Source of the DNA: Amphibalanus amphitrite | Taxonomy: Eukaryota > Arthropoda > Thecostraca > Balanomorpha > Balanidae | Length of the DNA stretch: 64,000 bases | Direction of reading: 5' to 3' | Assembly (NCBI RefSeq): GCF_019059575.1 | Contig: NW_024881986.1 | Span: 159,501 to 223,500 of the forward strand | Shown here: piece by piece, positions 1 to 64,000 of the stretch | Layout of the letters: each line of letters starts with the position of its first letter | Numbering within the stretch: position 1 is the first letter of the stretch | Notes under the pieces: generated by a model | The model's input: the letters and a program-made list of their open reading frames with translations, nothing else | What the model was told of the DNA's origin: nothing | Database searches by the model: none | Made by a program: the position numbers and the translations under genes

Positions 1-1337
1 TCATTGGAATGCTTCGCTAATACAATATACATACATACATACAATCTTCAGCATAAGTTTTCGGCTGGAGACGTGACTTGACAGGCCTCAGCTTTAGAAA
101 CATCCTCAGGTACCGATGGATTGTCGACTTGCGAGACTGGGTTACCGCTGGCAGTCAGCCTCTTTGCCAGTTTCCTTTTGGATTCGCTTTTCTTTGGCAC
201 TGCGCTTCGCGATAACGATTTCCGCTACTTGGCTGACGGAACTCTTCCTACGGCGACCCGGCTTGTTCTCAAGCATCTGTCCGCCTCTATTGCGTGACAA
301 CCAGCGCCAAATCGTGCGGCGACTCACGTCCAGTGCCTCGGCGACCTGGCCGTGGGTCATGCCACCGGCAACCAGACTTGTGCCTCAACCAAAAATCAAG
401 ATCCAAGATCCGAAAGATCCCACACAATTTCAGAATTTCAGGAACCAAGATCCCCAAGATCCCACGCAAAATCAAATTGCAAGATCCAAGATCCCCAGGA
501 TCCCACGCAAAGTCAAAACTTCAGGGTCTAAGATCCGCAAGATCCCCCGCAAGATCAGACTTCCAGGATCCAAGATCCCCAAGATCCCAAGCAATATCAA
601 AATTGTAGGATCCAAGATCCCGAAGATCCAACGCACAATCACAATTTTAGGATGATTGAACTGTTATTTGCAACTGCAGACTGCAGCTGACTCAGTTCTG
701 GCCCTGGAGAAGCACTAAATGGACATGTACGAGTACATATGCTAGAGATGTAAATTTCAGAATTTCTTATGTTTAATAGTACGGCCCACAAAGCCTAAGT
801 TGTGTTTATGCTGATATACACTTTGAAACATTGAGCACCTCAGTTAGTAGAGTATGTCTTCCTTCCAGTATAAAGTGAGTTTAACAGTTTTACACATGCT
901 AATATTTTGCACATTGGTTTTCCTGGCTAGATATTCATCCTCAGGAGATTTGAATTTGCTAGCACTAGATAGGTTTGGTAGGCATTTAATCACGGTAGAC
1001 TGATGTGTGAAATATTCCTGTTTAAAACCAGGATCCAAGATCCCCAGGATCCCTCGATAAATCCAAAACCAGGATCCAAGATCCCCAAGGTCCCTCGATA
1101 AAATCAAAAGTCAGGATCCAAGCTCCCCAGGATCCCTCAACAAAATGATGACCAGAGTCCTGGATCCCCAGGATCCCTCGGCAAAACCTAAAGTGCTGTA
1201 TCCAAGATCCCTCAAGATCCCAGATCTTGGATCTTGCAGATCCTGGATCTCGGATCTTTTTGGGATCTTGGCACAAGTCTGCCGGCAACAATGCCTACAG
1301 CCTCGCTGCGGGTCGATATGCTCTGCTGCTTTGCCAT
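1..1337 (-). pseudogene. Tc1-like transposase N-terminal remnant, split by a hAT element
   Basis: Reading minus, an ATG at 1337 opens MAKQQSISTRSEAVGIV, stops at the hAT element 373-1281 and resumes at about 372 with AGGMTHGQVAEALDVSRR. This is the helix-turn-helix DNA-binding start of Tc1/mariner transposases, and the following RNRGGQ and RRRK stretch fits the family. Downstream the frame shifts near 180 (a KRKLAKRLTASGNPVS-like stretch) and again near 130 (KSTIHRYLR-like), so the gene is dead apart from the insertion. The catalytic DDE domain would lie beyond base 1. Family assignment is by recognised motifs; the exact clade is not known. Confidence 0.75.
373..1281. mobile_element. hAT-type element made of GATCC-rich repeats, inside Tc1 transposase
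   Basis: The ends are inverted (CAGACTTGTGCC at 373 and GGCACAAGTCTG ending at 1281) and are flanked by a perfect 8-bp duplication CCGGCAAC (365-372 and 1282-1289), the size typical of hAT transposons. The flanks are two halves of one Tc1 transposase reading frame, which confirms the boundaries. Internally, 385-650 and 1025-1260 are imperfect arrays of AAGATCCCCAAGATCC-like units; the middle is ordinary sequence with no coding potential. Non-autonomous. Confidence 0.85.
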
Positions 1338-1494
1338 CCTGGACACCTGGTATGCGCGCGTCGGGTACTTCCCCGGAAATGACATCTGTTCACCTCCTGA
1401 CCGGTCAGGGTCTCAAAAGTCGAAGGTCACGTGATTAGATTAGATGATAACCAATGCGGTTTGAGAGCCAGTACCGGCGAAATTATATTCAAAT

Positions 1495-2578
1495 CATGGA
1501 TGCGGAGCCGTGGAAATTTCAGACGCCTCCGGCTCCGGCTGCGGCTCCAGAGAAAAAAAATCGGCCCCGGCTCCGGCTCCGGCTCCGGGTGAAATGTCAT
1601 GGCGACTCCGGCTCCGGCTCCGATTAAAATGGTCCGGCTCCGGCGGCTCCGGCTCCGGCGGCTCCGGCTCCTACTCAGTATATCCCCTATGCGATCAATT
1701 AACCCGGCGGCCGCTGGGCCTCCGCGCCACCCGCCAGTCGCGCTGCTGGGGGGGGGGGGGCATATAGTTGCCCCCCCTTTACTTCTCCGAGGATATCGTC
1801 GCAACGCGAAGAGATAGAGAAATGAAACTTTGCACACATATTCCTGACTACCTAGCAAAGGTTGTGTCCAAATTTGGTGTCGATTTTATTTGAAATGACG
1901 TCACAGTGACGTCAGAAGCCCAATCGTAGATTGGCTTCCCTTAGTTTCCTCACGATATATCCGACATATGAGACCGAGAATATAGGATCGATAACTGGTC
2001 AGGATATAGTTGACAGTGTACTTAGATGTGTCAGAATGACAGCAGGTGCTGTTTACTTCATTTACCGCCGCGTTTCATGCTCAGCGACATCAGAAACCGC
2101 GCCGTATTGGAAAACGACAAAACTTTATGACGTCACTGTGACGTCATCTTAAGCGCTACAACCACCAAACGTTCTTCAAATATGGCCTAGGTATTCATTT
2201 GAAGCTATGCCAAGTTTCAGCTTCGTATCTTATCCGGTTTCGGAGATGTTGCACCAAACCCCCCAACGCTCGTGGGTTAAATACGGGTGGAAAAAAAGGG
2301 CGATGGGATTGGTACACTTTGCTTCTGTATTTGCATAACAAGGCTATTTTGCATCGGTATTACACGTTTTACTGCCCTTGCATATACCGTCAAATCGAAC
2401 TAGGTCAATATTTTTTCCTCTTCAAAAAAAGGAGCCGGAGTCGCCCCCTTTTTTGACGGCTCCGGTTCCGGCTCCGGCTCCGGGCTATATTGTTTCACGG
2501 CTCCGACTCCGGCTCCGGGCAAAATATGCCGGCTCCGCCGGCTCCGGCTCCAGCTCCGGCTTCGGCTCCGCATCCCTG
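1495..2578. mobile_element. hAT-type element built of GGCTCC hexamer arrays
   Basis: An 8-bp duplication ATTCAAAT (1487-1494 and 2579-2586) flanks inverted ends CATGGATGCGGAGCC and GGCTCCGCATCCCTG. Both arms (about 1515-1670 and 2447-2575) are nearly pure GGCTCC arrays in the same hexamer as the terminal repeat. A TA-flanked element (1699-2280) sits between the arms. No transposase is encoded. hAT assignment rests on the 8-bp duplication and the CAGGG-like end. Confidence 0.85.
1699..2280. mobile_element. TA-flanked element, 0.58 kb, nested in hAT element
   Basis: Bounded by TTAACCCGGCGGCCG on the left and CGCTCGTGGGTTAA on the right. A long G run followed by a C run lies inside the left end (1748-1776). 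The interior holds several TGACGTCA palindromes but no AGGTCA array. It belongs by its ends to the ACCCGCGC-type group repeated through the window. Both flanks are GGCTCC hAT sequence, so it inserted after that element. Confidence 0.7.
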
Positions 2579-2676
2579 ATTCAAATTGCGCCAAAGCAGG
2601 CAAAATCAAGACTGTGGGAAGGTGTGACATCAATTTTGGGACACACTGTAGATAGACTGTAATAGGCCCAGAGATA

Positions 2677-3591
2677 ACCCGCCAGTTGCTGGGGGGGCGT
2701 TAAACGCCCCCACTTTTTTCGCCGGGCCATAGCATAAAAACGGCGCGCCGCAGGCGCGCCAAATTTTGGGTACCTGTAGGGAATTGATTGAAGTTTATTG
2801 TGCCAAAGTTTCAAAAAAATCGATCAGAAAATTTTTGAGATATCGAGGTTTTAGTGACGTTATGATTTCTGAGTTTTCGACCAAAAACGGCATATGTTCA
2901 AAAAATCATATAAAATCACAGAATAGACATACAGACATGCCGTAAACGCCATTAGACTGCAAATACCATGCACAATCAGATGGCTATCTTCGATTATTGA
3001 TTATCGTTCCGCATTTTCCAAAATCTTGAACTGAATCTTGGCAATTTCTCGTGACTTCTTCACGACCATGATACATGCATTTCTTAAATTGAACTTTTTG
3101 AGCCAAACACGTACACATATGATAAAATGAATGTCACCATCGTGTTCTACGCCCCAAATTACCCATAAAACATGTGTCACAGGCTGCGAATATCAGTTTT
3201 GATTTTCGGGGATATGTGCTTACCCGGTTGACCTGACCTTGACCCTGACCTATGCTTGACTGACCCCTACATGAAGCTGACACTCTTGTAGGCCTTATAT
3301 GATGGATTGTGCACCGTTTTGACAGAGTTTATGACGAGAGGCGCCCATTGCGAAGTCCTGAAATCCATGCTACTGAAAGCCCGATTTCAGGTGTTTGACC
3401 TGACCTTGACCCGACCTGTGACCTCAAAATTCAACTTTAAAGTACTCATCTGAAGCGTCTCGTCGCGTTCTTTCGTTTGCCGCCTCGTGCGTTTCGCTGC
3501 GCCTATTGGTTCTCGAGTTATCGGCTGGGGGCGTTTAACGCCCCCCCCCCAGCAAACGGTGATTGGCGAAATACCCCAGCAACTGCCGGGA
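2677..3591. mobile_element. TA-flanked element with CGTTAAACG palindrome, 0.9 kb
   Basis: TA at 2675-2676 and 3592-3593 bounds an element with ACCCGCCAGTTGCTGG and CCAGCAACTGCCGGGA ends. Inside each end is a palindrome centred on CGTTAAACG between G and C runs (2693-2711 and 3532-3551). The interior carries GGTCA repeats (TGACCTTGACC near 3230-3260 and 3400-3425). A second copy, opened by a Tc1-like element, is at 34493-40040. Flanks match the F-box gene intron near 51070, where ATCCCAGCGATAACCGTATCC is uninterrupted. Non-coding. Confidence 0.85.
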
Positions 3592-3593
3592 TA

Positions 3594-3730
3594 ACGTATC
3601 CGATAGTCGAGGTATATCAATACGGGCACAGGGACATTGAAAATGGAAAGAAACACGTAACAGAAGAAAAGCCATCCACCGACAGATAATTTGATAGGTA
3701 CGGGATACGGATGATTCAATTTAATATGAA
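3594..3730 (+). pseudogene. Relic of F-box/LRR gene intron 6
   Basis: The sequence AACGTATCCGATAGTCGAGG onward, with GGGCACAGGGACATTGAAAATG and the CATCCACCGACAGA block, matches intron 6 of the F-box/LRR gene (about 29650-29770 in copy 1 and 51060-51190 in copy 2). The match resumes on the far side of the TA element at about 2630-2676. No exon is preserved, so this is a displaced or decayed piece of a further gene copy, 12 kb ahead of the array. Confidence 0.6.
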
Positions 3731-3746
3731 CAGAGAGAGAGAGAGA

Positions 3747-3825
<79 letters not shown>

Positions 3826-3836
3826 GGAGAGAGAGG
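3731..3836. repeat. (GA)n microsatellite
   Basis: About 105 bp of almost pure GA dinucleotide with a few GGGA interruptions. A C run follows at 3888-3900. It creates low-complexity open frames that are not genes. Confidence 0.95.
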
Positions 3837-3839
3837 GCT

Positions 3840-4831
3840 AATGTTAAAATGCCCAAATCTATGGGGGCACTGTACCCTGGTGCCACCCCCCCCCCCCCCC
3901 TGTTCCGCCACCTATGGACAGATGTTAGGAAATCAAACCTGGAAGCCAAATAGGTCAGTTTTGTTAAAAATAATTCAGCAATCCACTTCTGCCAGGTATG
4001 AAATCCCAATCCAGAATGTTCGTATGAGCTATTAGTATGTGCAACACATTTTCGATTTAGTAAGAATAGCAACCAACCTCTAATACTTTCCTAATAAAAT
4101 TACAAGTTCAAAAATGGCATCAACTTCTTCAGATTACCTTCTTATGGCATCGTGCCAACTGCCAAGGCCATCGTGCCACGTGTGGTGCCATGCTGTGCTT
4201 TCGTTATGAGAGAGCCTAAAAAAAAAGACAAACGAAATTCACAGCTCACGTTTTGGTAATATTGTTTTATTACGTCATTATCGTTTGACCAATGAAAAAT
4301 CTTAATTTGACTAAAACCGTAATGATTCCAAAAGATTCCCCGTGATAGGCCCTTCAAACTGATGACGTAAGATATTGTGATTCTTTTGAAAAGTGAATAA
4401 AATAAAGATGCAAGGTGCACACCCGGCTCAGGGCCATGTAATACTGTTTCAGCTTACGTTTACGTCATTAAATTCAACGCTACAAAGATGATATTCACTA
4501 ACAATCGTATCGTAAAATTATGTGAGGCAGAAAAAATGAACATTCTCTTGAAAAAAAACTCCAGACTTTTGATTTCCAGTATGATTTTTTATTTATTTTC
4601 ATTATACTCGAAGGTAGAACGCTTAGCTCATTGCTTATTTGAAATGACGTCACGAGTTCTATTTAGGTACTGAATAATCATTTTACGGTAAATATCCAAG
4701 GCCATTATAATTGATATTCAAGCTTGTGCTATTTAACAGAAAGTACAAGCTCACATGCATAAACACATTAACCACATGTACCCATACGAACCGCCGGTGC
4801 CGCTCAGAGCCTGTGCTCCCTGGCGCGGCGG
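3840..4831. other. No gene seen; AT-rich spacer
   Basis: I see no exon, transposon end or RNA gene here. On the minus strand this is downstream of the deubiquitinase stop codon. Two AATAAA-like hexamers occur on that strand (near 4265 and 4590) but no clear poly(A) tract marks a retrotransposon 3' end. Confidence 0.5.
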
Positions 4832-7126
4832 TTACAGCGCCCCGCCGGCTCCCTCTGCGCTGACCACTTGGTTATATAGGTCTTTGTGGAGGTAGAAGAA
4901 TATGTAGCCGTTTCTCTGGTGTCCGTCGCCCATAATGTCGGCCTCGTCGACACAGCTGACTCGGCTATCGTTATAGTGGTACCAACGGTCCCTGCCGACG
5001 CTGTTGACGTCCGACACGTAGTGTCCGGAGTGCGTGGCGCCGCCGTAGTGGCTGACGACGCCCACCAGCCGGTAGGTAAAGTCGCCGGCCAGGTCCACTG
5101 AGCAGAGAGACTGGCCGTCTTCCACGCAGAAATCCGAGATATGTGCCTTCTCCGAGGTGTCGGCCGGCGCTCCCTTCCCCAGCGACCTCACGATGGCTTC
5201 CTGGAGCTCGCCATCTTCGTCCTCGCGGGTCCGCGCCGGTTTGGACTCGGAGTCAGCGTCCAGCACCACCAGCTCATCCTGCGCTGGCGGCGGCGGCGGC
5301 AGCGGCTCGGCACCGGTCGCCGGTGAAGAGGGACGCGCCGGCGCTGCGGTTCCGGCCGACACCGGCGATCCGGCGGCGGCGGACTCCGGCGGGCCGGCGC
5401 TGGCGGTCGGCACTGATGACGGTCCACAGGCGGCGGGCGGCGGCGACGGACCCGACCTGGGCGCCTCAGACTCCTCGAAGTCGGAGAGGGTGCACAGGGA
5501 AGGCTTCCTGCACTTCCACTCGGGAGGCCGGGTGACGTCATCCGCGACATATTCGTTCAGTGAAAGGAACTTGGGAATGCCGACATTGGCGCGGATTTTC
5601 TTCGATTCCTCCCCAAGGAAGACGTACCGGTTGAGCTGTAGTATCAGCGTCCTGGGCAGCTGGCTGATTTTGGTGGTGACGCGGCACTCATCATGCTGGC
5701 AGTGCTGACAGAGCCGCTCGCGCCGGTCAGGCCGCATGCACATTCGCAGTGCGTCCTGCAGCGTGGGCGTCTCATTGCCCTGGCGGCGCGGCACTCTGAC
5801 AAACCAGCATATGTTTTCTTGCCGCTTCAGCGCCGTTTCATGACACTTGGTGCACATGTAGCTCTCGACGATCTGGTACTGAAAGTTGTCTCGCACCGGG
5901 TTGTCGGTCGGTCGCCGCGCGTCGATCTCTTCCTTCATAGTGTCTAGCAGGCGCAGCAAGAACTCATTGGCGTCCTGCATCTCGGTACCTCTGAACGCCG
6001 GGTCGATGTCGGCGAACACGTCGCGCAGATCGTTGAGATGGCTGGAGACTGATTTGCTGAGTGCCTTCTGGCGCAGCACCATCAGTTTGGCGACGGCACG
6101 CAGCGTGCGGCACTGGCCGCTCTCGTCCAGGCCCGAGATCAGGGAAATCATCTCACTGAGGAACGGTCGCAGGCCCAGCAGTGACTGCAGGGTGGCGTTC
6201 TGATAGCAGGAGTTCCCGTAGTTGGGTAGGCCGATATACAAAGGGTCCTTGCCATCATTGTCGGAGTCGAGCGGCCGGATGGCCGGGACTAGCTGCAGGC
6301 CGCGGCTGGCCGCCTGCGCCTTGCCACAGTGCAGCTGCGGGTTCTTGTCGCCCTCGCCGGACTTGCGCAGCGACGGCGGCGGCCGCATCTGTGGACTGGC
6401 GGCGGACAGCGAGCCGCCGGCTTCGGCCGAGTCACCGTAGAACCGGCGCGGGCCGACGCCAGCCACCTGCAGCAGCTTCGTGTTCTCCCTGTCAGCGCGG
6501 TCCGGGCAGCTGGGCGCCCGCTCCTTCGAGCGCGACAGTCGCGAACCCTTGGCCTCGGACGGGTGCATGGTCCCCAATGTAGATCCACCTTGGCTCGACT
6601 TTGAGAGGGAATGACTTGAGTCGACGTCAGATGCCTGCCTTCCGGCGTTTTCATCGCTATCTGGTTCTTGGCTGCATGGTGACGACTCAGCAGTGCAGGA
6701 AGGCTGCGCATGGACTCGTCGAAGCGTTGACGTGTCGTCAGCTGCTGCCAGTCGCACAGCAGCCGCGTTGCCACGTGCCACTGCCACCGATATGCGCTGC
6801 ATTAAGTGTTCCATGTCTCGCCGATCGCCGGTTGTCTGAACGATCCGCTGACCGAGTTCTCTTAAGAAGTGAAGACTATCAGTGCCAAAAGCACCAGATG
6901 TCTCGACGGCGACTGTTTGGAACAGGTACCGCCGACTTAAGTCAGCGTAGCGTCGACGTTTGCGTCCTTCGGCAGCAGTGGCTGCGGCACTCGCGCGCGA
7001 TGCGCATGCGGATACTGAGGAGGCACTGAAAGTGTCGACGCACGTTGCATCCCAAATGAGGCATTTCCCCTCTGAGTAAGGGAAGGTTGTGATGCCATCG
7101 GGACGGCGTCCGTCGCCGCGATCCAA
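4832..7126 (-). CDS. Retroelement endonuclease C-terminus fused to USP37-like ubiquitin protease
   Basis: A 764-codon frame; the first codon used here is TTG and the frame is open further upstream, so this is a continuation of the retroelement rather than a true start. Residues 1-125 hold the restriction-like endonuclease (RRPDG at 7-11, WDATCVDTF at 25-33) and the conserved tail ending RGNAA. Residues 126-295 are a Ser/Arg-rich linker. Residues 296-764 are a peptidase C19 domain closest to USP37/26/29: Cys box NYGNSCYQN (Cys307), MQDANEFL (383-390), zinc pairs CTKC (425) and CQHC (473), LILQLNRY, His box ATHSGHYVSD (His702) and YHYNDSR (Asn719/Asp720). A UIM-like helix (EDGELQEAIVRSLG) lies in the Pro-rich insert. 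All catalytic positions are present. USP genes normally have many introns and this has none, which suggests an RNA-derived copy. Expression is unknown. Confidence 0.85.
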   Translation of the reverse strand: MDRGDGRRPDGITTFPYSEGKCLIWDATCVDTFSASSVSACASRASAAATAAEGRKRRRYADLSRRYLFQTVAVETSGAFGTDSLHFLRELGQRIVQTTGDRRDMEHLMQRISVAVARGNAAAVRLAAADDTSTLRRVHAQPSCTAESSPCSQEPDSDENAGRQASDVDSSHSLSKSSQGGSTLGTMHPSEAKGSRLSRSKERAPSCPDRADRENTKLLQVAGVGPRRFYGDSAEAGGSLSAASPQMRPPPSLRKSGEGDKNPQLHCGKAQAASRGLQLVPAIRPLDSDNDGKDPLYIGLPNYGNSCYQNATLQSLLGLRPFLSEMISLISGLDESGQCRTLRAVAKLMVLRQKALSKSVSSHLNDLRDVFADIDPAFRGTEMQDANEFLLRLLDTMKEEIDARRPTDNPVRDNFQYQIVESYMCTKCHETALKRQENICWFVRVPRRQGNETPTLQDALRMCMRPDRRERLCQHCQHDECRVTTKISQLPRTLILQLNRYVFLGEESKKIRANVGIPKFLSLNEYVADDVTRPPEWKCRKPSLCTLSDFEESEAPRSGPSPPPAACGPSSVPTASAGPPESAAAGSPVSAGTAAPARPSSPATGAEPLPPPPPAQDELVVLDADSESKPARTREDEDGELQEAIVRSLGKGAPADTSEKAHISDFCVEDGQSLCSVDLAGDFTYRLVGVVSHYGGATHSGHYVSDVNSVGRDRWYHYNDSRVSCVDEADIMGDGHQRNGYIFFYLHKDLYNQVVSAEGAGGAL

Positions 7127-7221
7127 GCCGGCAGGTTCTAGGACTGCTGGAAGGCCGGCGGCAGCGAGGCCACGTTTGATAATGTTATTGAGCTCTGCGT
7201 GGCGGGGTAGTCGACCGGCGC

Positions 7222-9612
7222 TTAACTGGCAGCTGAGACCGTGCAGACCACGCTCATCAATGTCGGCCCCGCCCCGCAGCGGCAGCGATGGGGAGCGCAG
7301 AGCTCAGCGCCAATCCGCAGAGCGATTGCTGTCCGCAAGGTGTCAGGCTCAATCAGGGTGCCTACACTTGGTGACGGGTAGGCGTTGAGCCAGGCGCCTG
7401 AGTGTGGCTGTCCGGCGGCTCGGAGCCTAGCTTGGCACACCTTATCGGTGCTGCTGTCTAGCAGGTGCGTGCTGATAGACTTGGCCTCTGAGCGGTCCCA
7501 TTCGCGTTGAAGGTGCCGCTTTTCGTCGTCTGGCGGTGTTAGACCGGTGCGGTTTTGCCACTCACTGATCAGACGCCGTGTGGTCTCGTTGAAGTCAGCT
7601 GAGGTAGTTTCATTGATGGCTGCCACCATGGCCGCAGATGCGACATGCGATGCCAGGTGAGCGGGGAGGGCTAGATCGGAGGTCATCCTCACACCAAGCC
7701 CGCCAAGACTGACAGGCAGTGTGGCCTGTCGCCAGGCGTCGTCGCGCAGCTGAACGTTGGTGATCGCCTCTAGACCCTTCCTCACGACCTCGTCGATCCC
7801 AGAAAGCAAGTCAATGTGTCTGTGGGCTGGGGAACTTCTCAAAAGGTAGAGTAGGCGAGGCATAGAGACATAGTTCTTAAGCAAGAAGAAGGATTGGTGG
7901 GGCTCTTCCATGCTTCTGAGACGCCGTACTAGTTTCTCAATCTCCTGCTTGCCGAGTAGGAGTCTGTGTCGTGTTTGAGAGTCATTCATTGGTGCGCCGA
8001 GCAGTTCCAGGTCATCCAGGCAGACTTCATGAGCGTCAGGGAGGATGCCGTGCAAATCCTCCAAGATGTTCTGTTTTTGCTGGGCCCCTTGCTTTCCCAG
8101 GAAGGTGCATTCGCATTTCGCACCGTTGAAGCGCAGGCCAGCCTTCTCAAAGTTCTCTTTGACGCGCTCAATGCTGGCGAGCACTTTTGGCAGCGGACCA
8201 GCCAGAGTGCCGTCGTCCAAGTACCAGACGTTGATGTCTGCATCTGCTGCTTTGGTGGCGGTGTCTATGGCCAGCGAGAACAGCAAAGAGCTGAGAGGGT
8301 CTCCTTGCTGGATGCCGGTTTTAGACAGCACTTGGCTCTCTCCGATGAACAGGGGAGCAGATTGGCTGTACCCTTGCCATACGAGAGAATAGATGTCAGG
8401 TGCTCTTGCTCTCACTGCCTCCAGCATGCTGTCTCTGCGCACTGAGTTAAAGGCATTTGAGACATCCAGCTTCACGAGTATCCTGTCTTCGCTGGGTTCC
8501 GACTGCTGGATGTATGTTCGAACAGCATGGACTGCCGCCTCACATCCATTTCTTGTGGCCACGCCCAGTTGCACGGGCCTCAGTTCGGCCCCGATTCGTC
8601 CGGAGACTGAGTGCGCAGCTACTTTTGCAGTGATGCGGCGGTACACGCTTCCGACGGCAATGGGTCTAAGGCCGCCGTCCTTCTTACGCAGAGCGATCAG
8701 AGAGGCGCCGAAGAATGCTGGCAAGACAAACTCAGGAAGGCGGCCACATAACGCCAGATTGACGAGAGCCGTCAAAGCTGTGAGAAGGCGTGCTCCGGCT
8801 TCGGCAGTTGTTCTGGAGATCAGAGATCGCAGGTGAGCGGGTCGGACTCCGTCTAGTCCAGCGCTCGAGCTCGGTGGAAATGAGTTGATGGCCTTCAGGA
8901 CGTCTGCTTCAGTAGCTGTTAGCGATGCTGTGCCCTCGTCGGGCGGTGAGACAGGGCGGATATCTTCGGGTGGTTCCGGGTGTTTCTCTTGCATCTTGCT
9001 AATGACATCATCTGTTGGGACCGCAAAAGAATCGTCCGAGGCCAGGAGGCGCAGAGCACCGCGGAGGTCGCCGTCTGTTATCTTCTCTGAGACGCGGCGC
9101 AATAGTGCCATGGTGCTAGGTGGGCGATTTCTTTTGTTCTGAGCTGTCCTTTTACTTGCATGGCGAGGTGGGTTGAAATCATCTTGAGACAAGTTATTAC
9201 GAACTTGAGTGGCTAATGATAGCCTCTTCTTGCTGCCCTTGTTGTCACGGATGGTAAGCGCCAAGTAACCAAAACGCATTAGCTTACGCCATGCGAGGTC
9301 GGTACCCTGGGTTACGGCATCGTTGATGCAATGGGCTAACGCGTCAGCCACAGCGATGCGTGCCCCTTTGGGGATGAAGGGTAAGAGTCGGCATCGCTGC
9401 TTCAGAGAGGCTATCTCGTTGGCAATGTCACTGGTTGGAGGGTCATTCGCTGCAGAGTTCGAACAGCCGTCTCCGAATCGGCAGGATGTGCAGCGTTTGT
9501 TCTGTTTCGCGCATCTGCATGTTTTGCAAGGATTTGTAACGCATTTGCAGCAGCGAGGAGTGTGGCTAACTTGTGTATCTAACGATTCATTCTGAGACGA
9601 GGAGCTGTTCAT
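7222..9612 (-). CDS. R2-like retrotransposon reverse transcriptase
   Basis: 796 codons from an ATG at 9612. Residues 21-50 form a Cys-rich, CXC-like cluster (CCKCVTNPCKTCRCAK...CTSC) where R2-type proteins carry DNA-binding fingers. The reverse transcriptase core spans about 230-560: LRPIAVGSVYRRI (315-327), LVKLDVSNAFNSV with the first catalytic Asp (383), GIQQGDPLSSLLFSLAI (433-449) and WYLDDG with the YLDD pair (464-467). The C-terminus enters the Cys/His knuckle (HRCRCG) and is then cut off by a single-base frameshift; the missing remainder continues in the adjoining frame. No apurinic endonuclease is present, as expected for an RLE clade. It is unbroken to that point, so the copy is fairly young. 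Confidence 0.9.
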   Translation of the reverse strand: MNSSSSQNESLDTQVSHTPRCCKCVTNPCKTCRCAKQNKRCTSCRFGDGCSNSAANDPPTSDIANEIASLKQRCRLLPFIPKGARIAVADALAHCINDAVTQGTDLAWRKLMRFGYLALTIRDNKGSKKRLSLATQVRNNLSQDDFNPPRHASKRTAQNKRNRPPSTMALLRRVSEKITDGDLRGALRLLASDDSFAVPTDDVISKMQEKHPEPPEDIRPVSPPDEGTASLTATEADVLKAINSFPPSSSAGLDGVRPAHLRSLISRTTAEAGARLLTALTALVNLALCGRLPEFVLPAFFGASLIALRKKDGGLRPIAVGSVYRRITAKVAAHSVSGRIGAELRPVQLGVATRNGCEAAVHAVRTYIQQSEPSEDRILVKLDVSNAFNSVRRDSMLEAVRARAPDIYSLVWQGYSQSAPLFIGESQVLSKTGIQQGDPLSSLLFSLAIDTATKAADADINVWYLDDGTLAGPLPKVLASIERVKENFEKAGLRFNGAKCECTFLGKQGAQQKQNILEDLHGILPDAHEVCLDDLELLGAPMNDSQTRHRLLLGKQEIEKLVRRLRSMEEPHQSFFLLKNYVSMPRLLYLLRSSPAHRHIDLLSGIDEVVRKGLEAITNVQLRDDAWRQATLPVSLGGLGVRMTSDLALPAHLASHVASAAMVAAINETTSADFNETTRRLISEWQNRTGLTPPDDEKRHLQREWDRSEAKSISTHLLDSSTDKVCQARLRAAGQPHSGAWLNAYPSPSVGTLIEPDTLRTAIALRIGAELCAPHRCRCGAGPTLMSVVCTVSAAS

Positions 9613-11517
9613 GATGCAGGTTCATCGCTGTCGAATTACCTTCTCGGCCGAGGTAAGGTTCATAAAAGCTCTGTGAATGATGACTAAAGAATCTTCGAAA
9701 CTGAAGCAAATTAATCTGAGGCGCACGTGACTACGGCAAAAAATCAAACGAGTTTTTTAGTTTTCACTGTGCTGAAACTTTGAAAAATATTCGAAAATGT
9801 GTACATTTCTGAGCACTATATCGTAAAAGATTTTAACATTTGAGTCTTTAAAGTATAGGCTGAGAAAAAAGCATTTAAAAACAAACAAAATGACATAAGT
9901 TTCGACTGCCGAAGACTTAATGGACACTTATACAAGTCGGAGCAAAAAGACACGTCCGATTATTCCGATACCGATTATTCCGAAAGACACGTCCGATCGG
10001 CCCCCGGTCAACAGACATGGTAGCCCAAATCTAGTCGGATATGAAAATTCTTCTAAATCCATAGACTTAAATGCTAAATTGACTATATTTGAGAGGGTTT
10101 TATGAATATACATGACCAGATAAAGAAAAAAGCGAGATGCTATCTTGTAGATTAAGTCGTCTACTATCTGCGACTTTTGAAGTGTTTTTCAATCTGAGGT
10201 ACGGAAATCGTGTTCCCAAGAGACTGAAAGTAGCCATGCTTTACATTAGACCCAATGGCAAAAATTCGTAATCTGACGAAATTGGCCATTTTTACGTCTG
10301 ATTTATGAAAATTCTAGACAGGATATATAAAAACCCGAGATGCTATCAAGTGGGAAATTTCATTGTCTATTACCGCTTTCTGAAGTGTTTTTCGATCTGA
10401 GACCGGCAAATCGTGTTCCCAAGAGATTGAAAGTAACCCTGTTCTACAGCAAGACGATGGCAGAATTCTAATATTTGATTAAAGATATTTTAGGTGATAA
10501 TAACTTTACTACTAATTGCAATGCTTCATTGGAAAGCTCTACACTGGCACTATCATCGGTATTTGCATTGCTATTTCACAGAACAACAAGAAATAACGTT
10601 TTGAAGCCTTTGAATATTGACTTACTTTTCATCGACGGGCTCGATCCCCATCACCACCAACAATTTTCCGGGAAGTCAGGATTTTGCAGATATTTCAGCA
10701 GAATTGCAGAGCTGTGTTAATGCTACGGCACTTAAATACACATTTTAAGAAAACTGCTTTTTTTCTTAGCATGAGTTAGGTCTCAGAAACAGCAACATGT
10801 CGATATAATGAGGAAAAATAAGTGCAAATTATCGCGCAAGAGAGTATCCTTAGCTCCCTAGCAACCACCTAGCAACGTAAGGCAAAATAGTAAACAACTC
10901 TTGTTGATATCAGGTACTCAGCCTTGGAAGCACACTAGACGGTCACCATACTGGGCTTCATACTGAATTTTGCATACCAGAATGGATGTTTCGAACTAAA
11001 ATTATTTTTTCGCGAAATTTATCTTTGTTGCCCTACTATTTTTCGTAAAACTGAGATATACAAACTTCATGATATCAAAAATAATATTGTGATAATGAAA
11101 ACCGCCATATAAAACACGATAATTGCTGAGATCATGCCTACTAAACTTGGTCCTACCCCCTAATTCAATACCTATACCCTGCGTCCGATAGCGAAATTGA
11201 TATTTCGCTTCCCATCGCTTCCGCAGGCTGTTGAATATTTTTATACTTTTGTTTATATCTCAGTTTATTTTATCAAATATTGAAATACCTTTACCTAACC
11301 AAGCCACATGTGTCAGTATCATCTTTTATTGTTTATCAATCAATTGTGTTAGCTGGAAACTGGAAAGCCTCATGGTTGTCTGATGCAAGATTGTCTTATC
11401 AATATAATTATGTAGATTCTAACATGAATTGTGATGTGGTAGGTACCTAGTAATGTATTGTTCATTAGTCATTACTTTGACTTACCTCTATGTTAATTGT
11501 TAATGCAAACTTTTCTG
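9613..11517. other. Gene-free AT-rich spacer
   Basis: Apart from the direct repeat at 10133-10460, I find no exon, element end or RNA gene. A short palindromic stretch of CCGATTATTCCG units lies near 9956-9985. Confidence 0.5.
10133..10460. repeat. Direct repeat, two diverged copies about 210 bp apart
   Basis: GAGATGCTATC...GAAGTGTTTTTC...ATCGTGTTCCCAAGAGA...GAAAGTA occurs at 10133-10258 and again at 10340-10457, in the same orientation and with substitutions. The function is unknown. Confidence 0.75.
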
Positions 11518-12237
11518 TTGGTATGCATAGGCGGTCCCAGGGGGGGGGGGGGGGGGGGCACGGGGGCCATGACCCCCCCTTTGGTGCTGAAAGGTGGGGC
11601 CATACTATCTTTTGGCCCCGCCTTTCAGATCAAACAAAAGTCCCAGGAAAGCTTTTTGTATGTTTCATTTTCTCTCTTGCGCCATCAAAGGACGTAAATT
11701 TCACTCATGAGTGGGCTCAGTTTCGCATTCTGTCAATTTGGCGGTCAGCGTCGCTGGCACCGGTTCACGAGTATGGCCGGATCTTATATGGAATATCAGC
11801 GTGGGTTTACTTGAGGCTCTCGTAGGCCCAGCAATGGCTTGCATGAGACCCTCTTCGCCAGTGGCGGGTGGGCCCTGCCAAATGAGCGTGGCTCTACGAC
11901 ACATAAGACCTCATGGGTTGGTGCTGTGCACCTCAGAAGCCCGGTGGTGACGCCGTATGCCGGCTTGGTTTCTTAAGGATTAGCGTGGGACCTCCGGGGC
12001 CTGCATTGAGTTTGCATAAGCTAGTATGTAATCTCAGAGGCCTGTATGTAATGTGTACACAGTGGCGGTCGCTGGGGGGGGGGGGGGGCATCAGGGCCAT
12101 GCCCCCCCAGGCACATAAAGGGGGCCGTCATATCATTTGCCCCCGCCCCCCTCAAGCAACCGATGGACTTCCATAGGTGTATGGGGCCCTGGCCCTGATT
12201 CGATAGTCACGAGGCTAAAAAAAAACACGCCCAGCTA

Positions 12238-13421
12238 TTAACCCGCGCCCCGTAGGGGGGGGGGCCGAAACGGCCCCCCCCCCTGTCCTTTTCGGTCGAT
12301 ATCTCCTAAACGACTGGAGATATCGCCACCAAACTTTCAGGACCCTTCCGGGCATCAATTTTACACATTGTGACCAAAAATTTTTCCAGAGGCTGTGATA
12401 GGTTGGCCACAAATGACGTCAGAGTGACGTCATGTTCTGTCATTTTCGACCGAAAAAAGACCTTCGCGAGAAGACCTGTCAGGCCTACAGCTTTGAAGAT
12501 ACAAAAAAATGATCAAGACATAAAAGGTGTAGAATTGACAGGGCTACAAAACTGCTATCTCGGATTTTTGAAATTTTTGAGTTTTGATCCCCAAAAATCA
12601 AAAAAACATTTTTTTGGATATATTAGCCAAAAAATCCAAAAAGTTTTTTGAGTTTCGAAAAAACCGGAATATATGTGGTAGTACCTACCGTCTTCTATCT
12701 ACATACCAAATTTCAGATCGATACCTCCTTTTTTGGCCAAGTTATAGCGAAAAAAACTGTTCAAAAATGATGACGTCAAATTTTCAAACTCAATTTTTGG
12801 CAATTCTAGAACTCGTAGAGCAAAACAAAGACCACCATTAGACTCCCCGTGACGAGCTGCATCGAATGGATACCCATTTTATGCAAAAATATCAACTTTA
12901 AAATTTGACCTAATTTGACCTGACCTTGACCTGACCTTCACCAAAACGTGACCTAGGCTGGCCCCAAAGGCTGCCTAACCCACATAATCGCATTTGTCAT
13001 GTAAAATGGACCATAAAACATGTATCACACGACACATTCATATTGTGACCCCCGGTGACCTGACCTCGCTGTGACCTGACCTGGTATCAGTGACCTCAGA
13101 TAGCAAAGTATGTGTTTGACGAACAATATACCATCGATGGTTTTCAATAAATTACCAATTTACTCGATTTCACAGCACATTTCTTGAATTGCCTGTGAAC
13201 GGTGAAAATCTGACCTTTGACCTGACCTGTGACGTCATCGGTTTGACCTAGGTCAATGAAATTTGGTCACAAGGTAGTTCCCGGGTAGGGCTATCAAACG
13301 CCGTTTGAATTTTGAAAATCGGCCGGTAACTTTCCGAGATCTTAGGGGGGGGGCCGAAACGGCCCCCCCCCCCCCCTACGGGTGGTAGGGTCCGCCGGTA
13401 GCCCTACGGGGCACGGGTTAA
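12238..13421. mobile_element. TA-flanked element with CCGAAACGG palindrome, 1.18 kb
   Basis: TTAACCCGCGCCCC at the left and GGGGCACGGGTTAA at the right. Each end has a palindrome of G run-CCGAAACGG-C run (12255-12285 and 13346-13378). The interior carries TGACCTGACCTTGACC arrays (12908-12950 and 13050-13090), that is AGGTCA on the minus strand, and a TGACGTCAGAGTGACGTCA block near 12415. Nested in the hAT element. Confidence 0.85.
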
Positions 13422-13439
13422 TATAGCTCCCACACCGGT

Positions 13440-14000
13440 CTTTGAGCGTCCTACACTAACCTCTGATGGAACTTCAGTGGCGGTCAAGCGCCCATGTTGA
13501 CCACTAAGAGCCCACATCGACCTCTGAGGCCCCACATCTGGCATATGAGGGCCCCTAACCGGCCTCAGGGGCCCCAACCGGCGTCTGAGGGTCTCACACC
13601 GGTCTCTAATGGCCTTGTTGCTGTCTCTGGTGTCCCAAGACGAACATTTAGGTGCCAATGAGGGCCCCGCACTGGCTGCTGAAGACCCGATGCCGGCCTC
13701 TAAGGGCCTGCATTGGCCTCTGAGAAGGGCCCATCTTGGCCTTTGAGGGCCCTCTGCTGGCCTCTGGGGTCCAACGACGGCTCATGCCGGTCTCTTAGGG
13801 CCCCACGCTAACCTCTGAGGGCCCCATGGGCATGTAGGCCTGTAATGAGTAAGGACCCACATTAGCCTCAGAGAGCCCACCTCGGTCTCTGATGGTCTCA
13901 AACTACTGGCCTTTGCAGTCTGCAGGTCCTGTACTGGTTTCTGAGGGCCCTAAACTGGCCTCTAAGTGAAAACATACATGGGTGGGCTTCTGAAGATCAC
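13440..14000. repeat. GGCCTCTGAGGGCCCC minisatellite
   Basis: Roughly 30-bp imperfect units with CTCTGAGGGCCCC(AC) and CTGGCCTCT motifs repeat through the segment, with strong divergence. The array is internal to the hAT element. It creates spurious open frames. Confidence 0.75.
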
Positions 14001-14944
14001 AGGGCTCACATAGACTCCTGCACAGCCTTACGTTGGTCCTGATCCAGATTACTTTACGTCCTGATGGTCCCGCGCAGATTCCCTCATATTTCGACGTCGG
14101 GACCCCATGAGCCGGTGTGTGGGGCTGGCAGAGACTGATGAAGTCCTTAGGGCTCAGGGCCAGTCTTTTTAGCAGTAGGACTATAAGACAGGTTGAGTGA
14201 GCCGAGCCCCAATAGAGCCGTTGCGAAGCCCCGCACGAGTCGCGCGCGGCCCTCAGATGCCAATTTTGAAAACCAGGAACCTGTGGGGCCGGGGGTTTCC
14301 ATAGGTCGGTGTACCTACTTTCTCCCGTCGCTACACATCTATATGGGTAAATGTCATGGTTTGAAAATGCTCTCTGGGTTTCACATGCTTGTTCAAAGCA
14401 AGAGGTATCTGTACTTTTCCGAATTGTTTGATAGTGGTAAGGTCATGAATCCGCGTGCTCGACCTTCCAGTATATGCTACACCGATCCGTCGCCATGGTG
14501 CAGTGGCCCGACCGGTGGAAACACCGTGGGACGGGAAATGGAACTGGTGATTTTGCCTTAAATTGAGCTTAAAGATTTCACGCAAAAATGAAGTGGATGA
14601 AGCATAAGTAATGCCAACTTTTTCGGCGCCTCGTGGGCGTAAAATTAGCCGATCCCCCCCCCCCTCCGGTGACGGATAAATGTTATGTCCCGCGAGTGTG
14701 ATCTTGCCCCCCCCCCCCTTTTGCCAGCGGCTGCGACCGCCAGTGTTGGTATGTGAACAATCTTCATGTCACTCAATTCTCTCAAGTTGTGACCATCATG
14801 AGCCTCCTTTATTTTGTATTCTGTATAATGTAACTGGATGCCTTTACTAATATGGCCTTTATATAAGATTGTTTGTTTCTAACCATACTTTGGTATTCAT
14901 AACTTCTTATGAAAGAAAGTTGTTAACATTTCGAGCACCTATGA

Positions 14945-15140
14945 GCTATGATCCCAATGGATCTCACGACGAAATTGGGGAGCCAGATCTATGATCCGAG
15001 TGGATCTAGCGACAAAATTGAAGGGTCAGATCTATGATCCCAGTAGATCTCTCGACAAAATTGAGCGGTTTGGATCTATGATCTGAATGGATCTCGGATC
15101 AGGATCCATGGGATCGGATCTCAGATCCATTTTTCCGGAT
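14945..15140. repeat. Tandem GATCTATGATCC repeat
   Basis: About four imperfect ~55-bp units containing GATCTATGATCC, GTGGATCT and CGACAAAATTG. The motif resembles the GATCC-rich arrays of the hAT element at 373-1281, but no 8-bp duplication was found. It abuts the point where homology to the F-box gene begins (about 15155). Confidence 0.7.
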
Positions 15141-15195
15141 CCAAGCACATGTCTGCGTATATTAACCTGTTCTGTTTTGTCATGACTTGTTGCAG

Positions 15196-15704
15196 GATGG
15201 CAGTGACCTGCAGGAAACTGAAGGACCTGTTCATTGAATCCTCAACTGAAAACTGCCAGGCCGTCCTGACCGCCCTGCACGAGACAGACCTGGGATGTGA
15301 CAGTGGCCAGTCCCGTACCATCAACCTCCGGGTCCCAAGTAAGTGGCGGTGTCTCTGACCACCCACACCAGCCGACATGGCGTCACTGGCCTCTCGGATA
15401 CGCACACTGACTCATGTGACGTCACTAGTACTGACGTCACAATAGGTGATGCCTGTCTGTGTAAGTGACATCACTGTATCAGTATCAGCCCTCATGTTGT
15501 CACTATCGATGCACAAGTTGTCATTGTGCTCGGTTATTACTCACCTATCTGCAAGTGACGTTACGTCATCAGCCTAAGTTGCCCCATGTGACCTCACTAG
15601 CAATCAGTGTGTAATCTGACGTGCTCTATTTTCCAGAGTCTGTATACGACAAGCTTACCAAGCCTCCCAATGGCAGCAAAATTTGCTTGCAGTACTATAC
15701 CTAA
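15196..15704 (+). pseudogene. F-box/LRR gene copy 0, exons 7-8 only
   Basis: Exon 7 (15196-15338) and exon 8 (15637-15704, stop TAA) match copies 1 and 2. Acceptors TTGTTGCAG and ATTTTCCAG, and the donor GTAAGT, are kept, and exon 7 is the same 143 nt. Exon 7 encodes MAVTCRKLKDLFIESST and HETDLGCDSGQSRTI; exon 8 encodes a 22-residue tail ending CLQYYT. No exons 1-6 lie upstream; homology stops at about 15155 next to a tandem repeat. This is therefore the 3' end of a truncated gene copy, although what remains has no disabling mutation. Confidence 0.8.
15339..15636 (+). promoter_or_regulatory. Intron 7 with clustered CRE-like TGACGTCA palindromes
   Basis: TGACGTCA or close variants occur repeatedly (for example 15417-15424 and 15432-15439). 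The same intron in copy 1 (30228-30515) and copy 2 (51648-51938) carries four or five each. TGACGTCA is the CREB/ATF palindrome. Whether it is bound here or is only a repeated motif is unknown. Confidence 0.4.
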
Positions 15705-17124
15705 ACGACGATCTTCCCGGTGCCTCGACCGCTTCGGTGCTGGGTGGCAGTGTCGGAACTTGACAACAGATGGCAGCACCGTGTCTAGTCTGTAGTGTCG
15801 GAACTCGACAACAGGTGGCAGCACCGTGTCCCGTCGGCAGCGCTGTTCTGTACACAATGCACGTCTAGACCTTCATATCCAGAAGTACTTCGAGCCGCCC
15901 TGTCCCATCGGGCCAGGTCCGCGGGTACTTTACCGCCGTGCCAGGCTGGTTTGGGTTGAGTGGCCACCTAAATGCTTGATCATTTGAGCACAGATTGCTA
16001 CGTTTGTTGACACTGCTTTGATAGACAGTAGGTATATTCAGTATCTGAGATGTATCACGCTCTGGGCCACTGTCCAGCCGTCGGTAAACCGTGGTCACCG
16101 TGCCGGAGGTGCCGCCGTGGTGACGTCACGTGTGTTGTGACGTGACGTCACGCTGGCTCACACCGCTGTGCTGTTGTGTCGTAATTTCAGTTTAGACCAG
16201 AGAGTGGTTGGAGCTAGCTGTGAGGGTGTCCGGTCCGGGCGATATCGGACCTCGCCCGTCACTGTGTCGGACCGTCGGTGGTCCGGTCGGCTGTGGTTCG
16301 TTTGGACCGGATATGTCCGGTTCGGTGTCGTTCATGGGATATCACGGGCTGATGGCGATTGAAATACACAGTGGTTCAGACGTTCAATACACAATATTAC
16401 TGGATTTCCAAGCGCCACTATGTAGTTCTGTTATTTAGTGACGGTAACCCGTCAAAGGGATTGTAAGGCTGCTGACCATTATGCAATGCTTTGAACATAT
16501 CATTCTATAATGTCATACAAAGTTGTGATATAAAGAAGTCACCTACTTGAAGTGACGTGGAGCTCTAATGTCGGATCCTTCATAAAAAGTGTGTGCAACT
16601 TCAGATTGCCTAACATGTATAAGTGTTCCGTAAAAATTAAGCCAAACCCAGAGAGTTATCAGTAAAAAGAAAAATCAGGTCATTTCCAGGAAACGTATCC
16701 CGCAGGGGACGGGGCGAATCATACTTTTTACCCTCACCACCAGCCCAGCACTTCAGTTGACTGAGCCGATAGGCTGTACTGATTATCACACATCAAGTGT
16801 GTCTATGGTGATCAATGTGTGTCACCCAGCCGGTGCAGTGCGGCACAGCCTACCACTGCAGGCAGCTGATTGCCCGCTGAGAAACGGTGCATCGTTCTGC
16901 CGTCAACTGTAGACTGTACAGTGTGTATTAGTTATATTACAGCTGTATGGACACAGCACGGGTACGGATCCCTGACACCATATACCATCGACTGGTGGAT
17001 ACAGGACACGGTCTAGTATCCAGCGGTGCGATACAGCCGGTGGTCGTTATTTCTTTTAGAAGGCTGCATACCGCCAGTGGACACTATTATTTTACTGAAG
17101 GCTGGGTACCGCCGGTGGCCACTA

Positions 17125-17398
17125 GCCGTTTTCACGACGGGCTATCCGGCGAATGCACCTGATTTGACCAAATCTGCACCTCATTTCTTTTACATCAAAT
17201 ATCTTCATTTTATGAATTTATTTCAGTATTTTAATCGATGATGCTCTCTGATAATATGACAAAGCAGGCATATAAGCAATTATTGCAACCCTAACTGATA
17301 GCTGCTAAGAGACACACTGAACCTGATTTGGCCAAATCTGCACCTAATCTGTACCAGATGTGCACCAAATGTGTACCAGATGGCCGTCAAGAAAACGA
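17125..17398. mobile_element. Small inverted-repeat element, copy A
   Basis: The left end GCCGTTTTCACGACGG is inverted at the right as GGCCGTCAAGAAAACGAC, with an interior of TTGACCAAATCTGCACC motifs. A near-identical copy lies at 21342-21613. Gene copies 1 and 2 lack it inside the same minisatellite, so it inserted after or outside that duplication. Its superfamily is not clear. Confidence 0.75.
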
Positions 17399-17399
17399 C

Positions 17400-17550
17400 C
17401 ATTACCACTTTTTAGAAGGCTGGATACCGCCAGTGGCCACTATTTCTTTTAGAAGGCTGGATACCGCCAGTGGCCGCTATTATTTTACTGAAGGCTGGAT
17501 GCCACTAGTGGCTACTATCACCGGCTGGATGTCGCCAGTGGCCCTATCAC
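17400..17550. repeat. ~42-bp minisatellite (AGAAGGCTGGATACCGCC)
   Basis: Units of TTTTAGAAGGCTGGATACC GCCAGTGGCCACTATT type repeat about four times. The equivalent arrays in copy 1 (34345-34480) and copy 2 (53315-53490) differ in unit number and order. Confidence 0.85.
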
Positions 17551-17700
17551 ATAGAAGGGAAGTGTCCAATAGGGCCTATCGGTTGTTTTCTCAATTAGGT
17601 ACTCACCTCTAAAAAGTGGTGAATATTGACGTCGTAACGTTTATCACTCAGTTCTAATCAATACCCTTACCTGAAAACGTTCGTGGTCCGACCATTGACC

Positions 17701-18550
17701 TTTGAAATTATGCATTGTTTTAAGACAATATTCGACAAGAATGGTGGTTCGCCGCATAAGCGCATATAATCTGTACGTGCATCTCACTTTTGCAAGTAGA
17801 TGGGAGCCAGAAAAGTAATGAATTCTGCTCTCTGGCTTATTGTAGCGTCAAGGCCATTCAATTTTGATGAACTTTAGGTCTTGATGAGCACCTTTTTGAA
17901 GTTGAAACTCTTGGGTACACATTTAAGAATTTTGTGTGATGCTCCAAATTTGGACGGTCGTGGTGGTCAGCGGTCAAGTGATGACTATCAGTTGACTACC
18001 AGAACTATAGTGTCGCCCCCCCCCCCCCCGCTCCACGGCCTTGAGTGTCCCCCATTTCCAATGAGCTGCCCCACCCCAAACGTGGCGCTGGATCCGCCAC
18101 TGCCATCAATTGAAGTATCCATGTTCGTCCCAGTCGGTCCACTGATACCTTATCGGTGCAGAGATACCGTATCGGCTACAGCAATGTCACGAGCCCCGTA
18201 CAGGGTGTCGATAGGGACAACACTGGCATTGAGGGCCCGGGCGTCGGACAGTGCGACCTAGAGGGGAGCGGTTTTCTGACTCCGTGTGACCTACCGAGAC
18301 AAGGTATAGTGACCTGGAGAGGAGCGGTCTAACGTGTGACCCATCGAGACAAGGTATAGTGGCCTAGAGAGGAGCGGTCTGCTGAGACCTTGGAACCAGC
18401 GAGTCATTACATTCAGCATATGTTTAAGCATAAGTCATTTTCATAATGATAAGGCATTCGCTACTATCAACTGAGTTTTGAACGATGCATTTGGGGAAAG
18501 TCGGGTCGGGTCAGGTCAGGTCAACCGGTAGACGTCACCCCTCTATCGTG
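17701..18550. other. Spacer with an isolated hAT-like terminus
   Basis: A C run (18017-18031) followed by GGATCCGCCACTG near 18091-18103 is the right end of the hAT family whose complete copy is at 28831-29189. I found no matching left end. Near 18240-18390 a GAGAGGAGCGGTCT...GAGACAAGGTATAGTG unit repeats about three times. No gene seen. Confidence 0.5.
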
Positions 18551-19733
18551 TTAACCCGCGCGGGGCTGGGGTCTCCAGCCGAATGCGCGGGGCTGGGGGG
18601 GGGGGGGGTAAATTTTACCCCCCTGTTATCTCCCGAACTAATGGTCCGATTTGGAAAATTCAAACGCCAATCGAAAGATCTCAACACGAACAACTAAAAA
18701 CATGTACTTAATTTTAAGTTTGAGGTCAAGGTCAAGGTCAGGTCAAGGGTACAAATTGCAAGTTCCTACAGTATCGGCCTTGCACCGTAGTTGCCGAAGA
18801 ATGGAGTCATGGATTGAGACTGATCGCCCAAAACGTGTTCTTAGGCTACCAAGACAATATTCGTTGCATACAATATCATTCAGAGGTCAAGGTCAAGGTC
18901 AGGTCAGGTCAGGTCAGGTCACCAAAAACAAAATATAGAAAAGGGCATGTGCGACACATGTTTTATGGGTCATTTTACTCATAGAATTCAATAGGCACAC
19001 TCAATAAGTGATATGGACCACCTCTGGATGAATTTCAGGTCGAGGTCAGGTCAAGGTCAGGTCAAGTGAGGTCAAATTTTGAAGTTGGTTGTTAAGGCCT
19101 AAAAAGGTGTCTATCTGATGCAGTTTTTCACGGCGAATCGAATGGTGCTATTTTTGTTTCCGTACGAGGTCTAGAACTTCCAAAAAAGTCATTTTTCAAA
19201 ATTTTTGTGTGTCGTGACGTCATACAATTTTGAATAACTCCCACATTTTTGAACCGATTCTTCTAAAACTTGGTAGGTAGGTGCACATATACCACTTCTC
19301 TGACATATATTCCGTTTTTTTTATACACTCAAAATTTTGGATTTTATAGCTCTTTTCCCAAAAAAGTCAGTTTTTTGAAAAATTTGGGCCAAAATCCAAA
19401 CTTTTCAAAAAACCGAGATAGCTATTTGATAGATAAAGTATAATTACGTATATCCTTTTTTGTTACGTCTTGATTCCTTAAAAAACGAAGATGTTAGCGG
19501 CGTTTGAACTTTTGCCGTTTTTGAGGCGAAAATGGCGAACATGACGTCACTAAAACGTCAATTTCTCAAAAATTTTCCGACGGATTTCGCTCAAATTTTC
19601 AGGGAACGTGGCAAATTGATGTAAGAGAAGGTACTAAAAGTTTGGCAGCGCTACGCGCCACCGTTTTTGAGATATTGCAAAAATTCGCGAGGGGGGTAAA
19701 ATTTACCCCCCCCCCCAGCCCCGCGCGGGTTAA
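18551..19733. mobile_element. TA-flanked element with TAAATTTTA palindrome and AGGTCA arrays
   Basis: TTAACCCGCGCGGGGC and GCCCCGCGCGGGTTAA form near-perfect ends. Palindromes GGGGGTAAATTTTACCCCC lie inside both (18596-18624 and 19691-19720). Directly repeated AGGTCA half-sites occur at 18722-18746, 18891-18921 and 19037-19070. Structure is symmetrical, with AGGTCA arrays between AT-rich blocks. Non-coding, 1.18 kb. Confidence 0.9.
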
Positions 19734-20465
19734 CCTGTTTACTGCCACTGACAGATGCATAACATGCTGCATCGGCACCGAAACTACATTCAAAAGCTGT
19801 AAAACTTATAAGTCAACTGAAGTCATATACAGGCAATGGCCTTCACACACATCCATGCATATGATTCCACGATGTAGCATTTCACGTTGACGTGTCTGCA
19901 TGTTTCTCAGAAAAAGAAAAACGCAGAAAAAATACGCCGTATGCTGAATCGCAATACTAGCTGGCATTTGACAAAATATCGAGAAAAAGGTATGTGGTCA
20001 GAGGTCCGCTGAGTCAGGGTCATTAGCTTATAATAGTAATCGTTAAATTAATTAACTCGAGAGAAGTAGAGAGCCGGGAGAGCTGGGACGCAAGGGAGTC
20101 TTGTTGACTGTAAATCGCTGTACAGGTAACGGAAGGTTTGTTGTCAATAGTTAAAACACTATTCTTTAGAATTGTGAACAAATCTGAGTTCCCTGACAAT
20201 TAGGCAAAAGCTGCCTGAGATAATCTTTGGATACCCATGCAACGTCCGGGTGTCCGAGAAAGAAAAACAATATCGACTTGGTACTTTGTATCTAGTCGAG
20301 GCACGTCACAGCCAAACAGTTATATTTTCCTGTTGCATATAAGATATATGCAACCGGAACTCGTATAGGAGATGATGAAGATATTAAATTGGTGGCAAAG
20401 AAATTCTGCTTTTTATTATACTCTACCTAATATTCAGCAACTTAAAGTGTTTAAGTCGTTCACCA
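19734..20465. other. Spacer, no gene seen
   Basis: Moderately AT-rich sequence with no exon, terminal repeat or RNA gene that I can support. Confidence 0.5.
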
Positions 20466-20473
20466 CCGGTATC

Positions 20474-21080
20474 CAGTGGCGCGGGAACTTCTTTCAGACT
20501 GGGGGGGGGGGGGGCATAATAGAGATCAACCTAGGGTACCCCCAAATCTAGTTTTCTCACCGGTTTAGGCCAGTTATTTTCAGACTTTGGCCTTTTCAAC
20601 AACAAAAAAAAAACGAAAAAAATGCAAAAAAGAGGTATTCCGTCTCAGCTGAGTGAAGAAACTACCGTTTTGGCAACCTGGAGTAAAGGTTTAATCTGCC
20701 AAATGAGTTGCCGAGCCAGTGAAAGAGCTGGATTTTTCACTTATATGCTTTCTTCCTTTGTGACCCGCAACTCCTAATTTGGGGAGGACAAGCTGCCCAA
20801 CGGTTCCCATGGCCTCATGAAAAGTTGTGGGGCACCGCCCCCACGGCCGCAGAGTTGTGGGGGCAAGCTTCCCCACTGCCCCATCCTCCCCATCCTCCGG
20901 TTCCCGCGCCTATGTATAAATCTATGAAATTATGTTGGTAGATTTCCGATTTCGATTCCTCCAGCTGGGGGGGGGGGGGGAAGGCTCAAATACATTACGA
21001 GCCCCCCAGCCGAAAAGCTGGAGGGGAGGGGGGCTCAGCCCCCGCTAGCCCCCCCCCCCCCCCCGGTTCCCGCGCCACTG
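20474..21080. mobile_element. hAT-type MITE with GCGCGGGAAC ends
   Basis: Ends CAGTGGCGCGGGAAC and GTTCCCGCGCCACTG are exact inverses. The flanking octamers are CCGGTATC (20466-20473) and TCGGTATC (21081-21088), an 8-bp duplication with one mismatch. G and C runs sit inside the ends. A further GGTTCCCGCGCC near 20898 suggests an internal duplication or nested terminus. Confidence 0.85.
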
Positions 21081-21341
21081 TCGGTATCTGTCAAGTTATA
21101 GGTATGACTGTTATCTGTTATCTGTATGATAAGTTATCTGTAAAGTGACGGGATATACTGAGGTAGACCAATGAACGCCCGATAGGTGAGCCCCAGCGGC
21201 GCCGGTATCCGCCTGAGGCGGTGGACGGGGTCAACGGAGAGTTACCACAGCACGACCTATGGCCGGTCTCCTTGCTAACTGTTTCGGCCCAGCTGTTAGG
21301 TGTTGGTGACGCCTATTTCATGCAAGAGTATGTAGTTTACA

Positions 21342-21613
21342 GCTGTTTTCACGACGAGCTATCCGGCGAAGGCATCTGATTTGACCAAATCTGCACCTAA
21401 TTTCTTTTACAGCAAATATCCTTATTCTATGAATTTATTTCAGTGTTTTCATCGATGATACTCTAATAATATGACAAAGCAGGCATATAAGCAAATAGTG
21501 CAACCCTAGCTGATAGCTACTAAGAGACATACTGAACCTGATTTGACCAAATCTGCACCTGATCTGCACCAGATGTGCACCAAGTGAGTACCAGTGGCCG
21601 TCGTGAAAACGGC
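21342..21613. mobile_element. Small inverted-repeat element, copy B
   Basis: Ends GCTGTTTTCACGACG and CGTCGTGAAAACGGC; the interior matches 17125-17398 along its whole length with scattered substitutions. Non-coding. Confidence 0.75.
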
Positions 21614-21735
21614 TAATAGATAGGTACTACCGCTAGCGTAGATTCGTGTATGATACAGGCCACGACCTTGCTTCTATGGCCCGCAGTATCAACAGAGTAG
21701 TCTTTCCGTCGTGTTCCCGCACCGCGGCTCTCACA

Positions 21736-22223
21736 TTAACCCTCGCCCGCACATGCCATTTTCCCATCCTAGAACGCACGGGGGGGGGGGGTGGCTGCCA
21801 CCCCCCGTGCCGTTTCGTTCCTGTTGGAGATAGAAAGATCAAAAAGATTCTTTGGGAAGAGACGAATCCAATGATACCCAGTTTTACCTTCTCAGGTCAG
21901 TCATTGACCTTCCAGGTCAGGTCAAACTAAAAATGTTGCTGTTTTGGGTCACCGTTGGATATCAAGTGCGCTGCTTATCATATACCGATGACGATGCCGT
22001 TTTCTGGTGCCAAGCCAGCTAGAACCTCTTTGTCACACTACCCGGCTATCCGATCGCCGAAACCAAAACCGCAGAAACTTGAAATTTTCAGTGGACATCA
22101 AGAAAGGATAGAGGAGCAGCTATACGAAAAATCAGGCTTCTAGCTCTAAAAATGTTGAGTGCAGAGCAGAAAGAACTACCTGGGGTGGCAACCCCTCCCC
22201 CCCCATGTGCGGGCGAGGGTTAA
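21736..22223. mobile_element. TA-flanked element of the ACCCTCGCC type, 0.49 kb
   Basis: Left TTAACCCTCGCCCGCACATG is inverted at the right as CATGTGCGGGCGAGGGTTAA. A G run-TGGCTGCCA-C run palindrome lies inside the left end (21779-21807). One short AGGTCAGGTCA pair occurs near 21914. It is a shortened relative of 61400-62299 and 37731-38645. Confidence 0.8.
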
Positions 22224-22325
22224 TGCTTTCAAGAAAGACTAATTACAGATGGTTTGTTTGTCATTGTCTCTTCTGATTACTAGAAGCCTATAGGAATGGA
22301 TACCTACTTATCATTTGTGTTTCAG

Positions 22326-25300
22326 ATGGACTTAGAAGATCTGTGCGGGGAGCTGGCTGCTCTTCGTAAAGAGGTTGTTGGTTTGAAGGGAGAAGTGACC
22401 ACACTGCAGGGGGAGGTGACTACACTGAAGGGAGACAACGCCACACTGAAGGGAGAAGTGACCACACTGAAGGGAGACAACGCCACACTGAAGGGAGACA
22501 ACGCCACACTGAAGGGAGACAACACCACACTGCGTCAGGAGGTGGTCCATCTACGTGAAGAGGTGGTCCGCCTGCGACAGGCTGTCCTCGAGGAGCGCAC
22601 CACTCGCGAGGTCGTCGTGGAGGAGCTGCGGCAGGAGGTCCGCCGGCGAGCGGCGCCATCCGACCGCTCCCAGGGGTGAGACTGAGAGGCAGAAGGGGTG
22701 GCACGGGGGGGTTAGTCGATGAGATGACATTAGGGGGTTAACAGTAGAAGTAAGTCGGCCTTGATTGCAAGAGATGACTCTTCAGGTGTGGACAGCTGGT
22801 CTGTATGTCAAGCTGGTTGTGGAGGCACGAGTCAAATTTGTTTGTGAAAAAACTTTGTAAGAGGTTATTCGGTTTTGTACACAGTTTGTCTGTTAGAGTA
22901 CGCATTATTTTGTGGATAGTTTGTCTGTAAGAGTTGGTACGTACATCTTATTTTGTGAATAGTTTGTCTGTAAGATGACACTCGTTTTGGTAGACAGCTT
23001 GTCTGTAAAAGACTGGGAGGCAGCAGGAGCTAGACTGGGTTTGGGAAAGGGACTCTGTGGCCTTACCTGGGTCAATGGTACGGTGCTGCCCGGAAGTGAA
23101 GATAACTATCTGGAAATTATCGCCTAACCACTGACCTCTGATGACGTCACACCTTGTCACTCTGACGTCATTTTGTCACAGTGACGTCGAAGAGGTGATG
23201 ACGCTGAAGGACGGAACCGGCGACAAGTGTGACGTCATCAGCACATGTGACGTCATCACCCAAGATAAGGAGGAGGCGGGGCTGGCGGGCGGTGACGTGC
23301 GAGAGGCTGTACCGCGATGGCCTTCTCTTATTTATCTCCTGGACCACGACGTGCTGAAGGTGGTGCTGAGCAAAATGGACTGCTGGGAAATGATCCGCGC
23401 CAGGCGGGGTAAGTGTTCTGGCAACTGACATTGCTTGCAGGACGGTAGAAAAGATAATAGATCATGCTTCATTATGTAATGACGTTATGACGTAACTGGC
23501 GGGTGTTTGATGAGCGTGCGTTCTTGGCTGATGTCGCAGGAGTTGACTGGCGCGCGCTGGTCAGACGTGATGCTTCCTGTGAGCAGCAGTGGGATGCTTT
23601 TGCTCATGCATTGACACGCTTATTAGATAGACATGCGCCCATCCGCAGGTTTAAGGTCCGTAACCCCGCTCCTCCAGCGGTCACAGAGGATACGCTGGAC
23701 GTCATGCGGCAGCGCAGGGAGGCCTTGCGGTGCGCTGACGCTGACACCTATCAGCGTCTGAACGCGTTAGCTAAGCGTGCAATTAGGAAGGACCGGCGTG
23801 ACGATATTACTGAGCGTGTGTGGCTGCTCCTCCGTCGCGTCTGTTCAAGGAGCTGGAGTCTGTTATCGCTCCTAAGCGCGGCCCGTCAGTGTCCCCTGTT
23901 GATCTCACTGCCTCAGAGCTGAATGATTATTTTTGTTCTATCGGTAGAACTACTCGCGACACAGTGATGGCAGAGTTTGAGCGCTCAGATCGCCACCCTC
24001 TTGATGTTCGGCTCCCACGCGTCCACACGGGAAGGCTGAACATCATCCCAGTGACGCTTGATCAACTTCACACCGTGCTCTTTAGCCTGCCTAACAAAGA
24101 CCCGTGTGTACCGGGTGACGTGCCAGTCAAAATTTTAAAATCATGCTTTAACTACATCGGTCATCTTTTACTGCAAATTATTAACTGTAGCATAGTCACT
24201 GAGTCTGTCCCTTCCAGCTGGAAGTGCGCTGTTGTCATCCCTCTCCATAAGAGAGGCGAGCCCTCGCAGGCATCAAACTTCCGACCTATCACTAATGTAC
24301 CCGTCATCTGTAAAATCGTAGAGAAGTTAGTACACCAGCAGATCTCCAACTACCTCGAACACTATTGTCTCTTTAGTCCCGATCAACATGGTTTTATGGC
24401 ACGTCACTCAACTACAACGGCTCTTTTAGCTATGACCGATCACATACTCTCTGGCATGGACCATTCCGAAGTCACCCTTTTAACTCTGATTGACTTAAGC
24501 CGTTGCTTTGACGTTGTGGATCACGCCACCTTGCTGACCAGCCTGGAACAGCTCCAGATATCCACGGGCTGGATCAGCAGCTACCTGGCCGGACACACAC
24601 AGCGGGTACGAGTGGGTGACAGACTTTCTGAGCCCTTGCCCATTAACATCGGCACCTTCCAGGGTTCATGCCTCGGCCCATTGTTGTTCAACATCGTGAG
24701 CAACAGCATCGGCTGTTACATTCCATCCAGCGTCAACGGCTTCCGCATCTTGGCCGTTCGCTATGCAGACGACACCCAGGTTGCGATAACTGGCCCTCGT
24801 AGCCGGCTTCCAGAACTGAAGCTTGCTCTGGAGAACGTGTTGGACACGCTGTGCACATGGTTTCTCCAGCACGGTATGATGGTCAATGCCAGCAAAACAG
24901 AGCTCCTCATGTGCGGTGACCGTCGCCAGCTGGCTCGGATCGACGAGCCTCCTCAGATCGAGTTTATGGGTCAGGTCCTTGCGCTATCGCGAACTGTCAA
25001 AAACCTTGGTGTGGTCATGGACCCCGAGCTCACCTGGGAAGCGCACATCAACACCATCATCAACCGCTGCTTCGGCATTCTTATCGGTCTCATGCACATC
25101 AGACACATTGTTCCACATTCTATTTTACCTCGGCTTGTCGACTCTCTCGTTTTGTCCCATGTGCGGTACTGTGCTCCTGTATACGGTAGCGCCAATCGCA
25201 CGACCATAGCCAGATTACAGAAAGTTTTTAACTTCTCAGCCAGAGTTATCTCCGGGCGGCGAAAATTTGATCATGTTTCTGATGTGCTAGACGAACTTGC

Positions 25301-28300
25301 ATGGCTGCGTGTACCCGAGTTTTTAGCGCATGTGGACATGTCACTGATGCATGGCATTCTTAAGTCGGGGAAGCCTGATGTACTGCGTTCTTATATGTCC
25401 TATAACCATGAGCACGTGTGTCGAGACACCAGACAGTCGCACCTTTTAGCCGTATGTCGTGCGAAAAACAACCATGGCAAACGTCGATTTGTGCACCGAG
25501 CCGCCTCCCTGTACAATCGAATGGCGCTGCAAAACGGCTTGGCTGGTCTGAGTGTAGCAACGTTTAAGGCCAAGATGAAGGACTTACTGCGCCAGAGTAA
25601 CGCAGTCGGGTAGGTCTATGCCGTGATAGTGTACTTTGTCACTGCTATGCCGTCATTGTACCTCTCAATTTATCTGGTGTGTGTATGTGTGTTTTTCATA
25701 TCTATGCATATTGTCATGACGATGATCGGAGAATAGCCCTATTTTAGCGGAACGATCTGATGAAGTGCAATAAATAAATAAATAAATATGATATACAGTC
25801 CTTCTTGGAGTTCCTTTCCTAGAAACCGGCGAGCTCGGCACGAGACATTACATCACTGGCACTCCGGAACCGGGACAGACAGACTGGCCAAGGCCGTATA
25901 AAGACTGGCAAAGGGCAGGCTGGCACAGGATTCGTATGTGAATTCAGGGCTGCTCGGTATACTCTTTGTTATAGAATAGCTTCTTCTTTTAATTAACCCG
26001 CGCCCGGCTGGGGGTCCTGGATTTCCACGCCCTGCTGGGGGGGATGTTTGAACCCCCCCCTTGTAACTCGGCTCCTGGGCCACGTAGCGATACCCGGAAG
26101 GCGGCGTTCGACAGAGCGTCAAAAATAATGACGAAATCACTTCGGTCAATTTTTTGGTCAGGTCAAAGGTCAGGTCACCAGAGGTAATTGAAGGCAAAAT
26201 TTCGCCGATTTCCAGGTCTAATGTCGAAAATTTCCAAGAAGCCAACGCATAACTCGGGAACCAATAGAGCTACAGCGCCGCGGAAAAGCGCATTCGATAG
26301 CCCTATTAGCGCCCTTTCTGAGTATTCTCTCAGATTTGACCTAACGTCAACGGTTTTGCCTGCAGGGGGCAAAAACTGCAAAAGTAGTCGATTTTTTCGG
26401 AAACAGTTTTTCTGCAATTACTTTTGACCCAAGCCTTTTACGAGCTTACTTTTACCGGCATCGTGTTCCTCTCGTCAAGACGCATCGAATGAACTATAAC
26501 TTGACCTTGAAAGGTCAACTTGAAAATTTGACCTCAGGTCAAGGTCATGACCTGACCGGAAAGGGTCATGTTGCATATCAGTCGATCCGTATCGTCGAGC
26601 TGAACACATCTTAGGCGTTTTCATCGCTCTAGCATGCCTCTATCAAAAGTTATTTGCGAAAAACTGTTAGATACTATTCGTGACCTAAGATGACCTCAGG
26701 GCATAAACAAGGGTCACGGACACCATTTTCATGTTCAGTGTGTCTAAACCACTTGTAATTCGGTGTTTGGGAGTGTTTATAATGTCTGTCGTCCAAAAGA
26801 GGCGCATTTCAATGTTCTCCCATAGACTTATAATGGGGAGGTCGCAAAGTTGACCTGACCTTAGGTCATCTATATAAAAATTCTGAGATATACATTTTGT
26901 ACATGCTATTGCTCTTAGCAATCGCTGAAAGTTTCAAAGCGATCGGTCACTCGTTGTAGCTATGACAGACATTGAAACTTTTTATGAGGTGAGGTCACTT
27001 CAAGTGACCTGGTGACCTGACCTTGAATGACCTTGGTCTGAAATTTTCACAACATGTGTAGAATTGATGTATGATAAGGTGTACCAAAAACGGCGGCGCT
27101 CCGCGCCGCCGTTTTTTAAGATATTCGCGAAAAACCACAAGGGGGGTGTTCAAACACCCCCCCCCCCCCCAGCAGGGCGCGGGTTAAAGATACCAAAGCT
27201 GTCTTTAAATGAACAATGACGTTCTCGTCAAAGTGCTCCTTCTTTTTTTGTTCCTTCGGTGCCGACAGTCTGCCGTCGGTGGCGGTCCGCCGTCGACGAT
27301 ATCGTCGGCGACTGTCGGCGGGAGCTAACCGATCAACAAACTCGAGGTGGAGAAGTCCCTGCGCCGGCTACGGGCCTAGAGCTCGTAGTGAAGACACAGG
27401 ACCAGCCGAAGATGACTGAACTGCGGGCGTCGACGGCTGAGACAGACACCGACCTTCGACTGGTCGGTGAGTCCTGTGTGAAACGCACTAGACACGACAT
27501 GGTACGCTTTGTCCCGCTGTAACTCGTTCCTTGTCGATATGATGATATGAGCGATCACTTCTTCACTGACTAGTGCTGCTTCATTCCAGCGGCCACCTGC
27601 CACGCCCTGGAGAAGGCTAACCTGCGCGGCTTCAAGCTGCGAGTCTCTGCCCTGCGCCGGCTGGCGCGTGCCAACGCCTCCAGTCTGCGTGAGCTGACGC
27701 TACCGGCTGGGATCAGCGACTGGCAGCTGGAGGCGCTGCTGGAGCCGCTGAAGGCTCTGGAGCGGCTCGATGTGAGCCCGCCCGTGGACAGCTCCGGCAA
27801 GTGGCTGCGGCTGCTGCCCAAGTCGCTGAGGAGACTGGACATCACTGGTGAGAGGGACTGGGTGTTGGTGGAACGCTTGAGTTTCTAGCACCGTCACGTT
27901 GACACGTATTAGCGGCACTGGATTTCGAGAATGGCGTAGCCGAAAAAGGAAAAGAATTAACTCCGCCGGAAATGTTGCATGTTTTGTGTGGTGAGAGAAA
28001 GAACATTGTAAAGAAGGGAAGGGCGAATTTGTTCGGTTACACTTTTTTGCTTATTAGCACATTAGCCGGCCGAGGTCTCATGTAATTAATTCTGAGGTTT
28101 GAATCAATAACACAATGCGCGTTAATTAAACATACCATCAACAACTATGTAACCTGATCAATATCTACATAAACACAATGCACTTAAAATCAAACCAAAA
28201 AAATGTTTCTTAAGAACTAATACGATGAAAGCAAATGAATAATGAAGTCTCATTGTCCCGAGCCTTATTGTGGGGGGCAGGTGTTTATAATGCCACCTAT

Positions 28301-30580
28301 ACGAGCGCTGTCTGTCGATAAGCTGACTGGTGGTGCCCACGACCAATGCCCCCCCCCCCTACCCTAAATGCTGTTAACGGGCGATCATGTCCCTCTCTAC
28401 AGGGTCGGGGATGACTCGAACATCGCATAATTTTAGAAGAGGTCCGTCGGAGGGACTTGTGGTCGGTGTACTGTCAGCAACGGACACACTCCTGGACCAG
28501 CTGGCAGTCCTGGCGACCCACACAGTCACCGAGCTATTCATTGATGGTGAGCAACACCAACACGAGCAGAGCATCGGTGCCAGGATATCGTGACCACTGA
28601 CCAATGGCCATGACAAATGTAGGGAACACGCGGCTTTTATGTTCCGCTTACTACTGCACTTTATCAAGTTGACAAAACGTAGCGCCTATCGTTAAACACA
28701 TATCGTACTGATCATGCTAATGAGTATATGAATTTGGCTATTATGTATGAGTATAATGCTTATACATCTTATTCTCAATAACGATGGGCGCTCGAGGCTG
28801 TCACGCTATTATGGATTTGTTAGAAGGATGCAGTGGCGGATCCAGGGGGGGGGGGGGCTGCGGGGGCTGGCAGCCCCCACCCAAGGAAAACTGGCGCCAC
28901 TGCGCCGAAGGCGCAGTGGCGCCAATTTTCAATTCGCAACTCATCGGAGTGCCGCATACTAGGACTAGGATGCAAAAATCAGTCGAATAACGTCGTTTCA
29001 GTACGCTCCGCACCGATATTTCCAATCGTGTGGTGTCACTGTACATACTGATCCTGGGCGCCTCTTGTCAGGGCCACTGGGCGCCAATATTTCAGTGCCA
29101 ATACGATGCGACTATGGCGCCCATCCGGGGCGTGGCGCCCAATTATGACCTGCAGCCCCTCCCCAGTGAAAATCCTGGATCCGCCACTGCAAGGATGGCC
29201 TATATAAAGCAGTTGGATCTTACTAGTTACTGCGCTTTTCCACTATTCCTTTATTGCACTTGCTTGTCCGTTTCCCCAAAAGGCGTCCGTCTTGTTGGTA
29301 TATATTGCTGATAATATTATTCATCTTCAGTTCCAGCCATTCCAGTCGGTATGTGTGTCTGTCTCTATGTTTTACAGAGTCACCGTCCGTGACACCGGAA
29401 GCGACGGGACGCCTCCTGACTGCCCTCACCAGCTTGAAGGACGTCACTTTTATCGGATCCGGCGTCATTTGCGACACTGTGCTAGCCGCCCTCCACGGCT
29501 GCTCCCAGCTGGATACGGTGGAGCTCAGTGACACCCGGCCCCTCACGGACATCCCTGCCCTGACCCAGTCAGAGGTGGCAGCGGTCAGCAGGTCAGTCGG
29601 ACGGACGGCGACGGCGGATATTTATGTGTACCTATCTGGATAGACCGCAATAACCCCAGAAACTGGGTATCTCTTGGAGGTTTACATAGTAATACGGGCA
29701 CGGGGACACTGGAAATAGAAACAAACTCTTTGCAGAAGAATAGGCATCCACAAGCAGACTTTTTGATTCAGGTGGTTGTGTTGATGCGATGGAAACAGAC
29801 AGACAGACGGACAAACGGACGGGCAGCTACATTATCTGGACTGGACTGGTATTAATATAGATATGGACATAATATTGGATGGCATAAGGCTCTTAGTATC
29901 GTGTGAAACATGTATAGCAAATTGCAGCACCAGACTGGGAACTTGAGGTAGCTGGAGGCACATATGGTCTGTTATGAACGGCATTATTACTACATGGTGT
30001 ATTCGTGTTGAGTCGCCCGCTGGTGCCACTGTGTGACTGTGTCCCGTATACTGACCTGTTCTGTTCTGTTATGATTTGTTGCAGGATGGCAGTGACCTGC
30101 AGGAAACTGTATAGACTGTACATTGAATCCTCCACTGAAAACTGCCAGGCTGTCCTGACTGCCCTGCACGAGACAGACCTGGGATGTGACAGTGGCCAGT
30201 CCCGTACCATCGATTTCATTGTCCCCAGTAAGTGGCAGCGTCTCTGACCACCCACACCAGCCGACACGGCGCCACCGGCCTCTCGGACACACACGGACGC
30301 ACGTGACATCACTAGTACTGACGTCACGCTTGGTGACGTGTATCTCCGTAAGTGACGTCACAGTATCAGTATCAGCCCACATGACGTCACTAGTCAGTAA
30401 TACACACATTATCATTGTATTTGTTTCTGTACATATGAGTGACGTCATCAGTCTGAGTTGCCCCATGTAACCTCACTAGCAATCAGTGTGTAATCTGACG
30501 TGCTCTATTTTTCAGAGTCTGTATACGACAAGCTTACTAAGCCACCCAACGGCAGCAAAATCACCGTATACTCCTTCTAA
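22326..30580 (+). CDS. Coiled-coil F-box/leucine-rich repeat protein, copy 1 (8 exons)
   Basis: Exons 22326-22675, 23182-23408, 27269-27466, 27590-27847, 28403-28546, 29378-29591, 30085-30227 and 30516-30580 join through GT-AG sites with matching phases into one 532-codon frame. Residues 1-116 are a heptad coiled coil (GDNATLK units). The F-box spans about 168-204 across the exon 2/3 junction (LLDHDVLKVVLSKMDCWEMIRARR, then VCRRWRSAVDDI). Leucine-rich segments follow from about 258 (SLRELTLP, LERLDVSP, SLRRLDITG, SLKDVTFIG, QLDTVELSD). F-box proteins bind Skp1 in SCF ubiquitin ligases and LRRs usually choose substrate; that role is inferred. The ATG follows a TTTCAG acceptor, so a 5' exon is likely upstream. 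Introns 2 and 5 carry transposons absent from copy 2, yet the frame is intact. Confidence 0.85.
22392..22532 (+). repeat. 21-bp coding minisatellite (heptad repeat)
   Basis: Units of the form CACACTGAAGGGAGACAACGC repeat in frame, each adding one seven-residue heptad (V/N-x-x-L). Copy 1 has about seven, copy 2 about eight (46107-46235) and copy 3 about twelve (62580-62808). Confidence 0.9.
22840..23010. repeat. Imperfect GTTTGTCTGTAAGAG repeat in intron 1
   Basis: Several ~35-bp units with ACAGTTTGTCTGTAAGAG. The matching introns of copy 2 (46490-46720) and copy 3 (63060-63240) carry the same motif with different unit numbers. Confidence 0.75.
23477..25786 (+). mobile_element. 5'-truncated CR1/Jockey-like non-LTR retrotransposon
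   Basis: It sits in intron 2 of the F-box/LRR gene and ends in an (AATA)n tail (25769-25786). In copy 2 the same intron reads CTTCATTATGATACGCAGTCC without interruption (47185 onward), so the left junction is at about 23476 and the right at about 25787, with a short duplicated ATG/TATG. The endonuclease half is missing, as in incomplete reverse transcription. Confidence 0.9.
23503..25613 (+). pseudogene. Non-LTR reverse transcriptase, 5'-truncated and frameshifted
   Basis: An upstream frame (23503 to about 23815; VDWRALVRRDASCEQQWDAF, RAIRKDRRDD) represents the region before the reverse transcriptase. It slips at a GTGTGTGG run near 23815 into a 597-codon frame ending at 25613. That frame has RPITNVPVICKIVEKLV, LIDLSRCFDVVDH, FQGSCLGPLLFNI, VRYADD (catalytic Asp pair 317-318), and the C-terminal RVISGRRKFDHVSDVL and RRFVHRAASLYNRM blocks seen in CR1/Jockey-group elements. 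The reverse transcriptase frame is undamaged, so the insertion is recent. It runs in the same direction as the host gene. Confidence 0.88.
25993..27187. mobile_element. TA-flanked element with TGTTTGAACA palindrome, 1.19 kb
   Basis: Ends TTAACCCGCGCCCGGC and AGCAGGGCGCGGGTTAA. Subterminal TGTTTGAAC/GTTCAAACA motifs lie between G and C runs (26034-26060 and 27141-27172). AGGTCA repeats occur near 26157-26176, 26530-26555, 26680-26700, 26848-26868 and 26988-27030. Copy 2 has the uninterrupted site (ACAATTAAAGATGC at 47359-47372), confirming insertion at TA/TTAA. In intron 2 of gene copy 1. Confidence 0.9.
28831..29189. mobile_element. hAT-type MITE with CAGTGGCGGATCC ends
   Basis: Exact inverted ends CAGTGGCGGATCCAGG and CCTGGATCCGCCACTG flank 359 bp. 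Flanking octamers GAAGGATG and CAAGGATG differ at one base. Copy 2 reads TTAGAAGGATGGCACGC without the element (49206-49222), confirming the insertion. It lies in intron 5 of gene copy 1. Confidence 0.92.
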
Positions 30581-31541
30581 AAGCCTGACTAATCACTGTA
30601 ATCAGTGCCTCGACCGCTCCGGTGCCGGATGGCAGTGTCGGAACTCGACAACAGATGGCAGCACTGTGTCCCGTCTGTAGTGTCGGAACTGGACAACAGG
30701 TGGCAGTACCGTCCGTGTCCCGTCGGCAGCGCTGTGCTGAACAAAATAGACATCTAGACCTTCATATGCAGAAGTACTTCGAGCCGCCCTGTCCCATCGG
30801 GCCAGGTCTGCGGGTACTTTACCGCCGTGCCAGGCTGGTTTGGGCTGAGTGACCACCTAAATGCTTGATCATTTGAGCACAGATTGCTACGTTTGTCGAC
30901 ACTACACTGCTCTGCTTTGATAGACGGTAGGTATATTCAGTATTCGAGATGTATCACGCTCGGGGCCACTGTCCAGCCGTCGGTAAACCGTTGTCACCGT
31001 GCCGGAGGTACCGCCGTGGTGACGTCACGTGTGTTGTCGTGACGTCACGCTGGCTCACGCCGCTGTGCTGTTGTGTTGTAGTTTCAGTTTAGACCAGAGT
31101 CGTTGGAGCCAAGGTTGGAGCTATCTGTGAGGGTGGCTCCGGGCGATATCGGACCTCGCCCGTCACTGTGTCGGACCGTCGGTGGTCCGGTCGGCTGTGG
31201 TTCATTTGGACCGGATATGTTCGGTTCGGTGTCGCTCATGGGATATCACGGGCTGATGGCGATTGAAATACACAGTGGTTCAGACGTTCAATACACAAAT
31301 TTTACTGGATTTCCCAGCGCCACTATGTAGTGCTGTCATTTCGTGACGGTAACTCGTCAAAGGGATTGTAAGGCTTCTGACCATTATGCAATGCTTTTAG
31401 CACAGCATTCCATAATGTCATAGGTACGAAGTTTTGATATAAAGAAGTCACCTACTTGAAGTGACGTGGAGCTCTAATGTCGGATGCTTCATAAAAAGTG
31501 CGTGCAACTTCAGGTTCCCTAATATAAGTGTTCCGTGAAAA
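30581..31541. other. Duplicated 3' flank of the F-box/LRR gene, copy 1 (first part)
   Basis: Homologous to 15705-16650 and 52007-52890. It contains the repeated GTCGGAACTCGACAACAG block and the conserved segment 31084-31330. Two transposon clusters (31546-33934 and 34493-40040) split the rest of this flank. No gene is called. Confidence 0.75.
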
Positions 31542-31545
31542 TTAA

Positions 31546-33934
31546 AGGGACCCTCCCACCAGGGTTGTATACGACTCAATCAATAGCAATCAATTCAATC
31601 ACGACAAATTTGGGAAACCAATCAAATCAATCAAGTCAGAGCAGTTTTCGGGAATTGATTCAATCGACTCAAACGCGACAATGAAAGGAATCAATCAACT
31701 CAATCAAACGACTCAAACCAAGATATACATTAGGTTTTTTGCCCCACCAACTTAGAAAAGTGTCCATAGCAGTCTGGTGTACCTACCTACCTACCTACCT
31801 ACCTACCTACAGAAGAAACAAAAATATTGTCATTTTAAATTATAAATTGCCATGCCATTCAAAGTTTCTATGTAATAAGGAAGGATACCTAGTGATGGAC
31901 AGGTGGATCATGATATTGAGGTTCAATGGGTAGAATTGGAGCAGAAGTTTCATTTAATGGGTGCAAAATAACACAGTAGTTGACTTCAACAAACGCCCCT
32001 TAACCCAAATCACCACCTTTCACCTAAAAGTTGTCAATTTAATTTTGGCCATATTCCAGCTAAGTCATCAGGCCATCTACCCCATGTAAAGCCCCCGTCT
32101 GTCTCTTATGTGAGTTATGCGGAGCTCTTCTGAATTGAACCCTGAACATAATGAACCTAGCTAGGTTACATGCCACACTGACACCATATTGATATGAAAG
32201 TGTTGAAAATGTGCTATAAATTTGACAACTTCATTAGGTATGCTTTAGGAAGACAGCAGGAAAGCAGGTAGGTACCTACTTACCTGCCTAGATGTGTCAC
32301 TGGCTACCAACAGTATACCAACGAAGGTAGATAGGTTATATGTGAAGAATTCAAAACATTTTATTGCAATACAATTTGAAACTGTTAGGACTGGGGGATA
32401 GGGATGAGCATTAAAATATATTTAAAAGGAAATGGAAAGGACAGGGACTCTGGAACGACAGGATAAGTTAAGGACAAAGGAAGAAGAACAAGGAAAATTA
32501 AATGCCGTTGGTGCGACTGCGAAAAAAAAAACAAAGAAAACGTTTTGCCAAGAAATATGCTAAGCTTTTATAAATCCTTATTCTACGTCTTTTGATTTTT
32601 TGGTAAGATGACGTCATTGATTATCATGTAGTATGGTAGATCATCATAAAATAAATCGGTTGTACAACACCAATTTCGTTTTAATTATTATTTCATTTGA
32701 AATAAAACCACTTTATAATTTTCGGTAAAATATTTTAAGGAAAATGAAATATATTAAATATGTTATGCCTAGGCTCTCAGGAGAAAAGGATCAACAAACG
32801 TTCTGCTGCAAATTAAACAATGCAGCAAATTAGCTATTAATGTAAACGTAATTAGCGAGACGAAAACGGCGCTTTTGTTTCAGTTATTTTTGTAGGGGTT
32901 TCAGATATTTATAGAGTTCAGTGGGTTGTTTCTGAGGAGATGTGGAGATGTGAATTAGTAATTAATCACACTTTATTAGTATATAGGGCCTTGCACTTTA
33001 TCATCTGGATTAAAAAAAAGTTTCCTGCTGAGTGCAGAAAGGTAGGTAGGTGCATCGCCAGGTTCTATCACAGGATTGGAGCAGTTATTGCAGTTGAAAG
33101 TCAAAGTTGGCTGTTCATGTTTAGGCCCTGTTCTTTATTTGGCCATCTCAATCTACCCCATATTGCAGTTGTGATGACAAGCAGTTTTCAGTGTAGTTTT
33201 GTGATCTTTGATGTCATCAATTGGTGTCATTATTTTTCGTCAACTAAAACTTATTTCAACTTTCCATTCAATCGACTCAACCATACGAGTCACTCTAATT
33301 TTCGGGAATCAAATCAGTCAACCAGTCGCTAAAGTCAAACGAGTCAGTCAACCAGTCATCTCGAAAAGTCAATCGACTCAATCCAATCAACTCAAAATAC
33401 GCGTTGAATCAAATCAATCAATTCAATCGACTTGATTGGTATACAACCCTGCCTCCCACCTAAACATTAGTTTTGAGTTGAGATAGCCAAATTGGTGGCC
33501 ATGACCTGCAAATACCGGTTTGGACGCTCACAACATCGAAAAATGCTTTACTTCGAAGATATGGAATTTCAAACTTGCAGTTTTCGGATTCTAAGGGGCT
33601 AATGCATTGGAATGCCCCCTTAGAATTTGTGACGTCAGCGGAGATCTAACGATTTTTAAATCTTAGAATAAAACCATCGTTAACACGTGGTGGTATACGC
33701 TGCTTTGCGCGCAACGTCTGCCGCACTTTAGGGCTGCCAAATTATTGCTTCCAAATAAAGTCGCTAGTAACAGGGGAGATCCCAAAAAGTAAACAAAAGT
33801 AAAAGCCTAATATCTTGAAAACCAGTGAATATTTTTCGGTGTAATTTGGTAGATATTCGTTTTCGCTCTTTCTGCACCAAGGGACATCACTTTCATGCCA
33901 ATTCATCAACTTTTTTGAAGGTGGGAGGGTCCCT
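31546..33934. mobile_element. TTAA-flanked transposon with AGGGACCCTCCCACC ends, hosting a hAT
   Basis: TTAA (31542-31545 and 33935-33938) flanks inverted ends AGGGACCCTCCCACC and GGTGGGAGGGTCCCT. Copies 0 and 2 keep the empty site (GAAAATTAAGCCAAACCC). TTAA duplication with an AGGG start fits Kolobok or piggyBac; I favour Kolobok from the end sequence. Without the nested hAT it is only about 0.5 kb and non-coding. Confidence 0.85.
31560..33451. mobile_element. hAT-type element with CAATCAA-rich ends, 1.9 kb
   Basis: Ends CAGGGTTGTATAC and GTATACAACCCTG, with a perfect 8-bp duplication CCTCCCAC (31552-31559 and 33452-33459), which is part of the host element's own terminus. The subterminal 120-200 bp on both sides are dense arrays of TCAATCAA/AATCAATC motifs. 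An (ACCTACCT)n tract lies at 31780-31810. No transposase is recognisable in the 1.6 kb core. Confidence 0.9.
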
Positions 33935-35215
33935 TTAAGCCAAACCCAGAGAGTTATCAGTAAAAAGAAAAATCGCGTCATTTCCAGGAAATGCATCCCA
34001 CAGGGGACGGGGCGAATCATACTGTTTACCCTCACCACCAGCCCAGCACTTCAGTTGACTGAGCCGATAGGCTGTACTGATTATCACACATGAAGTGTGT
34101 CTATGGTGATCTATGTGTCACCCAGCCGGTGCAGTGCGGCACAGCCTACCACTCCAGGCAGCTGATTGCCCGCTGAGAAACGGTGCATCGTTCTGCCGTC
34201 AACTGTAGACTGTACAGTGTGTATTAGTTATATTACAGCTGTATGGATACAGCACGGGTACGGATCCGGGACACCTCACCATCGACTGGTGGATACAGGA
34301 CACGGTTTAGTATCAAGCGGTGCGATACAGCCGGTGGTCGTAATTTCTTTTAGAAGGCTACATACCGCTAGTGGCCATTATCACTTTTAGAAGGCTGCAT
34401 ACCGCCAGTGGCCATTATCACTTTTAGAAGGCTGCATACCGCCAGTGGCCACTATTATTTTACTCAAGGCTGAATATCGCCAGTGACCATTAACCCGGCA
34501 GTTGCTGGGGTATTTCGCCACCCACCGTTTGCTGGGGGGGGGGGGGGCGTTAAACGCCCCCAGCCGATAACTCGAGAACCAATAGGCGCAGCGAAACGCA
34601 CGAGGCGACAAACGAAAGAGCGCGACGGGACGCTTCAGATGAGTACTTTAAAGTTGAATTTTGAGGTCACAGGTCGGGTCAAGGTCAGGTCAAACACCTG
34701 AAATCGGGCTTTCAGTAGCATGGACTTCCGGACTTCGCAATGGGCGCCTCTCGTCATAAACTCTGTCCAAACGGTGCACAATCCATCATATAAGGCCTAC
34801 AAGAGTTTCAGCTCCATGTAGGGGTCAGTCAAGCATAGGTGAGGGTCAAGGTCAGGTCAACCGGGTAGGCACATATCCCCGAAAATCAAAACTGATATTC
34901 GCAGCCTGTGACACATGTTTTATAGGTAATTTGGGGCGTAGAACACGATGGTGACATTCATTATATCATATGTGTACTATTGAGCGCAGAATCCGCGCTC
35001 ATACCGGGACCGAGGCTGGGCCACGGCGGGGCAGGCCTGGTGTGTCAGAGAGTGTACCGATTAGTGTGATGCGGCACAGTATCCTTTGAGGGTCACGGAA
35101 TGACATGACCTGGCTGTTTCTGTTCCGAGTGGGGCGGAAAGCCGGGGAAGCAGAGCCGCAGTATGCGGCCGCAGCCCGCGTGGAGTGTGTGCGGCTAGAC
35201 GTCAACGTGAGCGTG

Positions 35216-35440
35216 ATGGCACACCTCAGTGATCTTGACAAGGGCAGGCTCATCTTGCTTTTCGTTCAAGGTCACTCTGTCAAGCAGGCGGCAGAGATTG
35301 TCGGTGTAGCTCTAACTACTGCCAGACGGTGGAAACACCGTTATGAGCAGGAAGGGGAAAGAGGTTTGAAAGCGCGCTATGATAAGTGTGGAAGAAAACG
35401 GAAGACGACGGAGGAGGAAGACAGGCGCATGGTGGAGGTT
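35216..35440 (+). pseudogene. Tc1-type transposase, N-terminal helix-turn-helix part
   Basis: From ATG 35216: MAHLSDLDKGRLILLFVQG, then KQAAEIVGVALTTARRWKHRY and a basic linker (GRKRKTTEEEDRRM). This is the DNA-binding region of Tc1/IS630-type transposases. At about 35440 a GTTCGTAC sequence begins 1.28 kb of repeats; the coding match resumes after TTCGCAG at 36722. That could be an intron, but about 200 residues with the first two catalytic acids are missing, so the gene cannot be functional. Confidence 0.75.
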
Positions 35441-35499
35441 CGTACTTTTCTTTTATTATTTGTTGCTGTTGTCTCTGCATTTCTAGGTCAAGACGAGCG

Positions 35500-36210
35500 T
35501 GCAAGACGGGCTTGTGCAAAGCACCCTTCTAACCGGCCGCTAGCCGTGTGCCAAATTTGAACGCAATCGGCGCAGCCGTTCCTTAGATCTGGAAGCGGCA
35601 TTCTGCACGTGCGCACGTGCAACCGGGGTCCAAACTGACTTTTGCACGGCACCCTACTAACCGGTCCCCAACCGTGTACCAAATTTGAGCGTAATCGGCC
35701 CAGCCGTTCTCGAGATCTGGGAGCGCCCCCTGCACGTGCGCACGTGCGGTATCACCCTAACCGCAACACATGGGAATGCATTGCCTGGTGGGTGCCTACC
35801 TGTATGCCAAGTTTCAGCGAAATCGCCCCAGTAATTACCGAGTTATTGAAATGGGAACAAATGTGGCACCTCTTCTTTTTGTATTTTGCACGTGCAGTGG
35901 GGGTCACTCACATAGATCAAGAGTATCCGAACTTTGGTAGAAGGGATGCAGCTACCCTACAAAAAGTACCGCAAGACAATCGCCCAAGCGGCTGCTGAGA
36001 TATGAGCCTCTCAAAATCACTGCTTTTGCAAAACAAATTGAACACCCCTGACTATTCACGTGGCACGTGCCACGACGGTCACTGAGATGTATCAAAAGTA
36101 GTCAATTACGGGGTAGAAGGGATGGGGCTACCCAGCAAAAAAGACCGCAGGCCAATCGGTCCAGCGGTTGCTGAGAAATAAGCCTTTCAAAAGCGTTACA
36201 GGCCGGGCCG
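35500..36210. repeat. Tandem ~130-150 bp repeat with GCACGTGC palindromes
   Basis: Units with CCAAATTTGA(A/G)CG(C/T)AATCGG, CAGCCGTT..GAGAT and GCACGTGCGCACGTGC recur about four times with divergence (35520, 35650, 35790, then 35890-36180). The array separates the two transposase fragments. A GCTCGCTGCGCTCGCTCG tract follows near 36258. Confidence 0.7.
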
Positions 36211-36721
36211 GGCCGGGCCGCTCATACTGAGATTTTTCCGTTATATTGAAAAGACTTCGCTTCGCTCGCTGCGCTCGCTCGCTCGTAATTATGCCCGCAA
36301 ACTCAAAACCCGCATGCGAGGTCCAGTGTGGGGCGGCCTTAAGTTGTGGTATGGTTTAGCTAGGTGACCGGTGACCTGATGGCATTATTAAAAAAAAAAA
36401 TCTTGAGATGCTGTTTATTTATTTATCTGTTTATTCATTTTCACCCCAACAGCAATGCATCCCAATTAGAGGAGGCGAGGCCTACGGCTATGTGCGAAAG
36501 GCCGCTTTGCCCCTGATCGCCTCGTCCCCGCCTGCTATAAACTTATCGAGATAACTTAAACAATTATTTAAAAAGTTCTTAAGATGCCTTACAAAATTGC
36601 TCAGTAATGATCAAGCACTTTCCAACAGGTGTTATTCGTTGCACCATACAGCTTCATAGTCATGACCGATGTGTCAACCTATATCACGTTACAGTGAGTA
36701 ACAAACATGGTTTTGTTCGCA

Positions 36722-36981
36722 GGTTCGTGCCATCCCCTGGCCCTCAATAAGCTCAGACCTGAACCCTATCGAAAATGTGTGGTCTCTAATGGTTCATGAG
36801 CTGGAGGAGGAGCTGCGCCAGCCGGCCCGGCAGCTTAACTAGGACGAGCTCTGGGCCGCCGTCTTGGCGAAATGGGAGGAGCTCCGCCGCCGCCCCGGCT
36901 ACTTCCGGAGCCTGGTGGCCTCGATGAGGCAGCGGCTGGAGCAGTGCTCCGAGGCAGCGGGCGGCCATACCTCCTACTAAA
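36722..36981 (+). pseudogene. Tc1-type transposase, C-terminal DDE part
   Basis: VRAIPWPSISSDLNPIENVW is the signature around the last catalytic residue of Tc1 transposases (D34D/E group, usually WPAQSPDLNPIE). The frame continues through ELEEELRQPARQ, meets an in-frame TAG (36840-36842), and reads on in the same frame to a TAA at 36979-36981. Pseudogene. Confidence 0.85.
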
Positions 36982-37730
36982 CCGTTCTGTTTGTTTGTCA
37001 TCTTATGTTAAAGAACAGTGTTTTGTTTATAAATTTTACTTATGTTACCTACATGTGATTAGTGTGCAAGATGTATATTAGTACAAATGTGACTTGTGAC
37101 TCAGTGACAAGAGGCTGATGCCTGATTTTTTTTCGTGATGTGATATTCAGGGGGCTTGAAACGTCTGAACTATTAGTGCGAGCTAGGAGTGCTATGATCA
37201 GTACTGCCGTGCAAAGGCAAAAACCATTATGTCGGGTCAGAGGCCATTACCTCAGGTCAGAGGTCACCCGAACATAATGGGTTTTGCCTTTATACGGCAG
37301 AGTAGCACTTGTATATAGCATCGCTGGATTATGTGCAGTGAGAATAGACCTGATTACTCAACCTTTTATCCGACAAACCCCAGGACTTCACTTGAAGAAA
37401 TATATAGCTGACACTCCTGGCATGTCTTGTTTTATTATTTGAAAAACTGTTAAGCTTCGTTTTTAGACGTAGGTGCTACTAGCATGCAGTCGTTCCTCTA
37501 TTGCAGTCATTTCCTCTAACAATGAATTAGTCAACTCTAATTCATTGACAGCGAGAGTTTTATCAGCACCCAGAGCTTCGACAAATTTTGAATGACTCCG
37601 ACTACTACATAATAAAACTGTTCACTCCGACCGACTACGGTTCCGGCTTCGACATCTTTTGCATTGAGGATTCCTAAAACGGTTGTGCAAAAGATGAAAA
37701 GGAAGATTGGTGCACTATGTGATATTTATT

Positions 37731-38645
37731 TTAATTGTTGCCCGTGGAAAGGTTCGTACCCTCCTGAGGTTTTTTCACGAATAGCGAAAAAGGGCGGCAC
37801 GTAGTGCCGCCAGCTTTCCGGCTACCTTATGGACCATCCTTTGCGCAACTTTTGGCGAAAAAATGACCGGGTCAGGTCAGATAACAGAGCTATGACGTCA
37901 CAAAGGTAACAAGGTCAGACCGATTTTGCACGAAATCGTAGTTTTTCGTGCTTTTAACGATGATATCGGTTACACTTTGGCATTGTTTGGGTCAAAAGTG
38001 ACTGACATGGCACTGACACACCCTCCATTGACCTATGTAGGGTCAAGGTCACGTCAGGTCTAGTTCAGGTTAGTGACCTCTGGTGACCTCTTGAAGTTTG
38101 ACTTTCCGGCGGTAATTTTTGGCCCTGAATTCGAATCTGACGGCCAAATAAAGCTCGGGCACTTGGTTTATTGAGCGTCTCAGGGCCAAGGAGAAGTCGC
38201 CGACAGGTTAGATCACATTTCCGACCCCAACTGTCAGACGGCATTTTCGACCACCCGGGGCGCGAACGCGACCCCGCCGGCTTCCGGGCGCTCTGCCCCG
38301 GAAGTTATCGCGTAAAATGTGACAAACTATACACCAAAATGCACCAAATTCATCCAGAAATACGATAGTGAAAATTCCATGACGATATCTGCCATAGCGG
38401 CGACGCTACAGGCGCGCAAAGTTAAAAATGCCGATTTTCCCGAACTTTGATCTTTAACCTGACCTATGTCAAATATTGACCTATGGTCAAAAGTAATATG
38501 CGCAATCGCGAGCTCTCGTCGAGAGCAATACGCTGCTTTTCCGCTAAGCTCTACGACGACGCGTTTCGAAACGGCAGAAGGGGTCGTATCCCCCCCCCCC
38601 TCCACTGGAAAGGATGGCGAAATGCCGTCCACGGGCGAGGGTTAA
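37731..38645. mobile_element. TA-flanked element of the ACCCTCGCC type inside Tc1-like element
   Basis: Right end CCACGGGCGAGGGTTAA is canonical; the left end is TTAATTGTTGCCCGTGG, the same with five changed bases. Interior GGTCA repeats occur at 37868-37880, 38040-38075 and 38455-38480. The left subterminal palindrome is degraded, so this copy is older or damaged. Confidence 0.7.
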
Positions 38646-40235
38646 ATTTTTAAATTGCAAAGTTCTTAAGCGCCGATTCAGGCAACTTTCATAACGGTAA
38701 TACCGAGGGGCACGCATTCGTGACGCATGCCCAATAAATGTGAATTGTTATGTCACATTGACGTTATGTTACCATATAGTTTGGAGAAACAAAAAGTAGT
38801 TCAGACAGAATGGCGGTGGCCATAGGGAAGTTGTGGCATTTTCGCTTATAGTTCGGCTCAGACTTCGGGTGAGATTTGTGCTTCCGATACTTAATTGATA
38901 GGAACGGATTTTTTTTTTACTAAGGTGAGATGAGCATTTTTGAGAAACATGGCAAACTTCCATTTATAGTTAGTAAAAAGTGTGCTCATGGTCTGGAAGA
39001 GCAAGGTTAAGAGCAAGGAGCAAGGCCAAAAACATCAGGAGTTTTTCTATAAAACGTTGCGGTGAGAGCAAAGAGGGCGCGGAATTTAAGGACGATCCGA
39101 AACTACGTAACGGCACACCTTAAAACGCAGAAGCCTCTTTAATCGCATTCCTACAGAAAGGGGTCTTTCCCCGGCTGGTCGGCCACATTACAGTAATACA
39201 CCGTTTCACCATGCATGTGGCCTGCCTGTGTAGGGGAACAGCTATCTACTGACACCGCCCGGGCCCGCTCCCCGCAAACAGCCACCGTGATCAGTGGACT
39301 TCAAGCAAGCCCAAAACTTTGCTGGAGAAATAATCCCAATATACACAGTACACACTGCCGCACTAACTCCGCGCGGGCTGCGACTGCATGAATCGCGCCG
39401 CTTCCCCGGCCTCCCTCCCCCACTCGGGGGGAGGGAGGCCGGGGCGGCTGCCTTCCGTGCGGCGGCTGACCCAAGTTCACCAGACAGCAGCCGCCTGGAT
39501 GGAATACTGTTCCGCAGCGCACTATCGGTACACTCTCTGATACACCAGACCTGTCCCGCTTCGGTCCCGCGGTATGAGCGCGGATTCTGCGCTCAATAGT
39601 ACGTGTTAGGCTCAAAAAGTTCAATTTAAGAAATGCATGTATCATGGTCGTGAAGTAGTCACGAAAAATTGCCAAGATTCAATTCAAGATTATGGAAAAT
39701 GCGGAGCGATAATCAATAATCGAAGATAGCCATTTGATTGATCATGGTATTGACAGTCTAATGGCGTTTATGGCATGTCTGTATGTCTATTCTGTGATTT
39801 TATATGCTTTTTTGAACATATGCCGTTTTTGGTCGAAAACTCAGAAATCATGACGTCACTAAAACCTCGATATCTCAAAAATTTTCCGACCGATTTTTTT
39901 GAAACTCTGTCACAATAAACTTCAATCAATTCCCTACAGGTACCCAAAATTTGGCGCGCCTGCGGCGCGCCGTTTTTATGCTATGGCCCGGCGAAAAAAG
40001 TGGGGGCGTTAAACGCCCCCCCCCCCAGCAACTCGCGGGTTATCACTTTTAGAAGGCTGCATACCGCCAGTGGCCATATCACATACATAGAGGGGTCCAG
40101 TAGGGCCTTTTGGTTGTTTTACTAACCTCTAAAAGGTGGTGAACAGTGACGTAACGTTTATCACTCAGTTCTAATCAATACCTTTACCTGAAAACGTTCG
40201 TGGTCCGATCATTGACCATTGAAATTATGCATTGT

Positions 40236-40583
40236 TTAACCCGCGCCGGGCCAGGGGGTGTTTGAACACCCCCTGCGGTTTTTCGCAGATATCTCAAAAA
40301 CGGCGGCTCGGAGCGCCGCTGTTTTTGGCACACCTGTTCATGCATCTTTTCCGCACATTTTGTAAAAAAATTCAGACCCAGGGCTCTCAAGGTCAGGTCC
40401 CCAGGTCAGGTCAAGTGACCTCACCTCAGAAAAAAGTTTCAATCCTCGTCATAGCTACAGCGACTGAACGATCGCCTTGAAACTTTCAGCGATTGATAAG
40501 AGTAACAGTATGTACAAAATATTTTTCTCGGAATTTCGATATCGGTGACCTAAGGTCAGGTCAATTTTGCGACCTCTCCATCA
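40236..40583. mobile_element. Half of a TA-flanked TGTTTGAACA element
   Basis: TTAACCCGCGCCGGGCC, then GGGGTGTTTGAACACCCC and AGGTCAGGTCAAGTGACCT. It stops at about 40583 against retrotransposon sequence. Copy 2 shares exactly the same truncation (53673-54028), so the break is older than that duplication. Confidence 0.8.
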
Positions 40584-41440
40584 TACTCTGTAACAAATAT
40601 TCAGTACACTATGGCATGAAAATCAATCAAACGAAAACGTTCATGGCACCAAAATAGCTTTGCAGGACCTTCAGCCAGCTCAGATTAAGTTTGGACAGTC
40701 GGTCATTTCTGAAAGCCGCACAGTTAAAAACCCCGGCCTCACTATGGACAGACATCTGACGCTCGGGGATGATGTTAGCCAGCTGGTTGGCAAATGTACC
40801 TACCGGTCTTTTGATTTGGCTGTCCCATTCCAAGCATGTCATACCTGCCTGGACCGTTGCTTACATTGTGAACGCGCTTGTGGTTTGCTCAATTCGCTAC
40901 TGAGTACTGCATCTCCATCTACGGGTCATGCGGTAAAACAAAAGCACCGCATTCAGATTTCAGAAACTGTTAAATTTCTGAGCTCGTGTTGTGAGCGGCC
41001 GGCACAAATTTGATCACATTTCTGACGTGTTTCATCAACTCGGGTGGTTACGCGCTGAGCTGCTCGTGAGCTACCGTAGACTTGATTAAAAAGTCGCTCT
41101 AGATACTGAATTACCTGCCGACATTGCAGCCATGTTTTCGTATGTCTGTACTCCATATCCTACTCGCCAGATCGGCCAGCTGCACTGCCACTGCCAGAGA
41201 GCAGACGCCAGACAGACATGCTCCGGCACCAGGCGGCTATCACACTGCAGTCTGCAGTGCAATGTTTAACCGGCTCCCGAGCGAGCTAGGAAATGCCTCA
41301 CCGGATGTGCCTTCAAACGCCATCGTAAGCAATTGCTGCTGTACACGTGGAACTGTTGTGGTGCTGGGACTGATGGCTGATAAGGGAATGCAAGGAGTGA
41401 ATGAATGGTACTGTGTTTGTGTTTATCAGTCTTAGCCTCA
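40584..41440 (+). pseudogene. CR1/Jockey-like reverse transcriptase fragment
   Basis: In several frames one reads GMKINQTKTFMAP, IKFGQSVISESRTVKNPGLT, HISDVFHQLGWL and MFNRLPSELGNASPDVPSNA, the C-terminal third of a CR1/Jockey-type pol protein. Stops and frameshifts are many. A second copy is at 54029-56010. Confidence 0.75.
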
Positions 41441-41687
41441 CCGTTGTTTTGTCCTATACCTACCTATCCTGGTTTTACCTCCACTGACGTAGTCGTAAGG
41501 TGACTCGGGTGCGGAAGAGCCACTGCATTGTGGATGTACCTTTAACTTTTTTTTACTTTGGGAAGCGAATCGCACGACTGGTGAAATTTAAAAGGTAAAA
41601 TCAAAAGTTAAAGGTTAAATTCAACGCCACGGGACGGACTGACAGACTGCTGGAAACCAGCTGCCATCTATCGGCGGTTGTCAGAAC

Positions 41688-41960
41688 TAGAGATGTCAAT
41701 TGGATACCAACTTTTTGGTATGCCGAATACCGATACCAAACCGATACCAACTTGGTAGTTTGTATTTCATTGCTAAGGCTTTCGGTATTTTGTCAGTACC
41801 TATTATGAATCCTGCCTAATGTAAAAGAGGCACCTAATTTGGTAAAAAGTTGGTATTTTTCTCATTTTCCAAAGTCGGTTCGGTTTCGGTATTTTATCAT
41901 GGTTTTTGTTGGTATTTGGTTTGGTATCGGTATCACGATTTTCCGTAATTGACATCACTA
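41688..41960. mobile_element. hAT (Ac/Tam3-like) MITE, copy A
   Basis: Inverted ends TAGAGATGTCAATTGG and AATTGACATCACTA are flanked by octamers GTCAGAAC and GTCGGAAC. The TA(G/A)AGATGT start resembles Ac/Tam3-type hAT ends. The interior is dominated by GGTATCGGTAT-type repeats. Further fragments of the family occur near 43105-43300 and 57850-57930. Confidence 0.85.
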
Positions 41961-41968
41961 GTCGGAAC

Positions 41969-43560
41969 CACATACGGCAAACTGAGCCCAGGACCTGCTG
42001 CCACCTATCGGCGATTGTCGGAACCAGAGGCGGCTGATGTCGAGCGACGGCCTTGGGACTGCCAGTGGCTCATACGGCCTTGCAGTGGCTGCTGGAAGTG
42101 TGGCGTAGGAGGTGGGGGTACGGAAAGTGGAGACGGAGAAATACGGACGGCGAAGACGGCAGTACGGACAGAGGAGACGAGGTGAGGTCAAAGAGAGGGG
42201 TCAGAGGAGGGGTGACACAGACGGTCACACATCTCTGTGGGGATGAGAGGGGGGGGAGCTGGCTGAACAGTGTGGTCTTTGTGTGACCTGTGGGTATTTT
42301 CCAGGGTCTAGTCCTCAGCGGCACGGTACCGTGTTGAAGGCAGGGCCGAATGCTGAGCTCCAACAGTTGAACAAGCATAGATTCTGTTCTGGTTCCATGC
42401 CCTAAATCTAAATAACGATGTTTATCAGCGCACCCAACATTGAGGTAATCCGCTGGGGTGAGGTCACGTGACACATTCCCATCAGTCTGACGTAATCTGC
42501 TGGATAGCTTTCTGCCAGTGGTAGCTATTCAGTGTTAGGTAGTTGTAGGGGTATCATAGGGCCTTGGGTGCAGAGTGAAGTGTTGTTGGGTTAGGTAAAG
42601 ATTAGTCAGGCTGGGCTAGTTTTGGCCGGACTAGGTCAAGGTTTGATAAGGAGTGCAGACCTGGCCTCGATGGGTTATCGTGGTGTTTACAACTCTAATG
42701 AGCATCATTTCAATATTGAAATGATATTGAAATGATCATTTCAATATTTCAATATTCAATATTCAAAATTCAATATACTGTATCTAAAAAACAAAAACAA
42801 CGGGTCCTCAGCTTCAGTTTTACCGAACGGGGAAGTCCCCCTGGCGCGGTTCGCTCCGCTGCGCGTGAGAGAGGGGGAAGTCCCTTTCTTCTCTTGGGCT
42901 CGGCTGGCGGTTGCCATGGAGACGACTTAGCTACCAGGAGCTCGTCGGAGGAAATATGTCAGGTCGAGTTTGGTATTGCAATCAAAATGTTTTTTTTTGT
43001 TGAATTTTTGGTAGGCATTATAAATCCACGCTATTGTAAAAGAGGCTTTTGGTTTGGTGAAATTAGGCATTTTTCCTTGCTGTCCAAGTTACTCCGATTT
43101 TCTCGTGGTTTAGATTGGCATTTGGTTTGGTATCGGTATCCAGTTTATCTCCAATTGACATCACGAATTGCTGACTTCTGGTGACCTACAGCAACAGACC
43201 TTGTAGGTACTAAGAACGTGTAGAGGGTTCCTTTTAGAGATGCCAATCGGATACTGAGTTTTGTTATAGCGAAACCAAACGATGTCAATTGTCATCCTTG
43301 TTTGGCATCAGTTTTTCAGTGATGTAAAATTAACTCAACTGATTCCATAACCAGTAGTAAGGGAGGGTTGTGCCTCACCACTGATAGGTCACCGCTGATC
43401 AAGGTAACCCGCAGTAAGGGAGGGCTGTGCCTCACCACGGATAGGTAACCACTGATAGGTAACCCGCAGTAAGGGAGGGCTGTGCCTCATCACAGATAGG
43501 TAACCACTGATAGGCAACCCGCAGCGAAGGAAGGCTGCGACTCACCACGGAGTGATTACC
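41969..43560. other. Duplicated intergenic spacer upstream of copy 2
   Basis: Homologous to 56576-57950 and 60525-60560, including the CTATCGGCGATTGTCGGAACC block, a purine-rich GAGGTCA stretch and a (GGTAACC)(CGCAG) short repeat at 43380-43530. A low-complexity palindromic TTTCAATATTGAAATGAT tract lies at 42710-42780. No gene seen. Confidence 0.7.
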
Positions 43561-43640
43561 GAGAATCGAGTCCCTCCATTTGGACCACGGCTCTGGCCTC
43601 TGAGATCTTGATCTGACCGGTACGGCGGGCCGTTTCCACC

Positions 43641-43774
<134 letters not shown>

Positions 43775-43870
43775 CCAGCTCCAACTGCTCTCTACCGGTG
43801 TTTCTGCTGACTGAACAGACAGACACGGAGCCGATCCACGGTCGCGTCAGCCGACGGAGACATTACACCG

Positions 43871-45225
43871 CACGGTTCGTCGGAAGGTCATCTCAGGCTC
43901 AAAAGAAACGGTATATACCATTCGAAAACTGACGGTGCGCTGAAACCAAAAATGTATTTTTTATAAAAATCGATCGATGGCCTTTTTTGAAAATTGCGTT
44001 TTTGTAAAAACTTAATAATCTTTTATTCAACGGGCTGTCCCGGACATTCTTGAAAACATAAACATGTATTTTTGAGTTCCAGTGAAAGCTGAACGCCAAA
44101 AGAACAATATTTAGCGAAGCAATATTTCCAAACGTTAATATGCGTCTCCCACAGCCGAAAATAAGGCGCAATCACAGCAGCTCAGTGTCACGATGGACCA
44201 AAGTCAGCCACACAGAAGCGTGAAATGACCCTTATCGACTCGCAGACCCGGCGCTCTAGGCCCGCCTGACCGGTCACGGAAAGAACGTTCGGCTCTCGTT
44301 CTACTAAACAAATGTCTTATTTGTCAGTTTAACTGTCCACATCGCTATTAAAGTTATTCAGGATACCTGTGAAGAAAATTCATTGTTCTGTTCGATTTAC
44401 AACATGCTTTAATTTACATTTTTCTTATGCATGTTTTGTTCCATCCAGCTGCGATCAGTGCCCACGCAGGGGAAGTGAGCGGGGTTTCACTGTCAGAGGC
44501 TGTACTGGTGACAGCTGCTCGGCCGTGCGACCGGTCAAAGGTTACCCTGCCCCACCGGGCGCTACCCCCACTCCACCCGAGCTGAGGCCGGTGCAGCCTC
44601 TGACATTTCAGCGCGGCCAATTTTCCTTATATGGGCATGATACCAAGCTCAATTGAGCAAAGTAGACATGAACAAATGCAAATTAATGCATGATGTGAGG
44701 ATGACAGAACAATGAATTTTCTTCACAGGTATCCTGAATAACTTTCATAGCGATGTGGACAGTTAAACTGACAAATATGACATTTGTTTAGTAGAACGAG
44801 AGCCGAACGTTCTCATTCCGTGGCCGGTCAGGCGGGCCTAGAGCGCCGGGTCTGCGAGTCGATAAGGGTCATTTCACGCTTCTGTGCGGCTGACTTTGGT
44901 CCATCGTGACACTGAGCTGTGTGATTGCGCCTTATTTTCGGCTGTGGGAGACGTATATTAATGTTTGGAAATGTTGCTTCGCTAAATATTGTTCTTTTGG
45001 CATTCAGCTTTCACTGGAACTCAAAAATACATGTTTATGTTTTCAAGAATGTCCAGGACAGCCCGTTGGAAAAAATATTATTAAGTTTTTACAAAAACGC
45101 AATTTTCAAAAAAGGCCATCGATCGATTTTGATAAAAATTACATTTTTGGATTCAGCTCACCGTCAGCTTTCGAATGGTATATATCATTTCTTTTGAGCC
45201 TGAGATGACCTTCCGGCGAACCGTG
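43871..45225. mobile_element. Foldback element with ~0.5 kb inverted arms
   Basis: Arms 43871-44392 and 44708-45225 are inverted copies of each other with scattered differences; the ends are CACGGTTCG and CGAACCGTG. Four-base duplications ACCG (43867-43870 and 45226-45229) flank it, and the copy 3 spacer has the empty site (ACACCGAGCGTCGG near 60787). A CAC start with a 4-bp duplication fits the Chapaev branch of CMC transposons; that is inference. The 315-bp loop has no recognisable gene. Confidence 0.9.
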
Positions 45226-45939
45226 ACCGAGGGTCGGCTGGCCGGTGCTCGGTGTCGGGGGTAGCGGGTCAGCGGGGTCAGCGGGGGTGGAGGGGAGGGG
45301 AGGGGGAGGTTGTGGAGGGAAGTGATCGGCGAGAGAGTCCGTGAACACCCTCTGCTCAGTTCACGGCGGGTGGGGAAAAACAGACATGAAACCTCGTACG
45401 AACCAACTGTGGATGAAACTTCGTACGAACCAACTGTGGCTCACGCAGCACGCCTACACCAGCCTCTGACGTAAAAAAGTAGCTCTATAAAGGCCTCGCC
45501 AGGAGTCGTATCTCCCCCTATCCACTCGTTATGAGAGAGGGTCTGGCCAGATCAGGGCAGAGGAAAGGGGTTATTCTACGTACCGCATCATAGTGCCTCG
45601 AAAACTTCGTTACTTTACCCGCGAGCTGCTGGATGAGCTAAACCCCCACTTTTTTCGCCGCGCTTAAAAAACGGCCGCGTCGCAGGAGCGCCAAATTCTG
45701 GTTGCATGTAGGGAATCCATTGAAGTTCATTGCGATACAATGTCAAACAAATCGGTGGGGAAAATTAAGATTGAGGTTTTAGTGACGTCATGACTCCTGA
45801 GTTTTCGACCAGGAACGGTATGTGTTAAAAAAACATTAACTCACAGAATAGCCATAGACACATGCCGTTAAGGCCATTAGACTGTTTCAGGTGAAACCGT
45901 TCTCTCAGTCTTATATACCGTACGTTCTCTGTTTTAGAA

Positions 45940-48900
45940 ATGGAGCCCAGGCAGCTCCAAGAGGAGGTTATCCAGATGAAAGAACAGATGGCACTTCTGA
46001 AGGAGGAACTGACACGTCGTAATCAAGAGGGCATTGCCCGTTTGGATGGGGAACTGACCACACTGAAGAAAAACTGCGACCACCTGAGTGAACAGGTGGT
46101 CGGACTGAAGGGAGAAGTGACCACACTGAAGAAGGAGGTGACTACACTGAAGGGGGACAACACCACACTGAAGGGGGACAACACCACACTGAAGGGAGAC
46201 AACGCCACACTGAAGGGAGACAACGCCACACTGCGTCAGGAGGTGGTCCATCTACGTGAAGAGGTGGTCCGCCTGCGACAGGCTGTCCTCGAGGAGCGCA
46301 CCACTCGCCAGGTCGTCGTGGAGGATCTGCGTCAGGAGGTCCGCCGGCGAGCGGCGCCATCCGACCGCTCCCAGGGGTGAGACTGGGAGGCAGCAGGGGT
46401 GGGGTGGGGGTTAGTCGGTGGGATGACGTTAGGGGGTTAACAGTAGGAGTTAGTCGGCTTTGACTGCAAGTGATTTTAAACATCAGCTTGTAAGAGTCAA
46501 ACTGGTTGTGTACGTGTAGACAGTTTGTAAGAGTCAACCCGGATATGTAGAGACTAGAGAGTTTGTAAGAGTAAACCGGGTTGTGTAGACAGTTTGTCTG
46601 TAAATATTGACCGGTTGTATGGACAGTTTGTCTACATATAAGAGCCGAACCGGTTGTGTAGACACTAGACAGTTTGTAAGAGACAACTCGGTTTTGTAGA
46701 CAGCTTGTCTGTGAGTGACAGTGAGGCAGCAGGCTGCTGGGTGGCACAGGGATTGGGGGGAGGGGACACTAGATGGGCTTTCACAGATCGATGGTACGGT
46801 GCTGTCTTGGAAGTGGAGACGTCTGGAAATTATCGTCTAATGTCCGATCTCTGATGACGTCACACCACGTCACACTGACGTCATTCCTTCCCAGTGACGG
46901 CGAGGAGGTGGCTTCTCCGAAGGGCGACACTTGTGACAAGACAAGTGACACCATCAGCACCTATGACGTCATCACCCCAACTGCGAAGGGGGCGGGGCCG
47001 GCGGGCGGCGACGTGCGAGAGGCTGCACCGCAATGGGCTTCTGCCATTTGCCTCTTGGACCACGAGTTGTTGAAGATGGTGCTAAGCAAGATGGACTGCT
47101 GGGAGATGTTCCGCGCCAGGCGGGGTAAGTGCTACAGCGACTGACATTGTATGTAGGACAGTTGAATGGAGTGTATGTAGATCATGCTTCATTATGATAC
47201 GCAGTCCTTCGTGGAATCATTCCTTAGAAACCGGAGTGCTCGGCAAGGGACAATCTATCACGCGAAGGGCTAGAACGGCGACAGGGGCTGGCACGGGATT
47301 CACACGTAGATGGATGACCGCTCGGAATGCTGTTTTTCATAGAATAGCTACTTCCTACAATTAAAGATGCAAACGCTGTCTGTACAAACATTGACGATCC
47401 CGGCAAGGTGCTTGGTGAAACCCAATTCTTTTTGCTCCGTCTGTGCCGACAGTCTGCCGTCGGTGGCGGTCCGCCGTCGACGATATCGTCGGCGACTGTC
47501 GGCGGGAGCTAACCGATCAGCAAACCCGCGGTGGAAAAGTCCCTGCGCCGGCTACGGACCTAGAGCTCGTAGTGAAGGTGCAGGACCAGCCGAAGCTGAC
47601 TGAACTGCAGGCGCCGACCGCTGAGACGGACACCGACCTCCGACTGGTCGGTGAGTCCTGTGTGAAACGCGCTACACACGAACTGGTACGCTTTGTCCCG
47701 CTGCAACTGTCATTCCTTGTCCATGTGAGCGATCACTTCTTCACTGACTGGTGTTGCTTTATTCCAGCAGCCACCTGCCACGCCCTGGAGAAGGCCAACC
47801 TGCGCGGCTTCAAGCTGCGGGTCTCTGCCCTGCGCCGGCTGACGCGTGCCAACGCCTCCAGTCTGCGTGAGCTGACGCTGCCGGCCGGCATCAGCGACTG
47901 GCAGCTGGAGGCGCTGCTGGAGCCGCTGAAGGCTCTGGAGCGGCTGGATGTGAGCCCGCCCGTGGACAGCTCCGGCAAGTGGCTGCGACTGCTGCCCAAG
48001 TCGCTGAGGAGACTGGACATCACTGGTGAGAGGGACTGGGTGTCGGTGGAACGCGTAGGCGTCTAGCGCACGTTGCATTAGCACGAACCTACAGCACTAG
48101 ATCTTGCGAACAGTTTAGCCTAAAAAGGAAGACAATGAACGAACTCTCCTTGGTGCATGTTTTGCTGGAGAGAGGATTTAGCAAGAAAACTGTTCAGTGG
48201 CGAATGTCAATATTGTTCTTTACTTCTGTGCAAATACTTATCTTTTTGTTTGTTTATGAGTACATAAACGGGCGCCCCGCTGGCCGCTGGGGCTCCTGGA
48301 TTTCCACGCCCTGCTGGGTGGGGGTGGGGAGGTCGTTTGAACACCCCCTTCCAACTCGGCTCCTTGGCCACGTAGCGATTTGATACGGAATGGGCATATT
48401 TTGAAAGAGCGTGAACAAAATAACGAGTGTAGCTATGACAGTCATCGAAACCTTTAATGAGGTTATGTCACTTCACGTGACCTGGTGACCTGAACCTTAA
48501 GTGACCTTAGTCTGTAATTTAAAAACAGATGCAGAAAAGCTTTATGATGAGGTGTGCCAAAACGGCGTCATTTTTTAGATATTCGCAAAAAAACGGATGG
48601 GAGAGGAGATGTTCAACTACCCCCCCCCCCGCCCCATGCGATTCTCATGCCACCCATAGGTACGAGCGTTGTTTATTGATAAGCTGACTCACATAGTGTC
48701 AGACTAATGTTCTTCCCTTTACACAATGTTCATAGGCGATCATATCCCTTTCTACAGGGTCGGGAATGACGCGGCAACCGGTGAAATACGGAAGATGCCC
48801 GTCGGAGGGACTGCTGGTCGGTGTACAGCTACCAACGGACACACTCCTGGACCAGCTGGCTGCTCTGGCGACCCACACAGTCACGGGACTGTTCATACCT

Positions 48901-51900
48901 GGTGAGCAACACCAGCAACACAAGCAGAGCATCAGTGCCAAGATATCGTGATAACTGAGCAATGGCTATGACATATGTAATGTAGGGAACACCTGGCTCT
49001 TATGTTCCACTTACTACTGCACTATATCGACTTGACCAAACGCAGCGCCTATCACTAGAAGCACCTATCGGCAGGGCTATCGTACTGGTCATGATAATGA
49101 TTTGACAATATGCATACATGTATGGACTGTGGAGCCGCAGTCCATCTCATTCTGGAGAGCGACGGCCTGGATTACGTTCGAGGCTTGTACGCTGTTATGA
49201 ACTCGTTAGAAGGATGGCACGCATAAAGCAGTTGCATCTCACTACTGCGCTTTTCTACCATTCCTTTATTACTCTCGCTCGTGCGTTTCCAAAAAAGGCG
49301 TCGTACTGGTTAGCACTACGCATACCTTGCCGTGAATGTTATTGATCTTCAGTTCCAGCTATTCCTAATTCCAGTTAGCATGTGTCATGTATCTCAGGGT
49401 TTCGGAGTCGTGGTAGCGCTTTTCCGACTCCGACTCCGACTCCGACTCCGAGCTCCTGACCGACTCCGACTCCGACTCCGACTCCGACTCCGACTCCGAC
49501 TCCGGGCCTGATACGAAGCAATGAAAACGACACTTTATTAACCCGCGCCCTGCTGGGGGGTGTTTGAACACCCCCTCCGGTGGCACCGTTTTCGGCACAC
49601 CTTATCATCCATCTTTTCTGCATATGCTGTGTAAATGTCAGACCAAGGTCACTCAACGTCAGGTCACCATGTCACGCCAAGTGGCCTCACCTCATAAAAA
49701 TTAAATGCCTGCCATAGCTACACCGAGTGGCCGATCACTTTGAAACTTTCAGCAATTGATAAGGATAACAGTATACGTACATGTAAAATGTTTTTTTTTT
49801 CGGAAATTTGATATCGGTGACCTAAGGCCAGATCAATTTTCCGACCTCTCCATTAAAGTCAATAGAAAAATTGAAGTGCACCTCTTTTGGACCAACGTCA
49901 TTCTAAACACTTTCAAACATCGAATTACAAGTAAACATGACACAGTGAGCCGGAAAATGGCACCCGTGACCCCTCGTTATGTCCCTGAAGTCATCTCGGG
50001 TCACGAATGATATCTAGCATGTTTCGCTAATATCTTTTGATAGAGGTACGCTAGAACGATGAAAACGCTTTAGATGTGTTCGGCTCGACGATACGGATCG
50101 ACTGATATGTAACATGACCTTTTCCTGTCAGGCCATTGCCTTGACCTGAGGTCCAATTTTAAAGTTGACGTTTCGAGGTCAAATTATAGTTCATTCGATG
50201 ACGAGTCTTGACGAGAGGAACACGATGCTGATAAAAATAATCTCGTGGCAAGTTTTGAGTCAAAAGTAATTGCAGAAAAACTGTTTCCGCAAAACACGTC
50301 TATTTTGACAGTTTTTGCCTCCTGCAGGCTAAACCGTTGACCTCAGGTCAAATATGCGAGAACTATTTAGAAAGACCGTTAGAAGAGCTATCGAATGCGC
50401 TTGTCCACTGAGCTGTAGCTCTATCCATTCCTGAGTTAAGCGCTGGTTTGTCAGGACTTATCGAAGTTTGACCAGGGAAGTGGCGAAATTTTACTTTCGG
50501 TGACCCCACCCCCCAGCAGGGCGTGGAAGTCCAGGGCCGGGACTCAGAACAAAAACAAGATGTGTGCAAAAGTTATTTTTGATCACCAGAAGGGGACTCT
50601 ACCGCGGGGACCACTGGTTAAAAACAACTGAAAAGTGATATCACGGATTTGGGTAACTTCCCGGAGTCGGAGTCGAGGCAGCTTGACCGACTCCGACTCC
50701 GACTCCGACTCCTGGCTGCTTGCCACGACTCCAGGCGACTCCGACTCCGACTCCGACTCCGACTCCGAAACCCTGATGTATCTGTATTTATGTTTTACAG
50801 AGTCGCCGTCCGTGACACCGGAAGCGCCGGGACGCCTCCTGACTGCCCTCACCAGTTTGAAAGACGTCACTATTCGCGGACCCGGCGTCATTTGTGACAC
50901 TGTGCTAGCCGCCCTCCACGGCTGCTCCCAGCTGGATACACTGGAGCTTGAAGACACCCGGTCTCTCACGGACATCCCTCCCCTGACCCAGTCAGAGGTG
51001 GCAGCGGTCAGCAGGTCAGTCGGCCGGACGGCGACGGCTGGTATTAGTTGTATCTGGTTTGACCGCAATAATCCCAGCGATAACCGTATCCGTTGGAGGT
51101 ATACATAGGACTACTGGCACAGGGACGTTGAAAATGAATTCAATACAGAAGAATAGGCAGCCACCGACAGACACTTTGATGCAAGTAATTAAATGTATAT
51201 GAACACAAACAAGACAGACGGACGGGCAGATACGTTACTGGGCTGGTACTATTTTAATATAATATAGAAATAATGTATGTGGGGTCAGGGGTGGCATAAA
51301 ACTCATTGTATCGTGTGAAACATTTGTAGCAAACTGCAGCACCAGACTGGGCCAACTTGAGATGGCCGGAGGCACACATGTTCTGTTATGAACGGCATTG
51401 GAACTACATGGTGTTTCCGTGTCGAGTCGACCGCTGGTGCCACTGTGTGACTGTGTCTCGTAAACTCTTACTGACGCAATCTGTCTTGTTGTGGTCTGTT
51501 GCAGAATGGCAGTGACTTGCAGGAAACTGTATAGACTGTTCCTAACCACCTCACTCGAAAGCTACTCGGCCGTCCTGACCGCCCTGCACGAGACAGACCT
51601 GGGATGTGACAGTGGCCAGTCCCGTACCATCGAGCTCTGGGTCCCCAGTAAGTGACGGCGTCTCTGACCACCCACACCAGCCGACACGGCGCCACCGGCC
51701 TCTCGGACACACACTGACGCACGTGACGTCACCAGTACTGACGCCACAATTGGTGACGTGTATCTCCGTTAGTGACGTCACAGTATCAGTATCAACCCTC
51801 ATGACGTCACTTGTCAGTGATAGGTACACACATTGTAATTGTGTTTGTTTCTATATCTGGAAGTGATGTCATCAGTTTGAGTTGCACCATGTAACATCAC

Positions 51901-52006
51901 TAGCAAACAGTGTGTAATCTGACGTGTTCCGTTTCCAGAGTCTGTATTCGACAAGCTTACCAAGCCTCCCAAAGGCAGCAAAATCTGCTTGCAGTACTAT
52001 AACTAG
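45940..52006 (+). CDS. Coiled-coil F-box/leucine-rich repeat protein, copy 2 (8 exons)
   Basis: Exons 45940-46376, 46895-47124, 47453-47650, 47768-48025, 48758-48901, 50801-51014, 51505-51647 and 51939-52006 join with correct phases into 563 codons. Exons 3-7 have exactly the copy 1 lengths (198, 258, 144, 214, 143). Residues 1-145 are coiled coil, opening MEPRQLQEEVIQMKEQMALL, longer and different from copy 1 at the start. The F-box covers about 198-234 (LLDHELLKMVLSKMDCWEMFRARR then VCRRWRSAVDD). LRR segments run from about 288 to the end. The probable role is SCF substrate adaptor, by family. The start lies two bases after a TTTTAG acceptor, so a non-coding 5' exon is expected. Intron 5 is enlarged by a hAT element. 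Confidence 0.87.
48266..48640. mobile_element. Degraded TA-family element in intron 4
   Basis: CTGGATTTCCACGCCCTGCTGGG, GTTTGAACACCCC and GTGACCTGGTGACCTGA match parts of the element at 25993-27187, but both termini are corrupted and the middle is deleted. An old copy. Confidence 0.65.
49395..50775. mobile_element. hAT-type element built of GACTCC hexamer arrays
   Basis: Perfect 8-bp duplication ATGTATCT (49387-49394 and 50776-50783). Ends CAGGGTTTCGGAGTCG and CGACTCCGAAACCCTG. Both arms (49420-49505 and 50660-50768) are (GACTCC)n. A TA-flanked element occupies the centre. The right end lies only 17 bp before the acceptor of exon 6. Confidence 0.92.
49538..50541. mobile_element. TA-flanked TGTTTGAACA element nested in hAT
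   Basis: Left TTAACCCGCGCCCTGCTGG with GGGGTGTTTGAACACCCC. The right side has CCCCAGCAGGGCGTGGAAGT but lacks the final CGCGGGTTAA. The interior matches 25993-27187 in opposite orientation, including GTGACCTAAGG and GTCAGGTCACC repeats. It is older than the intact copies, judged by decay. Confidence 0.8.
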
Positions 52007-53672
52007 ACGACTAGCTTCCCGGTGCCTCGTCCGCTCCGGTGCCGGCGGCAGTGTCGGAACTCGACAACAGATGGCAGCACCGTGTCCCGTCGGCAGCGCT
52101 GTTCTGTACACAATACACATCAAGACCTTCATAATATCCAGAAGTACTTTGAGCCGCCCTGTCCCATCGGCTCAGGTCCGTGGGTACTTCTTTACCGCCG
52201 TGCCAGGCTGGTTTGGGTTGAGTGGCCACCTAGATGATTGATCATTTGAGCACAGATTGCTACGTTTGTTGACACCGCTTTGATAGACACTAGGTATATT
52301 CAGTATCCAAGATGTATCACGCTCCGGGGCCACTGTCCAGCCATCGGTAAACCGTTGTCACCGTGCCGGAGGTACCGCCGTGGTGACGTCACGTGTGTTG
52401 TGACGTGACGTCACGCTGGCTCACACCGCTGTGCTGTTGTGTTGTTGTTTCAGTTTAGACCAGAGAGTGGTTGTAGCTAGCTGTGAGGGTGTCCGGTCCA
52501 GGCGATATCGGACCTCGCCCGTCACTGTGTCGGACCGTCGGTGGTCCGGTCGGTTGTGGTTCGTTTGGACCGGATATGTCCGGTTCGGTGTCGCTCATGG
52601 GATATCACGGGCTGATGGCGATTGAAATACACAGTGGTTGAGACGTTCAATACACAAATTTTACTGAATTTCAAAGCGCTGCTATGCAGTGCCGTTATTT
52701 CGTGACGGTAACTAGTCAAAGGGATTGTAAGGCTTCTGACCATTATGCAATGCTTTGAACATATCATTGCATAATGTCATACGAAGTTGTGATGTAAAGA
52801 AGTCACCTACTTGAAGTGACGTGGAGCTCTAATGTCGGATGCTTCATAAAAAGTGTGTGCAACTTCACGTTGCCTAATATAATTGTTCCGTGAAAATTAA
52901 GCCAAACCCAGAGAGTTATCAGTAAAAGGAAAAATTGCGTAATTTCCAGGAAACGTATCCCTCACGGGACGGGTGGAATCATTTTTTTTACCCTCACCAC
53001 CAGCCCAGCACTTCAGTTGACTGAACCGTTAGGCTATACTGATTATCACACATGAAGTGTGTCTGTGATGATCAATGTGTTACCCAGCCCGTGCGCTGCT
53101 TCACAGCCTACCACTGCAGGCAGCTGATTGCCCGCTGAGAAACGGTGCATCGTTCTGCCGTCAACTGTAAACTGTACAGTGTGTATTAGTTATATTACAG
53201 CTGTATGGACACAGCACGGGTACGGATCCGGGACACCATACCATCGACTGGTGGATACAGGACACGGTCTAGTATCCAGCGCCCAGCGGTGCGATATCGC
53301 CGGTGGTCGTTATTTCTTTTAGAAGGCTGGATACCGCCAGTGGATACTATTATTTTACTGAAGACTGGATATCGCCGGTGGCCGTTATTTCTTTTAGAAG
53401 GCTGGATACCGCCAGTGGACACTATTTCTTTTAGAAGGCTGGATACCGCTAGTCGCCATTATCACTTTTAGAAGGCTGGATGTCGCCAGTGGCCATATCA
53501 CATAAGGGGAAAGTGTCCAATAGGGCCTTTCGGTTGTTTTCTCAATTAGGTACTCACCTCTAAAACGTGGTGAATAGTGACGTAACGTTTATCACTCAGT
53601 TCTAATCAGTACCCTTACCTGAAAACGTTCGTGGTCCGACCATTGACCTTTGAAATTGTCCATTGTTTAACG
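52007..53672. other. Duplicated 3' flank of the F-box/LRR gene, copy 2
   Basis: Nearly collinear with 15705-17640 and with the copy 1 flank once its transposons are removed. Contains the 42-bp minisatellite (53315-53490). This copy lacks the TTAA, Tc1 and small inverted-repeat insertions and so serves as their empty site. Confidence 0.75.
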
Positions 53673-54028
53673 ATAACCCGCGCCGGGCCGGGCCGGGGGT
53701 GTTTGAACACCCCCTGCGGTTTTTCGCAGATATCTCAAAAAACGGCGGCGCGGAGCGCCACTGTTTTTGGCACACCTGTTCATGCATCTTTTCCGCACAT
53801 TTTATAAAAAAAAAATCAGACCCAGGGCTCCAAAGGTCAGGTCACCAGGTCAGGTCAAGTGACCTCACCTCAGAAAAAAAGTTTCAATCCTCGTCATAGC
53901 TACAGCGACTGAACGATCGCCTTGAAGCTTTCAGCGATTGATAAGAGTAACAGTATGTACACAATGTTTATCTCGGAATTTCGATATCGGTGACCTAAGG
54001 TCAGGTCAATTTTGCGACCTCTCCATCA
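53673..54028. mobile_element. Half of a TA-flanked TGTTTGAACA element, duplicate of 40236-40583
   Basis: TAACCCGCGCCGGGCC with GGGTGTTTGAACACCCC and AGGTCACCAGGTCAGGTCAAG, cut at the same base as the copy 1 version. It differs by a short expansion of the GGGCC tract. Confidence 0.8.
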
Positions 54029-56010
54029 TACTCTGTAACAAATATTCAGTACACTATGGCATGAAAATCAATCAAGCGAATACGTTCATGGCACCAAAAT
54101 AGCTTTGCAGGACATCCAGCCAGTTCAGATTAACCCGCGCCCCACTGGGGGGGGGGCTATTTATAGCCCCCCCTCCCGTTTTTCTGCAATAACTTCCAAA
54201 CCGCTTGACGAATCGACGCCAAACTTTCAGTACCTTCGGCTGCATCAATTTGACACCTTATGTCAAAATTTGAACTTCGTAGCTACCATAGGTCGGCCGG
54301 AAATGACGTCAGAGTGACGTCATGTTCGTCCGATTTCGACGCAAAACATTGAACCACGGCAATCGCTCCCAAGAGCTCAGTTTTTAAGCTAGATCCAATT
54401 TCTTTGCATGAAAGGACTCAGAATTGACCGCGCTATCAAACTGCTATCTCGGATTTTCAAAATTTTGAAAATTTCGAAAATTTTATATAATAATATTCAA
54501 AATTTATATTTTTATATTTTTTTCAAAAAGTTTTTGACTTTTCGAAAAAACCGGAATATATGTGACAGAACGCATAATTATGACTAACTCTAGCAAGTTT
54601 TAGCTAAATATCTTCAAAAATGGCCAAGTTATACGCATTATTGCAAAAAATAAACAATTATTAATTTTTCAAATCAATTTTTCAGTACGTATTTGGCATC
54701 GTACACCAATATAAATGGCACCATCGTGTTCCTGAGCTCAAACTGCATCCAATAGACACCTTTTTTGTTGAAAAATTTCAACTTCAAAATTTGACCTTTT
54801 TTGACCTGAAAGTGACCTGACCTAAGCTAATTTCGACTCAAAATGACCTTGGATGACACAGACGACATCAAATTCGAAATCTATGGCCTAAATGGACCAT
54901 AAAACATGTGTCACGTGACCGACGCATGATATAATATTTTCGTGACCTGTGATGACCTGACCCTGACCTGAAAATCAAAGTACAAGTTTGGTACCCTCAA
55001 GGTATCTAGAGCATCTGTTCACGAGTGTGGAAACAAAAAATGAGCCTGATCTGACTTGTAAGACGGCGGCCAGAGCCCAAAATGTGAACAAGCCAAAGTG
55101 CTAATAATTTTTACTTTGACCTGACCTGTGACGTCATCGGTGACCTCGAGGTCAATGAAATTAGGTTTCGCTCGACAGTTTTTCCGGGGCTATCAGACGC
55201 CGTTTGAATTTTGACGATCGGCCCAGTAGTTTCGGAGTTAGGAGGGGGGGCTATGAATAGCCCCCCCCCCCCAGTAGGGCGTGTTATACACAGACCCCAG
55301 TGGGGCGCGGGTTAAGTTTGGACAGTCGATCATTTCTGAAAGCCGCACAGTTAAAAACCCCGGCCTCACTATGGACCGACATCTGACGTTCGGGGATGAT
55401 GTTAGCCAGCTGGTTGGCAAATGTACCGGTCTTTTGATTTCGCTGTCCCATTCCAAGTATGTCATACCTGCCGGACCGTTGCTTACATTGTGAACGCGCT
55501 TGTGGCTAGCTCAATTCGCTACTGAGTACTGCATCTCCATCTACGGGTCCGGCGGTAAAACAGAAATGCACCGCATTCAGAAACTGTTCAATTTCTGAGC
55601 TCGTGTTGTGAGCGGCCGGCAGAAATTTTGATCACATTTCTGACGTGTTTCATCAACTCGGGTGGTTACATCATACATGCTGAGCTGCTCGTGAGCTACC
55701 TATAGACTTGATTAAAAAGTCGCTCTAGATACTTAATTACCTGCCGACATTGTAGCCATGTTTTCGTATGTCTGTACTCCACAATCCTACTCGCCAGATC
55801 GGCCAGCTTCACTGCCAGAGAGCAGACGCCAGACAGACATCCTCCGGCGCCAGGCGGCTATCACACTGCAGTGCAATGTTTAACCAGCTCCCGAGCGAGC
55901 TAGGAAATGCCTCACCGGATGTGCCTTCAAACGCCATCTTGAGCAGTTGCTGCTGTACACGTGGTACTGTTGTGGTACTGGGACTGATGGCTGATAAGTG
56001 AATGCAAGAA
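54029..56010 (+). pseudogene. CR1/Jockey-like reverse transcriptase fragment, interrupted
   Basis: Homologous to 40584-41440 but split at CAGATTAAG by the TA element 54130-55315. Readable pieces include SESRTVKNPGLTMDRHLTFGDD, LLISLSHSKYVIPAGPLLTL and NQLPSELGNASPDVPSNAI. Many stops. Confidence 0.75.
54130..55315. mobile_element. TA-flanked element with CTATTTATAG palindrome, 1.19 kb
   Basis: TTAACCCGCGCCCCAC and GTGGGGCGCGGGTTAA ends; palindromes G run-CTATTTATAG-C run (54149-54175) and CTATGAATAG (55243-55272). TGACCTGACC arrays lie at 54798-54830, 54940-54980 and 55113-55160. The uninterrupted site is CAGATTAAGTTTGG in the copy 1 fragment (near 40680). Non-coding. Confidence 0.92.
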
Positions 56011-56304
56011 GTGAATGAATGGTACTGTGTCTGTGTTTATCTGTCTTTGCCTCACCGTTGTTTTGCCCTATACCCTGGTTTTACTTTCACTGACGTAGGT
56101 AGTCGTAAGGTGACTCGGGTGCGGAAGAGCCACTGCATTGTGGATGTAGTATGTACCTTTAAATATTCTTTGAACTTTGGGAAGCGAATCGCACGACTGG
56201 TAAAATTTAAAAGGTAAAAATCAAATGTTAAAGGCCTAAAATTCAACGCCACAGACTGACAGACTGCTGGAAACCTGCTGTCATCTATCGGCGGTTGTCG
56301 GAAC

Positions 56305-56567
56305 TAGAGATGTCAATCGGATACCAACTTTTTGGTATACCGATACCAAACCGATACCAACTTGGTATTTGGTATTTCAATGCTAAGGCTTTCGGTATTT
56401 TGTTGGTATTATGAATCCTGACTAATGTAAAAGAGGCAGCTAATTTGGTAAAAAGTTGGTATTTTTTCTCATTTTCCAAAGTCGGTTGGGTTTCGGTATT
56501 TTCTCATGGTTTTTGTTGGTATTTGGTTTGGTATCGGTATCACGATTTTCCGTAATTGACATCACTA
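56305..56567. mobile_element. hAT (Ac/Tam3-like) MITE, copy B
   Basis: TAGAGATGTCAATCGG and AATTGACATCACTA ends with a perfect duplication GTCGGAAC (56297-56304 and 56568-56575). Same site as 41688-41960, so the insertion predates the duplication of this spacer. Confidence 0.9.
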
Positions 56568-56575
56568 GTCGGAAC

Positions 56576-57950
56576 CATATACGGCAGACTGAGCCCAGGA
56601 CCTCCTGCCACCTATCGGCGATTGTCGGAACCAGAGGCGGCTGACGGTCGAGCGACGGCCTTGGGGCTGCCAGTGGCTGAGCTGGAAGTGTGGCGTAGTA
56701 GGTGAGAGTACAGAAAGTGGAGACGGAGAAATACGGACGGCGAAGACGGCGGTACGGACAGAGGAGACGAGGTGAGGTCAGAGAGAGGGGGGTCGGGCCT
56801 AACCCAACAAAACAAAAAAGAGAGGGGGGTCAGAGGAGGGGTGACACAGACGGTCACACATCTCTGTGGGGATGAGAGGGGGGGGGGGGCTGGCTAAACA
56901 GTGTGGTCTTTGTGTGGCCTGTGGGTATTTTCCAGGGGCTAGTCCTCAGCGGCACGGTACCGTGTTGAAGGTATGGCCGAGTGCTGAGCTCCAACAGTTG
57001 AACAAGCGTAGATTTTGTTCTTTTCCATGCCCTTAATCTAAATAACTATGTTTATCAGCGCACCCAACATTGCAATTGAGGTAATCCGCTGGGGTGAGTG
57101 AGGTCACGTGACACATCCCCATCAGTCTGACGTAATCTGCAGGATAGCTTTCTGCCAGTGGTAGCTATTCAGTGTTAGGTAGTTGTAGGGGTATATCAAT
57201 ATAGGACCTTGGGTGCAGGGTGAAGTGTTGTTGGGTTAGGTAAAAATTAGTCAGGCATGGCTAGTTTTGGCCGGGCTAGGTCAAGCTTAGATCAGGAGGC
57301 CTGAGTCCTGGCCTGGATGGATTATCCTGACGTTTACAACTCTAATGAGCATCATTTCAATATTCAGGACATGTAAAAATGTGATATGGACAGCAGCACA
57401 CTATATCTAAAAAACAACGGGCCCTCAGCTTCAGTTTTCCTGAACGGAGAAGTCCCCCTGGCGCGGTTCCAGTTCGCCCCGCTGCGCGTGGGAGAGGGGA
57501 CCGTTGGGCGCGACTGGCTGGCGGTTGCCATGGAGACGTCTCAGCTACCAGGATGAGGAGCTCGTCTGAGGAGTTTGGTCTGGTCACGGCCCTATATACC
57601 GGTCAGGTCAGATTCGACGACGTATTTCCTATGTGACTTTTATCTTATTACGTTTTATAGAATCGTTATAGTTATTGACGGGGTGTTATTCCTATGTGAC
57701 TTTTATCTTAATTATTACGTTCTATAGAATCGTTTAAGTTATTGTCAGGATGTTAGAAAATAGCGTTGAATAGCTATAATGTCTCTTGCTGACCCCTGGT
57801 TACCTAATAGCAGACCTTATGTCAGGAACGGATAGATTATAACTTTAAGAGATGTCAATCGGATGATGATACCAACGTGTTTGGTATAATGAAACCAAAC
57901 CATTGTCATCCCGGTTTGGTATCGGCTTTCCAATGATTTGGGATGAACAT
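56576..57950. other. Duplicated intergenic spacer upstream of copy 3
   Basis: Matches 41969-43340. It includes a 66-bp local tandem duplication (TATTCCTATGTGACTTTTATCTTA at 57620-57735) and a partial Ac/Tam3-like MITE end near 57850. No gene is supported. Confidence 0.65.
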
Positions 57951-58107
57951 CACTGGGCAGTCTAGGGTGACACTTATTTGTAGGGGGAAATCCCAAAATT
58001 AATATTTCAACGCGCGAAAGCCTGAACATGGTGTGAAACCATGAGAAAACACCTCCTGCGAAGTTTCAGGTCAATCGGGCACATTTAAGAGGTGCCCCAA
58101 AGCCAAT

Positions 58108-60253
58108 ATGGCGTCTGATGCCCTCTTCTGCTTCCTCCCCCCAACACGTCGCATAGCTCGAGCCTCGGCGGTGACCCCGCAGATTGCAGCTGCGCTCGAT
58201 CGAACAAGAACATCTAACCGGAGTGCTGTCCACATCCTCCACGCTGCTGCTGAGGCGTACAACCCAATCCCCCAGAACTTTGTAGTCAACCGGGAGTCGA
58301 TCCAACGACACCGGAGGCGCGTCAGGGAGGATGTGGCAAAGGACATCCGGAAGACGTTTGTTCCGGGCGTACCCCTCGTCGTCCATTGGGACGGAAAGAT
58401 CGTCGACGATATCACCAGCACAAAGGCATCTGAGCGCCTTCCCATCCTCGTTTCTGGGGATGGCGTTAACAAGCTCCTGGGAGTCCCACGCTTGCCCAGC
58501 GGGAAGGGTGACGATGTTGCCACCGCGGTTGTCAGCTGCCAGGAGGATCGGGGCGTCGCCGAACGCGTTGTGGGAATGTCTTTCGACACTATCGCTTCTA
58601 ACACCGGCGTGCACGGCGGAGCCTGTACTTGCGTCCAACAGCGACTCGGGCGGAATCTCCTCCACCTGGCCTGCCGGCACCATATTCTTGAGATCGTGGC
58701 CGACAAAACGTTCGGCGCCTGTCTCGCACCGTCGTCTGGGCCCGATATCCAACTATTTAAACGCTTCAAAGCCGAATGGGAATCCATCGACCAGACAATG
58801 TTCGAGCCAATCGAGCCGATCCCGTCCACCAGTGACGAAGTCATTATGTTCTGCAAGGAGAAACTTCAAAGTACGCAGCTGTTTAGCACTCTCGTGACTG
58901 CACTCTTCGTATTGAAACAGTCGCTTGACTTGATTTGTCTATTTACAACCGAATTATAATCAGACACGTTAAATACGAGTGTACGGCACGGGGCTATCGC
59001 ATTGAAGACCGGAAACCTGCGATCCTAGGGGTGATTACACACTGGCCGGGCCGAATGACTAATAATTAAACAGAGTTGTACCACTTCTTGGAGGTAAGCT
59101 ATGGTATTTCTGAGCATGATTAATAATGTAAATAGAGTGAATAACCTTATGCTCATGTTATATGTTGCAAATTGATATAATTAAAACTGATTCTTATTCT
59201 GATGACGGTGCAATATCGAAATATATCAATTTAGTTTTAATTATATCAATTTGCAACATATAACATGAGCTATAAGGTTATTCACTCTATTTACAGAGTT
59301 GTACCAAACGTTACAATAATTACTCATATTTTACTACCATACTTTTGGGCTTTTATCTGTTACATAATAATTACATTGGTTTCTACTAATTTAATCTAAA
59401 TTCTATTTCGCTACTAAGTTGAGGCTACTAATATATAACAGCAGCATCGGGATGACTATCGAAAACTCCTCAACTTGACGATCGTTGTCTTGGGTGGCGT
59501 TCCCCCTGGAGGAATCAGGATGTCCAAGCCCGGAGCCTACCACCGCGCTCGCTGGATGCGCAAACTGATATACGCATTGAAGATCTTCTTATTCCGCGGA
59601 CAGTTCAAGCTCACCAAGGCGGTGGAGAAGAACTTGGCCCGCTTCGTCCTCTTCGTCGCGACGCTGTATGTACCGGCGTGGTACGAAGCCCCGCTGGCAG
59701 CCCGTGCTCCGGCCCAGGACCTAGCTTTCTACCGCTCACTCTTATCCCCTTGCGAGGAAATCGCAAGGGAAGCATCGAAGGCGTTTGGGCGTTATCTCTG
59801 GTACATCTCCGAGGAGCTGGTGTCGCTCGCTGTTCGACGTGAGGACCACGTTGGAGGAGAAGAGGCTGATCGTGGCTGCCTTTGGCCGCGACGGCGCAGA
59901 AGATCCGCCCAAGCGGATTTCACTGGAGCCTGACCTGACTGTACTGACGAGGAAGACGCTGCCTCGCTTCGTCAAGCTCCTAGTTTCTCGTGGACGCCCT
60001 TGGCCCGTCGGAATTCCTTGAGGTGGACCCGGCCGAGTGGCCGGAACGCCAGGACTACCAGCTCGCCCGCCGCCGAGCCGAGTCCCTCAAGGTTGTCGAC
60101 GATTTTGCCGAACGGGGCGTGGCTCTGATTCAGAGCTACTGCGCCATCCTCACGAACGATGAGGAACAAAGACAGTTCCTTCTTCAGGTCGTCGAGGAAC
60201 ATCGATGTCGTTTCCCCGACGTCCGCAAGTCAACACTACAGATGTCGATGTAG
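58108..60253 (+). pseudogene. DDE-type transposase-like gene, frameshifted
   Basis: Exon 1 from ATG 58108 to about 58870 encodes VPLVVHWDGKIVDD (candidate first Asp, WDGK), MSFDTIASNTGVHGGACT (candidate second Asp), then LACRHHILEI, a C(2)H motif as in hAT/CMC/Kolobok-type transposases, and SSGPDIQLFKRF. After a probable intron, 59442 on reads RDDYRKLLNLTIVVLGGVPPG, RWMRKLIYALKIFLFRGQF and YLWYISEELVSL. Frameshifts near 59826 and 60005 divide the rest (LEEKRLIVAAFG, EDPPKRISLEP, then VVDDFAERGVALIQSY and RQFLLQVVEEHR). I know this protein only as an uncharacterised family common in invertebrate genomes. The inverted ends and 8-bp duplication around it argue that it is the transposase. Two frameshifts make this copy inactive. 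Confidence 0.75.
59128..59294. mobile_element. Palindromic foldback MITE in transposase intron
   Basis: GTAAATAGAGTGAATAACC at 59128 is exactly inverted at 59276-59294, and about 65 bp of each arm pair with few differences around a ~35-bp loop. AT-rich. It lies in the presumed intron of the DDE transposase gene, with ACAGAGTTGTACC repeated on either side (about 59069 and 59293). Confidence 0.8.
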
Positions 60254-60524
60254 ATGAGTACCTGTGATTGGGATTTTGGTTCCTATGAGATCCCCCAGCG
60301 ATTCGTTTAAAGCCAAATTGCACGTGTACTTTATCAAAAATTGAATTAAAAATGCGCTATCTATTTTTGGTGTACGTTTTAAAAAATGGCTTTGGGGCAC
60401 CTCTTAAATATGTTCGATCGATATGAAAATTCACAGGAGGTATTTTCTTATGGTTTCAGACCATACCCAGGCCTTCGCTCCTGAAAAATCAAAAGTTCAA
60501 AAATAAGTGTCACCCTACTGGGCA

Positions 60525-61399
60525 CTGATGGATGAGCACCACTGATAAGTAATCCGCAGCGAAGGAGGGCTGTGCCTCACCACGGCCTGTATACTGGGAA
60601 ACGCGTCCATTTGGACCACGGCTCGGAGATCTGACCGGTACGGCGGGCCGTGCCTACCTCCCCCTCTCTCTCTCTCTCCCGCTCCTTCCCTCTCTCCCTG
60701 GCTCCAGTTGCTCTGTACCGGTGTTTCTGCTGACTGAACACACAGACACGGAGCTGATCCACGGCCGAGTCAGCCGACGGAGACATGACACCGAGCGTCG
60801 GGTGACCGGTGCTCGGTATCGGGGGTAGACAGGGGTCAGGGGGTCAGCGGGGGTGGAGGGGAGGGGAGGGGGAGGTTGTGGAGGGAAGTGATCGGCGAGG
60901 GAGTCCGTGAACACCCTCTGCTCAGTTCACGGCGGGTGGGGAAAAACAGACATGAAACTTCGTACGAACCAACTGTGGATGAAACTTCGTACGAACCAGC
61001 TGTGGCTCACGCACCACGCCTACACCAGCCTCTGACGTATAAAAGTAGCTCTGTAAAAGCCCCGTCAGGAGTCGTATCTCCCCCCATCCACTCGTTATGA
61101 GAGGGCCGGGGGACTGGCCAGATCAGGGCTGAGGAAAGGGGTTATTCTATACGTACCGCATCATAGTGTCTCGAAAACTTCGTTACTTTACCCGCGAGCT
61201 GCTGGATGAGCTAAACCCCCACTTTTTTCGCCGCGCTTAAAAAAAACGGCCGCGTCGCAGGAGTGCCAAATTCTGGTTGCATGTAGGGAATAAATTGAAG
61301 TTCATTGCGATGAAATTTCAAACAAATTGGTGGGGAAAATTAAGATTGAGGTTATAGTGACGTCATGACTCCTGGGTTTCCGACCAACAACGGTATGTG
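60525..61399. other. Duplicated 5' flank of gene copy 3
   Basis: Collinear with 43530-43870 and 45226-45820 in front of copy 2, but without the foldback element. Contains the CATGAAACTTCGTACGAACCAACTGTGG doublet (60951-61000) and CGTATAAAAGTAGCTCTGTAAAAG, a possible TATA-like site near 61037 (CTCTATAAAGGC at the same place in copy 2, 45482). A promoter is possible but unproven. Confidence 0.6.
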
Positions 61400-62299
61400 T
61401 TAACCCTCGCCCGTATTGGTGTTTTTCCAGCCGCGAACGTATAAGGGGGAGGGGGGGTCCGTTGGACCCCCCCCTTGCCGTTTCGCCCCTGATCGAGCTA
61501 GAGCTTCGCGGAAAAAAAACGAGCGTGTTGCCCGTGACGAGAGGAAGCCGATGATACCTAATTTTATGGTCCTCGGTCATTGGCTGACCTTGCAGGTCAG
61601 GTCAATGACCTAAAAGTCGGGAAAATCGGGACCTGTTAGAACGTCGTAAAGTGTGGCTGCTACGGGGTTTTTCGGGGTGCTGATCACGAATATCACGTTC
61701 GTTTTGATCACAGATGATGTCTTCATGCATTTAGTCCAGGTCGGGTCAGGTCAGGTCAGGTCAAGCAGTAGGGGTCCTGCCGGGTATTCCTAGTAGGTGT
61801 CAACCGCCTCTGACAGCTTCGTAACATGTTACGAAGGCACCAAAACCACTTCGTAAATGTTCAAATGGTTGCTAAATTCGAATTCAGCTGCAAAAACTGG
61901 CCTAGAAACATGTAAAACTCGAAAAAGTGAACCGAGGTCATCAAAGGTCAATGACCTGACCTGACCTTCAGGTGACCTTGACACCCACCCTAACGCATGG
62001 GGGCAACATCATATCACATGTTTGAACGCTTGAAACCACGAAAAGACTGCAAACGCGCGGCTAATGCGAGCCGACATACGCCGAATCGCGATTCCGGCCA
62101 AACATGGTCTCGAAAAGTAGGTCACAGGTCAAAGGTCATTGGGGTCAGGGTCATGAAATTTTCAGAGTAGGTGTAAAATTGATTAACGCGAGGGTACTGA
62201 AAGTTTCGTCGCGATCGGCCGCTTTTTACGCGAGTTATTCGCGAAAAACCATGGGGGGGGGGTCCGTTCGCCCCCCCCCCCTATACGGGCGAGGGTTAA
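61400..62299. mobile_element. TA-flanked element of the ACCCTCGCC type, 0.9 kb
   Basis: TTAACCCTCGCCCGTAT and ATACGGGCGAGGGTTAA ends, palindromes GGGGTCCGTTGGACCCC (61455-61474) and GGGGTCCGTTCGCCCC (62254-62272). AGGTCAGGTCAGGTCAGGTCA near 61736-61765, more at 61595, 61940-61990 and 62118-62150. Copy 2 has the empty site GTATGTGTTAAAAAAACATT (45821-45840). Confidence 0.92.
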
Positions 62300-62408
62300 A
62301 AAATCATAAACTCACAGAATAGCCATAGACACATGCCGTTACGACCATTAGCCTGTTTAAGGTGAAACCGTTCTCTCAGTCTTATACCGTACGTTTTCTG
62401 TTTTAGAA

Positions 62409-64000
62409 ATGGAGACTGGACAGCTCCAAGAGAAGTTTATCCAGATGAAAGAAGAGATGGCACTTCTGAAGGAGGAAATGACACATCGTAATCAAGAGGA
62501 CATGGTCCGTTTGAATGGGGAACTGACCACTCTGAAGAAAAACTGCGACTCACTGAGTGAACAGGTGGTCGGACTGGAGGGAGAAGTGGCCACACTGAAG
62601 AAGGACAACGCCACACTGAAGGGAGAAGTGGCCACACTGAAGAAGGGGGTGACTACACTGAAGGGGGGCAACGCCACACTGAAGGGAGAAGTGACCACAC
62701 TGAAGGGAGACAAGGCCACACTGAAGGGAGACAACGCTACACTGAAGAGAGACAACACCACACTGAAGGGAGACAACGCCACACTGAAGGGAGACAACGC
62801 CACACTGCGTCAGGAGGTGGTCCATCTACGTGAAGAGGTGGTCCGCCTGCGGCAGGCTGTCCTCGAGGAGCGCACCACTCGCCAGGTCGTCGTGGAGGAG
62901 CTGCGGCAGGAGGTCCGCCGGCGAGCGGCGCCATCCGACCGTTCGCAGGGGTGAGACTGAGAGGCAGCAGGGGTGGCACTGGGGGTTGGTCGATGAGATG
63001 ACACTAGGGGCAAATACCTAGTAACAGGAGGTCGGCTTTGGTTGCAGGATATGACGCTGGGCGTAGACAGTTGGTCTGTAAAACTCAAACCAGCTGTACG
63101 GATAGTCGGTCAGTAAGACTTAACCGGTTGTGAAGACAACTTTCTGTAAGAGTGACTGTTGTGTGATCAGTTTGTCAGTAATAGTAGGTATACCTTATTT
63201 TGTGGATAGTTTGTCTCGTCTGTGAGGCTGTGAGGCAGCAAGGATGGCACTGCAGGTTGGAAATGGGGGATGAACACTGCATGGGCTCACGTGGATTGAT
63301 GGTACGGGGCTGTCTCGGAAGAGAAGACGTCTGGAAATTATATCCCAATGACTGACCTCTGATGACGTCATTTCGCCACAGTGACGACGAAGAGCCTCGC
63401 GAACTGACTTCACTGAAGGACAACAATTGTGACAAGTGTGACGTCACAACCCAAACTGCGGGGGAAGCGCTGCCGGTAGGCGGTAGCTTGAGGCCGCCCG
63501 CGCCTCGCGAGGCCAACATCTACCACCTGGACACCGAGCTGCTGAAGATGGTGATGAGCAAGATGGACTGCAGGGACATGTTCCGCGCCAGGCGGGGTGA
63601 GTGTCCTGGCGACTGGCGAGGTCGTGTTGCGCAATAACTATTATCCGAGTCGATGTGGTGTGTTTCCTTAGCCAACTGAGAGTTCAGCAAGTTGGGAAAG
63701 TCTGGGTGGATATATAAACTCCAATGAATGGCTTGTAGCTATGTGAATTCCGGTTGCCATTATATGGAATATCGATGTTATATTTTATAGAATTTCTAAC
63801 GCTGCCTGTATTTGAACTTTGACTTTGATGTTTGTCGCTCGCTGACATGCCGCCCGATCCCCCTGTTCCTTCGGTGCCGACAGTCTGCCGTCGGTGGCGG
63901 TCCGCTGTCGACGATATCGTCGGCGACTGTCGGCGGGAGCTAACCGATCAGAAAACCCGCGGTGGAGAGGTGTCTACGCCGGCCACGGGCCTAGAGCTAG
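62409..64000 (+). CDS. Coiled-coil F-box/leucine-rich repeat protein, copy 3 (exons 1-3, partial)
   Basis: Exons 62409-62950 and 63382-63596, and exon 3 from 63884 to beyond the window edge, join in frame (lengths 542 and 215, phases 2 and 1 as in the other copies). The start METGQLQEKFIQMKEEMALL is close to copy 2. The coiled coil is the longest of the three at 180 residues because it has about twelve 21-bp units. The F-box reads LDTELLKMVMSKMDCRDMFRARR then VCRRWRSAVDDIVGDC. The acidic DVT/GDV linker before the F-box is divergent (RPPAPREANIYH). Probable SCF adaptor by family; the substrate-binding part lies outside the window. Confidence 0.85.

Follow-up and report, generated by a model that had tools for sequence, protein, structure and literature searches.

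As described in excerpts of PMC4640811, the RLE elements R2, R4, NeSL, HERO, and CRE have a single frame with N-terminal zinc fingers, a central reverse transcriptase (RT), and a C-terminal zinc knuckle with a PD-(D/E)xK-like endonuclease (EN). The same excerpts describe N-terminal Ulp1-like proteases in NeSL and Utopia-1_TSP. Excerpts of PMC2836005 describe Ginger1 DNA transposons whose C-terminus carries an OTU or Ulp1 domain, as well as a Trichomonas vaginalis protein which combines transposase_11 with peptidase C19.

As listed in Table 1, it was found that the window, the whole 64-kb stretch of DNA analysed here, contains a retroelement copy whose family shares the layout of R2 and related RLE elements and whose RT has R2 proteins as its best PDB matches. 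The family differs from them in adding a C-terminal ubiquitin-specific protease (USP) and in lying in unlike flanks, with no shared target seen among the copies compared. Like NeSL and Utopia, it joins an RLE non-LTR element to a cysteine protease of the ubiquitin/SUMO world. However, the proteases described in those excerpts are Ulp1-like and N-terminal, while the clade of the window copy has a C-terminal USP (C19) that occurs in five kinds, two of which have parent genes in the same genome. Ginger1 and the T. vaginalis protein also combine a mobile-element enzyme with a deubiquitinase-like protease, C-terminal in Ginger1 and of the C19 type in T. vaginalis, but these are DNA transposons for which the excerpts describe no series of USP kinds and no exchange. 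The original prediction, made from the letters of this stretch, knew of no non-LTR element with a USP, and no USP in any retrotransposon was found in the literature searched either (a set with little of the subscription papers and bioRxiv preprints, and with Repbase reports outside it).

To my knowledge, LINE-type elements rarely take up host coding sequence in a stable way. Here, one clade has five kinds of one enzyme class, together with parent genes, apparent replacement scars, and apparent recent swaps in the same genome. With this, two questions can be put to the test: by what means LINE-type RTs give rise to chimeric elements, and whether retrotransposition is restricted by ubiquitination. 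In such genomes, a gene model annotated as an intronless "USP" may belong to an element.

Table 1. Features of the retroelement copy in the window (positions of the 64-kb stretch).
Feature	Position	Strand	Remarks
Retroelement copy	4724..9971	-	5′ end 9971, 3′ end 4724; 99.3% identity to intact copy L012 over 5248 nt
Frame with N-terminal cysteine-rich region, RT, and thumb	7222..9621	-	799 aa; first Met 9612; RVT_1 E 8e-18
Cysteine-rich stretch CCKC...CRC...CTSC	9463..9552	-	From translation
Reverse transcriptase, RVT_1 match	8101..8688	-	Pfam, residues 312-507
Doubled GGGGC, +5 nt	7266..7275	-	Comparison with L012
Zinc knuckle and restriction-like endonuclease (RPDG...WDATC ... RGNAA)	6734..7300	-	Motifs in translation
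Open frame, endonuclease-linker-USP	4832..7303	-	823 aa, no stop
USP cassette, DNA-level likeness to other RT-EN lineages	4832..6566	-	blastn, L012 matches
USP (peptidase C19/UCH) catalytic domain	4892..6235	-	PF00443 E 3.3e-47, residues 357-804, profile 1-254 of 254
Catalytic Cys366 in LPNYGNSCYQN	6206..6208	-	Translation
Catalytic His761 in SGHY	5021..5023	-	Translation
Triad Asn778/Asp779	4967..4972	-	Translation
UIM-like motif (as named here) DEDGELQEAIVRSLG within the catalytic domain	5178..5221	-	Translation, by eye
Counterpart of host USP37-type exon A (C917)	6033..6231	-	DNA identity 90%
Counterpart of host exon B (C917)	5845..6035	-	DNA identity 89%; joined to exon A without the host intron
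3′ untranslated tail	4724..4831	-	Window copy ends CACAA; most other copies end CACAATAAAA

As predicted, the endonuclease motifs run without a stop into a complete C19 domain, in one 823-aa minus-strand frame. The predicted Cys307, His702, and Asn719/Asp720 correspond to Cys366, His761, and Asn778/Asp779 in the numbering of this frame (offset +59), and both zinc pairs (CTKC and CQHC) are present, as are MQDANEF and the YNDSR following SGHY. With its UCH domain, its Cys, QQD-type, His, and Asn/Asp boxes, and its zinc pairs, the protein is a member of the USPs. The predicted extent of 4832..7265 holds the endonuclease tail and the USP, but the whole element is longer. Likewise, endonuclease and USP indeed share a frame, while the RT of the window copy lies in another one; 5 extra nucleotides (GGGGC twice) shift the frame of this copy between its RT and endonuclease parts. 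The start of the cassette was taken from blastn matches of L012 to L019, L021, L022, L023, and L025, which begin at L012 position 5661 and were converted to window coordinates.

I take the window USP to be of the USP37 type, from its UIM-like insert and the catalytic domain at the C-terminus. Its closest PDB entry is USP8 (E 6.8e-16), with no close paralogue among the PDB matches. The USP37 N-terminal UCH_N (PH-like) domain had no Pfam match in the element, in a comparison covering two exons of the host gene, and PF16674, the Pfam USP37 N-terminal family, had no match in the genome in a search whose controls were uninformative. No second copy of the element was found within the window. A long CT/GA simple repeat with G/C runs lies beside the element at 3690-3950. 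The mitochondrial contig of the genome has trnL(UUR) between cox1 and cox2, which is the pancrustacean order; the host is probably a crustacean, perhaps a barnacle.

Is the fusion peculiar to this copy? The genome of the window (807.6 Mb, 2644 contigs) was searched for copies with both domains joined, and the best 55 of 6314 candidates were scored, giving 82 matches. At least nine other copies, on nine other contigs, span the EN-USP junction with 98-99% amino acid identity. Among the matches listed, seven of these copies cover residues 10-823 in frames of 1326, 1446, or 1594 aa; the C1083 copy covers residues 10-823 in a frame of 835 aa, the C381 copy residues 26-823, and a tenth copy, on C39, residues 10-572 only. 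It was revealed that five copies (L009, L012, L013, L014, and L015) have a single 1594-aa frame which runs from the cysteine-rich N-terminus through RT and endonuclease to the end of the USP. The possibility that all other copies end after RGNAA, leaving a unique junction here, is thereby contradicted. The window copy, L016, L017, and L018 are broken, and L010 and L011 are 5′-truncated into the frame. When the last 277 nt were used as a DNA query, at least 40 matches resulted (best 40 of 72 candidates), 17 of them at 97% or higher, including the window copy and partial copies.

The copies have hallmarks of non-LTR retrotransposition. In L012 coordinates, L009-L017 and the window copy, unlike L018, all have 3′ ends that differ by no more than 5 nt, while the 5′ ends vary. 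Flanking repeats of 10-13 nt were found in four of the ten copies, the longest in 90 mismatched pairs being 8 nt; the repeats of the other six copies, including the window copy, are 5-7 nt and do not exceed this control. L009, L010, L013, L014, and L017 have CACAATAAAA or a one-letter variant, then 11-19 copy-specific nucleotides, and then poly(A). These 11-19 nt after the AATAAAA-like signal look as if the transcript had been cleaved in the flank of the parent copy (short 3′ transductions), and such pieces could be used to trace parent and daughter copies.

RVT_1 and nine PDB matches, with R2 and L1 proteins among them, place the RT with those of non-LTR elements. For the intact copy L009, the best match is an R2 protein (E 9.2e-11), and only R2 proteins lie below E 1e-7. 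The RLE group is indicated by motif only, namely the C-terminal zinc knuckle and PD-(D/E)xK-like endonuclease (RPDG...WD, CxC...HxxxxC), as no Pfam model matched the endonuclease part in the window frames and the scanned element proteins. No match to a Ulp1-like protease of the NeSL/Utopia type was obtained when five element proteins and both window frames were compared with Pfam, and a scan of IMG/VR found no relatives. The predicted R2 likeness holds for the RT but not for insertion into 28S rRNA genes, a feature of the R2 clade, since the flanks are unlike among the copies compared. By these motifs and matches, the element is an R2-like RLE non-LTR retrotransposon of an unplaced clade.

Two readings of the fusion were rejected. 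A unique chimera or a misassembly is ruled out by the near-identical copies on other contigs and the 1594-aa frames at five loci. A host exon read through by chance is also ruled out, since the 3′ boundary shared by the copies encloses the USP and an intron-bearing host gene was located elsewhere.

I found that the backbone carries other kinds of USP as well. From a Pfam UCH search of the genome, the best 111 of 449 candidates were scored (13 of these 111 rows with internal stops), and the kinds were named by the best PDB match, except the USP37 type, which was named from its UIM-like insert and C-terminal catalytic domain. The 1472-aa frame of L030 encodes a PHD-like finger (below the Pfam cut-off), RT, and EN, along with a USP most similar to USP2 (PDB USP2 2.6e-107, next USP21 8.1e-79). 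L031 and its continuation L056 together give a frame of 1933 aa, in which RT, EN, and zf-UBP are joined to a USP most similar to USP16 (PDB USP16 4.8e-86, next 2.6e-25). In L032, a frame of 1836 aa combines two PHD stretches, RT, and EN with a USP most similar to USP35 (PDB USP35 1.7e-51, next 8.8e-22). In L037, EN and a USP8-like domain (PDB USP8 1.2e-80, next 4.8e-60) share a single frame, of which only the EN part of the backbone is covered. Another EN lineage (L033 and L035) has a USP2-like domain, and a third (L034) has a domain of the USP16-like kind but, as far as its translation shows, no zf-UBP. PHD-like fingers lie near the N-terminus of L022, L028, L030, and L032, above the Pfam cut-off only in L032. 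As judged from domain and PDB matches, five kinds of USP are joined to the backbone: USP37-type, USP2-like, USP16-like, USP35-like, and USP8-like. The Cys, QD, and His boxes were found in 16 of the 17 USP proteins examined; the His box is absent from the frame of L025, and the frame of L028 ends soon after its His box.

Further USP-like frames were noted in the genome. A compact kind at C58, C300, C102:107049, C240, C612, C648, C66:833687, C1888, and C16:871833 is 37-39% identical to the USP8-like kind, with frames of 460-1330 aa. Five USP-like matches (30%) at C589:209340-239491, with frames of up to 1442 aa, are probably a tandem array; four of them start 5988-5989 nt apart. L038 (C205; C214 alike) and L039 (C496; C1254 alike) have USP frames that are 621 and 814 aa long, and the fetched pieces contain no endonuclease. 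I take them to be USP20/33-like and USP5-like with zf-UBP, respectively, and they are perhaps intron-poor host genes or retrogenes.

Where did the cassettes come from? The host USP16 gene was found as separate exons on C614 and C792, and five exon stretches are collinear with L031 at 79-98% DNA identity. AG or GT is present at eight of the nine intron borders; at the ninth, L031 lacks 44 nt of the host exon. The L031 sequence runs 91 nt into the host USP16 3′UTR and then into about 37 nt common to three element copies but absent from the host; thus, at least two joins are needed. Over 673 codons, the host and L031 differ by dS 0.15 and dN 0.036 (omega 0.24), and over the 358 codons without the insert exon omega is 0.18, in a comparison which includes the constrained host branch. 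As the original prediction had proposed in naming a captured host mRNA and the host USP37 gene, two exons of a USP37-type gene on C917 (with further matches on C570) are 90% and 89% identical to the window copy, and an intron separates stretches which are contiguous in the elements. These USP16 and USP37-type genes are thus parent-like by exon (79-98% with L031 and 89-90% with the window copy), but differ from the elements in having introns at the borders compared and in being scattered as exons in small frames. Since the introns are absent from the elements, spliced mRNAs must have been captured, and at the sequence level the two intron losses show that USPs of the USP16 and USP37-type kinds were taken from spliced host mRNA. 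In contrast to the predicted alternative of a single chimera made at insertion, the window USP is part of the gene of a multi-copy element and one of several USP captures. Further exon-like USP37-type matches are on C741, C199, C204, C37, C294, C733, and C169 in the match list. Multi-exon matches, from match lists only, are consistent with host USP35 (C292/C301), USP8 (C98), and USP2 (C271, C932, and C203) genes, and I infer a host origin for the USP2-, USP35-, and USP8-like kinds.

The best explanation, built on comparisons within one genome, is probably that an R2-like RLE clade has C-terminal USPs captured from the host, exchanged, kept by selection, and acting in cis. I hold its structural and evolutionary part with high confidence. 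The element protein consists of zinc finger, RT, and endonuclease, ending in a USP in several lineages. By the simplest route, the element RT may switch between element RNA and the mRNA of a host USP as its template in the course of target-primed reverse transcription. Such template switching would account for the intronless cassettes, their C-terminal position, the differing 5′ breakpoints, the stubs of older USPs, and the L031 tail. Cassettes would also be swapped between RT-EN lineages, and selection would keep the protease. The element USPs are predicted to have deubiquitinase activity, from their active-site boxes, purifying selection, and the interchange of kinds. A generic deubiquitinase tethered in cis to RT-EN might strip ubiquitin from the element protein or RNP, or, where the element inserts, from chromatin and repair proteins, and thereby let the element escape degradation or complete insertion. 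The capture and swapping of USPs with kept active sites suggest that countering host ubiquitin tagging helps elements spread. The step in which the USP protects the element's own protein is tentative, with a chance somewhat short of even. Whether the whole amounts to an open exchange of deubiquitinases, in which host USP mRNAs are copied repeatedly, one kind takes the place of another at a common C-terminal socket, and cassettes pass from one RT-EN lineage to another under lasting selection to escape ubiquitin-based restriction, is evenly balanced.

The USP might instead act in trans on a host pathway such as the cell cycle, histone H2A, or innate sensing, and not on the element's own protein. 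USP16, USP37, and USP2 have native roles in the cell cycle and chromatin, which would fit, as would the kept active-site boxes. However, USPs with different native substrates replace each other on related backbones, and the zf-UBP of L031 is absent from L034. I consider action in trans rather unlikely but worth keeping in mind. Since unlike USPs replace one another, a generic tethered activity is favored over one native substrate, as proposed for action in cis.

Replacement and exchange can be seen by comparing the cassettes with the attached RT-EN. All dS, dN, and omega values here are pairwise NG86 estimates, some dS being near or at saturation. Among seven lineages (21 pairs), RT+thumb has 38-78% and EN 43-88% protein identity, with dS from 0.26 to saturated, while the USP catalytic parts are 61-90% identical with dS 0.20-2.89. 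L012 and L019 have ENs only 50% identical and USPs 90% identical (dS 0.20). Conversely, L019 and L029 are 88% identical in EN (dS 0.26) and 64% in USP (dS 1.83), and L031 and L049 have an EN+linker dS of 0.13 and different USPs. On a 21-row EN tree, the kinds are scattered: USP2 and USP16 each appear at two places, and the USP37 type at four or more. Of the 18 inner branches of this tree, 9 have good support, and there are six open forks. Remnants of older USPs precede newer ones: L033 and L035 keep the stub LPNYGNSCYQNAT before the USP2-like domain, and at eight loci (C323, C1256, C1554, C175, C47, C674, C605, and C260) a USP37-type stub, 75-83% identical over 23-24 residues, lies about 73 nt before the USP2 match. 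On C687, stub and USP2 match are about 7 kb apart. L031 has DPLNMGLPNNG before its USP16 part, as in L049, and L032 a short INLGNSCY before its USP35-like domain. Thus, the cassettes have been exchanged, as they can be much more alike than the attached RT-EN and follow stubs of older USPs.

Could independent captures from the host account for all shared cassettes, with no exchange between elements? Host parent genes do exist, and the two USP16 captures look independent, because L031 is closer to the host (dS 0.15) than to L034 (dS 0.60). On C11, a frame of 107 aa contains a short USP2 match of 94%, which could also be a host exon. On the other hand, the USP2 cassettes of L030 and L033 are 97% identical in amino acids (dS 0.05) on ENs that are 61% identical with saturated dS, while the exon-like matches on C271, C932, and C203 have 55-81% identity. 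Over 127-128 codons, the host and L012 differ by dS 0.45, and L012 differs from L019, L021, and L025 by 0.21, 0.23, and 0.29; since these mutual values are below the host value, the four cassettes look related after leaving the host. The tree of host USP37-type and element cassettes is weak, with supports of 23-44 except 97 for the pair of the window copy and L012. Independent capture as the full account is improbable, and exchange between elements is preferred.

It was also assessed whether the USPs may be host mRNA pieces carried passively by template switching, functionless for the element. The captured cDNA of L031 includes host 3′UTR, and relatives without the domain are common. Among the scored EN loci (best 150 of 511 candidates), a USP match lies no more than 2.5 kb downstream in 53, and no USP-like match was found there in 91, with frames of up to 1296 aa; thus, the USP is not essential for the clade. 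A recount with 23 hand-picked places added six EN loci with a USP, one of them (C687) by its stub only. Some loci scored as lacking a USP may hold decayed ones, and distant relatives are under-sampled because a single query produced the list of ENs. Constraint on the Pro-rich/UIM insert is loose as well (omega 0.07-1.53, many pairs at 0.4-1.3, among the pairs listed). Nevertheless, all 25 EN frames of at least 1300 aa among the 150 have a USP match, the longest frame without one being 1296 aa; therefore, no other long extension is seen in the scored list. Five kinds of USP are present and several RT-EN lineages share cassettes, with catalytic boxes in nearly all proteins examined. USP catalytic omega between lineages is 0.08-0.32 in all 21 pairs, RT+thumb gives 0.12-0.28 in pairs with finite dS, and host USP37-type against L012 gives 0.05 over 127 codons, with the constrained host branch included. 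The catalytic parts thus look to be under purifying selection, and passive carriage is quite unlikely as compared with selected USPs. A misassembly or a chance open frame, which the break of the window copy between RT and EN might suggest, has practically no chance of being right, as the same junction lies on ten contigs in differing flanks, some with insertion hallmarks, and omega is well below 1.

Among the loci with no USP listed, L044, L045, and L046 share, by eye, an LxRYRxx-like stretch in their post-endonuclease tails. This tail is perhaps the original C-terminus which was replaced by USP capture.
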